Of a stretch of 50,431 nt of DNA, positions 1 through 50,431 are shown one piece after another; positions within the stretch are counted from its first letter, which is position 1, and every line of letters begins with the position of its first letter. The DNA is from Clostridia bacterium (GTDB lineage: Bacteria; Bacillota; Clostridia; UMGS1883), in NCBI GenBank assembly GCA_017451505.1, contig JAFTOF010000007.1, positions 1-50,431 of the forward strand, written 5' to 3'. A program made the translations under genes and the position numbers. A model generated the notes under the pieces. It was not told where the DNA came from. It did no database searches and saw only the letters and a list, made by a program, of their open reading frames with translations.

Positions 1-40
1 ATATTCGGCAGTTATCTCTGATACATATTGTCTATTTTTT

Positions 41-63
41 GAGATAGTCATACGGCTATCTCT
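41..63. terminator. possible terminator hairpin
   Basis: GAGATAG and GCTATCTC can pair around a short loop. There is only a weak T-rich stretch after it, so it may close a transcript that enters from outside the window. The rest of positions 1-119 is AT-rich and holds no recognisable gene. Confidence 0.3.
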
Positions 64-119
64 GTTTGCTATGCAATTCTTTACTTTAATACTTTATTAA
101 ATTTTTTTCATTTTACTTA

Positions 120-148
120 TTGACTTTATTTAGCAGGTTTCACATATG
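120..148 (+). promoter_or_regulatory. candidate sigma-A promoter for the small membrane protein
   Basis: A -35-like TTGACT (120-125) lies 17 bases before a weak -10-like CATATG (143-148). It is just upstream of the GGGAGGTGA ribosome binding site of the gene starting at 171. The -10 is poor, so this is tentative. Confidence 0.35.
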
Positions 149-170
149 CTGAAATGGGAGGTGAATAACT

Positions 171-587
171 ATGTATAATTGTTCTTGCAGCTGCAGAAAC
201 AACTGCGGTGCTTTTGCTATTATCGCAAGCATTATTATCGGCGTAGTTGCAACAGTTCTCAGAATTACTGCTGTTATAACCGTAACTCCTGCATTTTTGT
301 GGACTACTTTCGGCATCGCCGTAGCATATCTTGCAATATCACTTTTGGCACTATCGTCCGGCAGACCATACCTGAGGGATTGCCTGTGTCCTATTCTTCC
401 TGTTTTTCTTGCGGGAATTTTAGGTACGGTTCTCACATCGGTAATACTCCTTGCCATTACCTTTGCGGCAACCAGTATTGCCGGAGCAATCATAACGGGA
501 CTGCTTCTTACGTTTTTCTCACTGATAATTACTTCTACTGCATGCCTTGTAAAGTGCGTTGCAGGGTGTGACCGTGATATAGACTAA
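171..587 (+). CDS. small Cys-rich integral membrane protein, unknown function
   Basis: I do not recognise this 138-residue protein. The first 12 residues are Cys-rich (Cys at 4, 6, 8 and 12), followed by four hydrophobic stretches at about 13-38, 41-62, 73-98 and 102-128. Further cysteines sit in the loop near 71-73 and in the short C-terminal tail (around 124-132). The clustering of cysteines outside the membrane spans suggests metal binding or disulfides, which is inference. The start is set by GGGAGGTGAATAACT directly before ATG. It stands alone, convergent with trmFO. A copy of a 100-bp structured repeat begins right at its stop codon. Clostridial genomes commonly carry small membrane proteins of this look, but no function can be assigned. 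Confidence 0.75.
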   Translation: MYNCSCSCRNNCGAFAIIASIIIGVVATVLRITAVITVTPAFLWTTFGIAVAYLAISLLALSSGRPYLRDCLCPILPVFLAGILGTVLTSVILLAITFAATSIAGAIITGLLLTFFSLIITSTACLVKCVAGCDRDID

Positions 588-684
588 AAAGAAGCGTGCC
601 GCTTCACCCTTGTCGCGTCCCAACTTAACCTAAAACCTACAAATGCTGCTCGCGATAAAAAACGCAAATTCCTATACGGTAAAA
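585..684 (-). ncRNA. 100-nt structured repeat element, copy 1
   Basis: This segment matches 6105-6204 over exactly 100 bases without any gap. Identical blocks are the first 25 bases on the plus strand, TCGCGTC at offset 28, GCTCGCGAT at offset 63 and GGTAAAA at the end. Read on the minus strand it starts in the T-run of the trmFO terminator, has a TCGCG/CGCGA helix and ends with GAAGCG-GCA-CGCTTC plus five Ts, an intrinsic terminator. No minus-strand gene follows this copy, so it would be an orphan small RNA or a mobile repeat. No known RNA family is recognised. Confidence 0.5.
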
Positions 685-719
685 GAATGCTGTGACTATG
701 TGTCACAGCATTCTTTTAA
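681..719. terminator. intrinsic terminator after trmFO
   Basis: AGAATGCTGTGAC pairs perfectly with GTCACAGCATTCT around a short loop. A-run and T-run flank the stem, so it can act in both directions. It ends the trmFO transcript on the minus strand. Confidence 0.85.
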
Positions 720-720
720 T

Positions 721-2031
721 CTATATATTCTCTTGTTTTATTACTTCCTCAAGTGCCTTAAGTGCAAGCGAGGAAATATATTCATAACGTTCTTTTTTAT
801 TTTTAATCTTAACTCTTTCCCACTCAATAATGCCGAAATTGGCATTCATCGGCTGGAATTTTTTATTTTCACGGTCTGTAATATACTTTATGAGTGCACC
901 GCTGCAGGTAGAAGCAGGGAAAACGATGCTTTCCTCTCCCATAAGCTTTCTTGCGGCATTAATACCTGCAATCATTCCCGATGATGCCGATTCCACATAT
1001 CCCTCCACGCCTGTTATCTGACCTGCAAAGAACACCTTGGGGTATTTTATCAGGCTGTAATCGGTGTTTAAAACCAAAGGCGAGTTTATATATGTGTTTC
1101 TGTGCATTACTCCATAGCGGACAAACTCGGCACTTTCAAGACCGGGAATCATGGAGAAAACTCTCTTTTGCTCGCCAAACTTTAAATTAGTCTGAAAGCC
1201 CACAAGGTTATAAAGAGTTCCCTCTGTATTATCACGGCGAAGCTGGAGCACCGCATACGGCTCTTTTCCCGTTTTGGGATTGGGAAGCCCTTTCGGTTTG
1301 AGAGGTCCGAAGCAAAGCGTTTCCTTGCCCCTTTGTGCCATAATTTCAACGGGCATACACCCCTCGAAAACCTTTATATTCTCCACACCCTCGTGAAGCG
1401 GAGCACGCTCGGCATTTATGAGGGCATCATAAAAAGCTTCATATTCATCTTTTTCCATGGGGCAGTTGATATAATCGGCTGTGCCCTTGTTATACCTTGC
1501 CGCAAGGTAGGTTTTCGTTTCATCAATGCTTTCACGCGTTATTACGGGAGCTGCCGCATCAAAAAAGAACAGACTTTCACTACCTGTCAGGTTTGCGATT
1601 GATTCACTCAGTCTTTCATGGGTAAGCGGTCCTGTTGCGATAATGGTAAATTCATCTGTATCAATTTGGCTTACCGTCTCGCTTATGAGTTCTATATTGG
1701 GATGCTTCTTAATATAGCTTGTCACAAGAGAAGCGAAACGGTCACGGTCTACTGCCAATGCACCGCCTGCCGGAACTTTTGTCTCGTCGGCACATTTTAT
1801 GACAAGGCTGCCCATTCTACGCATTTCTTCTTTAAGCAGACCGCAGGCATTGTCAAGCCCGTTTCCTTTTAGGGAATTGGAGCAGACAAGCTCACACAGG
1901 TTTTCATTTGTATGGGCAGGGGAAAAAACGGCAGGCTTCATTTCATAAAGCTTTACCTTAATTCCTCTTTGTGCCGCTTGCCAAGCCGCTTCACAGCCTG
2001 CAAGACCTCCACCGATTATTTTAAGTTCCAT
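721..2031 (-). CDS. trmFO: methylenetetrahydrofolate--tRNA-(uracil-5-)-methyltransferase
   Basis: TrmFO makes 5-methyluridine at position 54 of the tRNA T-loop, using methylenetetrahydrofolate as carbon donor and reduced FAD. The N-terminus carries the FAD-binding glycine motif GGGLAGCEAA. The two family cysteines are visible in CSNSLKG (near residue 50) and in FEGCMPVE (near residue 223). At 436 residues the length is normal. I take the ATG at 2031 rather than the one ten codons upstream, because the protein then begins MELKIIGGG as in the family and lies one base after the topA stop, with AAAGGAAAAG as ribosome binding site. It is the last gene of dprA-topA-trmFO, an order typical of Firmicutes. 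Confidence 0.97.
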   Translation of the reverse strand: MELKIIGGGLAGCEAAWQAAQRGIKVKLYEMKPAVFSPAHTNENLCELVCSNSLKGNGLDNACGLLKEEMRRMGSLVIKCADETKVPAGGALAVDRDRFASLVTSYIKKHPNIELISETVSQIDTDEFTIIATGPLTHERLSESIANLTGSESLFFFDAAAPVITRESIDETKTYLAARYNKGTADYINCPMEKDEYEAFYDALINAERAPLHEGVENIKVFEGCMPVEIMAQRGKETLCFGPLKPKGLPNPKTGKEPYAVLQLRRDNTEGTLYNLVGFQTNLKFGEQKRVFSMIPGLESAEFVRYGVMHRNTYINSPLVLNTDYSLIKYPKVFFAGQITGVEGYVESASSGMIAGINAARKLMGEESIVFPASTCSGALIKYITDRENKKFQPMNANFGIIEWERVKIKNKKERYEYISSLALKALEEVIKQENI

Positions 2032-2032
2032 A

Positions 2033-4117
2033 TTATTTCTTTTCCTTTTTGTTTGTTTCACAGTCAGGGTTTGAGCAAACCGTTACGCTTCCGCGTTTAA
2101 GATACTTTCTTGTCATTACGCCTCCGCAAGAGGGACAGGGAGTTTTTGTAGGTTCATCCCAAAGGATAAAATCGCACTTGGGAGCATTTTCACAGGAGAA
2201 ATATTTCTTACCCTTCTGACTGCGTCTTTCCACAATTCTTCCGTCGCACTTGGGACATTTAACGCCTGTGTCCTTTAAAATAGGCTTTGCGTTTCTACAT
2301 TCGGGGAATCCGGGACAAGCAAGGAATTTTCCGAATCTCCCAAGCTTTATCACCATATTTCTTCCGCACTTTTCGCAGATTTCGTCGGATACCTCATCCG
2401 CTATTTTAACCTTTTCAATGGACTTTTCTGCTTTTTTAAGCACTGCTTCAAAGGGACGATAGAAATCGTCTATAACCTTTACCCATTTTGCACTGCCTGT
2501 TTCAATATCATCGAGCTGCTTTTCCATATTGGCAGTAAAGTCAACATCTACAATGTCCTCGAAGTTTTCCGCCATAATATCGGTAACTATTGTTCCAAGC
2601 TCCGTGGGCTTAAGCATACGCTTTTCCCTTGTTACATAATCTCTGCCGAGAATTGTGGTAATTGTGGGAGCGTAGGTACTGGGGCGGCCTATTCCGTTTT
2701 CCTCCATAGCCTTAATGAGAGATGCCTCTGTATATCTTGCGGGAGGCTCGGTAAAATGCTGCTCCTGTTCTATTTTACCTGCCGTAAGCTCTATGCCCTC
2801 CTCCAGCATGGGGAGGCTTTTGGCATCCTTTTCCTCAGCTTCTTCGCTTCCTTCAACATACACTGCACGGTAGCCTGCAAATTTAAGCGTCTTTGCACTT
2901 GCACGGAAGGTAGCACCATTTGCATCAAATTCTGCAGAAAGTGTATTATAAACTGCATTTGTCATCTGGCATGCAATAAATCTTTCCCAAATTAGCTTGT
3001 AGAGCTTATAAAGGTCGGCACTTACCGAAGCTTTTATCATCTCAGGCTCAATAGAGGGAACTGATGGTCTGATCGCTTCGTGTGCGTCCTGAGCATTTTT
3101 CCCTGTCTTATAGTTTCTGGGTGCCTTGGGCAAATATTCTTTTCCAAATTTATCCGCAATAATTCCCCGTGCCGCAATTTGTGCATCGGGATTAAGACGG
3201 AGGGAGTCAGTTCTCATATATGTTATAAGACCGAGTGTTCCCTTTCCGGGAACGTCTACGCCTTCATAAAGCTGCTGTGCGGCAGACATTGTTCTCCTTG
3301 ATGTAAAGCCAAGCTTTCTGCTTGCCTCCTGCTGAAGCGTGCTTGTAATAAAAGGAGGTGCAGGTTGATTCATTTTTTCGCTGTAGCTTACACTTTTTAC
3401 TATAAAAGCACTGTCCTCTATCATATCAAGTATATTTTGTGTATCCTGTGAGCTTGTAAGCTCTTTTTTCTTGCCGTTAAGGCCGTAGAATTTTGCAAGT
3501 ATGGACTTTTTCTCACCTTTTTTACTAAGGGGTACGCTGATTGTCCAGTATTCCTTAGGCTCAAATGCATTAATCTCACGTTCACGGTCTACAACAAGCT
3601 TTGTTGCCACGGACTGGACACGGCCTGCACTAAGTCCTTTTTTAACCTTTTTCCACAAAATGGGGCTTATCTGATAGCCTACTATTCTATCAAGAACACG
3701 GCGTGCCTGCTGAGCATCCACCAAATTTTCGTCAATGGGACGAGCCTCTTTAAGCGATGCCGTTACAGCACTTTTGGTAACCTCATTAAATGTTATTCTG
3801 CATTTTTTAGTAGCATCAATATCCAAAATATTTGCAAGATGCCAGCTTATTGCCTCTCCCTCGCGGTCAGGGTCAGTTGCGAGATATACTTTATCGGCAG
3901 TTTTTGCGGCTTTTTTGAGTTTTGTAAGCAGTTCCCCCTTGCCGCGGATTGTAATATACTTAGGCTCATAGTTATTTTCGATTTCTATTCCGAGCTGACT
4001 TTTCGGAAGGTCACGCATGTGACCCATAGAAGCAATAACCGTATAATTTTTTCCGAGATATTTATTTATTGTCTTTGCTTTTGCCGGTGACTCAACTATT
4101 ACAAGATAGTTTGCCAT
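2033..4117 (-). CDS. topA: DNA topoisomerase I (type IA)
   Basis: TopA relaxes negative supercoils through a transient 5'-phosphotyrosine link. The Toprim domain is at the N-terminus (VIVESPAKAKTI; later DPDREGEAISWH with its acidic metal ligands). The active-site region reads GLITYMRTDSLRL, with Tyr as nucleophile. The C-terminus has three four-Cys zinc ribbons, beginning CEKCGR, CPKCDG and CPSCGG. At 694 residues the length matches Firmicutes TopA. The start at 4117 is preferred over the ATG two codons upstream because GGAGGGGG lies nine bases before it. It follows dprA by 16 bases and is almost contiguous with trmFO. Confidence 0.97.
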   Translation of the reverse strand: MANYLVIVESPAKAKTINKYLGKNYTVIASMGHMRDLPKSQLGIEIENNYEPKYITIRGKGELLTKLKKAAKTADKVYLATDPDREGEAISWHLANILDIDATKKCRITFNEVTKSAVTASLKEARPIDENLVDAQQARRVLDRIVGYQISPILWKKVKKGLSAGRVQSVATKLVVDREREINAFEPKEYWTISVPLSKKGEKKSILAKFYGLNGKKKELTSSQDTQNILDMIEDSAFIVKSVSYSEKMNQPAPPFITSTLQQEASRKLGFTSRRTMSAAQQLYEGVDVPGKGTLGLITYMRTDSLRLNPDAQIAARGIIADKFGKEYLPKAPRNYKTGKNAQDAHEAIRPSVPSIEPEMIKASVSADLYKLYKLIWERFIACQMTNAVYNTLSAEFDANGATFRASAKTLKFAGYRAVYVEGSEEAEEKDAKSLPMLEEGIELTAGKIEQEQHFTEPPARYTEASLIKAMEENGIGRPSTYAPTITTILGRDYVTREKRMLKPTELGTIVTDIMAENFEDIVDVDFTANMEKQLDDIETGSAKWVKVIDDFYRPFEAVLKKAEKSIEKVKIADEVSDEICEKCGRNMVIKLGRFGKFLACPGFPECRNAKPILKDTGVKCPKCDGRIVERRSQKGKKYFSCENAPKCDFILWDEPTKTPCPSCGGVMTRKYLKRGSVTVCSNPDCETNKKEKK

Positions 4118-4133
4118 GAGCATCCCCCTCCAG

Positions 4134-5237
4134 TTATTTTATCGCGTATTTATTTCCGCGTCCTTTTTTTATAATACCTTTTATTTCCATCATTTGAATA
4201 AGTGCCGTCAGCCTTGACGGGTCAAATGAAATTCTTTCTTCAATCAAATTTTGCGTATCTGCTCCGCTTTCTATTATGTTTACAATTTCTGCCTCATATT
4301 CCGACAGTCCTTGCACAGATACGTTCTTTTTTTCGGGTTCTTCTATATACCTTTCATCCTCATATATAGTTCTTCCCGCTTCCTCTTCCCTTACAAAAAA
4401 GTCGGGATTAATAGAAATCAGTTCATCTATAACATCAATGGCATTTAAAAGAGGCACTGCCCCGTCACGAATAAGCTCATTTGTTCCCTGACTCAGCTTT
4501 TGGTCAATATTTCCGGGAACGGCATATACAGTCTTATTCATATCCATTGCCTGAGAAGCTGTAATAAGCGAACCGCTTCTCTTTCCTGCACGCGTAACTA
4601 TCAACACATCAGAAAGTGCTGCAATTATTCTGTTCCTCCGTGGAAAATTATTTCCGTTGGCAGGCTCCCCGAAGGAAAACTCACTGATTACACTGCCGCC
4701 TTCTTTTACTATTGCGGAAAAAAGTCCGTGGTTTTCCGGAGGATAGGCTATATCGATACCACTGCCTAAAACGGCAACCGTGGGAGCTTTCGCCCGAAGT
4801 GCACCTCTGTGGGATGCCGCATCTACGCCAAGAGCACCGCCCGATACTATTCCTGCACCTGTCTGCCCTATTTCCATGGCAAAATTCTCCGAAACCCTGA
4901 TAGCGTAGTCATCACACTTTCTTGCTCCTACAATCCCTGCAAACACAGTGTTTGAAAGAAGTGTAGGATTTCCCCAAACGAAAAGAACGGGCGGAGGCTG
5001 AGAAATATTTCTAAGTTTTTCGGGATACAAATCGTCAAGATAAGTAACCACACTACACCCCATTTTTCGTGCCATTTCAAAATCTTCTGCTGTTTTTTGA
5101 TATATTTTGCTTTTCTTATCTATCGAAGCTTCATCAAAAAGATCTTCTTTTTCCGAAAGTTCACGGAGTGCTTTTGCACTTTGCCTTACCATGCGTGATT
5201 TAATTGTCCATATGAACTGTCTTTTCCTGAGTTCCAT
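4134..5237 (-). CDS. dprA: DNA-processing protein DprA (Smf)
   Basis: DprA binds incoming single-stranded DNA during transformation and loads RecA; it is widely conserved even where competence is unproven. The central Rossmann-like domain (about residues 75-290) shows VGARKCDDYA and SGGALGVDAASHRGA, the family signature for the nucleic-acid pocket, and FPRRNRIIAALSD. The last 60 or so residues look like the DprA winged-helix domain. Length 367 is normal. The ribosome binding site is AGGGGTG before ATG. It is the first gene of the dprA-topA-trmFO group. Confidence 0.96.
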   Translation of the reverse strand: MELRKRQFIWTIKSRMVRQSAKALRELSEKEDLFDEASIDKKSKIYQKTAEDFEMARKMGCSVVTYLDDLYPEKLRNISQPPPVLFVWGNPTLLSNTVFAGIVGARKCDDYAIRVSENFAMEIGQTGAGIVSGGALGVDAASHRGALRAKAPTVAVLGSGIDIAYPPENHGLFSAIVKEGGSVISEFSFGEPANGNNFPRRNRIIAALSDVLIVTRAGKRSGSLITASQAMDMNKTVYAVPGNIDQKLSQGTNELIRDGAVPLLNAIDVIDELISINPDFFVREEEAGRTIYEDERYIEEPEKKNVSVQGLSEYEAEIVNIIESGADTQNLIEERISFDPSRLTALIQMMEIKGIIKKGRGNKYAIK

Positions 5238-5302
5238 TTTTATTGCACCCCTAATAACTTACACTAAAAACCTCTCTTTGTAAAGAGAAAACTTTCTCAT
5301 TC

Positions 5303-6079
5303 TTACAGTTTTTTTGTATTCTGGCGGTAATGCTCATATATCATGACAGAGCCTGCAACCGCCGCATTAAGGCTTTCCGCATCACTTCGCATGGGTATTT
5401 TAACCACGCTGTCACAAAGAGAAAGGGTTTTGTCAGTTATTCCGTTTCCTTCGTTTCCTATAATTATCAATACTTTCCCCGTTAAATCTGCCTCGTAAAA
5501 GTCAACACTCTCTTTGCTGAGTGCTCCTGCTACAATCTTATAACCGTTCTTTTTAAAATATTCTACTACCTGCTCACTTACCGCATTTTGTACCACGGGA
5601 ACTGAAAATATTCCCGTCATAGTGGCACGGATAATTTTGGGATTATATAAATCACAGCAACCTTTGGTAAGTATTACGCCGCCACAATCCGCCGCATGAG
5701 CCGTACGGATAACACTGCCGATATTACCGGGGTCCTGCAACGCTTCACACATAACGATACACTTTTTCCCCGATGCTGATATATCTTCAAGGTTATTTTT
5801 CTTTATGCGGCAAACCGCCATTACTCCCTGAGGAGAAACCGTTTCACAGACATCCTCAAAAAGCTTTGGTGCAAAAGTAAAAATATCACATTTTGCCTTA
5901 AAATCGAGGGTTGTACCATCTTTTAAGATAATGCACTCCATGTCTGCATTCTTTTCGATTGCATCACGAACAGAGCGTATTCCTTCAATGAGAAAAAGCT
6001 CTTTTTCACTACGCCCTTTTGCGGTTTTAAGTAATTTTGCAAGCTTAAAAATCTTATTTTCACGACTTGTAATTATCAT
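5303..6079 (-). CDS. SPOUT-family (TrmH/SpoU) RNA 2'-O-ribose methyltransferase
   Basis: The protein (258 residues) belongs to the TrmH group of knotted methyltransferases, which use S-adenosylmethionine to methylate a ribose in rRNA or tRNA. The N-terminal substrate-binding domain covers about residues 1-95. The catalytic domain shows motif 1 ALQDPGNIGSVIRTA, motif 2 IIGNEGNGI and motif 3 IPMRSDAESLNAAVAGSV. The exact target nucleotide cannot be told; close relatives include YsgA and RlmB types. Start 6079 fits MIITSRENKI and the GGTGA site. An upstream in-frame ATG at 6127 would lie inside the structured repeat and is rejected. A hairpin plus T-run ends 26 bases before this start. Confidence 0.92.
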   Translation of the reverse strand: MIITSRENKIFKLAKLLKTAKGRSEKELFLIEGIRSVRDAIEKNADMECIILKDGTTLDFKAKCDIFTFAPKLFEDVCETVSPQGVMAVCRIKKNNLEDISASGKKCIVMCEALQDPGNIGSVIRTAHAADCGGVILTKGCCDLYNPKIIRATMTGIFSVPVVQNAVSEQVVEYFKKNGYKIVAGALSKESVDFYEADLTGKVLIIIGNEGNGITDKTLSLCDSVVKIPMRSDAESLNAAVAGSVMIYEHYRQNTKKL

Positions 6080-6104
6080 AAAATCACCATTATTAATTTT
6101 GTTG

Positions 6105-6204
6105 TAAAAAGAAGCGTGCCGCTTCACCCATCTCGCGTCTTCACAAAACTTTAAACAAAGAAATTCCGCTCGCGATTGATTTACTCAATTCCTTATGGGT
6201 AAAA
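6105..6204 (-). ncRNA. 100-nt structured repeat element, copy 2, in the leader of the SPOUT methyltransferase
   Basis: Same length and spacing as 585-684. On the minus strand TTTACCCAT near the 5' end can pair with ATGGGTGAA near the 3' end (nine pairs including one G-U), enclosing a TCGCG/CGCGA helix. The same 3' strand overlaps GAAGCG of the terminator hairpin GAAGCG-GCA-CGCTTC followed by TTTTT. The two folds therefore exclude each other, as in an attenuator or riboswitch. The hairpin ends 26 bases before the methyltransferase start. Function and ligand are unknown. Confidence 0.5.
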
Positions 6205-6236
6205 ACCGTTTCCGAAAATTATCGGAAACGGTTTTT
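6203..6236 (-). terminator. intrinsic terminator of infC-rpmI-rplT
   Basis: CCGTTTCCGA (6206-6215) pairs with TCGGAAACGG (6222-6231) around a six-base loop, flanked by A- and T-runs. It lies just after rplT. Its minus-strand T-run is also the 5' edge of the 100-nt repeat. Confidence 0.85.
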
Positions 6237-6246
6237 TTCTGCATTA

Positions 6247-6600
6247 TTAAAGGCTTTTCTTAGCTGTTTCTACAAGCTGGGTAAAAGCTGCGGGATCATT
6301 GATTGCAATTTCAGAAAGCATCTTTCTGTTGATTTCAATGTTAGCCTTCTTGAGACCGTTCATGAAACGTGAATAGTTGATGTCATTCATCTTGCATGCC
6401 GCACTGATTCTTGTAATCCAAAGAGTACGGAAATCTCTTTTCTTAAGCTTTCTTCCTACATATGAGTAAGAAAGTGATTTCATAACTGCCTGATTAGCAA
6501 TTCTGTAAAGCTTGGATTTTGCACCTCTGTAGCCTTTCGCAAGCTTTAATATTTTTTTATGTCTTTTTCTGGTGCTGAGTGCACCCTTAACTCGAGCCAT
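6247..6600 (-). CDS. rplT: 50S ribosomal protein L20
   Basis: L20 binds 23S rRNA early in large-subunit assembly and, in Firmicutes, represses its own operon by binding the infC leader. The 117 residues begin [19 protein letters not shown], the highly conserved basic N-terminal extension, and continue with [16 protein letters not shown]. The length is standard. It follows rpmI by 19 bases and ends the infC-rpmI-rplT operon, before a strong terminator. Confidence 0.98.
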
Positions 6601-6619
6601 TTTATAGTCCTCCTAATTC

Positions 6620-6817
6620 TTATTTATAAGGTATAAGCTTCTTAATAACTTTTGCGTTTGTTACATCTGCAAGAGCGCCCTTTCTGAGTCTTCTCTTTCT
6701 CTTGGTGTCCTTCTTTGTGAGAATGTGACTCTTGAACGCTTTCGCTCTCTTTACCTTACCTGACTTTGTAAGACTGAAACGCTTTGCAGCGGCTCTGTGT
6801 GTCTTTATTTTAGGCAT
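6620..6817 (-). CDS. rpmI: 50S ribosomal protein L35
   Basis: This is a 65-residue, very basic protein beginning [17 protein letters not shown], the L35 signature, and ending with the conserved KKLIPYK. L35 is a small component of the large ribosomal subunit. It is the middle gene of the infC-rpmI-rplT operon, with GGAGAG before the start codon. Confidence 0.98.
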
Positions 6818-6870
6818 AATATCTCTCCTCTCAATTGTATATATCTAAACTAACTTTTGTTAGCCGATAA

Positions 6871-7380
6871 TCAGTTCTTGGGCGAAATTGTAATCGCCAT
6901 GTTCTTACCTTCAAGTTTTGCTTTCTTGTCAACTGTTCCGAATTCCTGGGCACCCTCTGCAAAGCGTTCAAGAATTTGCTCACCGATTGATGCGTGATGA
7001 ATCTCACGGCCGCGGAAACGGACGGAAACCTTAACCTTGTCACCATGCTGAAGAAACTTAATAGCGTTTTTAAGCTTGGTTTCAAAATCGTGATTATCAA
7101 TTGACGGTGAAAGGCGAACCTCTTTAAGGTTGACAACTTTTTGATTCTTGCGGTTTTCCTTTTCCTTTTTAGCAAGCTCAAAACGATATTTACCGTAATC
7201 CATAATTTTACATACGGGAGGATTTGCGTTGGGGGACATCAAAACCAAATCAAGATTCTTCTTGCTTGCCGCCTCCAGAGCATCATTTCTGGACATAATA
7301 CCCAGCTGACTGCCGTCGTTATCAATTACACGCAGTTCATTATCCCTGATTTCCTCGTTAATCATCATTTCCTTGCTAAT
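6871..7380 (-). CDS. infC: translation initiation factor IF-3 with predicted AUU start
   Basis: IF-3 binds the 30S subunit, prevents subunit joining and checks start codon-anticodon pairing. The N-terminal domain (INEEIRDNELRVIDNDGSQL) and C-terminal domain (KEVRLSPSIDNHDFETKLKN) are both present. The open frame continues upstream to an ATG at 7449, but that would put the attenuator hairpin inside the gene. GGAGGTG at about 7386-7392 instead points to ATT at 7378-7380, giving ISKEMMINEEIRD and 169 residues. An AUU start is known for infC of Escherichia coli and Bacillus, where IF-3 discriminates against it and so limits its own synthesis. It heads the operon with rpmI and rplT. Confidence 0.93.
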   Translation of the reverse strand: MSKEMMINEEIRDNELRVIDNDGSQLGIMSRNDALEAASKKNLDLVLMSPNANPPVCKIMDYGKYRFELAKKEKENRKNQKVVNLKEVRLSPSIDNHDFETKLKNAIKFLQHGDKVKVSVRFRGREIHHASIGEQILERFAEGAQEFGTVDKKAKLEGKNMAITISPKN

Positions 7381-7394
7381 AGAAAACACCTCCA

Positions 7395-7532
7395 AAAATT
7401 GCTTCATGCCACTAATAAAAAAGCGGCAGGAGAACCTACCGCTATACAAAACATAGACATAATAAAAGCCTGTTTTATTAACCGTACCAAGTAATCCTGC
7501 ACGGTGAGAAGCGGTAACTTCTGCTTTGTTGC
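7395..7532 (-). ncRNA. L20-type leader and attenuator upstream of infC
   Basis: The transcript from the consensus promoter has a 5' leader of about 150 bases before infC. Near its 5' end AGAAG and CTTCT form a hairpin. Near its 3' end AGCGGTAGG pairs with CCTGCCGCT (7422-7443) and is followed by TTTTTATT, an intrinsic terminator in front of the gene. Position and architecture match the L20 leader family in Firmicutes, in which L20 promotes termination. The family assignment is from context and structure, not a covariance search. Confidence 0.75.
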
Positions 7533-7538
7533 TTAGTT

Positions 7539-7567
7539 ATTATAACAGTTCTTTTTTCTTTTGTCAA
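7539..7567 (-). promoter_or_regulatory. consensus sigma-A promoter of infC-rpmI-rplT
   Basis: On the minus strand TTGACA (7562-7567) and TATAAT (7539-7544) are separated by exactly 17 bases. Both hexamers are perfect. The expected transcription start is near 7532. Confidence 0.9.
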
Positions 7568-7584
7568 CTGTTTTTTCTGATTTT

Positions 7585-8139
7585 TTATAGCTCATTTCCC
7601 TCGGAGTCAAAAAGAGGCAGTTTTTTAAGGAAAATTATATCTTTTCTGTCTGCGGCGTCACCCTCTGCAAGCACAGCCGCCTTACCCACTATATTTCCTC
7701 CTGCAACCTCTATCAGTTTTTCCAGAGCGTTTAGTGATTCGCCTGTACTTATTACGTCGTCTACAATAAGAACTCTCTTGTCCTTAATTTTTTCAACGTC
7801 TTCTTTTCCTATATAAAGCTTCTGCTCTCCATGGGTTGTAATTGAATTCACGCTAACTTCTATTACGTCACTCATATAAACCTTTGGCTTTTTGCGGGCA
7901 ATCACATAATCATTTACCCCTGCCTGACGTGCCATTTCGTGAATTAAGGGAATACTCTTTGCCTCTGCGGTAACCATTATGTCATATTCGGGAACTTTCT
8001 TTAAAAGCTCGCTTGCACAATTAACCGTAAGTTCCACATCTCCAAAAAGGATAAATGCCGCAATGGAAATTTTATCATTTACCGGAAACATCGGCAGATT
8101 CCTTTTCACCGATGCTATTTCCATTTGATATGTTTTCAT
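7585..8139 (-). CDS. PRPP-dependent phosphoribosyltransferase (adenine phosphoribosyltransferase-like)
   Basis: The protein has 184 residues and a type I phosphoribosyltransferase fold. The PRPP-binding loop is VLIVDDVISTGES, near residue 130, with the two acidic residues that hold the ribose. The upstream segment TAEAKSIPLIHEMAR resembles the purine-binding part of Apt-like enzymes. It probably salvages a purine base with PRPP, but the base is not certain; xanthine or a regulatory role is also possible. The start at 8139 (MKTYQMEIASV) has GGGTGA upstream and keeps the family's N-terminal strand. This overlaps the end of the preceding gene by 65 bases. An alternative ATG at 8091 also has a good site, AAGGA, and would cut the overlap to 17. 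Confidence 0.85.
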   Translation of the reverse strand: MKTYQMEIASVKRNLPMFPVNDKISIAAFILFGDVELTVNCASELLKKVPEYDIMVTAEAKSIPLIHEMARQAGVNDYVIARKKPKVYMSDVIEVSVNSITTHGEQKLYIGKEDVEKIKDKRVLIVDDVISTGESLNALEKLIEVAGGNIVGKAAVLAEGDAADRKDIIFLKKLPLFDSEGNEL

Positions 8140-9718
8140 CTTCTTCACCCTTCTTTTCATTAAAATCTGTCTTTTTGTTTTTTCTTTTGAGAATGAAAAT
8201 CACCGCAAAAGCCACAAACAGGGTTCCTGCAACAATCAGCACCACTAATATTATATCGCTGACGGTTATTTCCGTTCTTTCTGCATTATCAAGATTTACC
8301 CATCCCCGAACAGCGTTAATCTCTGTAAGGCCCCATTCATTTTTACCTGTTTCAACTATTTTAATTACGTTAAAATCAGTTCCTTTTTTAACATTGGTAA
8401 GAATCATGCTCTGGCATTTTTCCGAATTAGTCGGGAGGCTCATCATGTCAAAATCTTTTATAGCCTCATAGCTCAGGTCATCGCTGAGACTATAAAGTGT
8501 AAGTGCGTTTGCATATGTATCTGTAAGAGAGCCTTTTTTTGCCCAGCCTGCCGCATAATCATTTACCACATATTCGTAATCATCTTTTTCGGCAATTACC
8601 CTGACCTTTACACATTCGGGAATTACCGAGGTATCATATTCGTCATCGGCAGTTGCATAAAGCTGCAGTCCTTCTGAGTCCTCACTGCACACATATCCTT
8701 CCCTTGCTTTGTCAAGGAGCTGTATTATCGCATTTTCACTTTCGGTAGCTTCCTGAAGATATTGGGAAGAAACCCAGCCCAAAACGCCGTCATAGTTAAT
8801 AAGGCACCAGCCGCTTGCCGTACTTCTCTGTACGAAAACCGTAGCCCCGCTCTCAACCTCGCCAAGGTGTTGTGCCTTGTCCTCAGGATTATCGGAAGGA
8901 AGACTCAAAAGTGCCGCATCCTCCTCAGAGACCACAACAAATTCAAGATTAACGGCCTTCCCCGCCTTATTCTGAGCATTGGAAAGTGACTGTGTTGTGC
9001 GGGAGTAATCAATCCATCCGTTAAGTCCGTTATATGCTACATATGCATATCCCTTTTCTTTCTTTCTCACGGTTAATCTTGTGCAATCGGGAATGATTGC
9101 ATGATATGATTTCCTGCCAAGGTCCTCCCAGAGTTCTACACCCTTACCGCCTTTTGAAAGAACGTACACATACTCAACTTCGCCATATTCTGCTCCGTCG
9201 AATTCCTCAAAAGCAGTAGTATCCTTAAGCTTTATCCACGCGTAGTTTTTATCGTCATTTTTGGAAACAAGACCCCACCCCGAAGGAGTTTCTCTCTTAA
9301 TTTCCAAAACCATATCATTGGTAATTACATCCTTTACATCGCTTCCCAAAAGCACATCTTCCGACGGGACATCATAAAGATAAGCTACTCCCTCTTTGGA
9401 AGAAACCTTCACCTTTTTCTCTGAATCACTACCTGTTGCCAGTGCTGCCTTTTTATACGAGTTGCGTGTAAAGCTCATATTTATCCAGCCGCTTTTTTTA
9501 TTAAACTCCACAAGTCCCCATGTTTTATCCTGTTTCAAGAGGGTAAGCTTTGAGCAAGCGGGGACAACTGCTATTTCGTAGCTTTCTTCATTTGGTGAAA
9601 TGTGAAGCGACAGTTCGCCCTCTGCATTTGCGGCATAGAGCGTATCCGCGGCAAGTACACTGTGAGAAAGGCAAAGGATTGCCGCTACGGTAAATATGAA
9701 TGCAATAAGTTTTTTCAT
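8075..9718 (-). CDS. secreted, membrane-anchored protein with repeated SH3-like domains
   Basis: The 547-residue protein has a signal peptide (MKKLIAFIFTVAAILCLS, cleavage probably after SVLA). A long outer part contains about six SH3b-like repeats, each ending in a Gly-Trp or Ala-Trp motif such as GWINMS, AWIKLK, GWIDYS, GWVSSQYL, GWAKKG and GWVNLD. A single membrane span lies at about 495-517, followed by a basic then acidic cytoplasmic tail. Bacterial SH3b repeats often bind cell-wall peptides, so wall binding is likely by inference. There is no catalytic domain. Start 9718 is chosen because it begins the signal peptide. The tail overlaps the phosphoribosyltransferase gene. Confidence 0.85.
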   Translation of the reverse strand: MKKLIAFIFTVAAILCLSHSVLAADTLYAANAEGELSLHISPNEESYEIAVVPACSKLTLLKQDKTWGLVEFNKKSGWINMSFTRNSYKKAALATGSDSEKKVKVSSKEGVAYLYDVPSEDVLLGSDVKDVITNDMVLEIKRETPSGWGLVSKNDDKNYAWIKLKDTTAFEEFDGAEYGEVEYVYVLSKGGKGVELWEDLGRKSYHAIIPDCTRLTVRKKEKGYAYVAYNGLNGWIDYSRTTQSLSNAQNKAGKAVNLEFVVVSEEDAALLSLPSDNPEDKAQHLGEVESGATVFVQRSTASGWCLINYDGVLGWVSSQYLQEATESENAIIQLLDKAREGYVCSEDSEGLQLYATADDEYDTSVIPECVKVRVIAEKDDYEYVVNDYAAGWAKKGSLTDTYANALTLYSLSDDLSYEAIKDFDMMSLPTNSEKCQSMILTNVKKGTDFNVIKIVETGKNEWGLTEINAVRGWVNLDNAERTEITVSDIILVVLIVAGTLFVAFAVIFILKRKNKKTDFNEKKGEEDENISNGNSIGEKESADVSGK

Positions 9719-9813
9719 ACCGATACTTCCTAACATTTGTGTATTATAATTTTGTCTTGCTTTATTTTACACCATCCACCCACAAATGTCAATATATGAC
9801 ACTTGTCGGGAAC

Positions 9814-9862
9814 ATAAAAAAATGGGAGTGCAAAAAGCATAGCTTCCTGCACTCCATTCCTG
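9814..9862 (-). terminator. terminator of the DUF1858 gene
   Basis: ATGGAGTGCA and TGCACTCCCAT pair on the minus strand and are followed by seven Ts. It sits just downstream of the DUF1858 gene. Confidence 0.75.
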
Positions 9863-9866
9863 CTTA

Positions 9867-10070
9867 TTATTTATTTTCCAAATATTCGTTAAGCTTAGCA
9901 ATAAGAGCATCTGCATCTGCACCGTGCACCGCACAAGCCTCTGCGATTGACTCTCCGCTGGCTGAAGGACAACCAAGACAATGCATACCTATTTCAAGGA
10001 AAAAGGGTGCTGTGCCTGCGTCCATCTTAAGAACATCAAGAATAATAGTGTCTTTCGTTACCTTTGCCAT
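9867..10070 (-). CDS. DUF1858 domain protein (small CxxC-type protein)
   Basis: The 67-residue protein begins MAKVTKDTIILDVLKMD and contains the motif GMHCLGCPSASGESIAEAC, characteristic of DUF1858 (hybrid-cluster-protein-associated). The cysteine pair CLGC suggests a redox or metal role; some relatives are annotated as disulfide oxidoreductases, but the function is not established. GGGAGGTG precedes the start. It appears to be a single-gene unit with its own terminator and a likely TATAAT at 10112-10117 on the minus strand. Confidence 0.9.
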   Translation of the reverse strand: MAKVTKDTIILDVLKMDAGTAPFFLEIGMHCLGCPSASGESIAEACAVHGADADALIAKLNEYLENK

Positions 10071-10162
10071 GAAAACACCTCCCTATGATAGTACTATAAA
10101 CTTACGCTTCTATTATACATCATTTTTTTAAAAAAGCAAGCTTTGTTTTTTTGTGATTAATG

Positions 10163-10252
10163 AAATCCGTCTTTTATTCGCCACAAGGCGATTTCATCTG
10201 CATTAGCAGATTTCATCCACGCAGTGGATTTATTCCGTCGCAAGACGGATTT
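10163..10252. other. multi-hairpin module beside tRNA-Gly
   Basis: Within 90 bases there is an outer stem AAATCCGTC/GACGGATTT enclosing CGCC-ACAA-GGCG, ATCTGC-ATTA-GCAGAT and ATCCAC-GCA-GTGGAT. A fourth hairpin, CCGTC-GCAA-GACGG, can compete with the outer stem. All arms are perfect. The module follows the tRNA-Gly terminator on the minus strand. No gene is visible here. Confidence 0.7.
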
Positions 10253-10257
10253 AGTTG

Positions 10258-10290
10258 AAAAAACCTCGTTCAATCGAACGAGGTTTTTTC
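10258..10290 (-). terminator. terminator of tRNA-Gly
   Basis: CCTCGTTCGATTGAACGAGG forms a hairpin on the minus strand, followed by six Ts, directly after the tRNA CCA end. Confidence 0.9.
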
Positions 10291-10365
10291 TGGAGCGGAA
10301 GACGAGATTCGAACTCGCGACGTTCACCTTGGCAAGGTGACGCTCTACCACTGAGCCACTCCCGC
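10291..10365 (-). tRNA. tRNA-Gly (GCC)
   Basis: The minus strand reads GCGGGAG...CTTCCGCTCCA, with a paired seven-base acceptor stem, D-arm GGCTCAGTGGTAGAGC, anticodon loop TTGCCAA (anticodon GCC) and T-loop GTTCGAATC. CCA is encoded. The length is 75 bases. Confidence 0.97.
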
Positions 10366-10383
10366 ATTTCTTAGGCAAGTGAT

Positions 10384-10412
10384 AGTATAGCATACAAAAA
10401 AGGGTTTGTAAA
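10384..10412 (-). promoter_or_regulatory. promoter of tRNA-Gly
   Basis: On the minus strand TTTACA (10407-10412) and TATACT (10384-10389) are 17 bases apart, in the right position for the tRNA at 10365. Confidence 0.8.
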
Positions 10413-10535
10413 GCTTTTTTTGAAAATTTTTTAAGATTTTTTTATTTTCCCAGGGAATTTTTTGATTAAAAAAAAGGATTTTCTCTGCCTGTGTCGAAAA
10501 TAATGTTATAGACTTTATAATAAGAGGTTTTTACG

Positions 10536-12281
10536 ATGGCGGCTTTTTATTCCGAAGAACTTGTAAACGAAGTTATTTCGGCAAACGACATTGTGGATAT
10601 TGTTTCAGGGTATGTACGGTTGAAAAGGTCAGGAAGCAGTTTTATGGGCTGTTGTCCTTTTCACAGGGAAAAGACGCCCTCATTTCACGTAAGTGCGGAC
10701 AAGCAGCTCTACCACTGCTTCGGATGCGGTGCAGGCGGAAGCGTGATTCAGTTTATTATGAACGCAGAGGGACTGGATTTTCCCGATGCACTTCGTTTTC
10801 TTGCTGACCGTGCAGGTATACGGATGCCTGAGGATACAGGCGGCGGCAGGGATGATGAAAGATACAAACGAAAACAGAAGATATATGAAATGAATAAGGA
10901 TGCCGCAAGGTTTTTCCGTGAATGTCTTTTGTCCTCTCAGGGCAAGACGGCACAGGATTATTTAACCAAAAGAAAGCTAAGCGGCAAAACGATAGCGGCT
11001 TTCGGCTTGGGTTTTGCTCCATCGGGCTGGGATAATCTTTTAAAGCATTTGCAAAAAAAAGGTTACGACCGTGCTCTTATGGTGGAGGCAGGGCTTTGCA
11101 TCATGAATGACAAAGGGCATGTTTACGACCGATTCCGCGAGAGAGTAATGTTCCCTATATTTGATGTACGAAGTAACATTGTCGGCTTTACGGGAAGAAT
11201 CCTTTCGGGCGATGCGGCAAAATATATGAACTCCCCAGAAAGCATAGTTTTTGACAAGGGTAAAAATCTTTATGCCCTTAACCTTGCTAAAAAAAGCAGC
11301 CGCGGTTATTATATATTGGTAGAGGGTAATATGGACGTTATCTCTCTGCATCAGGCAGAGATAAACTGTGCGGTTGCCGCCTGCGGAACGGCATTTACCC
11401 GTGATCAGGCAAAGCTTATTGCAAAAAGTCCTGTTTATTTATGCTTTGACAGTGACGGTGCAGGGCAAAAGGCTCTGGAAAGGGCGGCGGAAATTTTCAA
11501 GGAGTTTGATACAAAGCTCCGTGTAATTACAATGGCAAATGCCAAAGACCCTGATGAATTCATAAAAAAATACGGCGTGGAAGAATTTGAGGAATTAATT
11601 AAAAAGGCAAAAACGCTGACAGAGCATAGAATGGACGTGCTTTTAAGCGGTGTCGATTTAAACGACACGGCACAAAAAATAGAAATGCTTTCCAATGCAT
11701 CTAAACTTTTTGCCGATATTCCCAGTGCAGTGGAAAGAGAAGTTTATGTAGCAAGGCTTTCGGCAAAGACGGGAATCAGCATTGAATCAATTAACAGCGA
11801 GATAAGGAAAAGCAACGCAAAGAAAGTCCGCAAAGAGGTTTCTTCACAGCTCAGGCAGGCGGTCGGACAAGCTTCTGCCGAAAAGAAAGCGGTAGGAAGA
11901 AGGCACACTGCCGAGGCAGGATTTCTCTGTATGCTTTGCGAAAGTGCAAAGGTTTTCTCCGAATATGGAAAAAAGTTTGATGCAGAAAGCTTTTCAAACG
12001 ATATACACAAAGAGGTTTTTGCACATATTTGTACATATTATAAAGAAAATAAGTCAGGACAGTGCCGTGACTATTTGATGAAAGAAATGCAGGGCCATGA
12101 AAAAGAACTTTCCAATATTTTGATGAGTGTGCAAAATGTGTCTGACAGCCTGAGGGCGGCTGATGACTTTGCACAAATAATGGAAAACGAAATTTGGAAT
12201 GAAAAACTGCAAAAAGCACAAAACGAGGGAAACCTACAGCTTATAAGCGAGCTTTTAAAAGAAAAAAAACAAAAAGGCTGA
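10536..12281 (+). CDS. dnaG: DNA primase
   Basis: DnaG makes the RNA primers for chromosome replication. The N-terminal CHC2 zinc finger is visible (CCPFHREKTPSFHV, then YHCFGCG), and YHCFGCGAGG is typical. The central Toprim RNA polymerase domain shows VEGNMDVI and the acidic FDSDGAGQKA. The C-terminal part (residues about 430-581) is the DnaB-binding region and is weakly conserved. Length 581 is normal. AGAGG lies upstream of ATG, and a TATAAT at 10516-10521 may be the -10 of its promoter. It is followed by rpoD 43 bases later, the classic macromolecular synthesis pair. Confidence 0.97.
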   Translation: MAAFYSEELVNEVISANDIVDIVSGYVRLKRSGSSFMGCCPFHREKTPSFHVSADKQLYHCFGCGAGGSVIQFIMNAEGLDFPDALRFLADRAGIRMPEDTGGGRDDERYKRKQKIYEMNKDAARFFRECLLSSQGKTAQDYLTKRKLSGKTIAAFGLGFAPSGWDNLLKHLQKKGYDRALMVEAGLCIMNDKGHVYDRFRERVMFPIFDVRSNIVGFTGRILSGDAAKYMNSPESIVFDKGKNLYALNLAKKSSRGYYILVEGNMDVISLHQAEINCAVAACGTAFTRDQAKLIAKSPVYLCFDSDGAGQKALERAAEIFKEFDTKLRVITMANAKDPDEFIKKYGVEEFEELIKKAKTLTEHRMDVLLSGVDLNDTAQKIEMLSNASKLFADIPSAVEREVYVARLSAKTGISIESINSEIRKSNAKKVRKEVSSQLRQAVGQASAEKKAVGRRHTAEAGFLCMLCESAKVFSEYGKKFDAESFSNDIHKEVFAHICTYYKENKSGQCRDYLMKEMQGHEKELSNILMSVQNVSDSLRAADDFAQIMENEIWNEKLQKAQNEGNLQLISELLKEKKQKG

Positions 12282-12324
12282 GAGGCAATCTTATGCCTGC
12301 TCAGGCGAAAGGATTTGATTATAC

Positions 12325-13407
12325 ATGAGCGAAACAGTAAACAAAAAAAACATCGTTAAGGAGCTTATCGAAAAAGGCAAGCAAAAGGGTATGCTTACTG
12401 AGCATGAAATTGAGGAAGCTCTCGGTGAACTGGAGCTTGACGTGGAGCAGATTGAAAAAATCCACGATAATCTGGAGGAGCTGGGCATTGATATCGTAGG
12501 CGAAGATATTGATCAGGAAATTAAGAAAATCGAGATTTCCGAGGAGGATTTGGAGGATCTTTCTGTTCCCGAGGGTATCAATGTAGATGACCATGTAAGA
12601 ATGTACCTTAAAGAAATAGGTAAAGTTCCGCTTCTTTCTCCCGACGAGGAAATTGAATACGCACAGCGTATGAGCGAAGGCGATGAAGAAGCAAAGAAAA
12701 AGCTCACAGAGGCAAACCTTCGCCTTGTTGTAAGTATTGCCAAGCGTTATGTAGGCCGCGGTATGCTTTTCCTTGACCTTATTCAGGAGGGTAACCTTGG
12801 TCTTATAAAAGCCGTTGAAAAATTTGACTACACAAAGGGATACAAATTCAGTACCTATGCCACATGGTGGATAAGACAGGCAATCACCCGTGCTATTGCC
12901 GATCAGGCAAGGACAATCCGTATTCCTGTTCATATGGTTGAAACCATTAACAAGCTTATCCGTGTTTCCCGTCAGCTTCTTCAGGAGCTTGGCAGAGAGC
13001 CTTCTCCCGAAGAAATTGCAAAAGAAATGGGAATGAGCCTTGAAAAAGTTCGTGAAATTATGAAGATTGCACAGGAGCCTGTTTCCCTTGAAACGCCCAT
13101 CGGCGAAGAAGAAGACAGCCACTTGGGCGACTTTATTCCCGATGATGATGCACCTGCTCCCAGTGAGGCGGCATCATTTATGCTCCTTAAGGAACAGCTT
13201 ATGGACGTGCTCAACACCCTTACCCCCAGAGAGGAAAAGGTTCTCCGTCTTCGTTTCGGTCTTGAAGACGGCAGAGCAAGAACGCTGGAGGAAGTAGGCG
13301 GCGTGTTTGACGTAACAAGAGAAAGAATCCGCCAGATTGAAGCTAAAGCACTTCGTAAGCTTCGCCACCCCAGCAGAAGTAAGAAACTGAAAGATTTCTT
13401 AGAATAA
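12325..13407 (+). CDS. rpoD: RNA polymerase primary sigma factor (sigma-A)
   Basis: This is the housekeeping sigma factor. The acidic N-terminal region 1.1 covers about residues 1-85. Region 1.2 starts at [17 protein letters not shown]; region 2 includes [23 protein letters not shown] and the -10 recognition helix [17 protein letters not shown]. Region 3 is around residues 215-275. Region 4 ends with [20 protein letters not shown] for -35 recognition. Length 360 is typical of Firmicutes SigA. It probably shares a transcript with dnaG and ends at the terminator at 13478. Confidence 0.98.
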
Positions 13408-13477
13408 TACGGATGTGGAAAAGCAGCACCGAACATATGATTTTTAAATTCGAAATGCGAAGTGCGAAATTTTGGGA

Positions 13478-13506
13478 GGGATTTGCTTTGTGCAAATCCC
13501 TTTTTC
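13478..13506 (+). terminator. terminator of dnaG-rpoD
   Basis: GGGATTTGC (13478-13486) pairs with GCAAATCCC (13492-13500), followed by TTTTTC. Confidence 0.9.
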
Positions 13507-13529
13507 TATACATTTTTTAAATAAAACTA

Positions 13530-13558
13530 TTGATTTTCCTTTTAAATTGTAGTATAAT
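13530..13558 (+). promoter_or_regulatory. promoter of tRNA-Leu
   Basis: TTGATT (13530-13535) and a perfect TATAAT (13553-13558) are 17 bases apart, 12 bases before the tRNA. Confidence 0.88.
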
Positions 13559-13570
13559 CATATCCGCTAA

Positions 13571-13657
13571 GCCGATGTGATGGAATTGGCAGACGTAACG
13601 GACTCAAAATCCGTCGGTGGCAACACCGTGCGGGTTCGACTCCCGCCATCGGCACCA
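13571..13657 (+). tRNA. tRNA-Leu (CAA)
   Basis: An 87-base class II tRNA with a GCCGATG/CATCGGC acceptor stem, anticodon stem ACGGA/TCCGT, loop CTCAAAA (anticodon CAA), a long variable arm, T-loop GTTCGACTC and encoded CCA. Its last 17 bases recur at 13845 and 14049 in a tandem array. Confidence 0.97.
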
Positions 13658-14145
13658 AAAAAACACAGTTGCCCTCTTTTGAGGGTGGCTGTGTTTTTGT
13701 TTTACTGAGGGAGCTAAGCCCTGAGGAGGGCAACGCCCGTTAAGAAAACGATTGATAATCGTTTTTAGGGTGTTGGTGCGTAGACGGGTACCGAAATGCG
13801 TCAGCATTTTGGTCGGCAAGCAATGCAGATGCGAAGCATATGCCTCCCGCCATCGGCACCAAAAAAACACAGTTACCCTCTTTTGAGGGCGGCTGTGTTT
13901 TTGTTTTACTGAGGGAGTCGAACCCTGAGGAGGGCAACGCCCGTTAAGAAAACGATTGATAATCGTTTTTAGGGCGGTGGTGCGTAGACGGGTACCGAAA
14001 TGCGTTAGCATTTGGGTCGGCAAGCAATGCAGATGCGAAGCATATGCCTCCCGCCATCGGCACCAAAAAAACACAGTTACCCTCTTTTGAGGGTGGCTGT
14101 GTTTTTGTTTTACTGAGGGAGCTAAGCCCTGAGGAGGGTAACGCT
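13641..14145 (+). repeat. 204-bp tandem repeat carrying the tRNA-Leu 3' end (about 2.5 copies)
   Basis: Units begin at 13641, 13845 and 14049, exactly 204 bases apart; the third stops after about 97 bases. Each starts with the last 17 bases of tRNA-Leu (TCCCGCCATCGGCACCA), continues with the tRNA terminator hairpin, and the two full units add a run of small hairpins: GGGC-AAC-GCCC, AAAACGATT-GAT-AATCGTTTT, AAATGC-GTCA-GCATTT and ATGC-GAA-GCAT. The units differ at only a few bases. The open frames that cross this stretch are periodic artefacts, not genes. Confidence 0.9.
13664..13702 (+). terminator. terminator of tRNA-Leu
   Basis: CACAG plus GCCCTC pairs with GAGGGT plus CTGTG around TTTT, followed by TTTTTG. 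Two further copies lie in the tandem array, near 13868 and 14072. Confidence 0.88.
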
Positions 14146-15468
14146 TATGCAATAAATGCAACAGAAAGTGACACGTCCCCAAACTGTTCTAGAATGACTA
14201 TTGACACTTGGTTTATTCTGTGTTACAATTGGATTGGTGGTAGATGTGGGCGATGTTACGCCCTGCTCCACCATTTCTATTGGAAAAATATCATACAAAA
14301 TTTTTTCTCCGTTTGAGGAATTTGTAACATTAAGTGTTGCTTCCCAAACGGTTTTATTTTTTTCCTGTATAAATACTTTCCAATAGTCCCAGTTGTTTTT
14401 TCCATAGTTGTCAAGCCATCCGTGAGAATATCTTGACGTTTCAGAAATTTCTTCTTTTGCGGTTTCTATGAGTTCATCCACCAAAACAAGAGCTTCTTGC
14501 TTCACTTTATTGTTGAGATAGCTTGTCAAATCTCTGTTGACACGAACGTTATCTCCTTTTCTATTTTCGTACCTCTGCGAATGCTCGGCTATGCGAATTT
14601 TGACAGGTTTTCTGTTTTTGTCATAAGCTACGAATTCCCTGCCTCCAAGTTTTTTAATATGTTCTTTCACCGCCTGAATTCTCTCCGCATCGGTAAGCCC
14701 TGTCAGAAGGTCGCTGTCGAGATAAACACCAATCCCATAATCACCTTTTTCTCCGGAAATTTTTTGTATACTTAACTTCTCACCGCTAAATTCTCCAACT
14801 TTACCCTTTTTTACGTTCTCTCCCGCAGCAGTGTAAGCTCTCAGCCACATTTGCTGTGCTTTTTTCTTTTCGCTGAGAAGTCCCATACTTTCAAGCACCT
14901 TGTACCACCAGTCACGCACCTTTAATGCAAGGCTCTTGTCCTCTCTGATAAAGCTTTCAAGCATTTCCTCGCTGTTAAACAATTCGCCTGCATAATTTAC
15001 CGCAATTTCCTCATTGATGGAATCAGTGTCGTTTTTTTCATAGGCGTTTTTTGTTTCCTCATAAAGAATATCATACGCCGTCATTCCGTTGCCGAAGCTT
15101 TCTTTTTTCAGTTTGTTTATAACATATTCCTGATATGCCACCCATACCTCTGGTGCCGCCTGCTTCATTCTGTGTCCAAATTCGTGCGTTGCAACAAAGC
15201 GTGACGGATTTTTCGCATCGGCATTTATAAATATACCCTTGCTTGTTATAAATCCGTCAAGCACATTGCCATTCTCGTCCGTAAGGTTCTTTACAAAACG
15301 CACTTTCATTCTCAACCGTTTCGCCATTCGTATAATATTGCTGTATGCTCTCGGATTTTCTCTTTTTAACCTCTTTGAATGTTCATCTACAACAATATTA
15401 TCTACAATTTCACTGTCCTCGGGAATATCGTACCGCTCCGCTTCAGGAACAGTTTGGGGACATACCAC
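14122..15468 (-). pseudogene. fragment of a phage large polyvalent/head-associated protein with zincin motif
   Basis: The open frame has 448 codons, but both ends run through inverted-repeat sequence, the only start is GTG inside the repeat and there is no ribosome binding site. It therefore looks like an internal piece of a longer protein. The N-terminal half has ATHEFGHRM, a zinc-metalloprotease-like HExxH motif, near residue 93. The C-terminal part (KNNWDYWKVFIQEKNKTVWE, ending ILYDIFPIEMVEQGV) resembles the end of large polyvalent proteins of Clostridia phages and conjugative elements, including those with PBECR-type nuclease domains. That resemblance is from memory of the family. It lies next to a tRNA gene, a common integration site. 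Function is unlikely in this form. Confidence 0.65.
14154..14189. repeat. left 36-bp inverted repeat around the phage-derived fragment
   Basis: This matches the reverse complement of 15447-15482 at 32 of 36 positions; all four differences are transitions. The inner end is GTCCCCAAACTGTTC. The pair looks like ends of a non-autonomous transposable element or of REP-like sequences. Confidence 0.8.
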
Positions 15469-15482
15469 TTTCTGTTACATTT
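15447..15482. repeat. right 36-bp inverted repeat around the phage-derived fragment
   Basis: Partner of 14154-14189. It supplies the GTG and first codons of the fragment's open frame and an in-frame TAA just upstream. The pdp terminator starts two bases beyond it. Confidence 0.8.
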
Positions 15483-15483
15483 C

Positions 15484-15518
15484 AAAAGCGTTTGCCGCTA
15501 TTTTAGGCAAACGCTTTT
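15484..15518. terminator. terminator after pdp
   Basis: AAAAGCGTTTGCC (15484-15496) pairs perfectly with GGCAAACGCTTTT (15506-15518). The stem ends in A/T runs and may work in both directions. Confidence 0.85.
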
Positions 15519-15528
15519 TACTTGCATT

Positions 15529-16824
15529 TTATTCGACCACTTCGTATACAAGCGGCTGTTGCTTTGGACATTCATCGGAAATTTCTACGGCGGACAGGAA
15601 ATCTTTCTGCAGCTTTTCGGTGATGTTTCCCTTGTTGGTATAAATTTTTGCGATAATCTCGCCTTTTTCTACCCAATCTCCCCTTTGCTTAATCAGCACT
15701 ATCCCTGCGGAATAATCAATTTTGTCGCCTTTTTCCTTTCGTCCTCCGCCTGCTTCCACGCAAATATTTCCGACTGCTTGTGCATCTAAGGAAGATATGT
15801 AGCCTGTTTTTTCGCATTTCACTTCTATCTCCTTGGAGGCTTTTTCAAAAAGGTCTGTATCTTCAATATATGCTATATTTCCTCCCTGCTCTTTTATCCA
15901 GGTGAGGAATTTTCCATAAGCAGCACCGCTTTTCACTGCGTTATACGCTTCCTGAAGCATTTTTTCATAAGGTTTTCTAAGTGCCATTGACGCCATATGT
16001 GCCGCCAGTATACAGCTTATATCCAAAAGGTTTTTATCGCCTTTCCCTTTAAGCACATTCACGGACTCAATCACTTCCAGACTGTTGCCGACACAGCTTC
16101 CCAAAGGCACATCCATATTGGTAAGAATGGCACGGACATTTCTTTTGCAGTTTCTGCCTATTTCCACCATACATTTTGCTAAAGAACGGGCACTTTCAAT
16201 ATCTTTCATGAAAGCACCGCTTCCCACTTTTACATCTAATACGATGTTTTTCGCTCCCGAAGCAAGCTTCTTGCTCATTATGCTGGAAGCAATAAGCGGT
16301 ATACTGTCCACTGTGGCGGTAACGTCACGCAGGGCATATATTTTCTTATCGGCAGGTGCTAAATTTCCGCTCTGTGCCGTAAGGGCTATCCCGATTTTTT
16401 GAGTCTGTTCCATAAGCTTTTGGGGCGAAAGCTCCGTTAAGTATCCCTCTATGGATTCCAGCTTATCTATTGTTCCTCCTGTATGTCCCAGACCCCTGCC
16501 GCTCATTTTTGCTATTTTGCACCCCAAAACCGCTGCAATGGGTATTGCAATCAGAGTGGTCTTATCCCCTACACCTCCGCTGCTGTGTTTATCGGAAGAA
16601 AGTTCCCCCAGCATTGACAAATCTATAGTGTCCCCGCTGTGTGCCATTGCCATGGTTAAATCCGTTGTTTCCCTCTCATTCATTCCGTTAAGGCAAATTG
16701 CCATAAGCAGTGCCGCTGCCTGATAGTCGGGGATTTCGCCGTTTGTATATCCTTTCACAAATTTTTGTATTTCTTCACGTGACAGTTCCTTGCCGTCACG
16801 TTTTTTTCTTATGATGCTATACAT
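15529..16824 (-). CDS. pdp: pyrimidine-nucleoside phosphorylase
   Basis: The enzyme splits uridine, thymidine or deoxyuridine with phosphate to free base and (deoxy)ribose-1-phosphate. The family signature SGRGLGHTGGTIDKLES is near residue 110, preceded by DKHSSGGVGDKTTL for phosphate binding. The C-terminal all-beta domain ends the protein. Length 431 is typical. Thymidine phosphorylase (DeoA) is close, but Gram-positive members usually accept both uridine and thymidine. I prefer ATG 16824 over 16830 because GAGGTG is then seven bases away. It is read directly after cdd, so the two salvage enzymes are co-expressed. Confidence 0.93.
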   Translation of the reverse strand: MYSIIRKKRDGKELSREEIQKFVKGYTNGEIPDYQAAALLMAICLNGMNERETTDLTMAMAHSGDTIDLSMLGELSSDKHSSGGVGDKTTLIAIPIAAVLGCKIAKMSGRGLGHTGGTIDKLESIEGYLTELSPQKLMEQTQKIGIALTAQSGNLAPADKKIYALRDVTATVDSIPLIASSIMSKKLASGAKNIVLDVKVGSGAFMKDIESARSLAKCMVEIGRNCKRNVRAILTNMDVPLGSCVGNSLEVIESVNVLKGKGDKNLLDISCILAAHMASMALRKPYEKMLQEAYNAVKSGAAYGKFLTWIKEQGGNIAYIEDTDLFEKASKEIEVKCEKTGYISSLDAQAVGNICVEAGGGRKEKGDKIDYSAGIVLIKQRGDWVEKGEIIAKIYTNKGNITEKLQKDFLSAVEISDECPKQQPLVYEVVE

Positions 16825-16830
16825 GTTCAT

Positions 16831-17226
16831 TCACCTCAAGTCAAAGGATTCGGGCAGTAATTCCTCCAATGTATAGGTTTTGATTTCAACCCCGTTATAA
16901 AGATAAATCTTAAAATCCTTTTTGCAAAACTCGCTGATTATCTGTCTGCAGATTCCGCAGGGTGGGCAATATTTTTCCACTCTGCCGCCTTTCCCCCCTA
17001 CAATTGCAATGGAGCAAAAGTCTTTTTCTCCGTGAGCTACCGCACTGCAAAATGCGGTTCTTTCCGCACAGGTTGTTGCTCCATAGGAGGCGTTTTCCAC
17101 ATTGCATCCGAAGTACACCTTTCCGCTTGCTCCTAAAAGTGCCGCACCCACGGTAAATTTTGAATAGGGTGCATATGCATTTTTCATTGCCGTCATGGCA
17201 TTTCCTATAAGTTCTTCTTTTCTCAT
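16831..17226 (-). CDS. cdd: cytidine deaminase
   Basis: Cdd converts cytidine and deoxycytidine to uridine and deoxyuridine, which the neighbouring phosphorylase then cleaves. The zinc site is complete: CAERTAF (Cys ligand and catalytic Glu) and PCGICRQ (two Cys ligands). The N-terminal NAYAPYSKFTVGAALL is the substrate-binding strand. At 131 residues it is the short tetrameric form. GAGAGGT lies before ATG. The stop codon abuts the first possible pdp start. Confidence 0.97.
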   Translation of the reverse strand: MRKEELIGNAMTAMKNAYAPYSKFTVGAALLGASGKVYFGCNVENASYGATTCAERTAFCSAVAHGEKDFCSIAIVGGKGGRVEKYCPPCGICRQIISEFCKKDFKIYLYNGVEIKTYTLEELLPESFDLR

Positions 17227-17339
17227 TTTACCTCTCCTTTTTTGGTGGGGTTTCTCTACTTAAAGTATATAGCCGAAAGAGGAAAAAATCAACTATTTCA
17301 AAAAAAGTTTGCAAAAGCTTTATAAAAATATATTTTTTA

Positions 17340-17368
17340 TTGAACTTCTCCCAAAATTATGGTAAAAT
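17340..17368 (+). promoter_or_regulatory. promoter upstream of holA
   Basis: TTGAAC (17340-17345) and TAAAAT (17363-17368) are 17 bases apart, about 40 bases before the holA start. Confidence 0.7.
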
Positions 17369-17407
17369 ATATTATGTATTTTTGTGTTCTGTAAAGGATA
17401 GATATTT

Positions 17408-18409
17408 ATGTATTACGAGGAGCTTCGCAGTACAATTAAAGAAAGAAAATTTGCCCCCCTCTATATTTTTGAAGGGGCGGAGGAATACCTCATTGAGTTC
17501 TGCATAGGTGAGATTAAAAAGGCACTTGTTGAGGAATGGTCGGAAATGATGAATTTCAAAAGCTTTACCGAGCTTCCGCCCGTATCCGAAGCAGGAGATT
17601 TTATGGAAACACTTCCCGTTATGAGCGAAAGGAAGCTTGTCGTTTTCAGAAAATGCGGGCTTTTTTCGGGCAATATCAAAAACCGTGCTCAATGGGAAAA
17701 GCTTTTTGAGAACGTGGCAGACTTTAACTGCGTGATTATATGGGAAAACGCCCCCGAAAAAGGAAAAAAAGCGGGCCCCGTACGCAAAGCCGCTGAAAAA
17801 GGCGGTGCGGTGGTTGTTGAATTTCCGCTGAGAACGGAGGCAAATCTTCGCAGCTGGGTGGCAAAAATTGTCGCCGCAAGCGGAAAAACCATTGATGTGA
17901 AAAACGCTTCCTATCTGATAAATTCACTTGACAGAAGCATGCAGTCCATAAAAATAGAGCTTGAGAAAATCATTGCTTTTTCAAAAGCTCCCCAAATTAC
18001 CAAAGAAGATATTGACAGCGTGATTGTAAAGCCTGTGACGGAGAACGTTTTCGGGCTGATAGATGCAATATTTGACGGCAGGCGTGAAATCTGCTTTAAT
18101 CTGCTTTATACTCTCCGCTCGCTAAAGCAGGAGCCTGTGTCAATCTTGTCGCTTCTTTCAAATCAGCTGATAACCATATACCACGCAAAGCTTCATCTGC
18201 TGAGCGGAATGCCCCACAGTAAGGTTGCCTCCACATTGGGAGGCGGTTATTCGGTGGAAAAATGCACACGCAAGGCAGAAAAAATCAAGCTTGAAAATAT
18301 ACAGACGTTAGTTTCTTTGTGCTGTGAATGTGACAGAAAAATCAAGCAGGGGCTTTTAAGCGGCTGGGCGGCACTGGAAACTATTATTGCCGAATACAAG
18401 TATTATTAG
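17408..18409 (+). CDS. holA: DNA polymerase III delta subunit
   Basis: The delta subunit opens the sliding clamp as part of the clamp loader, together with the DnaX product encoded further along. The start YYEELRSTIKERKFAPLYIFEGAEEYLIEF is typical, with the clamp-binding region near the N-terminus and a degenerate AAA+ fold. The C-terminal collar segment includes LRSLKQEPVSILSLLSNQL. Length 333 is standard. AAAGGA precedes the start. Confidence 0.93.
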   Translation: MYYEELRSTIKERKFAPLYIFEGAEEYLIEFCIGEIKKALVEEWSEMMNFKSFTELPPVSEAGDFMETLPVMSERKLVVFRKCGLFSGNIKNRAQWEKLFENVADFNCVIIWENAPEKGKKAGPVRKAAEKGGAVVVEFPLRTEANLRSWVAKIVAASGKTIDVKNASYLINSLDRSMQSIKIELEKIIAFSKAPQITKEDIDSVIVKPVTENVFGLIDAIFDGRREICFNLLYTLRSLKQEPVSILSLLSNQLITIYHAKLHLLSGMPHSKVASTLGGGYSVEKCTRKAEKIKLENIQTLVSLCCECDRKIKQGLLSGWAALETIIAEYKYY

Positions 18410-18548
18410 TACGGGTTGTAAAAAACAGCACCGACCGCAAAGGTCATAGAATTTTTTTGGCATTTACTTTTGTTTATTATTTATCCTGTTTTTCAGGGTG
18501 GAAATTCGCAAATGCGAATTTCTGTATTTTGTATGCCCTTTGCTACGA

Positions 18549-18613
18549 ACAAACTTCACCTCTCGACGTACCCCCGTACGCCTTCGGGCAAAGTCCTTCG
18601 GACTTCAGTTTGT
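18549..18613 (+). other. closed multi-hairpin module upstream of the M18 aminopeptidase
   Basis: ACAAACT (18549-18555) pairs with AGTTTGT (18607-18613). Between them are three adjacent perfect hairpins: CGTAC-CCCC-GTACG, GCC-TTCG-GGC and AAGTCC-TTC-GGACTT. This gives a four-way junction 56 bases before the aminopeptidase start. A further hairpin, GAAATTCG/CGAATTTC, lies at about 18500-18522. No gene is visible in 18410-18668. Confidence 0.6.
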
Positions 18614-18668
18614 CCGTTCTGCACTATTTTTTTCAACCCTTTATTTTATTCAGAAAGGATTTTTCAAT

Positions 18669-20039
18669 ATGAAATACGAGCTTAAAAACGGATGGTCAAC
18701 CGATATTGACAAGGATTTGGTTTTTAAATTTTCCGAAGGCTACAAGGACTTCCTCACAAAATGCAAAACGGAACGTGAATCCGTACAGGAGGCAATTCGC
18801 TTTGCCGAGGACTGCGGATTTAAACCCCTTGACAGCTTTGAAACGCTCAAAGAGGGAGATAAGATTTATGCAGTAAATAAGCTTCGCAGTGTAATTTTAG
18901 CAGTAATCGGAAGCGAAGATATTACTTCGGGCGTAAATATCGTGGGAGCACATATTGATGCACCCCGTCTTGACCTTAAGCCTAACCCCTTGTACGAAGA
19001 TGGCGAAATGGCATATTTCAAGACACATTACTACGGTGGAATTAAGAAATACCAGTGGGGTACAATCCCCCTTGCTCTCCATGGAGTAGTGATAAAGAAA
19101 GATGGTGAAGCCGTGAATGTACGCATCGGTGATGAAAATGATGATGTGACCTTTGTTATTACTGACCTTCTTCCCCACTTAGCACAGGAGCAGATGAAAA
19201 AAACTCCCTACACCGTCATTGAGGGCGAACAGCTTAATCTCCTGATAGGCTCTATCCCTATGAAAGATGAGGAAAAGGACGGCGTGAAGGCAAATGTCCT
19301 TGCACTTCTCAACGAAAAATATGGCATCTGCGAGGAGGATTTCCTCAGTGCGGAGCTGCAGATTGTTCCTGCGGCAAATGCAAAGGATGTAGGCTTTGAC
19401 AGAAGCCTTATCGGCTCATACGGGCACGATGACAGAGTTTGTGCATATCCCTCCCTTATGGCGATTCTCACCACCGAAGCCTGTGATAAGACGGCTGTTT
19501 GTATTCTTACCGACAAAGAAGAAGTGGGAAGCATGGGAAACACAGGTGCAAAAAGCGATTTTATGAAGCTTGTGCTTCTTGAAATGCTTGATAAAAAAGG
19601 TGAGGGTGCGACAGAGCTAAACCTTCTTCGCACACTCGACAAAAGCTTTTGCCTCAGTGCTGATGTTAATGCCGCATTTGACCCCAATTTCCCCGCTCCC
19701 TATGAAAAGCGTAACAGTGCCAGAATAAATTACGGCATTGCAATTTCCAAATATACGGGTGCACGAGGAAAAAGCGGCTCAAGCGATGCCTCTGCCGAGC
19801 TTATGAGCAAGGTGCGTACCCTTTTCAATAACAACGATATTTTGTGGCACGTGGCAGAGCTTGGAAAGGTAGATGCAGGCGGCGGCGGTACTATCGCACA
19901 ATACGTTGCCAACTTAGGAGTAGAAACAGTTGATTGCGGAGTTCCTGTGCTTAGTATGCACGCACCCTTTGAGGTTGTAGCAAAGCTTGATGTATATATG
20001 GCGTACAAAGCTTTTCATGTATTCTATAATGAGGTATAA
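18669..20039 (+). CDS. M18-family aminopeptidase
   Basis: This is a 456-residue zinc aminopeptidase of the M18 (aspartyl/aminopeptidase I) family, a cytoplasmic tetrahedral peptidase that trims N-terminal residues from peptides. The metal ligands can be followed: GAHIDAPRLDL (His, Asp), TDKEEVGSMGNTG (catalytic Glu pair), SADVNAAFDPNF (Asp) and LSMHAPFEVVAK (His). The frame opens upstream at 18498, but the true start is 18669, with AAAGGA upstream and MKYELKNGW as N-terminus. It is followed after three bases by the S4 gene. Substrate preference cannot be read from the sequence. Confidence 0.93.
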   Translation: MKYELKNGWSTDIDKDLVFKFSEGYKDFLTKCKTERESVQEAIRFAEDCGFKPLDSFETLKEGDKIYAVNKLRSVILAVIGSEDITSGVNIVGAHIDAPRLDLKPNPLYEDGEMAYFKTHYYGGIKKYQWGTIPLALHGVVIKKDGEAVNVRIGDENDDVTFVITDLLPHLAQEQMKKTPYTVIEGEQLNLLIGSIPMKDEEKDGVKANVLALLNEKYGICEEDFLSAELQIVPAANAKDVGFDRSLIGSYGHDDRVCAYPSLMAILTTEACDKTAVCILTDKEEVGSMGNTGAKSDFMKLVLLEMLDKKGEGATELNLLRTLDKSFCLSADVNAAFDPNFPAPYEKRNSARINYGIAISKYTGARGKSGSSDASAELMSKVRTLFNNNDILWHVAELGKVDAGGGGTIAQYVANLGVETVDCGVPVLSMHAPFEVVAKLDVYMAYKAFHVFYNEV

Positions 20040-20042
20040 AAA

Positions 20043-20291
20043 ATGCGTATTGATAAATTTTTAAAGGTTTCCAGAATTATTAAACGCCGCACCGTGGCAA
20101 ACGAAGCCTGCGATGCAGGACGTGTAAGCATTAACGGCAAGGTGTGCAAGGCAAGTGCCGAGATAAAATGCGGAGATATTGTGGAAATCCGTTTTGGAGA
20201 AAGACTCATTAAAGTTCGTATTGAGGATATAAAGGAGCATACCCTGAAAAACGACGCTGCTTCACTTTATACTGTAATTGAAAACAATTAG
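20043..20291 (+). CDS. rqcP: S4 RNA-binding protein, RqcP/Hsp15 family
   Basis: The protein is 82 residues, almost entirely an S4 domain: MRIDKFLKVSRIIKRRTVAN, then GRVSINGKVCKASAEIKCGD. In Bacillus the orthologue RqcP (YabO) works with RqcH on obstructed 50S subunits and drives C-terminal alanine tailing of stalled peptides. The gene is usually near mazG, hupA or divIC; here it lies between a peptidase and a transporter, so orthology to RqcP rather than another S4 protein is probable, not proven. GAGGT overlaps the preceding stop. Confidence 0.8.
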   Translation: MRIDKFLKVSRIIKRRTVANEACDAGRVSINGKVCKASAEIKCGDIVEIRFGERLIKVRIEDIKEHTLKNDAASLYTVIENN

Positions 20292-20302
20292 GAGTGACTA
20301 AA

Positions 20303-20848
20303 TTGAAAGTTTTATGGCAACTATTTTCTGCTTTTTTCAGAATCGGTGCTTTCACCTTTGGCGGCGGTTATGCCATGCTGTCCCTGATTCAAAAAGAGGT
20401 AGTGGACAATAAAAAATGGGCTTCCGACGAAGAGGTTCTGGACTACTATGCCGTGGCACAATGTACCCCCGGCGTAATTGCCGTAAACACGGCAACCTTT
20501 GTGGGGTACAAACAAAAAGGCGTTTTGGGAGCTATTGCGGCAACCTTTGGTGTGGTGCTTCCCTCACTTCTTATAATAACGGTTATTGCCTCTGTGCTTC
20601 AGAATTTTATGGAGTATGAAATAGTGCAGCACATTTTTGGTGGAATACGCGTAGTGGTTGCGGTGCTTATAGTTAATGCCGTTATTACAATGGGCAAAAA
20701 AGCAATAAAAGATTATCTTTGCGTATTTCTTGCTATTTCTTCCTTTGCAGTATCATTGATTTTCTCTGGTTTGTCTCCTGTATTTGTGGTACTGGCGGCA
20801 GCTCTTATAGGGCTTGCCACAATGACGAAAGGGGGAAATGACAAATGA
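20303..20848 (+). CDS. chromate transporter family protein, first half (CHR domain)
   Basis: The protein has 181 residues and is hydrophobic throughout, with about five or six membrane spans. It carries the CHR signatures FGGGYAMLSLIQKEVV and CTPGVIAVNTATFVGY. Short CHR proteins work as heteromeric pairs; the substrate may be chromate, sulfate or another anion, and chromate specificity is often unproven. I favour the TTG at 20303, because AGGAG is seven bases upstream. A GTG at 20294 lies within the ribosome binding site. Its stop overlaps the next start by four bases (ATGA). Confidence 0.88.
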   Translation: MKVLWQLFSAFFRIGAFTFGGGYAMLSLIQKEVVDNKKWASDEEVLDYYAVAQCTPGVIAVNTATFVGYKQKGVLGAIAATFGVVLPSLLIITVIASVLQNFMEYEIVQHIFGGIRVVVAVLIVNAVITMGKKAIKDYLCVFLAISSFAVSLIFSGLSPVFVVLAAALIGLATMTKGGNDK

Positions 20849-21420
20849 TTTTCCTTTATCTTTTCGTTGAATTTTTTAAGACAGGTCTTTTTTCCATTGG
20901 TGGCGGACTTGCCACCATTCCTTTCCTCACCGCAATGTCGGAAAAATGGGGTTGGTTCACCCGTGAAACCTTGGGAAATATGATTGCCGTGGGAGAATCC
21001 ACTCCCGGCCCTATCGGGGTAAATATGGCAACCTATGTGGGCTATACTGTCGGTTATGATAAGTTTGGCACTCTCGGAGCAATTTTAGGGGGATTTATTG
21101 CCACATTTGCTTTGGTTTTGCCCTCCGTTATTATAATTGTGATTGTTGCGAGAATACTAAAGGCATTTAAGGAAAATAAATTTGTCTCCCGCAGTTTCTA
21201 CGCCATACGCCCTGCGGTAACGGGAATGATTGCCACAGCGGCAGTAACCATGATTAAAAGCGGAATTTTTACAAAGAGCGGAGATTCTCTCCTTAAAATG
21301 CTTGATATTAAGGCGGCTATACTTTTTGCAGTGCTTTTTGTTTGCACAAATAAGATAAAGCTTCACCCCATTTTTTATATTATAATAGCAGGTGCCGCAG
21401 GTGCAATTTTCTCAATGTGA
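20845..21420 (+). CDS. chromate transporter family protein, second half (CHR domain)
   Basis: This is a 191-residue CHR-domain membrane protein paralogous to its upstream neighbour. Matching motifs are FSIGGGLATIPFL and ESTPGPIGVNMATYVGY. Translation is coupled to the first half through the ATGA overlap, in line with a two-subunit short-chain CHR transporter. Membrane spans cover most of the chain. The exact anion transported is unknown. Confidence 0.88.
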   Translation: MIFLYLFVEFFKTGLFSIGGGLATIPFLTAMSEKWGWFTRETLGNMIAVGESTPGPIGVNMATYVGYTVGYDKFGTLGAILGGFIATFALVLPSVIIIVIVARILKAFKENKFVSRSFYAIRPAVTGMIATAAVTMIKSGIFTKSGDSLLKMLDIKAAILFAVLFVCTNKIKLHPIFYIIIAGAAGAIFSM

Positions 21421-21431
21421 GGTAGTAAACG

Positions 21432-23576
21432 ATGGATATATTAAAGCAGCTCTGCAGTGAGCTAAAAACAGACGAAGCAAAAACCAAAAACGTAATAAAT
21501 TTACTGGACGAGGGGAACACTATCCCCTTTATTGCCCGATACCGCAAGGAGCTTACGGGCAACATGGACGACCAGCTTATCCGCTCAATTTCCGACAGAC
21601 TGGCATCGCTTCGTGCTATTGAGGAAAGAAAGGGCGAAATAATAAGGCTTGTTGACGAGCAGGGTAAGCTCACCGATGAAATTACAGAGGCGGTTAATAA
21701 TGCAAAAACGCTTACCGAGCTTGAGGATATCTACCGCCCGTACCGTCCAAAAAGAAAAACACGTGCAAGCGTGGCACGCGAAAGGGGACTGGCTCCTTTG
21801 GCGGAATTGATTATGGGGCAGACATTCGGCGTAGATATTAACGAGGAAGCCGCAAAGTATATTGACGAGGAAAAGGGCGTTTTATCCTGCGAGGATGCTA
21901 TTTCGGGTGCAAAGGATATTATTGCCGAGGATATTTCGGACAATGCCAACTACAGAAAGGGCATACGTCGCCTCACCTATATGAACGGTGTGATTGCCAG
22001 CAAGCAGGGCAAAGGCGAAAACAGCGTATATCAGATGTATTACGAATTTTCCGAGCCTGTAAAGGCCGTTGCCGACCATAGAATACTGGCAATGGACCGT
22101 GGAGAAAAAGAGGATGTTCTAAGCATTAAAATTGAGCTTGATACGGATATAATCACAAACTTTCTCTTTAAGGAAGTAATCACAAACGAATCCTCTCCCC
22201 TTGCTGACCTTGTAAAAGAGGCGACACTTGACAGCTACAAAAGGCTTATTGCCCCCTCTATTGAAAACGAAATCCGCACCGACCTTACGGAGCGTGCACA
22301 AAACGGAGCAATTTCCCTTTTCAGCGTAAATCTGAAAAATCTTCTTATGACACCGCCTGTTAAAGGGCATATTGTATTAGGCGTTGATCCGGGCTACAGA
22401 ACAGGCTGTAAATTAGCTGTCGTTGATTCCACGGGCAAGGTACTGGAAACAGGCGTCGGCTATTTCACCCTTGAACATCACGATACCGAAAAGGCTAAAA
22501 AGCAGATTAAGGGTATGATAGAAAGACACAACGTGACCCTTGTTTCAATCGGTAATGGTACAGCTACGGGAGAAAGCGAAAAGTTTATTGCTTCCCTTAT
22601 AGGAGAGCTTGACCGCGATGTAAAATATATGGTTGTATCGGAGGCAGGGGCTTCCGTATACAGTGCCAGTGAGCTTGGGGCGAAGGAATTTCCCGACTAC
22701 GATGTATCACTCCGTAGTGCAGTTTCGATTGCAAGAAGGCTTCAGGACCCTTTGGCAGAGCTTGTTAAAATAGACCCCCGTTCAATCGGTGTGGGGCAGT
22801 ATCAGCACGACTGCAATCAGAAAAAGCTTTCCGGGGCTTTAGGAGGAGTTGTTGAGGACTGCGTAAATAGCGTAGGCGTTGACCTTAATACGGCATCGGC
22901 ATCGCTTCTTGGATATATTTCGGGCATTTCCTCCGCCGTGGCAAAAAACATTGTAGCATACAGAGAGGAAAATGGCTCTTTCACAAAAAGGAGAGAGCTT
23001 CTTAAGGTAAGCAAGCTCGGAGAAAAGGCATTTATCCAGTGTGCAGGTTTCATGCGTATCCCCGGCGGAAAGGAATTTTTGGATAACACCTCCGTACACC
23101 CCGAAAGCTACGATGCGGCAAAAGCACTTATTGAAAAATGCGGCTACGGCAAAGAGGACATTGCAAAGAGCAGCTTCCCCGATATTTTAAGCCGTGTGAC
23201 AAAGGAAATTGCCGAGGAAATATGCACCCAATTTGACATAGGTATGTTCACCCTGCGTGACATTTGCGATACTCTTGCAAAGCCCGGCAGAGATATGCGT
23301 GATGAGCTTCCAAAGCCTCTTTTACGAAGCGGATGTATGTCCCTTGATGAGCTTACAACTGATATGATTTTAGAGGGAACTGTACGCAATGTAATTGACT
23401 TTGGTGCATTTGTTGACATCGGCGTGCATCAGGACGGACTTGTGCACATTTCCCAGATTTCAAATAAATTCATTAAGCATCCCACAGATGTTTTGAGCGT
23501 AGGCGATATTGTAAAAGTAAAAATCCTTGACGTTGATAAAGAGAAAAAAAGAATTTCACTTACGATGAAGTTTTAA
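21432..23576 (+). CDS. tex: Tex-family RNA-binding protein
   Basis: Tex is a conserved cytoplasmic nucleic-acid-binding protein, linked to transcription and translation quality in several bacteria. Its 714 residues show the Tex N-terminal helical region, a YqgF-like RNase H fold (VLGVDPGYRTGCKLAVVD, near residue 320), helix-hairpin-helix motifs (NTASASLLGYISGISSAVAK) and a C-terminal S1 domain (GTVRNVIDFGAFVDIGVHQD). The length is normal. GAGGT lies before ATG. It follows the transporter by 11 bases and ends the plus-strand run. Confidence 0.95.
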   Translation: MDILKQLCSELKTDEAKTKNVINLLDEGNTIPFIARYRKELTGNMDDQLIRSISDRLASLRAIEERKGEIIRLVDEQGKLTDEITEAVNNAKTLTELEDIYRPYRPKRKTRASVARERGLAPLAELIMGQTFGVDINEEAAKYIDEEKGVLSCEDAISGAKDIIAEDISDNANYRKGIRRLTYMNGVIASKQGKGENSVYQMYYEFSEPVKAVADHRILAMDRGEKEDVLSIKIELDTDIITNFLFKEVITNESSPLADLVKEATLDSYKRLIAPSIENEIRTDLTERAQNGAISLFSVNLKNLLMTPPVKGHIVLGVDPGYRTGCKLAVVDSTGKVLETGVGYFTLEHHDTEKAKKQIKGMIERHNVTLVSIGNGTATGESEKFIASLIGELDRDVKYMVVSEAGASVYSASELGAKEFPDYDVSLRSAVSIARRLQDPLAELVKIDPRSIGVGQYQHDCNQKKLSGALGGVVEDCVNSVGVDLNTASASLLGYISGISSAVAKNIVAYREENGSFTKRRELLKVSKLGEKAFIQCAGFMRIPGGKEFLDNTSVHPESYDAAKALIEKCGYGKEDIAKSSFPDILSRVTKEIAEEICTQFDIGMFTLRDICDTLAKPGRDMRDELPKPLLRSGCMSLDELTTDMILEGTVRNVIDFGAFVDIGVHQDGLVHISQISNKFIKHPTDVLSVGDIVKVKILDVDKEKKRISLTMKF

Positions 23577-23582
23577 GAAATT

Positions 23583-23620
23583 AACCTTGGGAAGGTTGCC
23601 CAACTAACCTTGGGAAGGTT
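23583..23620 (+). repeat. two direct copies of a short hairpin after tex
   Basis: AACCTTGGGAAGGTT occurs at 23583 and again at 23606. Each copy is itself a hairpin (AACCTT/AAGGTT) and could act as part of a weak terminator. They precede the dispersed repeat R1. Confidence 0.6.
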
Positions 23621-23624
23621 ACCC

Positions 23625-23888
23625 CTTCTTTTGTAACCAAAAGAAGCAAAAGTTCTGGGATTGCGATTTCCCGGACCCTTAAAACGCTCCTGTCGGGCTA
23701 AGAAACACCCTTACCTAATCTTTTAAGTAGTGGGTTTTGTTTTGAAAAATATTACTCTTTTGTGCCACCGAAACAGATTCGGCACTTAGCCTCAGCTGTT
23801 TCTAAATTCTGTCCACCTGCAAAGGAAACTGATGTGGACAGAATTTTGTCAGTCAGAGCAATATTTTTCAAAACCGTACTTTGGTGCT
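23625..23888 (+). repeat. dispersed structured repeat R1 (about 264 bp)
   Basis: The head hairpin is CTTCTTTTG-TAAC-CAAAAGAAG. After it come a GGGATTGCGATTTCCC segment and CTCCTGTCGGGCTAAGAAA. An outer stem TTTTGAAAAATATT/AATATTTTTCAAAA encloses a CCGAAACAGATTCGG hairpin and a 10-12 bp hairpin with loop GCAAAGGAAACTGAT. The tail is CCGTACTTTGGTGCT. Related copies are at 48607-48868 (same strand) and 48907-49175 (inverted). No coding region is seen in 23577-23941. Confidence 0.8.
23869..23888. repeat. left arm of a 20-bp perfect inverted repeat
   Basis: CAAAACCGTACTTTGGTGCT is the exact reverse complement of 24643-24662. It is the tail of R1, and the pair bounds the RHH cassette. Confidence 0.9.
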
Positions 23889-23941
23889 CATCATGTGCAA
23901 AGAAAAGGACTGTTTCAAAAGAAACAATCCTTTAAAATCGA

Positions 23942-24244
23942 TCAAGTAAGTTCTTCAAATTTGCCTTTAAGCTGAAAACCGATTTTAGCTCCTACAATAA
24001 GCCCTATCTCAAAAAATACTTCTTCGTATACTGATGCTTGCTCATAGAAATATTCCGATATTCTGTCCTGTTCTTCAATGTCGGGGAAATTCTGCCGAAA
24101 AAAAGCATTTGCCTTACTTCTTGCTTCGCTAAGCTGCTGCGAATAAGTTTTTTGGGAAGTTTTCTCACAAGTTTCTCCGCCATTCCTTAAAAAGTTTTGG
24201 AGAGAAATTAATTCCGCACGTTGTAAATAATCCTCAAATTTCAT
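23942..24244 (-). CDS. small protein of unknown function in the RHH cassette
   Basis: This is a 100-residue acidic, probably helical and soluble protein beginning MKFEDYLQRAELISLQNFLRN. There is no signal peptide or membrane span. I recall similar short clostridial proteins with RAELIxLQNFLR and a later FxEIGLIxGAKIxFQ stretch, which here reads FFEIGLIVGAKIGFQ, but no function is known. GGAGG precedes the ATG. It is downstream of the ribbon-helix-helix gene on the same strand, with a predicted antisense RNA between them. It could be an effector controlled by that repressor; this is inference. Confidence 0.75.
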   Translation of the reverse strand: MKFEDYLQRAELISLQNFLRNGGETCEKTSQKTYSQQLSEARSKANAFFRQNFPDIEEQDRISEYFYEQASVYEEVFFEIGLIVGAKIGFQLKGKFEELT

Positions 24245-24270
24245 AAAATACCTCCGTTTTTAATTTGCAT

Positions 24271-24299
24271 TTGACAGAAGTATTTTTCCGTAGTATAAT
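24271..24299 (+). promoter_or_regulatory. perfect consensus promoter for a predicted antisense RNA
   Basis: TTGACA (24271-24276) and TATAAT (24294-24299) are exactly 17 bases apart on the plus strand. No plus-strand gene follows. A hairpin and terminator lie within 80 bases. Confidence 0.85.
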
Positions 24300-24305
24300 A
24301 TTTAC

Positions 24306-24380
24306 AGATAGATACTTCTATCGGGTTATGAGCTTGTTTGTTACCTTGCTGGGGGAGCAACAAGCTCATTTCTTTATTTC
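24306..24380 (+). ncRNA. predicted small antisense RNA (about 75 nt)
   Basis: Starting about seven bases after the -10, the transcript would hold a 5' hairpin GATAGA-TACT-TCTATC (24307-24322). A perfect 11-bp stem follows, ATGAGCTTGTT (24328-24338) with AACAAGCTCAT (24359-24369) around a 20-base loop, then a T-rich run. The RNA overlaps the last codons and stop of the RHH gene and the gap before the small unknown gene, so it is antisense to their common mRNA. No open frame of note lies within it. Confidence 0.65.
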
Positions 24381-24542
24381 GGACCTTAATTTATCAATTC
24401 CGTGACGGATAGCTTCTGCTTTATCCACATTTTTTTGTTGGCAATAAGCTTTTAAAACTTGTGCACTTTCATCATTAAGCCTTACAGTTATCCGTTCTTT
24501 CATTGGATTTTCAATTTTAGGTCTTCCTGTTCGTGGTGACAT
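24366..24542 (-). CDS. ribbon-helix-helix (CopG/Arc-type) DNA-binding protein
   Basis: The protein has 58 residues and begins MSPRTGRPKIENPMKERITV. The first strand ERITVRLND, the helix DESAQVLKAYCQQ and the second helix VDKAEAIRHGIDKLRSE form a ribbon-helix-helix fold, which dimerises and binds operators through the strand. Similar MSPRTGRPK proteins occur on clostridial conjugative elements. The ribosome binding site is GAGGTG before the ATG. Its own promoter overlaps a 15-bp perfect palindrome, a likely autorepression site. It precedes the small unknown gene at 23942-24244, probably as an operon. Confidence 0.85.
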   Translation of the reverse strand: MSPRTGRPKIENPMKERITVRLNDESAQVLKAYCQQKNVDKAEAIRHGIDKLRSEIKK

Positions 24543-24553
24543 TCTATCACCTC

Positions 24554-24602
24554 ACTTTTTGTCTGCCACTAATTACATTATAATTAATGGCAGACAAAAA
24601 GT
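24554..24602 (-). promoter_or_regulatory. palindromic operator of the RHH gene
   Basis: ACTTTTTGTCTGCCA (24554-24568) and TGGCAGACAAAAAGT (24588-24602) are perfect inverted 15-bp arms with a 19-bp spacer. They straddle the minus-strand promoter: TTGACT (24600-24605), 17 bases, TATAAT (24577-24582). A dimeric repressor bound here would block RNA polymerase. The RHH product 12 bases away is the natural candidate. Confidence 0.85.
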
Positions 24603-24642
24603 CAATAGTTTTTCTGTTTTTTTATAAAAAAACTATTAACTC

Positions 24643-24684
24643 AGCACCAAAGTACGGTTTTGGTCCTTTTGGCGGCAAAAGGAC
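24643..24684 (-). repeat. R4: deletion derivative of the dispersed repeat, carrying the right arm of the 20-bp inverted repeat
   Basis: On the minus strand the head hairpin GTCCTTTTG-CCGC-CAAAAGGAC is joined directly to the tail CAAAACCGTACTTTGGTGCT. The roughly 200 bases that separate head and tail in R1, R2 and R3 are missing. Positions 24643-24662 are the exact inverse of 23869-23888. Confidence 0.75.
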
Positions 24685-24771
24685 ATAAGCCTTCATGCTT
24701 CCACGATAGAAAGAAAAAAGCGTTGTAAAAAGTTTAATCTCTTTACAACGCCTTTTATTTTTTAAATCAGA

Positions 24772-25119
24772 TTATTCAACATCCTCGTACTCGGCTTCTT
24801 CATAATCATCAACCGATACGTACTCCAAATCTTCATTTTCCGCTTTAACCATTGCAATTTTTTGCTTAAGCTCTTCAATTTCGACTTCCGCTTCACTGAT
24901 TTGCTGAAGCTTTCCGTAAATTGCTTCTACAATATCTGCATCTTTAGAATATGCCTCGTACGCATCAATTCCGATTTGCTTGTGGAGATTTTTAACAATG
25001 TTTTGTTTCTCGACAACCTCAAGCTTGAGCTTTGCAATATTATAAAGCTTTTTACTCTGCTTTGCCGATACTGTGGCAACATCAGATGCAACCTGTTTCA
25101 CAGTTTCAAAAAATTCCAT
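24772..25119 (-). CDS. coiled-coil protein of unknown function
   Basis: The 115-residue protein has heptad-like helices (residues about 10-100; KLYNIAKLKLEVVEKQNIVK, ISEAEVEIEELKQKIAMVKA) and an acidic tail rich in Glu, Asp and Tyr. It has no membrane span. AGGAGAG precedes the start. It lies 23 bases after ftsZ on the same strand and may be transcribed with it. Position suggests a link to division, but no family is recognised. Confidence 0.75.
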   Translation of the reverse strand: MEFFETVKQVASDVATVSAKQSKKLYNIAKLKLEVVEKQNIVKNLHKQIGIDAYEAYSKDADIVEAIYGKLQQISEAEVEIEELKQKIAMVKAENEDLEYVSVDDYEEAEYEDVE

Positions 25120-25142
25120 TGTTTTCTCTCCTTTTATTAGTA

Positions 25143-26192
25143 TTAGTCAAAGTTGGGTTTCTGAAGAAAACCGGGGATTTCCAGATCGGAATCAGAACCC
25201 ATAGCTCCGAAGAATCCGTCTGCTTTACCTCTTTTCTTTCCCTCAAGACCTGTAGCAATAACAGTGATGATAATATCATCTTCAAGGCTTTCGTCGATAG
25301 CCGCACCGAAGATAACATTTGCATCAGCGTCTACGCAATCACCGATAAGGTTTGCAGCTGCATTTGTTTCGTGAAGGTTAAGGTTAGCACCACCGATAAC
25401 GTTAATAAGAACACCTGTAGCACCGTCGATTGTTGTTTCGAGAAGTGCACTTTCGATGGCCATTCTTGCAGCTTCCTCTGCACGGTTTTCGCCGCTTGCA
25501 CGACCGATACCCATATGAGCAAGACCTGCGTCCTTCATAACTGTTGTTACGTCTGCAAAGTCAACATTGATAAGACCTGCACCTACGATAAGGTCGGAAA
25601 TACCCTGTACGCCCTGACGAAGAACTTCATCTGCGTCCTTGAACGCATCAAGAAGGCTTGTCTTATTATTGCTGATATCAAGAAGTCTGTCATTGGGGAT
25701 TACAACCAATGTATCTACATTTCCGCGAAGCTGTTCAACGCCCTCTTCTGCCTGAATCATACGGCGTCTTCCCTCGAATCCGAAAGGCTTTGTAACTATA
25801 GCTACTGTAAGTACACCCATTTCCTTTGCAATGCCTGCAACAACGGGAGCTGCACCTGTACCTGTACCGCCGCCCATTCCGGCTGTTACAAACACCATAT
25901 CTGCATCTTTAAGAACCTGCTCAATCTCTGCACGGCTTTCTTCAGCGGCTTTCTTTCCGATTTCAGCCTTACCGCCTGCACCCTGACCTTTTGTGAGCTT
26001 GTCCCCGATTTGTATTTTCTGACTTGCATGGCTCTTTGTAAGTGCCTGCTTATCTGTATTAACGGCAATAAATTCAACGCCCTTAATTCCTGCTTCTACA
26101 ATGCGGTTAACAGCATTGTTTCCGCCGCCGCCTACACCGACAACTTTAATTTTCTGAGCTGCACCGAGCTCGTCTGCATATTCCATTCTCAT
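25143..26192 (-). CDS. ftsZ: cell division GTPase FtsZ
   Basis: FtsZ polymerises into the Z-ring that organises the divisome. The tubulin signature [10 protein letters not shown] is present ([19 protein letters not shown]), as are [14 protein letters not shown] at the N-terminus and the T7 loop region [11 protein letters not shown]. The C-terminal peptide is [14 protein letters not shown], with the conserved IPxFL motif that binds partner proteins; the linker before it is short. Length is 349. GGAGG is seven bases before ATG. It closes the dcw cluster; ftsA is not beside it. Confidence 0.98.
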
Positions 26193-26299
26193 TGGAAATC
26201 CTCCTCTATAAGTAATATAGCTATATTAAATACGATTATATAATATATAATACACCCAAAAGGCCTAAGTTTCAAGAAAAATTTTGAATTCTTATAAAA

Positions 26300-27157
26300 T
26301 TATTGGGCTTTTTTGGTTTCGCTCTCTGTTTCTTCGGCATTTTTCGTCGGAATTTCTATATTTTCCCTATATGAGTTATGCTCCAAATCTATAAACCCCT
26401 TGGGAAGCTGACCTTTCTTTGTCATATTTACGACCTCGTCGTATATCGGGCGGAAACATTCCATTTTATATCCGATACGCTGTGTGTTGCCCACGGAAAC
26501 GCACAAGTCCTTTCCCTTGTAATAAAATCTGATATCCTCCGGATTTGACATGTCGATTTCCTTCATGTCAAAAATGTATCCCTGTTTTGCAAACTCATGA
26601 AGGCATACAAAAAGTGATTTCAGCCTCTGGGCGTCCTCGGATTTTATTATTTCCCCCTTGCTGTACTTCACATTTTTGATTCCCTTAATCACAGGAAGCT
26701 TTGGAAGCTGTGCTACCTGCCCGGAGGAATTTTTGTCTTCGGAAAGACCACTTGATACGTCTATACATTTTCCATCGGAAGAAATAATTACATAGCCGTC
26801 CTTAGTCGTAAAATATGCAACCCCTACTTCTTCCAGAACCTTGATTTTAATTGTGTCGGGGAAGCTTCTTTTAATCTCTGCTTTCTTTATATATGGCAGT
26901 GATTTTATATTCTCTTCTGCGGAATCAATATCTACATTCAAAATGTTGACATTTTTGCTAAGTCCGCCTGCCATTATTATTTCTTCGTCACTGACCATGC
27001 TATTTCCCGTTATCTTGATATTATTCACATTGAACGCAGGAGTCAGGAGTATTACCGCAATAAGTGCGGCAATAAGTGTGATCATCGTCAAAAACGCTAA
27101 TTGTTTTTTTTGTCTTCTTTTGAGTTTGCTTTTACTATTTACCTGTTTTTTAGCCAT
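26300..27157 (-). CDS. divIB: cell division protein DivIB/FtsQ
   Basis: This is a bitopic membrane protein of 285 residues. A basic cytoplasmic start (MAKKQVNSKSKLKRRQKKQ) is followed by one membrane span at about 21-43 and then a POTRA domain (FNVNNIKITGNSMVSDEEII) and a beta domain. DivIB bridges FtsL/DivIC with the septal wall synthases. The acidic C-terminal tail is poorly conserved. It lies between murA and ftsZ, as in many Firmicutes dcw clusters. GAGGGTG precedes the ATG. Confidence 0.92.
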   Translation of the reverse strand: MAKKQVNSKSKLKRRQKKQLAFLTMITLIAALIAVILLTPAFNVNNIKITGNSMVSDEEIIMAGGLSKNVNILNVDIDSAEENIKSLPYIKKAEIKRSFPDTIKIKVLEEVGVAYFTTKDGYVIISSDGKCIDVSSGLSEDKNSSGQVAQLPKLPVIKGIKNVKYSKGEIIKSEDAQRLKSLFVCLHEFAKQGYIFDMKEIDMSNPEDIRFYYKGKDLCVSVGNTQRIGYKMECFRPIYDEVVNMTKKGQLPKGFIDLEHNSYRENIEIPTKNAEETESETKKAQ

Positions 27158-27242
27158 ACGTTCACCCTCTTTTGTGTTTATAATATATACAGCCTATGCT
27201 CTGTTTGGGGTTCAGAAAACTTTTTACCAATTATTACTCAAC

Positions 27243-28490
27243 TTAAATTCTCTCTATATCTGCACCAAGGGATTTTAATTGCTTTTCAAGGCTTACATAT
27301 CCTCGGTCTATATAATGCACTCCGTTAAGTACCGTCTGCCCCGATGCTCCAAGTGCCGCAACCGTAAGTGCCGCACCGCCTCTTAAATCCATTGCTTTAA
27401 TATGTGCTCCGCACAAATCGTGTCCTTTAATAACTGCCACACGGCCGTCCTGAAGTATATCTGCACCCATTTTTCTGAGTTCGGGAATTATTTTGTATCT
27501 GCTGTCAAATATGTTTTCTACTATTACACTGGTTCCTTCCGCAAAGCACAATGCCGCCATAACAGGTGATTGTGCGTCGGTTGGAAATCCGGGATAAACC
27601 TGAGTTTTTATCATATCTATACTGCGGGCTTTTTCGGGAGCACGAATGTACATATTGTCCTTAAAAAACTCTATTTTTGCTCCGCTGTCACGAAAGGCAG
27701 AAACAATTGCTCCTAAGTGGCTGCTCCGCACATTCAAAAGCTCAATCTCGCTTTTTGTTGTCATTGCCGCACACATAAACGTAGCCGCCACAATTCTGTC
27801 TGGCATAATCTTATGGTTTGCACCATGGAGATGTGCCACGCCGTTTATGCGTATGTTTTCACTTCCTGCACCCTCTATGTCCGCCCCCATTTTGTTAAGA
27901 AAATCACACATATCGGTTATTTCAGGTTCACGTGCGGCATTTGAAATAGTAGTTTCTCCTTTGAGTCCTACTGCCGCCAGTATTATATTTTCCGTGGCTC
28001 CTACGCTGGGGAAACTGAGATGCACATCCCCGCTGTGCATTTTATCGGCTATTGCTTCAATAAATCCATTTTCCTCGCGGATTTCCATTCCCAGCTGCCT
28101 GAGAGCCTTGAGATGCAAATCAATGGGGCGGTTACCAAGCTCGCATCCACCCGGAGCACATAGCCGCACTCTGCCCATTTTCCCTGCGATTGCCCCCAGA
28201 AAAATAATAGAGCTTCGCATTTCACGCATAAGGTCCTCGGGGATTTCCCACGAGTTGATACTGTCGGAATTAATCTCCAAAATATCTCCATTTAGTTCCG
28301 CACTGCATCCCAATGTCCTTAAAATTTTGATTGTGTGATGCACGTCGCTAAGGTCGGGGCAGTCATACAAACTGCATCTATCCCCCGAAAGCACCGCTGC
28401 CGCCATTATGGGAAGCACTGCATTTTTTGCACCGTGTACACGAAGTCTTCCGCCAAGCTTTCTGCCGCCGTTTATTATGTATCTGTCCAA
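27243..28490 (-). CDS. murA: UDP-N-acetylglucosamine 1-carboxyvinyltransferase, dcw-cluster copy
   Basis: MurA transfers enolpyruvate from PEP to UDP-GlcNAc, the first committed step of peptidoglycan synthesis and the target of fosfomycin. The catalytic loop is APGGCELGNRPIDLH, with Cys as nucleophile, and the N-terminus has INGGRKLGGRLRVHGAKNA. Length 415. The frame extends upstream, but no ATG fits; TTG at 28490 gives MDRYIINGG and follows AGGGGGTG by five bases. A second copy lies at 38559-39818. It sits between murG and divIB. Confidence 0.95.
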   Translation of the reverse strand: MDRYIINGGRKLGGRLRVHGAKNAVLPIMAAAVLSGDRCSLYDCPDLSDVHHTIKILRTLGCSAELNGDILEINSDSINSWEIPEDLMREMRSSIIFLGAIAGKMGRVRLCAPGGCELGNRPIDLHLKALRQLGMEIREENGFIEAIADKMHSGDVHLSFPSVGATENIILAAVGLKGETTISNAAREPEITDMCDFLNKMGADIEGAGSENIRINGVAHLHGANHKIMPDRIVAATFMCAAMTTKSEIELLNVRSSHLGAIVSAFRDSGAKIEFFKDNMYIRAPEKARSIDMIKTQVYPGFPTDAQSPVMAALCFAEGTSVIVENIFDSRYKIIPELRKMGADILQDGRVAVIKGHDLCGAHIKAMDLRGGAALTVAALGASGQTVLNGVHYIDRGYVSLEKQLKSLGADIERI

Positions 28491-28598
28491 TACGACACCC
28501 CCTGCAATTGAAACGAAGTAGCCATCGCCTTGCCCCAAAAACCAAAATGCGGGCTAACAATAACATATTATGCTATAGGAGCTGTATTGGTGAATTTA

Positions 28599-29699
28599 TC
28601 AGATTATTTCCTTTATTGATTTATATATGGTTTCGCATGCATCGGTAATTCCTATTTTTTTCGATGCACTTTGCATTTTTTTTAGCTTATCCTTGTCGGC
28701 AAGAATATTTTTTATTTCACTTGCAATTCTTTCGCCTGTAGTTTCGCTTTCAAGCACTACCTTTGCCGCACCGTTCTTTTCAAGGTACCTTGCGTTGTAT
28801 TCCTGGTGATTATGGGCTACATATGGGCTGGGAATAAGCACAGCTGCCTTTCCCAGTGCCGTAATTTCACTTACCGTAATTGCTCCTGCCCTGCCTGTAA
28901 TAATATCGGCACCAAAAAAGATTTCTTCCATATTATACAAATATGGAAAAATCCTTACTCCGGGAATTTTATCTATATCTATCCCTTTGTCCTTAAGCTC
29001 GCCTTTTATTTTTTCAAAGTGCTTCTCGCCCGTTGATGCAATGAGATTAAATCCCTCCACGCGGCGGTTAATAACCATATCCACAAGAGCTTCATTCATT
29101 TTTTCAGCACCGAGAGACCCTCCGAACATAAGCACAATGGGCTTATCATCAAAATTGTACTGTGCACGGACTACATCTATATCATGGGAAGCAAAAAGAT
29201 TGGGACGCAGGGGATTTCCTGTAAGCACCATTTTCTTTGCTTTCATCATATTCTTGGTTTCCTCAAAGCTTATAGCCGTAACATCTGCCGTCTGCGACAG
29301 CATCTTTATGGCAAGGCCGGGGAACACATTCTGTTCATGGATAAGTGTTGGTATTTTAAGCTTTGCCGCAGTTTTAACCACGGGAGCACACACATATCCA
29401 CCCGTGCCGATAACAACATCAGGCTTAAAATCCCTGATGATTTTCTTTGCATCCTTCTGGCTTTTGATATAATTAATCAAAACCTTAAAGTTCTGCAAGC
29501 TGAGGCTTCTTTTAAGCCCCATTACTTCAATAAATTTTATATCATATCCGCATTTGGGAACCAAGGTTTTTTCAAGTCCCCGCTCTGTTCCCACAAAAAG
29601 AAAAGTGCTGTCCTTTTCCTTTTCCTTTATATAGTTTGCTATTGCTATTGCAGGGTTAATATGCCCTGCCGTACCGCCGCCTGTAAGTAATACTCGCAT
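28599..29699 (-). CDS. murG: UDP-GlcNAc:undecaprenyl-PP-MurNAc-pentapeptide GlcNAc transferase
   Basis: MurG converts lipid I to lipid II on the inner face of the membrane. The N-terminal nucleotide-sugar fold has GGGTAGHINPAIAIA and GTGGYVCAP. The donor-binding C-terminal half includes GGSLGAEKMNE and GRAGAITVSEITALGKA. Length 366 matches the family (GT28). It follows ftsW by 16 bases, so flippase-type SEDS protein and lipid II synthase are co-expressed. Confidence 0.97.
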   Translation of the reverse strand: MRVLLTGGGTAGHINPAIAIANYIKEKEKDSTFLFVGTERGLEKTLVPKCGYDIKFIEVMGLKRSLSLQNFKVLINYIKSQKDAKKIIRDFKPDVVIGTGGYVCAPVVKTAAKLKIPTLIHEQNVFPGLAIKMLSQTADVTAISFEETKNMMKAKKMVLTGNPLRPNLFASHDIDVVRAQYNFDDKPIVLMFGGSLGAEKMNEALVDMVINRRVEGFNLIASTGEKHFEKIKGELKDKGIDIDKIPGVRIFPYLYNMEEIFFGADIITGRAGAITVSEITALGKAAVLIPSPYVAHNHQEYNARYLEKNGAAKVVLESETTGERIASEIKNILADKDKLKKMQSASKKIGITDACETIYKSIKEII

Positions 29700-29715
29700 A
29701 GAACTTAATCCTTTA

Positions 29716-30837
29716 CTACATTTTTTTGATTTTACTGCTCTTCGATATATTAAGAAGTATTCCCATAGCTCCCAGTATAACTATCATGGACGTACCGCCT
29801 GCACTGAAGAACGGAAGCTGCATTCCCGTAGAAGGAAGAATAGAAAGCACAACGCCCATATTAATAAGCATCTGGACGCCTATAATTGCAGTTATGCCAA
29901 AAGCAAGATATGTACCGAACTTATCCTTTGCATTAAGTGCAATGCTTATTCCTCTCCATACAAAAAGCACAAACAGTGCCATAACCAATATTCCGCCCAC
30001 AAAGCCCAGTTCTTCGCAGATAACTGCGTAAATATAGTCATTATGAGCTTCGGGGAGGTATCTGAATTTCTGTCTGGACTGACCAAGGCCCAACCCGAAC
30101 AGTCCGCCGCTGCCCACTGCATAAAGCGACTGTATAATCTGCCAGCCGATTCCTCTTTCGTATGCAAAGGGGTCAAAAAGAGCTTTGAATCGGTCAAGCC
30201 TGTAGCTTGCGGTAAGACCTATTCCTGCGATAAGTGCTGCACCTGCTCCGCCCATGAGATAAAAGTATTTCATAGGAAGCCCCGCAACTATCATCATAAG
30301 CATACCTATAACCGCCAATACAACCGCCGCAGACATATGACTTTGCAAAAAGCATGCCGCACCGTATAATGCAATTACTCCAAAGCATTTAATTATATTA
30401 TCTTTATCCGTTGCAAGGTCAGACGTTCTTCTGTCGGAAAATCTGTTTGCAAAGAAAATTACGAGGGAAAACTTTGCAAGCTCCGAAGGCTGAAAGCTTA
30501 TCGGTCCTAAAGAAATCTGACGTGTAGCACCATGGGAGGCAAATCCAATTAGCGGTACGGCATACATCAGGACAACTGTAACAACATTAATTAACCTTGA
30601 GAACTTTTTAAAATAGTGGTAATCATAATTTGCTGCTACCACCATACAGATAATTCCCAAAATCGACATACCGCCCTGCTTTATAATCGACGCATAAATA
30701 TTGCCGTCCTGAAGTGCTGAGGGAGTACTTGCAGAAAACAACATAACAAGTCCGAACAAAAGCAGTGTCAATATTGTTATGAGAAGTATAAAGTCTACCT
30801 GCCCTTTTTTCCCTTTTACTTCGGTTTCTTCTTTCAT
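29716..30837 (-). CDS. ftsW: SEDS-family septal peptidoglycan polymerase FtsW/SpoVE
   Basis: This is a polytopic membrane protein of 373 residues with about ten spans. The family features are GLVMLFSASTPSAL in the first span, SLGPISFQPSELAKF in the large loop, PEAHNDYIYAVICEELGFVG and SAGGTSMIVILGAMGILLNIS at the end. SEDS proteins polymerise glycan strands together with a class B PBP; here that is the FtsI-like protein encoded upstream. FtsW and SpoVE cannot be separated by sequence alone. The start at 30837 is fixed by GGGAGGGG; an upstream in-frame ATG at 30957 would overlap mraY. Confidence 0.94.
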   Translation of the reverse strand: MKEETEVKGKKGQVDFILLITILTLLLFGLVMLFSASTPSALQDGNIYASIIKQGGMSILGIICMVVAANYDYHYFKKFSRLINVVTVVLMYAVPLIGFASHGATRQISLGPISFQPSELAKFSLVIFFANRFSDRRTSDLATDKDNIIKCFGVIALYGAACFLQSHMSAAVVLAVIGMLMMIVAGLPMKYFYLMGGAGAALIAGIGLTASYRLDRFKALFDPFAYERGIGWQIIQSLYAVGSGGLFGLGLGQSRQKFRYLPEAHNDYIYAVICEELGFVGGILVMALFVLFVWRGISIALNAKDKFGTYLAFGITAIIGVQMLINMGVVLSILPSTGMQLPFFSAGGTSMIVILGAMGILLNISKSSKIKKM

Positions 30838-30946
30838 TGTTTCCCCTCCCTGCTTTTTTACCATATAGAAATTCGCGTGAAATAACGACGCATGATACCA
30901 TGTTTGCACAAAGCTGGTGTGCGACATGAGTGCTGGCTCAGTCTGC

Positions 30947-31888
30947 TTAAAGTGCAAAATAGCTGACGGTGCAAAGTGCCAAAGTAATAAGACAGAACAC
31001 TGTCACAACCTTGGTTTCTTTCCAGCCGCACATCTCAAAATGATGATGTACGGGAGCCATTTTAAACACACGTTTCTTCGTTCTTTTAAAAACTGCTACC
31101 TGAATAATTACGCTGAGTGCTTCAAACAAAAATACAAACGCACTTATTATAAGGAAAAATTCCAACCCTGCACTGATTGCCACTGCACTAATCAGTCCGC
31201 CTATGAAAAGGCTTCCCGTGTCGCCCATGAATACCTTTGCAGGATAGGCATTAAAAATTAAAAATCCCAAAAGTCCGCCTGCAAGAGCACCTGCTATAAC
31301 ACCGCCGCCTGCATTTCCTGCAATAATACTGCATGCAACCGCAAAGAAGAGTGATATTATACTTCCCACACTTGCCGCAAGCCCGTCGATGCCGTCGGTG
31401 AGGTTTGCACTGTTTGAAGTCGCCAGAAGCACCAGCATTACAAACGGCACATAAAATATTCCAAGGTCCAAATTTACGTCCATAAAAGGAATAGCAACCT
31501 GTGCATTGTCAAAATTGCAGTAAAGAAACATTGCATATGCAAAGCTCACTATTATCTGTGCTGAAAATTTCTGTGATGCGGAAAATCCCTTGTTTTGCTT
31601 CTTTACGACTTTGATGTAGTCATCGACAAAGCCTATTAATCCGAAAAGCACTCCGCACAGCAAAATGCCTCCTGTTTTTACGTCCTTTGTGAAAATAAGC
31701 CCTGCAATAACAGTTGCCAGAATGAAAGCAATTCCACCCATTGTGGGAGTTCCCTGCTTTTTTTCGTGCCATGTCGGGCCGTCCTCCAGTATGGTCTGCC
31801 CAAACTTCAGTTTACGTAAAAAAGGAATCAATACAGGCTCAAGTATTACGGTTATAATAAAACTAATTATACATGCTTTTATCCACAT
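30947..31888 (-). CDS. mraY: phospho-N-acetylmuramoyl-pentapeptide transferase
   Basis: MraY links phospho-MurNAc-pentapeptide to undecaprenyl phosphate, making lipid I. The protein has 313 residues and about ten membrane spans. Signatures are KKQGTPTMGGIAFI near the N-terminus, LIGFVDDYIKVVKKQNKG (Asp pair for magnesium), NLTDGIDGLAASVG and APVHHHFEMCGW near the end. It follows murE by 16 bases. In most relatives murF precedes and murD follows it; neither is present here. Confidence 0.97.
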   Translation of the reverse strand: MWIKACIISFIITVILEPVLIPFLRKLKFGQTILEDGPTWHEKKQGTPTMGGIAFILATVIAGLIFTKDVKTGGILLCGVLFGLIGFVDDYIKVVKKQNKGFSASQKFSAQIIVSFAYAMFLYCNFDNAQVAIPFMDVNLDLGIFYVPFVMLVLLATSNSANLTDGIDGLAASVGSIISLFFAVACSIIAGNAGGGVIAGALAGGLLGFLIFNAYPAKVFMGDTGSLFIGGLISAVAISAGLEFFLIISAFVFLFEALSVIIQVAVFKRTKKRVFKMAPVHHHFEMCGWKETKVVTVFCLITLALCTVSYFAL

Positions 31889-31904
31889 CGTTCATCAGTA
31901 CCTT

Positions 31905-33332
31905 TCAGCTTGCCAGAATTTCTTTTATGACAACACGCTCATCAAAATCATGTTTTACATGGTCAATTTCCTGATAGGTTTCATGACCTTTTCCCGCAAG
32001 GATTATAATATCATCCTGCTTTGCTATTTCCATTGCATATTTGATGGCTTCTCTTCGGTTTTCAACGACAACATGATTATCCTTTTTCATACCCTTGAGG
32101 ATATCATTAATTATCGCCATAGGCTCTTCGCATCTGGGATTATCGCTTGTTACAACGGCAATGTCGGAAAGCTCCTCTGCTATTGCACCCATTTTCGGAC
32201 GTTTAGTAGCGTCACGGTTGCCGCCGCATCCGAATACGGTTATTACCCGTGCCTTTGCAAACGCTCTCACCGCAGAAATAATATTCTCCATTCCGTCGGG
32301 CGTATGTGCGTAGTCAATTATCATGGTGTAGGGTGTATTTGTACGGACAACCTCAATTCTGCCCTTGACGCTCTTGGCAAGGACAAGCCCTTTTTCAATA
32401 TCAGTCATTTCAATGCCTATATTCTTGCAGGCACAAATTGCCGCCAATGCATTATATACCGAGAATTTTCCCGGAATACCGAGCCGCATTTCACGCTCCT
32501 GACCATTATGATTAATGGTAAAAATAACTCCGCGTTCGCTTATTCTTATATTTTCCGCATGAACATCCGAATCATTGTCTACGGAATATGTTATTGCTTT
32601 TCCCTGTGCATATTCAAGCATCAAGCTGCAATAGGCGTCATCGGCATTAACAGCACCGCTTTTGCTCATGGAAAAGATTTTTGCCTTTGCACGTGCGTAA
32701 TTGTCCATAGTCTTGTGAAAATCAAGATGGTCCTGTGTGATGTTTGTAAGAACTGCCGTTTCAAAGGTCACTCCGTATACACGGTCAAGGTCTAATGAAT
32801 GGCTGGAAACCTCCATAACCACATACTCTCCGCCCGAATTTGCCATTTTTGCGAAAATCTCAAATAAGTCAAATGATTCGGGGGTGGTACGGCTACTCTC
32901 AATGACTTCATCGCCTATAATTATTTGATTTGTTCCTATAAGGTCGCACCGAAGCCCCTTTAGCATAAGAATCTGTCTTATTAAATAAGTAGTGGTGGTC
33001 TTTCCGTTTGTTCCCGTAAGTCCTATTATTTTAAGCTTTTTTTCGGGGTGTCCGAAAAACTCTGCACTGCAAAGAGCCAATGCCTTTCGTGTGTCCGATG
33101 TTTTAGCATAGACACACGCACAATTAACATCTTCCTCACCAAGCACTGCCACAGCACCGTTTTTTACGGCACTTTCAATATATTTATGTCCGTCTGTTTC
33201 AAAGCCCTTTATGGCAACGAACAAAAATCCTTCTCGAACTTTTCTTGAATCATAGGCAATGCCCTTTATTTCCACATTACCGTTTCCGATAATTTCAGCA
33301 TCTACATTTTTAAGTAATTCTTTTAATGTCAT
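31905..33332 (-). CDS. murE: UDP-MurNAc-L-Ala-D-Glu:meso-diaminopimelate ligase
   Basis: MurE adds the third amino acid to the peptidoglycan stem peptide. The ATP site GLTGTNGKTTTTYL and the ligase motif SSHSLDLDRVYG are clear. The motif TSDNPRCEEP contains DNPR, which marks meso-diaminopimelate rather than lysine specificity. Length 475 is normal. GGAGGT precedes ATG. It lies 12 bases after the PBP gene in the dcw cluster. Confidence 0.96.
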   Translation of the reverse strand: MTLKELLKNVDAEIIGNGNVEIKGIAYDSRKVREGFLFVAIKGFETDGHKYIESAVKNGAVAVLGEEDVNCACVYAKTSDTRKALALCSAEFFGHPEKKLKIIGLTGTNGKTTTTYLIRQILMLKGLRCDLIGTNQIIIGDEVIESSRTTPESFDLFEIFAKMANSGGEYVVMEVSSHSLDLDRVYGVTFETAVLTNITQDHLDFHKTMDNYARAKAKIFSMSKSGAVNADDAYCSLMLEYAQGKAITYSVDNDSDVHAENIRISERGVIFTINHNGQEREMRLGIPGKFSVYNALAAICACKNIGIEMTDIEKGLVLAKSVKGRIEVVRTNTPYTMIIDYAHTPDGMENIISAVRAFAKARVITVFGCGGNRDATKRPKMGAIAEELSDIAVVTSDNPRCEEPMAIINDILKGMKKDNHVVVENRREAIKYAMEIAKQDDIIILAGKGHETYQEIDHVKHDFDERVVIKEILAS

Positions 33333-33344
33333 CTCTTACCTCCG

Positions 33345-35534
33345 TCAATCCGAGTCCCGATGCACGAATTTCACGTACACATTAGTTCCCTCTGCAACCT
33401 CAGAATCTGCCTGAGGACTTTGCTTCACGGCAATGTGTTCAGAAGTTATTTTTTCATTACCTGAAGCTTCAATTTTCATTACAAGTCCTGCATTTTTAAA
33501 GGCAGTCTGTGCATTTTCCATATTCATTCCTATAACATTGGGAACAATGGCTGTTCCGCCTTCCTCGCCCTCTTGGGTATATGCAAGAACGACGCTGTCC
33601 TTATGAAGCTTTGTTCCTGCTTCGGGAATCTGAGTGGTAACCTTTTCGCCGCTGCCCTTTACGCTTATTACAAGACCCAGACTCTGCAGCTTTTCGGTTG
33701 CTTCTGCCACTGTTTTTCCCTTAATATTTGGAACAGTAATTGAAATTGCCTGTGCATTTTCTTCGGTATATTGAGGTTTATGCCCAAGATACGGGAGAAC
33801 ATCCTCCATTATTTTTCCTACTGCCGGTGCCGCGATTGCACCACCGCCCGTTGCCCCTGCACGAGGCTCATCAAGGAGTAAAAGGCATATTATTTCAGGG
33901 TTATCTGCCGGAGCAAAGCCTACAAAGGAGGCTATGTACTTTCCGTTGCCACGGGGAAGCTTTTCACTTGTTCCCGTTTTTCCTCCGATTCTAAATCCGT
34001 TTACATAAGCACCTTTACCTGTACCCTCTGAAACAACCTGCTCCAAAATGCTTCTCATTTTCACGCTTGTCTGTTCTGAAATAACATTTCTTACAAGTTC
34101 AGGCTCAAAATTTTCTATTATCTTTCCGTTATTATCGGTGTATGCTTTTATAATTCTCGGCTTCATAAGGTTTCCGCCGTTAACAACTGCCGAAACAGCA
34201 CTTATAAGCTGGAGGGGGGTAATCGTAAACGTCTGCCCGAATGATGAGGTCGCCAAATCCACCACGCCTAAAGAGTCATGGAAGGTTCCGCTGCTTTCTC
34301 CGGGGATAGTAAAGCCTGTTTTCTCCGTCAGTCCAAATGCACGGAAGCAGTTTTCAAACCTCGTAGCACCAAGTCTTGATGCCAATTCCATAAACACGGG
34401 GTTACAGGAATTCATTACGCCTTGGGTAAAGGTTTCTTCTCCGTGTCCCTCTGTCTTCCAACAATGGATATCTCTGTTTGCAACGTGACGCACACCCGTG
34501 CACACAAAGCTTTCGTGTTCGTTTGTTACTCCGTTTTCAAGAGCACTTGCCGCAACAATGGTCTTAAAGGTAGAGCCGGGCTCATAGGAGTCAACAACGG
34601 CTTTATTACGCCACATTTTTGTTATTGCAGCACTATACGCCTTGTCATATTCCTCGCCCTCAAGCTCCATATCTTCAAGCTGGTCTAAAAGAAGCTGATC
34701 CGTAATAACTCTGGGCTCATTGAGGTCGTATGTGGGAACAACTGCCATGGCAAGAATTTCTCCAGTGTTGGGATCCATTACAATAGCCGCACCGCCGTTA
34801 CCCAAAAGATTTTCTTCATATGCCTGCTGAAGATGCTTCTCGGTGTACCGCTGAATTGTTTCATCTATGGTCAGAACTACACCCTTTCCATCCTGTGCCG
34901 GTATATAGTTTTCATATTTATAGGGCATTTCGTTATTTGAAACGTCCTTTGCCGCAACAATTCTTCCGTCAATTCCGCGAAGCTGTTCATCAAGAACATT
35001 TTCAAGTCCTTCAAGACCTTGACTGTCCGCACCTGTAAATCCTATAACCTGTGCCGCCAGTGAGCCATAGGGGTAATATCTTTTGGAATCTTCTTCAAAA
35101 TGGATTCCTGCAATATTCTTTTTTCTTATACGGTCGGCAACGCTTTTTTCAACCTGTTTTTTTATAACCACGGACTGTCTGTCTGTACGCTTTATTTTTT
35201 CACGCAGGTCTTTTTCGTCAACTCTCAGGATTTTAACCAAGGTTTCAACTACAACCTCTGCATTTTTATGCTTATCAATTTCCTGAGGGTTTATCGTTAC
35301 CCTCTCTGCCGTGGCACTCTGTGCCAGAACCTTCATATTGCGGTCATAGATAGAGCCTCGCTTTGCACTTACAATGCTGTCACGTGTTTGCTGCTCTGCC
35401 GCCAGTCTTTTATATTCTCCGCCGCGTACAAACTGAATCCAGCCCAATCTTCCAACAAGCACCATTACCCCAGCAAGGAAGAATGCGGTTATATTTTTTA
35501 TTCTTTTCTTTACACTGCTACGTTTCCTTACCAA
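33345..35534 (-). CDS. ftsI: class B penicillin-binding protein with PASTA domains (FtsI/SpoVD type)
   Basis: This septal transpeptidase cross-links peptidoglycan. A single N-terminal membrane anchor (about residues 13-32) precedes a dimerisation domain. The transpeptidase domain shows all three motifs: STFK (in EPGSTFKTIV), SCN (in MNSCNPVF) and KTGT. Two PASTA domains form the C-terminus, starting about SITVPNIKGKTV and IVPNVIGMNM. Length 729. The start codon is TTG, supported by GGAGGG six to seven bases before it. PASTA domains are found in SpoVD and in PBP2x-like proteins; a sporulation role cannot be decided here. Confidence 0.95.
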   Translation of the reverse strand: MVRKRSSVKKRIKNITAFFLAGVMVLVGRLGWIQFVRGGEYKRLAAEQQTRDSIVSAKRGSIYDRNMKVLAQSATAERVTINPQEIDKHKNAEVVVETLVKILRVDEKDLREKIKRTDRQSVVIKKQVEKSVADRIRKKNIAGIHFEEDSKRYYPYGSLAAQVIGFTGADSQGLEGLENVLDEQLRGIDGRIVAAKDVSNNEMPYKYENYIPAQDGKGVVLTIDETIQRYTEKHLQQAYEENLLGNGGAAIVMDPNTGEILAMAVVPTYDLNEPRVITDQLLLDQLEDMELEGEEYDKAYSAAITKMWRNKAVVDSYEPGSTFKTIVAASALENGVTNEHESFVCTGVRHVANRDIHCWKTEGHGEETFTQGVMNSCNPVFMELASRLGATRFENCFRAFGLTEKTGFTIPGESSGTFHDSLGVVDLATSSFGQTFTITPLQLISAVSAVVNGGNLMKPRIIKAYTDNNGKIIENFEPELVRNVISEQTSVKMRSILEQVVSEGTGKGAYVNGFRIGGKTGTSEKLPRGNGKYIASFVGFAPADNPEIICLLLLDEPRAGATGGGAIAAPAVGKIMEDVLPYLGHKPQYTEENAQAISITVPNIKGKTVAEATEKLQSLGLVISVKGSGEKVTTQIPEAGTKLHKDSVVLAYTQEGEEGGTAIVPNVIGMNMENAQTAFKNAGLVMKIEASGNEKITSEHIAVKQSPQADSEVAEGTNVYVKFVHRDSD

Positions 35535-35615
35535 GATTTTCCCTCCGATTTTATAATTTTTAAACGCAAAAAGGGATATGGCAAAAGTCCCGTCGCCACT
35601 TCCCTTTATATTATA

Positions 35616-36107
35616 TTAGTATAAATATTCCAGTATTCCCCGAAGGCCGTTTATAAATGCACTATTTGAGCCGTTTTCCTCAACCTTTAATACCTCTCCG
35701 TTGTCCTTATTTCCGAGAGAAACGTATTTTATCTGATTCTTTGCCGGCGGTCTTAAACCAAGGCGTTCTGCCTCCTGGTCAATTCTTTTGGGGTCAAGGT
35801 CTCCGCTTGCGTGCATCTGCTCCTCAACCACTTTTGCATTCATAAGCTCCAGCTTGGCACGCGACTTATTAAGCTTATCATATTCTTCCGTAATGGCCGC
35901 GTACCTTTGAAGGATAACAAATGCCATTGAGAAGATTAAAGCTATAACGCACACCATACGCTTTTTAATCATCTTGTTTTTATCTTGTGCCTTTATTTTG
36001 GAAGCCGCCTTTTTAACAGGCATACGCTTTATCTTTCCCTCAGATTTTTTGGGAGCATCATATGTATAATATTCAGTTTTTAATGCATTTGAACCTTTTG
36101 TATACAT
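35616..36107 (-). CDS. ftsL: FtsL-like cell division protein
   Basis: This small bitopic protein of 163 residues has a basic N-terminal tail of about 45 residues (KIKRMPVKKAASKIKAQDKN). One membrane span follows at about 50-67 (MVCVIALIFSMAFVILQRYA), then a coiled coil (EEYDKLNKSRAKLELMNAK) and a motif RIDQEAERLGLRPPAKNQI typical of FtsL/DivIC. It would join DivIB at the septum. Position between rsmH and the PBP gene is the standard place for ftsL. Sequence conservation is low, so the call rests on topology and position. Confidence 0.88.
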   Translation of the reverse strand: MYTKGSNALKTEYYTYDAPKKSEGKIKRMPVKKAASKIKAQDKNKMIKKRMVCVIALIFSMAFVILQRYAAITEEYDKLNKSRAKLELMNAKVVEEQMHASGDLDPKRIDQEAERLGLRPPAKNQIKYVSLGNKDNGEVLKVEENGSNSAFINGLRGILEYLY

Positions 36108-36122
36108 TAAATTATACTCCTG

Positions 36123-37046
36123 TCAAATTATTTTTTCTACAGTCCTTAGTTTACTGCTTCTTGCACGGGGATTTCTCTCTAATTCTTCCTTTGACGGAAG
36201 AAGGGGTTTTCTTGTTACATGTTTTACAACGCTTTTATTTCCGCACACGCACACGGGAAAATCCTTGGGGCATGTACATCCGTTTTCAAGCGACGCAAAT
36301 GTGGTTTTAACGATTCTGTCCTCTAAGCTGTGGAATGTGATTATTCCCATTCTGCCGCCTTTTTTAAGAAGGCTTACTCCGTCACGGATTGCACCCTCAA
36401 GTATTTTCAGCTCACCGTTTACTTCTATTCTTATTGCCTGAAAGGTGCGTTTTGCAGGATGGGGGCCGTCCTTCCTTGCTGAAAGTGGAATCGCCGCTTT
36501 GATTATATCCACAAGCTCATAAGTAGTTTCTATGCTTTTTTTCTCTCTTTGTTTAATAATGAAGTCCACGATTCTGCTTGCCCAGCGTTCTTCTCCATAG
36601 GTGGAAATGATTCTGAAAAGCTCGGAAGAAGAATATGTATTGACCACTTCTCTGGCGGTGAGGGCATCGCTTCTGTTCATTCGCATATCCAGCGGAGCAT
36701 CGTGCATATAGGAAAATCCACGCTCTGCCTCGTCGAGTTGAGGAGAGGAAACTCCCAAATCGGCAATTATTCCGTCAAAGTGTTCTATCCCGAGTCTTTG
36801 GGCAATATCCTTAATATTAGAGAAGTTATCATGGACGGGGGTAAAGCTTTGCCCCTCGAATCGGCGTTTAGCATTTTCGATTGCCGTGATGTCACGGTCA
36901 ATCCCGATAACCGTCCCCCCTCTTTCCAATATAAGGGAGGTATGTCCACCGCCGCCTAAGGTAAAGTCGGCATATATTCCGCCTTTTTTCACACCTATAC
37001 TGTCCACGGTTTCTTCCAAAAGCACCGTAACGTGGTTAAACTCCAT
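36123..37046 (-). CDS. rsmH: 16S rRNA (cytosine-1402-N4)-methyltransferase
   Basis: RsmH methylates the exocyclic amine of C1402 in the decoding centre, using S-adenosylmethionine. The start [13 protein letters not shown] and [14 protein letters not shown] (SAM site) are diagnostic, as are [17 protein letters not shown] and [10 protein letters not shown] near the end. Length 307. ATG 37046 is favoured over the adjacent ATG 37049, since GGAGGG is then four to five bases away. It follows mraZ by 13 bases. Confidence 0.97.
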
Positions 37047-37059
37047 CATACCCTCCGTA

Positions 37060-37494
37060 TCAGAGGCAGAGTCCCTCAATAGCTTCTGCCGCTTCTTCAA
37101 ATGACATTTCGTCATCATCGCCTATATAGTTATTCCAGCTTTCTGCATTCCATATTTCAATGTGGTTTTCCTGACCGACAACCAGAACTTCTTTATCTAT
37201 ATGTGCCATTTCCCGAAGAACCGAAGGGATAATAACCTTTCCCTGTTTATCGGGTTCAACCTCTACCGCATAAGAGAGGAACATTCTTTTCAAACGCCTT
37301 GCACTCTTCTGTGTGGACGGAAGCTGGGAAAGACGCTCCATAACCTTTTCCCACTCTTCCATTGAGTAAACTGCAACACATTCCTCAAAGCCTCTGGTGA
37401 TAACAAACTGCTCACCGAGCTGCTCTCTCATCTTTGCCGGAATAATAACACGGCCTTTTGAGTCAATATTGTGTGAATGACTGCCCATGAACAT
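37060..37494 (-). CDS. mraZ: transcriptional regulator MraZ
   Basis: MraZ is an AbrB-like ring-shaped DNA-binding protein that represses the dcw operon it heads. The 144 residues show two repeats, each with the DxxGR motif: [19 protein letters not shown] and [19 protein letters not shown] (here QGK). GGAGGTGA lies upstream of ATG. Four GTGC direct repeats with 10-bp period lie between its promoter and start, matching MraZ-type operators. Confidence 0.97.
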
Positions 37495-37515
37495 TTGAAA
37501 TCACCTCCAAATCTT

Positions 37516-37549
37516 GCACTTCGTTGCACAAAATAGCACTTTCTTGCAC
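37516..37549 (-). promoter_or_regulatory. MraZ-type operator: four direct repeats of GTGC at 10-bp period
   Basis: On the minus strand GTGC starts every 10 bases (complement GCAC at 37516, 37526, 37536, 37546). MraZ is known to bind direct TGGGN-like repeats with 10-bp spacing; here the repeated core is GTGC. The array lies just after the expected transcription start (near 37552), before mraZ. Confidence 0.8.
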
Positions 37550-37558
37550 TACAAAGTT

Positions 37559-37587
37559 ATTTTACTATAGATTTGCAAGGATTTCAA
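37559..37587 (-). promoter_or_regulatory. promoter of the dcw cluster (PmraZ)
   Basis: On the minus strand TTGAAA (37582-37587) and TAAAAT (37559-37564) are 17 bases apart. A start near 37552 would place the GTGC repeats at the 5' end of the transcript. The stretch 37588-37790 is AT-rich and shows nothing else. Confidence 0.8.
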
Positions 37588-37790
37588 TAGTTTTTTAAAA
37601 ATTTTTTTGATTTTGGACAAGTTTTTTTGCGTAGCATTTTCATCACCAAAATATGGAAATTAAAGCCTTTTGGGGCACTATATTTTGTGTCGGGAAAATT
37701 AATCCGAAACAAAATTGATTAAAAATTTGTTTCAAAGTTATTAATTTGGGTAATTTATTTCCCATAATCCCTGTTTTTTTCAAATTCTGC

Positions 37791-37819
37791 TTGCATTTTT
37801 AACCGATTTATATTATAAT
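37791..37819 (+). promoter_or_regulatory. promoter upstream of the tRNA-Pro region
   Basis: TTGCAT (37791-37796) and TATAAT (37814-37819) are 17 bases apart. It would read through the truncated tRNA-Pro copy into the intact tRNA. Confidence 0.75.
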
Positions 37820-37893
37820 GCACAATGTCGGCACAATGCCGCAGGCATACTGCGACAATTGTTTTAATAACTTTAACTAAATAATGACTATTA

Positions 37894-37932
37894 CGGGGTG
37901 TAGCGCAAAAAGGTAGCGACGCCTGCTTTGGG
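37894..37932 (+). pseudogene. truncated tRNA-Pro copy (5' half)
   Basis: It starts CGGGGTGTAGCGC like the intact gene 224 bases on, has extra As in the D-loop, keeps CCTGCTTTGGG up to the anticodon and then changes into block B. The 3' half is absent, so no tRNA can form. Confidence 0.8.
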
Positions 37933-38117
37933 CATTGAGCACGACTGCCGCCGGTGGCGGATAAAGGGAGTGCGAAATGGAGCAGTGGTCGACAGATGCC
38001 GAGGGGATTTATCCCCGATGTCAGATGTCGGGTACCACAACGAGGCGGCGAAGCCGAGGATGCCGCAGGCATACTGCGACAATTGTTTTAATAACTTTAA
38101 CTAAATAATGACTATTA

Positions 38118-38193
38118 CGGGGTGTAGCGCAGCTGGTAGCGCGCCTGCTTTGGGAGCAGGATGCCGCAGGTTCAAGTCCTGTCACTCCGACCA
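38118..38193 (+). tRNA. tRNA-Pro (TGG)
   Basis: A 76-base tRNA with acceptor CGGGGTG/CACTCCG, D-arm GCGCAGCTGGTAGCGC, anticodon stem CCTGC/GCAGG with loop TTTGGGA (anticodon TGG), T-loop GTTCAAGTC and encoded CCA. Confidence 0.97.
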
Positions 38194-38238
38194 AAAAAGC
38201 GAAGAAATCCTACCTCGTAGGCTTTCTTCGCTTTTTGC
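38194..38238 (+). terminator. terminator of tRNA-Pro
   Basis: AAAAAGCGAAGAAA pairs with TTTCTTCGCTTTTT, with an inner CCTAC/GTAGG stem. Confidence 0.9.
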
Positions 38239-38494
38239 GTTGAATCTAAAACGTCTTGAACCTGCGGTATACAGCGAGCGAAGCAGGTGTCTGCTTTGGG
38301 CATTGAGCACGACTGCCGCCGGTGGCGGATAAAGGGAGTGCGAAATGGAGCAGTGGTCGACAGATGCCGAGGGGATTTATCCCCGATGTCAGATGTCGGG
38401 TACCACAACAAGGCGGCGAAGCCGAGGATGCTGCGGCATATAACTATCAACTATCCTGATTCTTAAATTTTATCCTCTCCACAGCAAAAAAGCA

Positions 38495-38523
38495 TTGCAA
38501 TTTTACCCTGTCTGGTGTAAAAT
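38495..38523 (+). promoter_or_regulatory. promoter of the second murA
   Basis: TTGCAA (38495-38500) and TAAAAT (38518-38523) are 17 bases apart, 36 bases before the TTG start. Confidence 0.7.
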
Positions 38524-38558
38524 ATAATATGGTATTTTGTACAAAAGAGGTGTGTGTA

Positions 38559-39818
38559 TTGGAAAAACTGAAAATAACAGGCGGAAATCAGCTTTTCGGG
38601 GAAATAGCCGTATGCGGTGCTAAAAATGCTGCCGTTGCGATAATTCCCGCTGCATTGCTTGTTGACGGTGTATGCCGAATAGAAAACATTCCCGATATAA
38701 AAGACGTAAGACTTATTATAGATATGCTTGTACAGCTTGGTGCAAGGGTTACATATATTGACGATACTACAATCGAGGTTGATTCTTCCAATCTTAAAAC
38801 TTGTATTGCACCTGCCTCACTTGCCAGTAAGATGCGTGCCAGCTACTATTTGCTGGGAGCACTTTTAGGCAGAATGAACCGTGCCGAGGTATCGCTTCCC
38901 GGCGGTTGCAACTTTGGCACACGCCCCATTGATTTGCATGAGAAAGGCTTTCGTGCAATGGGGGCAAATGTTGAAATTACCGACGGAATTGTATACGCTC
39001 AGGCCCAGAAGCTTTGCGGAGCGACGATTTATCTCGACACTGTAAGCGTAGGTGCCACAATAAACATAATGCTGGCGGCAGTCCTTGCCAAAGGAAAAAC
39101 TATTATAGAAAACGCCGCTAAAGAGCCGCACATTGTTGACGTTGCCAACTTCTTAAATGCCATGGGGGCAAATGTCCGCGGTGCAGGAACAGATGTTATC
39201 AGGATAACAGGCGTGGAGAAAATGCGGGGCGGAAGTTACAGCATTATCCCCGACCAGATAGAGGCGGGTACATTTATGTTACTTGCGGCAGCGGCAGGCG
39301 GAGAAGTATTGGTAAGAAACATTATCCCCCGCCATATGAATTGCCTTACATCAAAGCTTGAAGAAATGGGTGTCAACATTACCGAATATGATGATTCCAT
39401 CCGTATTGAGCGAAACGGTAAGCTTCGCGGCACTTCGGTACGCACTATGCCATATCCGGGATTTCCTACAGACCTTCAACCCCAGATTGTAGCACTTCTT
39501 TCCACAGTGGACGGAAAAAGCACCGTGGATGAAAACGTGTGGGATAACCGATTCCAATACGTGGAGCAGCTTCAGAATATGGGAGCAGATATTTGTGTTT
39601 CGGGAAAGAGGGCTTCCATTTGCGGACAAAAGCTTCACGGTGCACAGGTAACTGCAACTGACCTTAGGGCCGGTGCCGCACTTATAATTGCAGGTGCGGC
39701 GGCACAAGGTGTTACGGAAATTTCTTCTCCCCATTATATTGATAGAGGCTATTCCGACATTGAACGCAGACTCCGCAGTATAGGCGTGAAAATAGAGCGT
39801 ATTTTTGAGGCAGACTGA
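38559..39818 (+). CDS. murA: UDP-N-acetylglucosamine 1-carboxyvinyltransferase, second copy
   Basis: This is a paralogue of the murA at 27243-28490 and catalyses the same PEP transfer. The catalytic Cys lies in LPGGCNFGTRPIDLH. The N-terminus is KLKITGGNQLFGEIAVCGAKNA. Length 419. The frame opens at an ATG (38529), but GAGGTG lies eight bases before TTG at 38559, which begins the conserved domain; I take the TTG. Low-GC Gram-positives often keep two MurA isozymes. It heads a short run with the WalJ-like gene and rlmH. Confidence 0.94.
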   Translation: MEKLKITGGNQLFGEIAVCGAKNAAVAIIPAALLVDGVCRIENIPDIKDVRLIIDMLVQLGARVTYIDDTTIEVDSSNLKTCIAPASLASKMRASYYLLGALLGRMNRAEVSLPGGCNFGTRPIDLHEKGFRAMGANVEITDGIVYAQAQKLCGATIYLDTVSVGATINIMLAAVLAKGKTIIENAAKEPHIVDVANFLNAMGANVRGAGTDVIRITGVEKMRGGSYSIIPDQIEAGTFMLLAAAAGGEVLVRNIIPRHMNCLTSKLEEMGVNITEYDDSIRIERNGKLRGTSVRTMPYPGFPTDLQPQIVALLSTVDGKSTVDENVWDNRFQYVEQLQNMGADICVSGKRASICGQKLHGAQVTATDLRAGAALIIAGAAAQGVTEISSPHYIDRGYSDIERRLRSIGVKIERIFEAD

Positions 39819-39819
39819 C

Positions 39820-40632
39820 ATGACAGGTAGCGAAAACAACATTTCAATATGTGCCCTTTCGTCAGGTAGCAGTGGAAATTGTATTCTTATAAGAAGTGGC
39901 GGAAGTGCCGTGTTGATAGATTGCGGAATAACAGGTAAAGCCGCTGAAAATCAGCTTGCACAGGCAGGACTTTCTCCTGACAAGCTTGATGCCATTATTG
40001 TAACTCACGAGCATGTTGACCACATAAGCGGTGTAGGCGTAATGTGCCGAAGATATAAGGTTCCCGTATATGCTACTTTGGGCACATGGAAATCCATGAT
40101 TAATTCAATCGGCAAAATTGACCCTTCACTTATAAGATATATTGCAGCAGAAGTACCCTTTGAAATATCCAATATAAAATTCCATCCCTTTGAAACCTCC
40201 CATGATGCCGCCGAAAGCATAGGCATTGTGTTTTCAAGCGGAGAAAAGCATGGTGCAGTGGCAACGGATCTGGGTACGGTAACGAAGCACATTTTTGAGC
40301 TTCTCTCCCCTTGTTCAATTGCCCTTTTGGAAGCAAACCATGATGAACATATGCTGATGTCGGGCCCGTATCCCGAGCATCTTAAAAAGAGAATCCTTTC
40401 CGATTTCGGACACCTCTCCAACAGGATTTGCGGTGCGTTATGCGGAAAGCTGGTAAAGGAAGGAAAGCTCCGTCAGATTGTTTTAGGGCATCTCTCAAAT
40501 GATAACAACACGCCCCGCAGAGCCTTTGAATCCGTTTCGGCAAGTATCGAGGCGGCAGGCTTTAAGGTGGGAGAGGATGTTAAGCTTTTCATTGCAGAGA
40601 GGTATTCTATCAGCGAGGAGTTAATAGACTGA
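39820..40632 (+). CDS. walJ: MBL-fold metallohydrolase, WalJ (YycJ) family
   Basis: This is a 270-residue metallo-beta-lactamase-fold protein. The metal motif THEHVDHISG is clear, preceded by SSGSSGNC and VLIDCG; later GHLSND carries a ligand His. WalJ is linked to the WalRK wall-stress regulon and to DNA processing at replication ends in some bacteria; the direct substrate is not settled. GAGG lies nine bases before ATG 39820, next to the murA stop. It is followed by rlmH, which is near walJ in many Firmicutes. Confidence 0.9.
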   Translation: MTGSENNISICALSSGSSGNCILIRSGGSAVLIDCGITGKAAENQLAQAGLSPDKLDAIIVTHEHVDHISGVGVMCRRYKVPVYATLGTWKSMINSIGKIDPSLIRYIAAEVPFEISNIKFHPFETSHDAAESIGIVFSSGEKHGAVATDLGTVTKHIFELLSPCSIALLEANHDEHMLMSGPYPEHLKKRILSDFGHLSNRICGALCGKLVKEGKLRQIVLGHLSNDNNTPRRAFESVSASIEAAGFKVGEDVKLFIAERYSISEELID

Positions 40633-40634
40633 TT

Positions 40635-41111
40635 ATGACGATAAATATAATCTGCGTAGGGAAAATAAAGGAAAAATATTTTTCCGATGCAGCAGCAGAA
40701 TTTGAAAAAAGGCTCAGCCGTTTTTGCACTCTCAACACTATTGTGATCCCCGACAAAAGTATTCCCGAAAATCCGTCGGAAGCACAGTGCAGAGAGGTTT
40801 TGCAAAAAGAGGGCGAAATGATTTTAAAGAAAATAGGCAAAAGTGATGTTGTGGTTGCCATGTGTATAGAGGGCAAACAGCTTTCAAGCGAGCAGCTTGC
40901 ACAAAAGCTCAGCGAGTTTCAAATGGAAAGCTCCACCATCGACTTTATAATAGGCGGTTCACTGGGGCTTTCCGAGGAAGTAAAAAAACGTGCCTCCCTC
41001 CGTCTGAGTATGAGCTCTATGACATTTCCCCACCGTATTGCACGAATTATGCTGGAGGAGCAAATATACAGAGCTTTTAAAATCAATGCTAATGAAACAT
41101 ATCATAAATAA
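40635..41111 (+). CDS. rlmH: 23S rRNA (pseudouridine-1915-N3)-methyltransferase
   Basis: RlmH is a small SPOUT enzyme that methylates pseudouridine 1915 in helix 69 of 23S rRNA on the 70S ribosome. The 158 residues begin INIICVGKIKEKYF. The knot region has DFIIGGSLGLSEEVKKRA and MTFPHRIARIMLEEQIYRAF, all diagnostic. The length matches exactly. It begins two bases after the walJ stop without a well-placed ribosome binding site, which suggests translational coupling. Confidence 0.97.
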   Translation: MTINIICVGKIKEKYFSDAAAEFEKRLSRFCTLNTIVIPDKSIPENPSEAQCREVLQKEGEMILKKIGKSDVVVAMCIEGKQLSSEQLAQKLSEFQMESSTIDFIIGGSLGLSEEVKKRASLRLSMSSMTFPHRIARIMLEEQIYRAFKINANETYHK

Positions 41112-41125
41112 AGGAGATTATCAAA

Positions 41126-41947
41126 ATGGAAGAAAACAAAAACGAACTTACAAATGAAGTAACAGAAGAAACTGTTTCCCCCGAAGCACAACCCGAAGTT
41201 TCGGAAGAAGCTGAAAATTCAGTTTTAGAAGAAACTAACGAGGCTGAGTTTGCCGCAGAAGAAGCAGAAGAATCGGAAGATGCTTTTGAAGAAGGCGAAA
41301 CAGAGGTTTACTTTGTTGACCCCTCGGAGCTTGAGGAAACCAAAAACCCCAAGCCCATTGTAAAGATTTTGGTCTCAGTTGCCGCTATTGTTTTAACGGT
41401 TGTGTTGACACTGGTGCTTACTCCCCGTATTAAATATCTTTGGGCAATGCACCTTGTTAACAGCGGAGATTATCAGGGTGCCTACGATGTTTTGTCTGAA
41501 ATCGACGGAAGCTATGAGCGTGCTGAAAATGAACTTAAGAGATTCGTCAAAACATACGAAGCGGAAGAGGTTTCGGGAGAAACTGATGCCGAAAAACAGA
41601 CTATTACCTACAAATACGAATTCAAGAAAAACTATCAGAAAAAGATAACTGAGCAGAGCGGTACACAGACCGAAGAGGAGCTTTTCTATGATAAGAACGG
41701 TAATGTTGTAAAGAAAATCGAAAGCGACATGTACGGCACAAAAATAACTACCGAATATGAGTACGACAAAGACGGTAATCCTACAAAGATTTCCGCATCA
41801 AATGACTACGCCGAGCTTGTGAGCGAAAACAAGTATGATAAAAACGGCAACTGCATAGAAACAGAGCAAACCTACAAAATGGGCGAGCAGACCCAGAAAC
41901 AAAAAGTTGTGATAAAGAATCACAGTATGCAGTATATAAAGAAATAA
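41126..41947 (+). CDS. membrane-anchored protein with acidic N-terminus, unknown function
   Basis: I do not recognise this 273-residue protein. Residues 1-75 are strongly acidic and low in complexity (Glu-rich). One membrane span lies at about 76-98 (PIVKILVSVAAIVLTVVLTL). The outer part starts with a tetratricopeptide-like stretch (LVNSGDYQGAYDVLSEID). It ends with strand repeats of the pattern YDKNGNVVKK, YDKDGNPTKI, YDKNGNCIET, reminiscent of YD/RHS-type repeats. With the acidic tail inside, the repeats face outward. AAAGGAG precedes the ATG. It ends at a strong terminator. Confidence 0.8.
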   Translation: MEENKNELTNEVTEETVSPEAQPEVSEEAENSVLEETNEAEFAAEEAEESEDAFEEGETEVYFVDPSELEETKNPKPIVKILVSVAAIVLTVVLTLVLTPRIKYLWAMHLVNSGDYQGAYDVLSEIDGSYERAENELKRFVKTYEAEEVSGETDAEKQTITYKYEFKKNYQKKITEQSGTQTEEELFYDKNGNVVKKIESDMYGTKITTEYEYDKDGNPTKISASNDYAELVSENKYDKNGNCIETEQTYKMGEQTQKQKVVIKNHSMQYIKK

Positions 41948-41951
41948 ACCA

Positions 41952-41993
41952 AAAAAGAGAATGTAGCCAAATGACTACATTCTCTTTTTTGTA
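41952..41993. terminator. bidirectional terminator
   Basis: AGAGAATGTAG pairs with CTACATTCTCT around an eight-base loop, with A-run before and T-run after. It separates the convergent membrane-anchored unknown gene and rsmA. Confidence 0.92.
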
Positions 41994-42838
41994 TAATAAT
42001 CACTTAATTTACAAAATTCCTCGATGGAAAGGGCTTCTCCGCGGACTGTGGGGGAAAGCCCCAATGCCTGTATGGCATTTGTCACTTCTTCCTTTGAGCC
42101 GAAAGCACCGCTTCCTGAAAGAGCATTTACAAGGGTTTTTCTCCTTTGGGAAAATGCCGCCTTGATAAGCTTGAAGAAATGCTCCTCATCACAAGGGGAA
42201 ACCGAGGGTGTTTCAAGGATTTCCATGCTGACCACGGCACTGTCTACCTTGGGAGCAGGGATAAATGCCGATGATGGAACATGCTTTATAATACGGGGCT
42301 TTGAGAAATACTGCGTTGCAATGCTGATTGCACCATATTCTTTTCCGCCCGGTTTTGCACAAAGACGCTCTGCCACTTCCTTTTGAATCATAACGACGAT
42401 TTTCTTGAAAGGCAGTCTGCTTTCAAGAAAATTCATAATAATCGGAGTTGTAATATAGTAGGGTAGATTTGCCGCCACACTTACATCAATACCCGAAAAC
42501 TCTTTTTCCAAAAGCTCCTCAAGGTTTACCTTAAGGCAATCCTCCCATATAAATGATACATTGGAAAATCCGGCAAGGGTTTCTTCCAACACCTTACCAA
42601 GTCTTTTATCAAGCTCAATGGATACTACCTTTTCCGCCACATTGGCAAGAGCCGCAGTAAGCACACCAAATCCCGGGCCTATTTCGATAACTCCCTGTGC
42701 ATTCTCCGTTGCTTCCGCTGTCATCGCCAAGGGTACGGACTCATCTGTAATAAAATTCTGTCCCATGCTTTTGGCAAAGGTAAATCCGTATTTATTGCAA
42801 AGATATTTAATTATTTTGGGATCGGTAAGGTTATACAT
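41975..42838 (-). CDS. rsmA: 16S rRNA (adenine-1518/1519-N6) dimethyltransferase
   Basis: RsmA (KsgA) dimethylates two adenines in the 3' loop of 16S rRNA; loss gives kasugamycin resistance. SAM motifs IEIGPGFGVLTAAL and the catalytic NLPYYITTPI are present. The start is KSMGQNFITDE-like, and length 287 is normal. The ATG overlaps the HAD-gene stop by one base (TAATG) with GGAGG upstream, so the two are coupled. Confidence 0.97.
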   Translation of the reverse strand: MYNLTDPKIIKYLCNKYGFTFAKSMGQNFITDESVPLAMTAEATENAQGVIEIGPGFGVLTAALANVAEKVVSIELDKRLGKVLEETLAGFSNVSFIWEDCLKVNLEELLEKEFSGIDVSVAANLPYYITTPIIMNFLESRLPFKKIVVMIQKEVAERLCAKPGGKEYGAISIATQYFSKPRIIKHVPSSAFIPAPKVDSAVVSMEILETPSVSPCDEEHFFKLIKAAFSQRRKTLVNALSGSGAFGSKEEVTNAIQALGLSPTVRGEALSIEEFCKLSDYYTKKRM

Positions 42839-43497
42839 TACTTATCCTCCAAAAGCTCTTTAAAGCTTTTTATATATATGTCACACACTGCCAAAAGCTC
42901 CTCCTGACGGCTTTCACTGCGTTCATCATAAACTCCGCACACCGTCATCCCTGCTGTCTTTGCCGATTTTGCCGCTGATATTACATCCTCGAAAACAATG
43001 CACTTTTCAGGAGAAGCACCTGCCTTTTGTGCCGCCAGAAGATATACCTTCGGCGACCCTTTTCCCACGCCTGCCTCGCAAGTGTTGGTAAAAGCATCGA
43101 ACAAGTCATAAATGCCGTTATTTTTCAGTGCAGGCTTAAAGAAATATTCGGGAGAACTGGTACACAGTACAATTTTCTTTCCCTGCTTTTTAAGATATTC
43201 AATATATTCTCTTACGAATGGTTTCAAAGGGACATTGTGGGAATACTCGTGTATTGCCATGTCAGTCCACTCCTGCATAAGCTGCTCGGGTGTATCGGGA
43301 AGGTTAAAGCGATTTTTTGTGTAGTTGGCAATTTCGGAAAAGCTCATTGCCGCAATATCGTGAACATAATCGCACGGAACTTTTATTCCACGCCTTTTTT
43401 CGAGAAAGTCGTAGTCTATCCTTTCCCATATTCCCAATGAATCCATAATGGTACCGTCCATATCAAATATGGCAGTATCAAAGGTTTCCATATTCAT
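42838..43497 (-). CDS. HAD-superfamily hydrolase, beta-phosphoglucomutase-like
   Basis: This 219-residue HAD phosphatase has a helical cap after motif I. Motif I FDMDGT holds the nucleophile Asp, motif II is VLCTSS, and motif III/IV lies in GKGSPKVY...VFEDVISAA. Candidates are sugar phosphates or other small phosphates; the substrate cannot be told. The start at 43497 is favoured by AAGGA eight bases upstream; an earlier in-frame ATG at 43596 lies inside the preceding gene. It follows nicotinate phosphoribosyltransferase by 13 bases. Confidence 0.9.
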   Translation of the reverse strand: MNMETFDTAIFDMDGTIMDSLGIWERIDYDFLEKRRGIKVPCDYVHDIAAMSFSEIANYTKNRFNLPDTPEQLMQEWTDMAIHEYSHNVPLKPFVREYIEYLKKQGKKIVLCTSSPEYFFKPALKNNGIYDLFDAFTNTCEAGVGKGSPKVYLLAAQKAGASPEKCIVFEDVISAAKSAKTAGMTVCGVYDERSESRQEELLAVCDIYIKSFKELLEDK

Positions 43498-43510
43498 TTT
43501 ATCATTCCTT

Positions 43511-44953
43511 TTACTTAGAAAAACGCTCCAGCAGTTCATTCTTAACCTGCCACAGCTTTGGAGATAAATCCACATAGTACGAATGAGGATTCTCAAAACG
43601 CTTTACCTCATCCCATATGGTTTCCACCTGCTCGGCACAATACTTTCTGATTTCGGAAAGCTTTGGAAGCTCTGCCACCTGCTCTCCGTTTTTAAATACT
43701 TGCTTAAGAAGCTTTCTTGCCGTAAAGTTAGTAACTTTTTTCCTTTTCCATGTATGGACGGGGTCAAAGATTTCATAAGGCTCTTTGTCATCAATTTCCT
43801 CATCATGGAGAGTCATTACATCGGCAATTGCCTTGCCCGATTCATTATCATACAGGCGGTAAACCTGCTTGAAGTCAGGTGTTGTAATTTTGGCAGGATT
43901 TTCACTGATTTTGATTTTCGGAATAATCTTGCCATCTTCTTCAACGCCTACAAGCTTGTACACGCCTCCGAAAACAGGCCAGCTCCTTGCAGTAATAAGC
44001 CTCTCTCCCACACCAAAGGAGTCAATCTGTGCCCCATGGGAAAGGGTGTCCCTGATAATATATTCGTCAAGAGAGTTTGACACAACTATACCGCAGTCAC
44101 TAAAGCCCTCTTTGTCAAGCTCTTTTCTGATTTTCTTTGTAAGGTAGGTAATATCTCCGCTGTCAATACGCACTCCCTTGGGTCTATGTCCCGCAGGCAC
44201 TATGACCTCCTTGAAAACCTTGATGGCATTGGGAAGTCCGCTTTTAAGCACATTATAAGTATCAATAAGGAGGGTACAGCTATCGGGATAAACCTCTGCA
44301 TACGCTTTAAATGCGTCATATTCCGTGGGGAACATCTGCACCCAGCTATGTGCCATAGTTCCTAAGGCAGGGATATTATAAAGTTCGTCACTAAGGGTGT
44401 TTGCCGTCCCCACACAACCGGCAATGTATGCTGCCCTTGCACCTAAAATTGCACTGCTTGCCCCATGAGCACGGCGTGAACCAAATTCCATAACGGCTCT
44501 ACCCTGTGCCGCACGGACAATTCTGTTTGTCTTGGTGGCAATAAGAGTCTGATGATTCACAAGCAAAAGGAGCATTGTTTCCACAAGCTGTGCCTGAATG
44601 GCAGGGCCGCGTACAATTACAAGGGGCTCATTGGGAAATACAGGCGTTCCCTCCGGCATTGCCCATACATCGCAAGCAAACTTAAAGTTCTTAAGATAAT
44701 CAAGAAATTCCTCGCAGAAAAGCTTTCTTCCACGAAGATACTCAATGTCCTCCTCGTCAAATTTGAGGTTTGAAAGATATTCCACAACCTGCTCGGTACC
44801 TGCCATTATAGCAAATCCGCCATCGTCGGGAACAGAGCGGAAATAAAGGTCAAAATAACAGATTTTGTCCCCTGTTCCATTTTTAAAATATCCGTTTGCC
44901 ATAGTAAATTCATAAAAATCGGCAAGCATTGTATAGTTTTGTTCGTTTAACAT
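43511..44953 (-). CDS. pncB: nicotinate phosphoribosyltransferase
   Basis: PncB makes nicotinate mononucleotide from nicotinate, PRPP and ATP, the entry step of the NAD salvage (Preiss-Handler) route. The chain begins NYTMLADFYEFTMANGYF, typical of the Gram-positive branch. FGSRRAHG and GVRIDSGDI, with the phosphoribosyl-binding residues, are present. Length 480 is normal. CAGGAGAGG precedes ATG. It leads an operon with the HAD gene and rsmA. Confidence 0.95.
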   Translation of the reverse strand: MLNEQNYTMLADFYEFTMANGYFKNGTGDKICYFDLYFRSVPDDGGFAIMAGTEQVVEYLSNLKFDEEDIEYLRGRKLFCEEFLDYLKNFKFACDVWAMPEGTPVFPNEPLVIVRGPAIQAQLVETMLLLLVNHQTLIATKTNRIVRAAQGRAVMEFGSRRAHGASSAILGARAAYIAGCVGTANTLSDELYNIPALGTMAHSWVQMFPTEYDAFKAYAEVYPDSCTLLIDTYNVLKSGLPNAIKVFKEVIVPAGHRPKGVRIDSGDITYLTKKIRKELDKEGFSDCGIVVSNSLDEYIIRDTLSHGAQIDSFGVGERLITARSWPVFGGVYKLVGVEEDGKIIPKIKISENPAKITTPDFKQVYRLYDNESGKAIADVMTLHDEEIDDKEPYEIFDPVHTWKRKKVTNFTARKLLKQVFKNGEQVAELPKLSEIRKYCAEQVETIWDEVKRFENPHSYYVDLSPKLWQVKNELLERFSK

Positions 44954-44977
44954 TTGTAACCTCTCCTGTTTTTAAAA

Positions 44978-45012
44978 CAGAGTTATTGACACTGTCAATA
45001 ACTCTGTTCATC
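44978..45012 (-). terminator. terminator after the 94-residue unknown gene
   Basis: ACAGAGTTATTGACA is nearly perfectly self-complementary with TGTCAATAACTCTGT, followed by TTTT on the minus strand. Confidence 0.8.
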
Positions 45013-45016
45013 TTAA

Positions 45017-45301
45017 TCAGCCGTTTTCTATAGCGTCCTCAAGCCAGAATTCAGCAATATCAATTGCTTCAAAGAGGCTTTCGCGGTTCGCCTTTTTAAT
45101 AACCTTTTCTTTTCCAAAGCCGTTATTTAAGCAAAGGTCAATTCCAACGCTGTCGGCAACTTCCACGTCGCCCACCATTTTCTTTGACTTGATTGTAAAA
45201 ATAATGATATACTTTTCGCTTAAATCTCCGTAATAAATAGTATCGCCACGGCGTACCATAGGTTTTCCTTTATAGGTAAAAACACTTTCTGCAGCAGCCA
45301 T
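45017..45301 (-). CDS. small conserved-looking protein, unknown function
   Basis: This is a 94-residue soluble protein, beginning MAAAESVFTYKGKPMVRRGD. It is probably a beta-rich fold (YGDLSEKYIIIFTIKSKKMV) with an acidic C-terminal helix (SLFEAIDIAEFWLEDAIENG). There is no signal or membrane segment. AGGAGTG lies before the ATG. It sits downstream of recR with its own terminator, as a possible last gene of dnaX-ybaB-recR. Similar short proteins are common in Clostridia, but I cannot give a function. Confidence 0.75.
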   Translation of the reverse strand: MAAAESVFTYKGKPMVRRGDTIYYGDLSEKYIIIFTIKSKKMVGDVEVADSVGIDLCLNNGFGKEKVIKKANRESLFEAIDIAEFWLEDAIENG

Positions 45302-45385
45302 AATATCACTCCTAACTTTTATATGTAGTCAAACTCAACATCAATAGTAATTATACCATAGAAAAATCCATTAGTAAAGATTTTT

Positions 45386-45976
45386 TTAGATTTCCCGTCT
45401 ACCCTCGATTGCACGGGACAAAGTAACTTCGTCTGCATATTCTATATCTCCGCCTACAGGGATTCCGTGAGCAATTCTTGTCACCGTGATTCCCATAGGT
45501 TTAAGAAGCCTTGCAATATACATGGCGGTAGCTTCTCCCTCAACTGTGGGATTTGTCGCCATTATTATTTCAGTCACTTCGGGGGTAAGCCTTGCTATAA
45601 GTTCCCTTATTTTTATATCGTCAGGACCTATACCGTCCATGGGAGAAATAGCACCGTGAAGCACATGATAAAGTCCGTTATACTCCTTGGTTTTTTCGAG
45701 TGCAGTTACATCCTTAGGACTTTCCATAACGCAAATCACACTCTTATCTCGCTTAGAGGATGAGCAAATATCACACTCCTCTTTATCGGTAAGATTCTGG
45801 CATTTTTTGCACAGGTGTACTTTTGTCTTTGCGTTATTAATTGCACCGATGAATTTTTCCACCTTTTCGTTTGGCATATTCATCACGTGAAAAGCAAGCC
45901 TTACCGCACTTTTATGCCCGATACCGGGAAGCTTATTAAATTCTTCAATCAGTTCACTAAGAGAAACCGGATACAT
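45386..45976 (-). CDS. recR: recombination mediator protein RecR
   Basis: RecR works with RecF/RecO to load RecA at gaps. The N-terminal helix-hairpin-helix is in [16 protein letters not shown], the four-Cys zinc finger is [16 protein letters not shown] and the Toprim domain has [14 protein letters not shown] and [14 protein letters not shown]. Length 196 is standard. The ribosome binding site is weak (AGTGAG). A tRNA T-arm-like hairpin lies just upstream. It follows dnaX and ybaB, the classic order. Confidence 0.97.
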
Positions 45977-45998
45977 TTAATTCAACTCACTTACTTCA

Positions 45999-46024
45999 GC
46001 ATATGGGAATCGAACCCGATATGC
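45999..46024 (-). other. tRNA T-arm-like hairpin between ybaB and recR
   Basis: On the minus strand GCATAT, a bulged C, GGG, loop TTCGATT, CCC, ATATGC form a hairpin directly after the ybaB stop. The loop and closing pairs look like a tRNA T-arm (GGTTCGATTCC). It could be a remnant of a tRNA or a processing/coupling signal. Confidence 0.5.
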
Positions 46025-46378
46025 TTAGAATAGTCCGGGAATGTTAAGACCTCCGGTAAGTCCTTTAAGATTGTTTGTAGCTGCTTCGTCAGCCTTTCTT
46101 AATACTTCGTTTACAGCAGAAACAAGCATGTCTTCAAGCATTTCCACATCTTCGGGGTCTACTGCTTCGGGAGAAATCTTGATTTCAAGAAGTTCTTTTC
46201 TTCCGTTCGCCTTAACGCTTACGGCACCGCCGCCTACGCTTGCCTCAAATTCCTGTACATTAAGCTCCTCCTGAGCTTTCATCATTTCTTCTTGCATTTT
46301 CTGGGCTTGCTTTATCATATTGTTCATATTACCCATTCCGCCCATACCCATATTTCTGGGGAAACCGCCTCTTGCCAT
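46025..46378 (-). CDS. ybaB: nucleoid-associated protein YbaB/EbfC
   Basis: YbaB/EbfC is a small dimeric DNA-binding protein. Residues 1-25 are Met- and Gly-rich ([19 protein letters not shown]), followed by the conserved helix [12 protein letters not shown] and strands [16 protein letters not shown]-like (here [17 protein letters not shown]). Length 117. It lies between dnaX and recR, its usual place, and is probably co-transcribed with both. Confidence 0.96.
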
Positions 46379-46411
46379 ATTAAAACATCCTTTCCTGTTT
46401 TTCCTTATACC

Positions 46412-47989
46412 TTAGTCTATATTTGTTATCGAAAGATTAATTATATCCTCCATAGGATCATGCTCCGTGGTTTTCTTCCTTACAGATGAAAAATCACTCT
46501 GAACTCTTGTCACGGTGTTTGCATCAAGCCCTGTATGAGCTTTTACCGCGGCATTAATATCGTCTATACCCTCCGATACCATTTCCTTCATCTGTCTTCC
46601 TCCGTTGTCGGGGAAAGTAAGGGCAAGTCTGCCGTTTTCTTCTCGCAGTTCCACATTTTCCAGTGCAGTAAAAAGAAGTATACTGCTTGATAAATCGCTC
46701 ATTATCTCAGGCCATGCACTCTGAATTTTAGAAAGAAATTCACTGTGGGGAAGCTTTACCTCGTGGGGCTTTTCCTCCTTGGGTTCTTCCTTTGAAGCTG
46801 CCGCTTCCTCCTTTATTTTCGGAGAAGCCTTTAGCACGGAGATATTTCCGCTTTCTATCTTTCTTTCAAGCTCCGCTATTCTGCTTAAGAGTGCTTCGTA
46901 GCTGGGGTCATTGTTTTTGGTACAAAGCTTAATCAAAGCTGCCTCGAAAACCACTCTGGGATTTGTCATAAAACGGGCCGTTGACACAGCCTCTGACAGG
47001 GATTTAATTGCGTAAAGGAGCTTTTCTGTAGAATAGCACTTTGCACTTTCCTGAAGAATCTGATACTCATCCTCGTCAAAATCGCTTTTGCACTTTCCCG
47101 ACACGGAAATTATCAGCATGTCCCTCATTGCACGGATAAGAGTTTCAATAAAGGGCGATAAATTTTTACCCCTTGAGCAAACATCATCAATACATTCCAC
47201 CACGCGTGGCGTATCGCACTGCCCCACAGCCGTGCAAAGCTCCAGTACGGAGTCATTTTCTGCTCTGCCCAAAAAGTCTGCCACGAACTTAGTGTCAACC
47301 TCTTTGCCTGCGGCAATACACGGGTCAAGGCAGCTCAGTGCATCTCGGAGAGAGCCGTCAGCATGCTTGGAAATCATCCGAAGTGCCTTCTCCTCTGCCA
47401 TGATGCCCTCTGCATTACATATATAGTCAAGCCTGTGGTATATGTCCTCGGGAGTAATTCTCTTAAAATCAAACCGCTGACAACGCGAGGAAATGGTTTC
47501 CAGAACCTTGTTTGCCTCCGTTGTAGCAAGAACAAATTTAACGTGGGCGGGAGGTTCCTCAAGAAGCTTTAAAAGGGCATTGAACGCATCCTTACTAAGT
47601 GCATGAACCTCGTCAATAATATAGACCTTGTGTCTTGTTACTGCGGCTGTATATGCCGCTTCTTCTCTTAATGAGCGGATATTGTCTACACCGCTGTTAC
47701 TTGCGGCGTCTATTTCAACTATATCCATTATACTTCCGTTTTCAATCCCCAGACAGGTAGCACACTTGTTACAGGGGTTGCCGTCAACGGGGTTTTCGCA
47801 GTTCACCGCCTTACTAAGTATTCTGGCAGTAGAAGTCTTACCCGTACCACGGCTTCCGCAGAAAAGGAAAGCATGACCGCAGACATTATTTTTAATTTCG
47901 TTTTTTATGGTTTGAGTAACGTGCTGCTGACCTACAACATCATCAAAGGTTTTCGGTCTCCACTTTCTGTAAAGTGCCTGATGTTCCAT
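46412..47989 (-). CDS. dnaX: DNA polymerase III subunits gamma and tau
   Basis: DnaX is the ATPase of the clamp loader that places the sliding clamp on DNA. It shows Walker A CGSRGTGKTSTAR, a zinc module (CENPVDGNPCNKCATC) and Walker B YIIDEVHALSKDAFNALLK. The sensor region is FVLATTEANKVLETISSRCQ. The C-terminal part (residues about 370-525) is the less conserved tau region with a Glu/Lys-rich linker. Length 525. ATG 47989 is set by GGGGAGGA upstream. It lies downstream of the SRP RNA gene. Confidence 0.97.
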   Translation of the reverse strand: MEHQALYRKWRPKTFDDVVGQQHVTQTIKNEIKNNVCGHAFLFCGSRGTGKTSTARILSKAVNCENPVDGNPCNKCATCLGIENGSIMDIVEIDAASNSGVDNIRSLREEAAYTAAVTRHKVYIIDEVHALSKDAFNALLKLLEEPPAHVKFVLATTEANKVLETISSRCQRFDFKRITPEDIYHRLDYICNAEGIMAEEKALRMISKHADGSLRDALSCLDPCIAAGKEVDTKFVADFLGRAENDSVLELCTAVGQCDTPRVVECIDDVCSRGKNLSPFIETLIRAMRDMLIISVSGKCKSDFDEDEYQILQESAKCYSTEKLLYAIKSLSEAVSTARFMTNPRVVFEAALIKLCTKNNDPSYEALLSRIAELERKIESGNISVLKASPKIKEEAAASKEEPKEEKPHEVKLPHSEFLSKIQSAWPEIMSDLSSSILLFTALENVELREENGRLALTFPDNGGRQMKEMVSEGIDDINAAVKAHTGLDANTVTRVQSDFSSVRKKTTEHDPMEDIINLSITNID

Positions 47990-48027
47990 ACTATCCTCCC
48001 CTTTCAAAACGGTACATTTTAAGAATA

Positions 48028-48157
48028 GCTGTCTTAAACCCAAGATAAGACAGCCAATCGTTGTTTATTTATAACATAGGAAATTGCGTGCGAAAAGTAC
48101 GCAATTTAGCTTGTTTCAAACAAGCGTACCGACCTGCCCCCAAGATTGGGGGACAGG
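48028..48157. other. run of stable hairpins between SRP RNA and dnaX
   Basis: Four perfect stems occur in 130 bases: GCTGTCTTA/TAAGACAGC, AAATTGCGT/ACGCAATTT, GCTTGTTT-C-AAACAAGC and CCCCC-AAGATT-GGGGG. One may end the SRP RNA transcript. Together they form a structured leader for dnaX. Confidence 0.6.
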
Positions 48158-48194
48158 GGGTTGATTCATTAAAAACGCTTTTTTATAATAATTT

Positions 48195-48462
48195 GCCGTA
48201 CACCCCGAAATCGACGTCCCTCCAAGAGCGGAAACATCCAGTTAGCTCAAACCAGGCACCCTTGCGGCACATACCGATGGCTGCTTATTGCTGCTCGGTT
48301 CCCCGCCTGACAAGGTTCACAGGTCGATATTGCGCAAGACCCGATCGTCAACACCACTTAAATGCTCCTGACCGGTTGGAAAAAACGCCTCAATCGGGGA
48401 CATAACCTCCGCTATAGCGGGTTGCGGATTCAGGGCACCGCTACCTCCCCGGCCGGTACAGC
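48195..48462 (-). ncRNA. ffs: signal recognition particle RNA (large, Alu-containing type)
   Basis: The minus strand begins with GCTGTAC, which pairs with GTACGGC at the 3' end, giving about 268 bases. The 5' Alu domain GGGGAGGTAGCGGTGCCCTG is diagnostic. The S-domain loop GTCAGGCGGGGAACCGAGCA, next to AGCAATAAGCAG, is the Ffh-binding helix 8 signature. It targets membrane and secreted proteins together with Ffh. Placement just before dnaX is typical for Firmicutes. Confidence 0.96.
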
Positions 48463-48468
48463 CATTTT

Positions 48469-48497
48469 ATTGTATCACATAAAGACAAAATTATCAA
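48469..48497 (-). promoter_or_regulatory. promoter of the SRP RNA gene
   Basis: On the minus strand TTGATA (48492-48497) and TACAAT (48469-48474) are 17 bases apart, giving a start at about 48462. Confidence 0.85.
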
Positions 48498-48559
48498 TAG
48501 TTTTTTGGTGAAAACCATTGATAAAATCATAAAACCGAAAAAGGATGCAGAAAATTTGA

Positions 48560-48600
48560 CTTTTGTAGCCAAAAGAAAAGATTCCACGGCAGCGTGGAGG
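48560..48600 (+). repeat. extra head hairpins before repeat R2
   Basis: CTTTTG-TAGC-CAAAAG (48560-48575) repeats the head motif of the dispersed family, followed by a CCACG-GCA-CGTGG-type hairpin (48584-48598). It looks like the end of another partial copy. Confidence 0.55.
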
Positions 48601-48606
48601 ACTATG

Positions 48607-48868
48607 TTCTTTTGTAACCAAAAGAACCAAAAGTTTTGGGGTTGCGATTCCCCAAGCCCCTAAAACGCTCCTGTCGGGCTAAGAAATAGCCTTGCCTAAT
48701 CTTTTAAATAGCGAGTTTTGTTTTTGCGGATTTTAAGCCTTTGTACCGCCGGCTCCAAAGGGAAACTCATTCCCTGTTCCGCCTGAAATCGCTCGTCAGC
48801 AAAGGAAAATGATACGAGCGATTTCTCGGTAGTCGACCTAAAATCCGCAAAAACGCAACTTTGGTGCT
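48607..48868 (+). repeat. dispersed structured repeat R2 (about 262 bp)
   Basis: Same plan as R1: head TTCTTTTG-TAAC-CAAAAGAA, then CTCCTGTCGGGCTAAGAAA. The outer stem TTTTTGCGGATTTTA/TAAAATCCGCAAAAA has a different sequence from that of R1 but still pairs. The inner stem GAAATCGCTCGT/ACGAGCGATTTC keeps the loop GCAAAGGAAAATGAT. Tail ACTTTGGTGCT. No gene in 48480-49326. Confidence 0.8.
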
Positions 48869-48906
48869 TGTTGTTAGCTTGCTCTTGAAAAACTATCTTT
48901 TTGTTT

Positions 48907-49175
48907 GCCAAAGTAGTTTTAGAAGTTTCAAGGCTGACTGTCAAAATTCTGTCCACATCAGTTTCCTTTGCAGGTGAACAGAATTTAGAAACAGCTGAGG
49001 CTGAGTGCCGAATCTGTTTCGGTGACACAAAAGTCGCAGAAGCTTCAAAACGGAATTATATAATTTAGTAAGGCAGACAAGTTTACGGATAAACTATGCC
49101 GCCCCCGCGAGGCCGTTTTAAAGGTCCGGGAAATCGGAATCCCGGCGGTTTTGGTCCTTTTGGCGGCAAAAGGAC
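48907..49175 (-). repeat. dispersed structured repeat R3, inverted relative to R2
   Basis: On the minus strand the head is GTCCTTTTG-CCGC-CAAAAGGAC (49154-49175). The core is nearly identical to that of R1: CACCGAAACAGATTCGGCAC and the hairpin with loop GCAAAGGAAACTGAT. R2 and R3 lie tail to tail, 38 bases apart. Confidence 0.8.
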
Positions 49176-49267
49176 ACGCCTCTCATCGCCACGATGAATT
49201 AGTTTGCAATTTCTTGCAAGCGTTACAATACGCAGATTACAACTTAACAGTAGTAATTTCCTATACG

Positions 49268-49296
49268 AAAAAAATCCGCAATATGCGGATTTTTTT
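49268..49296. terminator. bidirectional terminator after hslO
   Basis: AAAAAATCCGC pairs with GCGGATTTTTT around a short loop, giving a T-run on either strand. Confidence 0.88.
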
Positions 49297-49326
49297 CGTG
49301 GTTTCGCACTTTACATTGTACGTTTT

Positions 49327-50208
49327 TTATTTCGCACTTTCTAAAAGTGCCTGAAGCTCTTCCTTTGTATAATCATATATATTATCGCAGAAATGGCAGG
49401 TTATCTGTGCTTTGCCGTCTTCCTCGATAATTTTTGTCAGCTCCTCCTGCCCGATGCTTATAAGGGCACGGTCAGTACGTTCACGCGAGCAATCGCACTT
49501 ATACATAGTGGGAACGTTGTCGAAAAACTCTATTTCGTAATCGCTTAAAAGCTGTTTTACAATATCTTCAGGCCTCTTTCCTTCGCTAAGCATCTCGGTT
49601 ACAGAAGATATTGAAGCGACTGTCTTTTCCACGTTATCAATATCTTCGTCATATGCTCCTGGAAGAACCTGCAATATGAATCCGCCTGCTGCCTTGATAG
49701 TATAATCCACATCCACAAGAACGCCCAACGCTACTGCTGTGGGAATCTGCTCACTGGTAGCGTAGTACTTTGTTAAATCCTCGGCAATTTCTCCGTTTAC
49801 CAAAGGCACCTGACCTACATAGGGTTCTTTAAGACCTAAATCACGGATTACGCTTAAAAATCCGTCACTGCCTACAGCACCGCCTACGTCAAGCTTACCT
49901 TTTTCGTTAAGAGGTAAATCCACGAGCGGATTATCCACATATCCCTTAACGTTCGCCTTTCCGTCACCTACGGCAACTACTCTGCCGATAGGACCTCCGC
50001 CCGAAAGTTGAACGGTAATGCTATCGTCACTGCTTTTGAGCATGCTTCCCATAATTGCCGCCGCAGTAAGTGCTCTGCCTAATGCTGCCGCTGCAGTGGG
50101 AGACATTTTGTGAATTTCCTGTGCACGGTTACAAAGCTCTGTTGTATCTGCCGCAACTACTCTGATTGCTCCGTTTGATGTTATTGCATTTACTATATAG
50201 TCTGACAT
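49327..50208 (-). CDS. hslO: redox-regulated holdase chaperone Hsp33
   Basis: Hsp33 is switched on by oxidation: four cysteines bind zinc when reduced and form disulfides under hypochlorite or peroxide with heat. They are seen in CDCS (near residue 238) and CHFC (near residue 271). The N-terminal domain has SGGGPIGRVVAVGDGKANVKG-like segments and VGSDGFLSVIRD. Length 293 is normal. GGGAGGGGAG precedes the ATG. It stands between rplL and a repeat-rich gap. Confidence 0.96.
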   Translation of the reverse strand: MSDYIVNAITSNGAIRVVAADTTELCNRAQEIHKMSPTAAAALGRALTAAAIMGSMLKSSDDSITVQLSGGGPIGRVVAVGDGKANVKGYVDNPLVDLPLNEKGKLDVGGAVGSDGFLSVIRDLGLKEPYVGQVPLVNGEIAEDLTKYYATSEQIPTAVALGVLVDVDYTIKAAGGFILQVLPGAYDEDIDNVEKTVASISSVTEMLSEGKRPEDIVKQLLSDYEIEFFDNVPTMYKCDCSRERTDRALISIGQEELTKIIEEDGKAQITCHFCDNIYDYTKEELQALLESAK

Positions 50209-50242
50209 CTTTCTCCCCTCCCTTGACTACGGGTAAAAACTA

Positions 50243-50280
50243 AACAAGGGTTACGCCGCTATGGCATAACCCTTGTGAAT
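50243..50280 (-). terminator. terminator of the rplL transcript
   Basis: ACAAGGGTTA pairs with TAACCCTTGT around an eleven-base loop; on the minus strand it is followed by a T-rich tail. It lies between rplL and hslO. Confidence 0.85.
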
Positions 50281-50294
50281 CGGCAAAACTAAAA

Positions 50295-50431
50295 TTACTT
50301 AAGTTCAACCTTTGCGCCAACTTCTTCAAGCTGAGCCTTGATCTTTTCAGCGTCTTCCTTAGAAGCTGCTTCCTTAAGAGTTGTGGGAGCACCGTCAACT
50401 GCTTCCTTAGCTTCCTTAAGGCCAAGACCTG
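50295..50431 (-). CDS. rplL: 50S ribosomal protein L7/L12 (C-terminal end, cut by the window)
   Basis: Only the last 44 codons lie in the window: [20 protein letters not shown], then [20 protein letters not shown] and TAA. This is the conserved C-terminal domain of L7/L12, the stalk protein that recruits elongation factors to the ribosome. The gene continues beyond position 50431. Confidence 0.95.

Follow-up and report, generated by a model that had tools for sequence, protein, structure and literature searches.

A probable two-lock control cassette of a ribbon-helix-helix repressor and an antisense RNA leader switch in Firmicutes phages and Clostridia genomes

Genes and signals at the locus

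We analyzed a 50,431-nucleotide stretch of a Clostridia bacterium genome (contig JAFTOF010000007.1, hereafter the window), in which a small cassette lies by itself, with tex (21432-23576) on one side and a 115-aa gene adjoining ftsZ on the other. The cassette is composed of a gene for a 58-aa ribbon-helix-helix (RHH) protein, a convergent predicted antisense RNA (asRNA) of about 75 nt, and a third gene located about 120 nt past the RHH stop codon, which in the window encodes 100 aa. Its features, with the basis of each in brackets, are the following:

24554-24605, minus strand: promoter of the RHH gene, TTGACT-17-TATAAT, with an inverted-repeat operator-like site (sequence)
24366-24542, minus strand: gene for the 58-aa RHH protein, predicted to be an autoregulated repressor (Pfam, PHROG)
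24271-24299, plus strand: asRNA promoter, TTGACA-17-TATAAT (pattern match; same position in relatives)
24306 to about 24377, plus strand: predicted asRNA with two hairpins (fold z -5.8; terminator in relatives)
24328-24379, plus strand: asRNA terminator, with an 11-bp stem, a 20-nt loop and a T-rich tail (sequence)
24312-24322, minus strand: leader arm5, inside the asRNA target (covariation, folds)
24273-24286, minus strand: leader arm3, or anti-SD, complementary to the asRNA promoter spacer and -35 end (covariation, folds)
24245-24257, minus strand: Shine-Dalgarno (SD) region of the 100-aa gene, pairing with arm3 over 13 bp (covariation, folds)
23942-24244, minus strand: gene for the 100-aa protein, the presumed controlled gene, predicted all-helical (sequence, structure model)
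23869-23888 and 24643-24662, no strand assigned: left and right copies of a perfect 20-bp inverted repeat on either side of the cassette (sequence)

The first-pass annotation, made from the letters alone, had described a perfect promoter with no gene behind it, followed by a 6-bp hairpin, an 11-bp perfect stem and a T-rich tail, and each of these elements is indeed present. TTGACA (24271-24276) and TATAAT (24294-24299) are separated by a 17-nt spacer on the plus strand, exactly where claimed, and no gene follows on that strand; the hairpin is formed by 24308-24313/24318-24323, the stem by 24328-24338/24359-24369, and the tail, TTCTTTATTT, occupies 24370-24379. The exact promoter pattern is found twice in the window, against 0.01 occurrences expected from shuffled windows; the other copy lies at 7539-7567 on the minus strand. 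Folding of positions 24306-24380 gave -29.4 kcal/mol (z -5.8), a value equaled by none of 200 shuffles, while a search of the window and 16 relatives against Rfam 15 returned no above-threshold match at the asRNA. The RNA overlaps both the last codons of the RHH gene and the gap ahead of the 100-aa gene, so that the earlier description of it as antisense to both is right in essence, but its target would be the leader of the 100-aa gene, the overlap of about 12 nt with the RHH end being probably incidental.

The 58-aa protein matches PHROG 876 (transcriptional repressor; E 8.4e-14), and its match to Pfam RHH_3 falls below the cut-off (E 6.6e-4). The gene has a promoter of its own carrying a 14-bp inverted operator-like repeat (24554-24602); the first-pass annotation mentioned neither this promoter nor the conservation of the overall cassette arrangement in many phages. 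Among the relatives, the operator-like half-sites are found at the same place around the -10 box; their orientation is inverted in approximately half of the loci and direct in 15 of 52.

The 100-aa protein is predicted to be helical and looks soluble. It matched no family in Pfam, PHROG, NCBIfam or PADLOC, neither antirepressor, toxin nor defence; a fold search with its structure model (mean pLDDT 73.6) returned nothing significant, and no relatives of it were found in viral contigs. The family is present in 12 of 391 genomes of the class, and in the four genomes inspected its gene carries its own promoter, next to an HTH or RHH-like gene in divergent orientation. The cassette was apparently joined to the 100-aa gene, a pairing that may be a chance capture, as the window copy lacks an antirepressor and the family elsewhere stands beside HTH or other genes with a promoter of its own. 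In three congeners, the site between tex and ftsZ is occupied by two other genes, LrgA/LrgB-like by eye, without the cassette. The promoter-hairpin block is also found in two other genomes of the same genus: in one (G005) the same 100-aa gene lies behind it at a different chromosomal place, and in the other (G004) it is located within a phage region. Other stand-alone copies of the cassette adjoin housekeeping genes.

A layout shared by phages and Clostridia genomes

A scan with the 58-aa RHH protein yielded 80 viral loci and 79 genome loci (named assemblies, nearly all Clostridia), and approximately 150 RHH relatives from phages and Clostridia genomes display the same layout. In nearly all loci, a sigma-70 promoter opposite to the RHH strand lies 80-115 nt past the RHH stop, and a terminator ends near that stop. 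In the genome set, a promoter matching at least 8 of 12 positions was detected in 77 of 77 loci (76 of them at 80-115 nt past the RHH stop), as compared to 45% of other ORFs; with the same geometry, at least 9 of 12 was reached by 94% of RHH loci and 13% of other ORFs, and at least 10 of 12 by 75% and 3%, respectively. The viral set has the same promoter layout. The exact promoter together with its 5' motif had no match in viral contigs, since the arms vary in sequence while their pairing is kept. Two Geobacillus plasmid CopG matches that were inspected lack the layout.

A terminator stem-loop was found in 65 non-redundant relatives, 39 of which carry UUGG in the loop on either strand (shuffled mean 11.1, largest 21). 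This motif agrees with YUNR, the pattern described for recognition loops of antisense RNAs (PMC4485353); the general YUNR pattern, found in 52 loops, is not clearly above shuffles (mean 43.2, largest 55), and UUGG is absent from the terminator loop of the window. In six loci (L032, L034, L039, L059, L064 and L119), it is the sense strand, and not the antisense strand, that carries the motif, as though the recognition loop had been inverted.

In phages, antirepressor domains are frequent in the first or second gene past the asRNA. Matches to Rha, Bro-N, ORF6N, AntA or P22_AR_N amount to about 18 for the 59 genes in first position and about 16 for the 37 in second position, counts that were tallied over all members, with the share of loci being roughly half of 59. 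Named phages with both cassette and antirepressor are Javan119, MismyG, phiFN37 and phiCDIF1296T; in MismyG, the gene order is minor capsid, CopG, hypothetical, antirepressor KilAC and scaffold. Elsewhere, the cassette also lies ahead of nuclease-like and peptidase-like genes. Judged from these sequences, the same unannotated, predicted lock precedes antirepressor genes in many viruses of Gram-positive bacteria. The Rfam GP20-b motif was observed about 1.8 kb downstream of the cassette in L044 (6586-6642) and about 1.2 kb downstream in L117 (3912-3974).

Alternative pairings in the leader

The sense leader of the third gene contains three segments, namely arm5 (within the asRNA target), arm3 (outside the asRNA) and the SD. 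The asRNA promoter spacer pairs with the first 40 nt past the -10 box (covariation z 18.6), and the spacer and -35 region also serve as the 3' arm of the leader hairpin and as the anti-SD, a point absent from the first-pass annotation. Arm5 and arm3 covary in the viral leaders (z -20.5, n=60), in the independent genome set (z -18.1, n=47) and in a strict pooled set of 34 strictly non-redundant leaders (z -16.9). Arm3 also covaries with the SD in the same three sets (z -13.0, -10.4 and -9.9), and no covariation was detected between arm5 and the SD (z 0.1, -0.9 and -1.6). When all SD cores were set to GGAGG, the arm3-SD covariation still reached z -9.0, and therefore reflects more than pairing to a common SD. 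Moreover, mismatches in the repeat are A-C in 59 cases and G-T in 33, against 41 and 42 upon permutation, an excess that points to the sense RNA as the folding strand. A reading of the repeat as a single-stranded DNA promoter or a cruciform was dropped given the arm3-SD covariation.

In the whole-leader fold of the window, the SD is mostly open, and without arm5 a 13-bp stem forms over it; predicted SD openness falls from 0.73 to 0.00 upon target occupation. Across 62 leaders, it decreases from 0.28 to 0.09 (p 4e-10), with little predicted change in some relatives because their SD is already closed in the free leader. As part of this drop would be expected from any released strand, it is the permutation tests that carry the argument. 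In addition, a run of at least four U follows the SD in 52% of target genes and in 10% of others, which suggests that the SD hairpin could double as a terminator in some members; in the window, the corresponding stem (-11.9 kcal/mol) is A+U rich, which makes termination there uncertain.

Overall, the locus is probably a portable two-lock control cassette, which consists of an RHH repressor and an asRNA leader switch and has its origin in the immunity module of a Firmicutes phage. The RHH protein would repress the promoter of its own operon (RHH gene, leader and third gene), and a constitutive asRNA of about 75 nt would pair with the leader. In the unpaired leader, arm5 would hold arm3 and leave the SD of the third gene open; with arm5 taken by the asRNA, arm3 would pair with the SD and block translation, and in approximately half of the relatives, in which a U-run follows the SD hairpin before the start codon, transcription may be terminated as well. 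The third gene would be expressed solely as a burst, either on arrival of the element in a cell that contains neither inhibitor or after a drop in the inhibitors; this purpose is argued from the logic of P22 and of plasmids. The sequences themselves show the layout, the promoter and terminator, the covarying pairings and the link to antirepressors, and from these transcription, RHH binding, the action of the asRNA and the burst are inferred.

Known systems and competing explanations

By layout and target, the closest system is arc-sar-ant of phage P22 (immunity I), which the first-pass annotation had not named. Both have a small RHH repressor gene, a convergent asRNA of about 70 nt with its terminator at the RHH gene end, and then an antirepressor, with the same position and order as in the phage relatives, inserted among late genes (PMC2629481). 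Unlike P22, the cassette is predicted to act by a leader switch and often includes an extra small gene, and the window copy has no antirepressor. The c4 RNA of P1/P7 is likewise described as an antisense RNA controlling an antirepressor, but as one that acts around the ant ribosome-binding site (PMC12197685).

The first-pass annotation had instead seen in the combination of a small DNA-binding protein and a strong asRNA the logic of plasmid copy control. This stands as a resemblance. In pMV158 copG-RNAII-repB, an RHH repressor is combined with a convergent asRNA over the gap upstream of the start signals of the controlled gene; however, RNAII is a 48-nt single hairpin that inhibits repB translation, and an anti-SD switch is not described in the portion of the source available (PMC4485353). 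In pT181, a leader hairpin that sequesters the SD is released by antisense binding and acts both as a terminator and as a block of the SD (PMC5435934), and the same alternative pairing, of antisense target versus SD hairpin, is found in the cassette leader. Of the relatives searched against RF00242 (ctRNA_pT181; cut-off 56), L044 scored 45.7 bits, below the cut-off, and neither the window RNA nor any other relative tested gave a match. As a statement of function, plasmid copy control is not supported: the relatives are mostly from phages and often lie ahead of antirepressors, not of replication genes. The gene controlled in pMV158 is a replication initiator, while the 100-aa gene matches no such family in Pfam, PHROG or NCBIfam, and the cassette target differs from that of pT181 both in not being a replication gene and in being paired with an RHH repressor.

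The first-pass annotation had also invoked toxin-antitoxin loci. In a type I-like system, the 100-aa protein would be a toxin that the asRNA and the RHH protein keep in check, which would suit the tight double control, the stand-alone chromosomal position and the occurrence of a small cassette at differing chromosomal places within the genus. However, the protein is soluble-looking and helical, unlike the short hydrophobic peptides of type I toxins, the searches gave no match to a known toxin or defence family, and elsewhere the same lock is placed ahead of antirepressors and of nuclease-like and peptidase-like genes, which leaves this explanation improbable. A slightly smaller chance is given to simple pairing of the asRNA over the ribosome-binding site, without a leader switch, as in P22 sar. 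The gene order and the convergent RNA are the same, but sar has its promoter inside ant, starts at the ant start codon and spans the ant SD, whereas the asRNA of the window begins at 24306, some 50 nt ahead of the SD, which is thus out of its reach; in addition, the arm3-SD pairing covaries. Just as unlikely is the possibility that the covarying repeat across the asRNA -10 box is only a DNA operator, for the RHH protein or a phage repressor, with the leader switch as a by-product. The repeat does straddle the -10 box, a usual place for operators, and the RHH promoter likewise has a repeat across its -10; nevertheless, by eye, the arms differ from the operator of the RHH gene at that locus, and both the arm3-SD covariation and the excess of A-C over G-T mismatches would be left unexplained.

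The best-known cases of antirepressors controlled by antisense RNA come from a small number of enterobacterial phages (P22 sar, P1/P7 c4). Returning to the two-lock cassette, we lean towards the broader view that it represents a widespread, so far unnamed family of phage asRNAs, in which a pT181-like translational or transcriptional attenuator is combined with an RHH repressor into an exchangeable "entry-pulse" cassette, coupled to one gene or another by phages and bacterial chromosomes alike. No description of the module was found in a literature search, with subscription papers mostly outside its reach, and a 2025 review of phage sRNAs does not mention Gram-positive/Firmicutes cases. Such an RNA-plus-repressor lock would be at work in phages of gut Clostridia, Streptococcus, Clostridioides and Fusobacterium, one controlled gene being exchanged for another, by a predicted mechanism that differs from that of P22 sar, resembles plasmid copy control and is testable. 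The relatives would also constitute a natural set of mutually different antisense switches, and may offer a route to predicting which small phage genes act only at entry.

Some further elements were observed in the window. Just past tex, positions 23579-23624 hold two tandem copies of a 23-nt unit containing AACCTTGGGAAGGTT. A repeat of about 31 bp, GGTTTTGGTCCTTTTGGCGGCAAAAGGACAT, is present at 24655-24685 and 49146-49176 and recurs at several places in the genome (G000, contigs C7, C22, C17 and C23). Lastly, a bacterial large SRP RNA is located at 48196-48461 on the minus strand.
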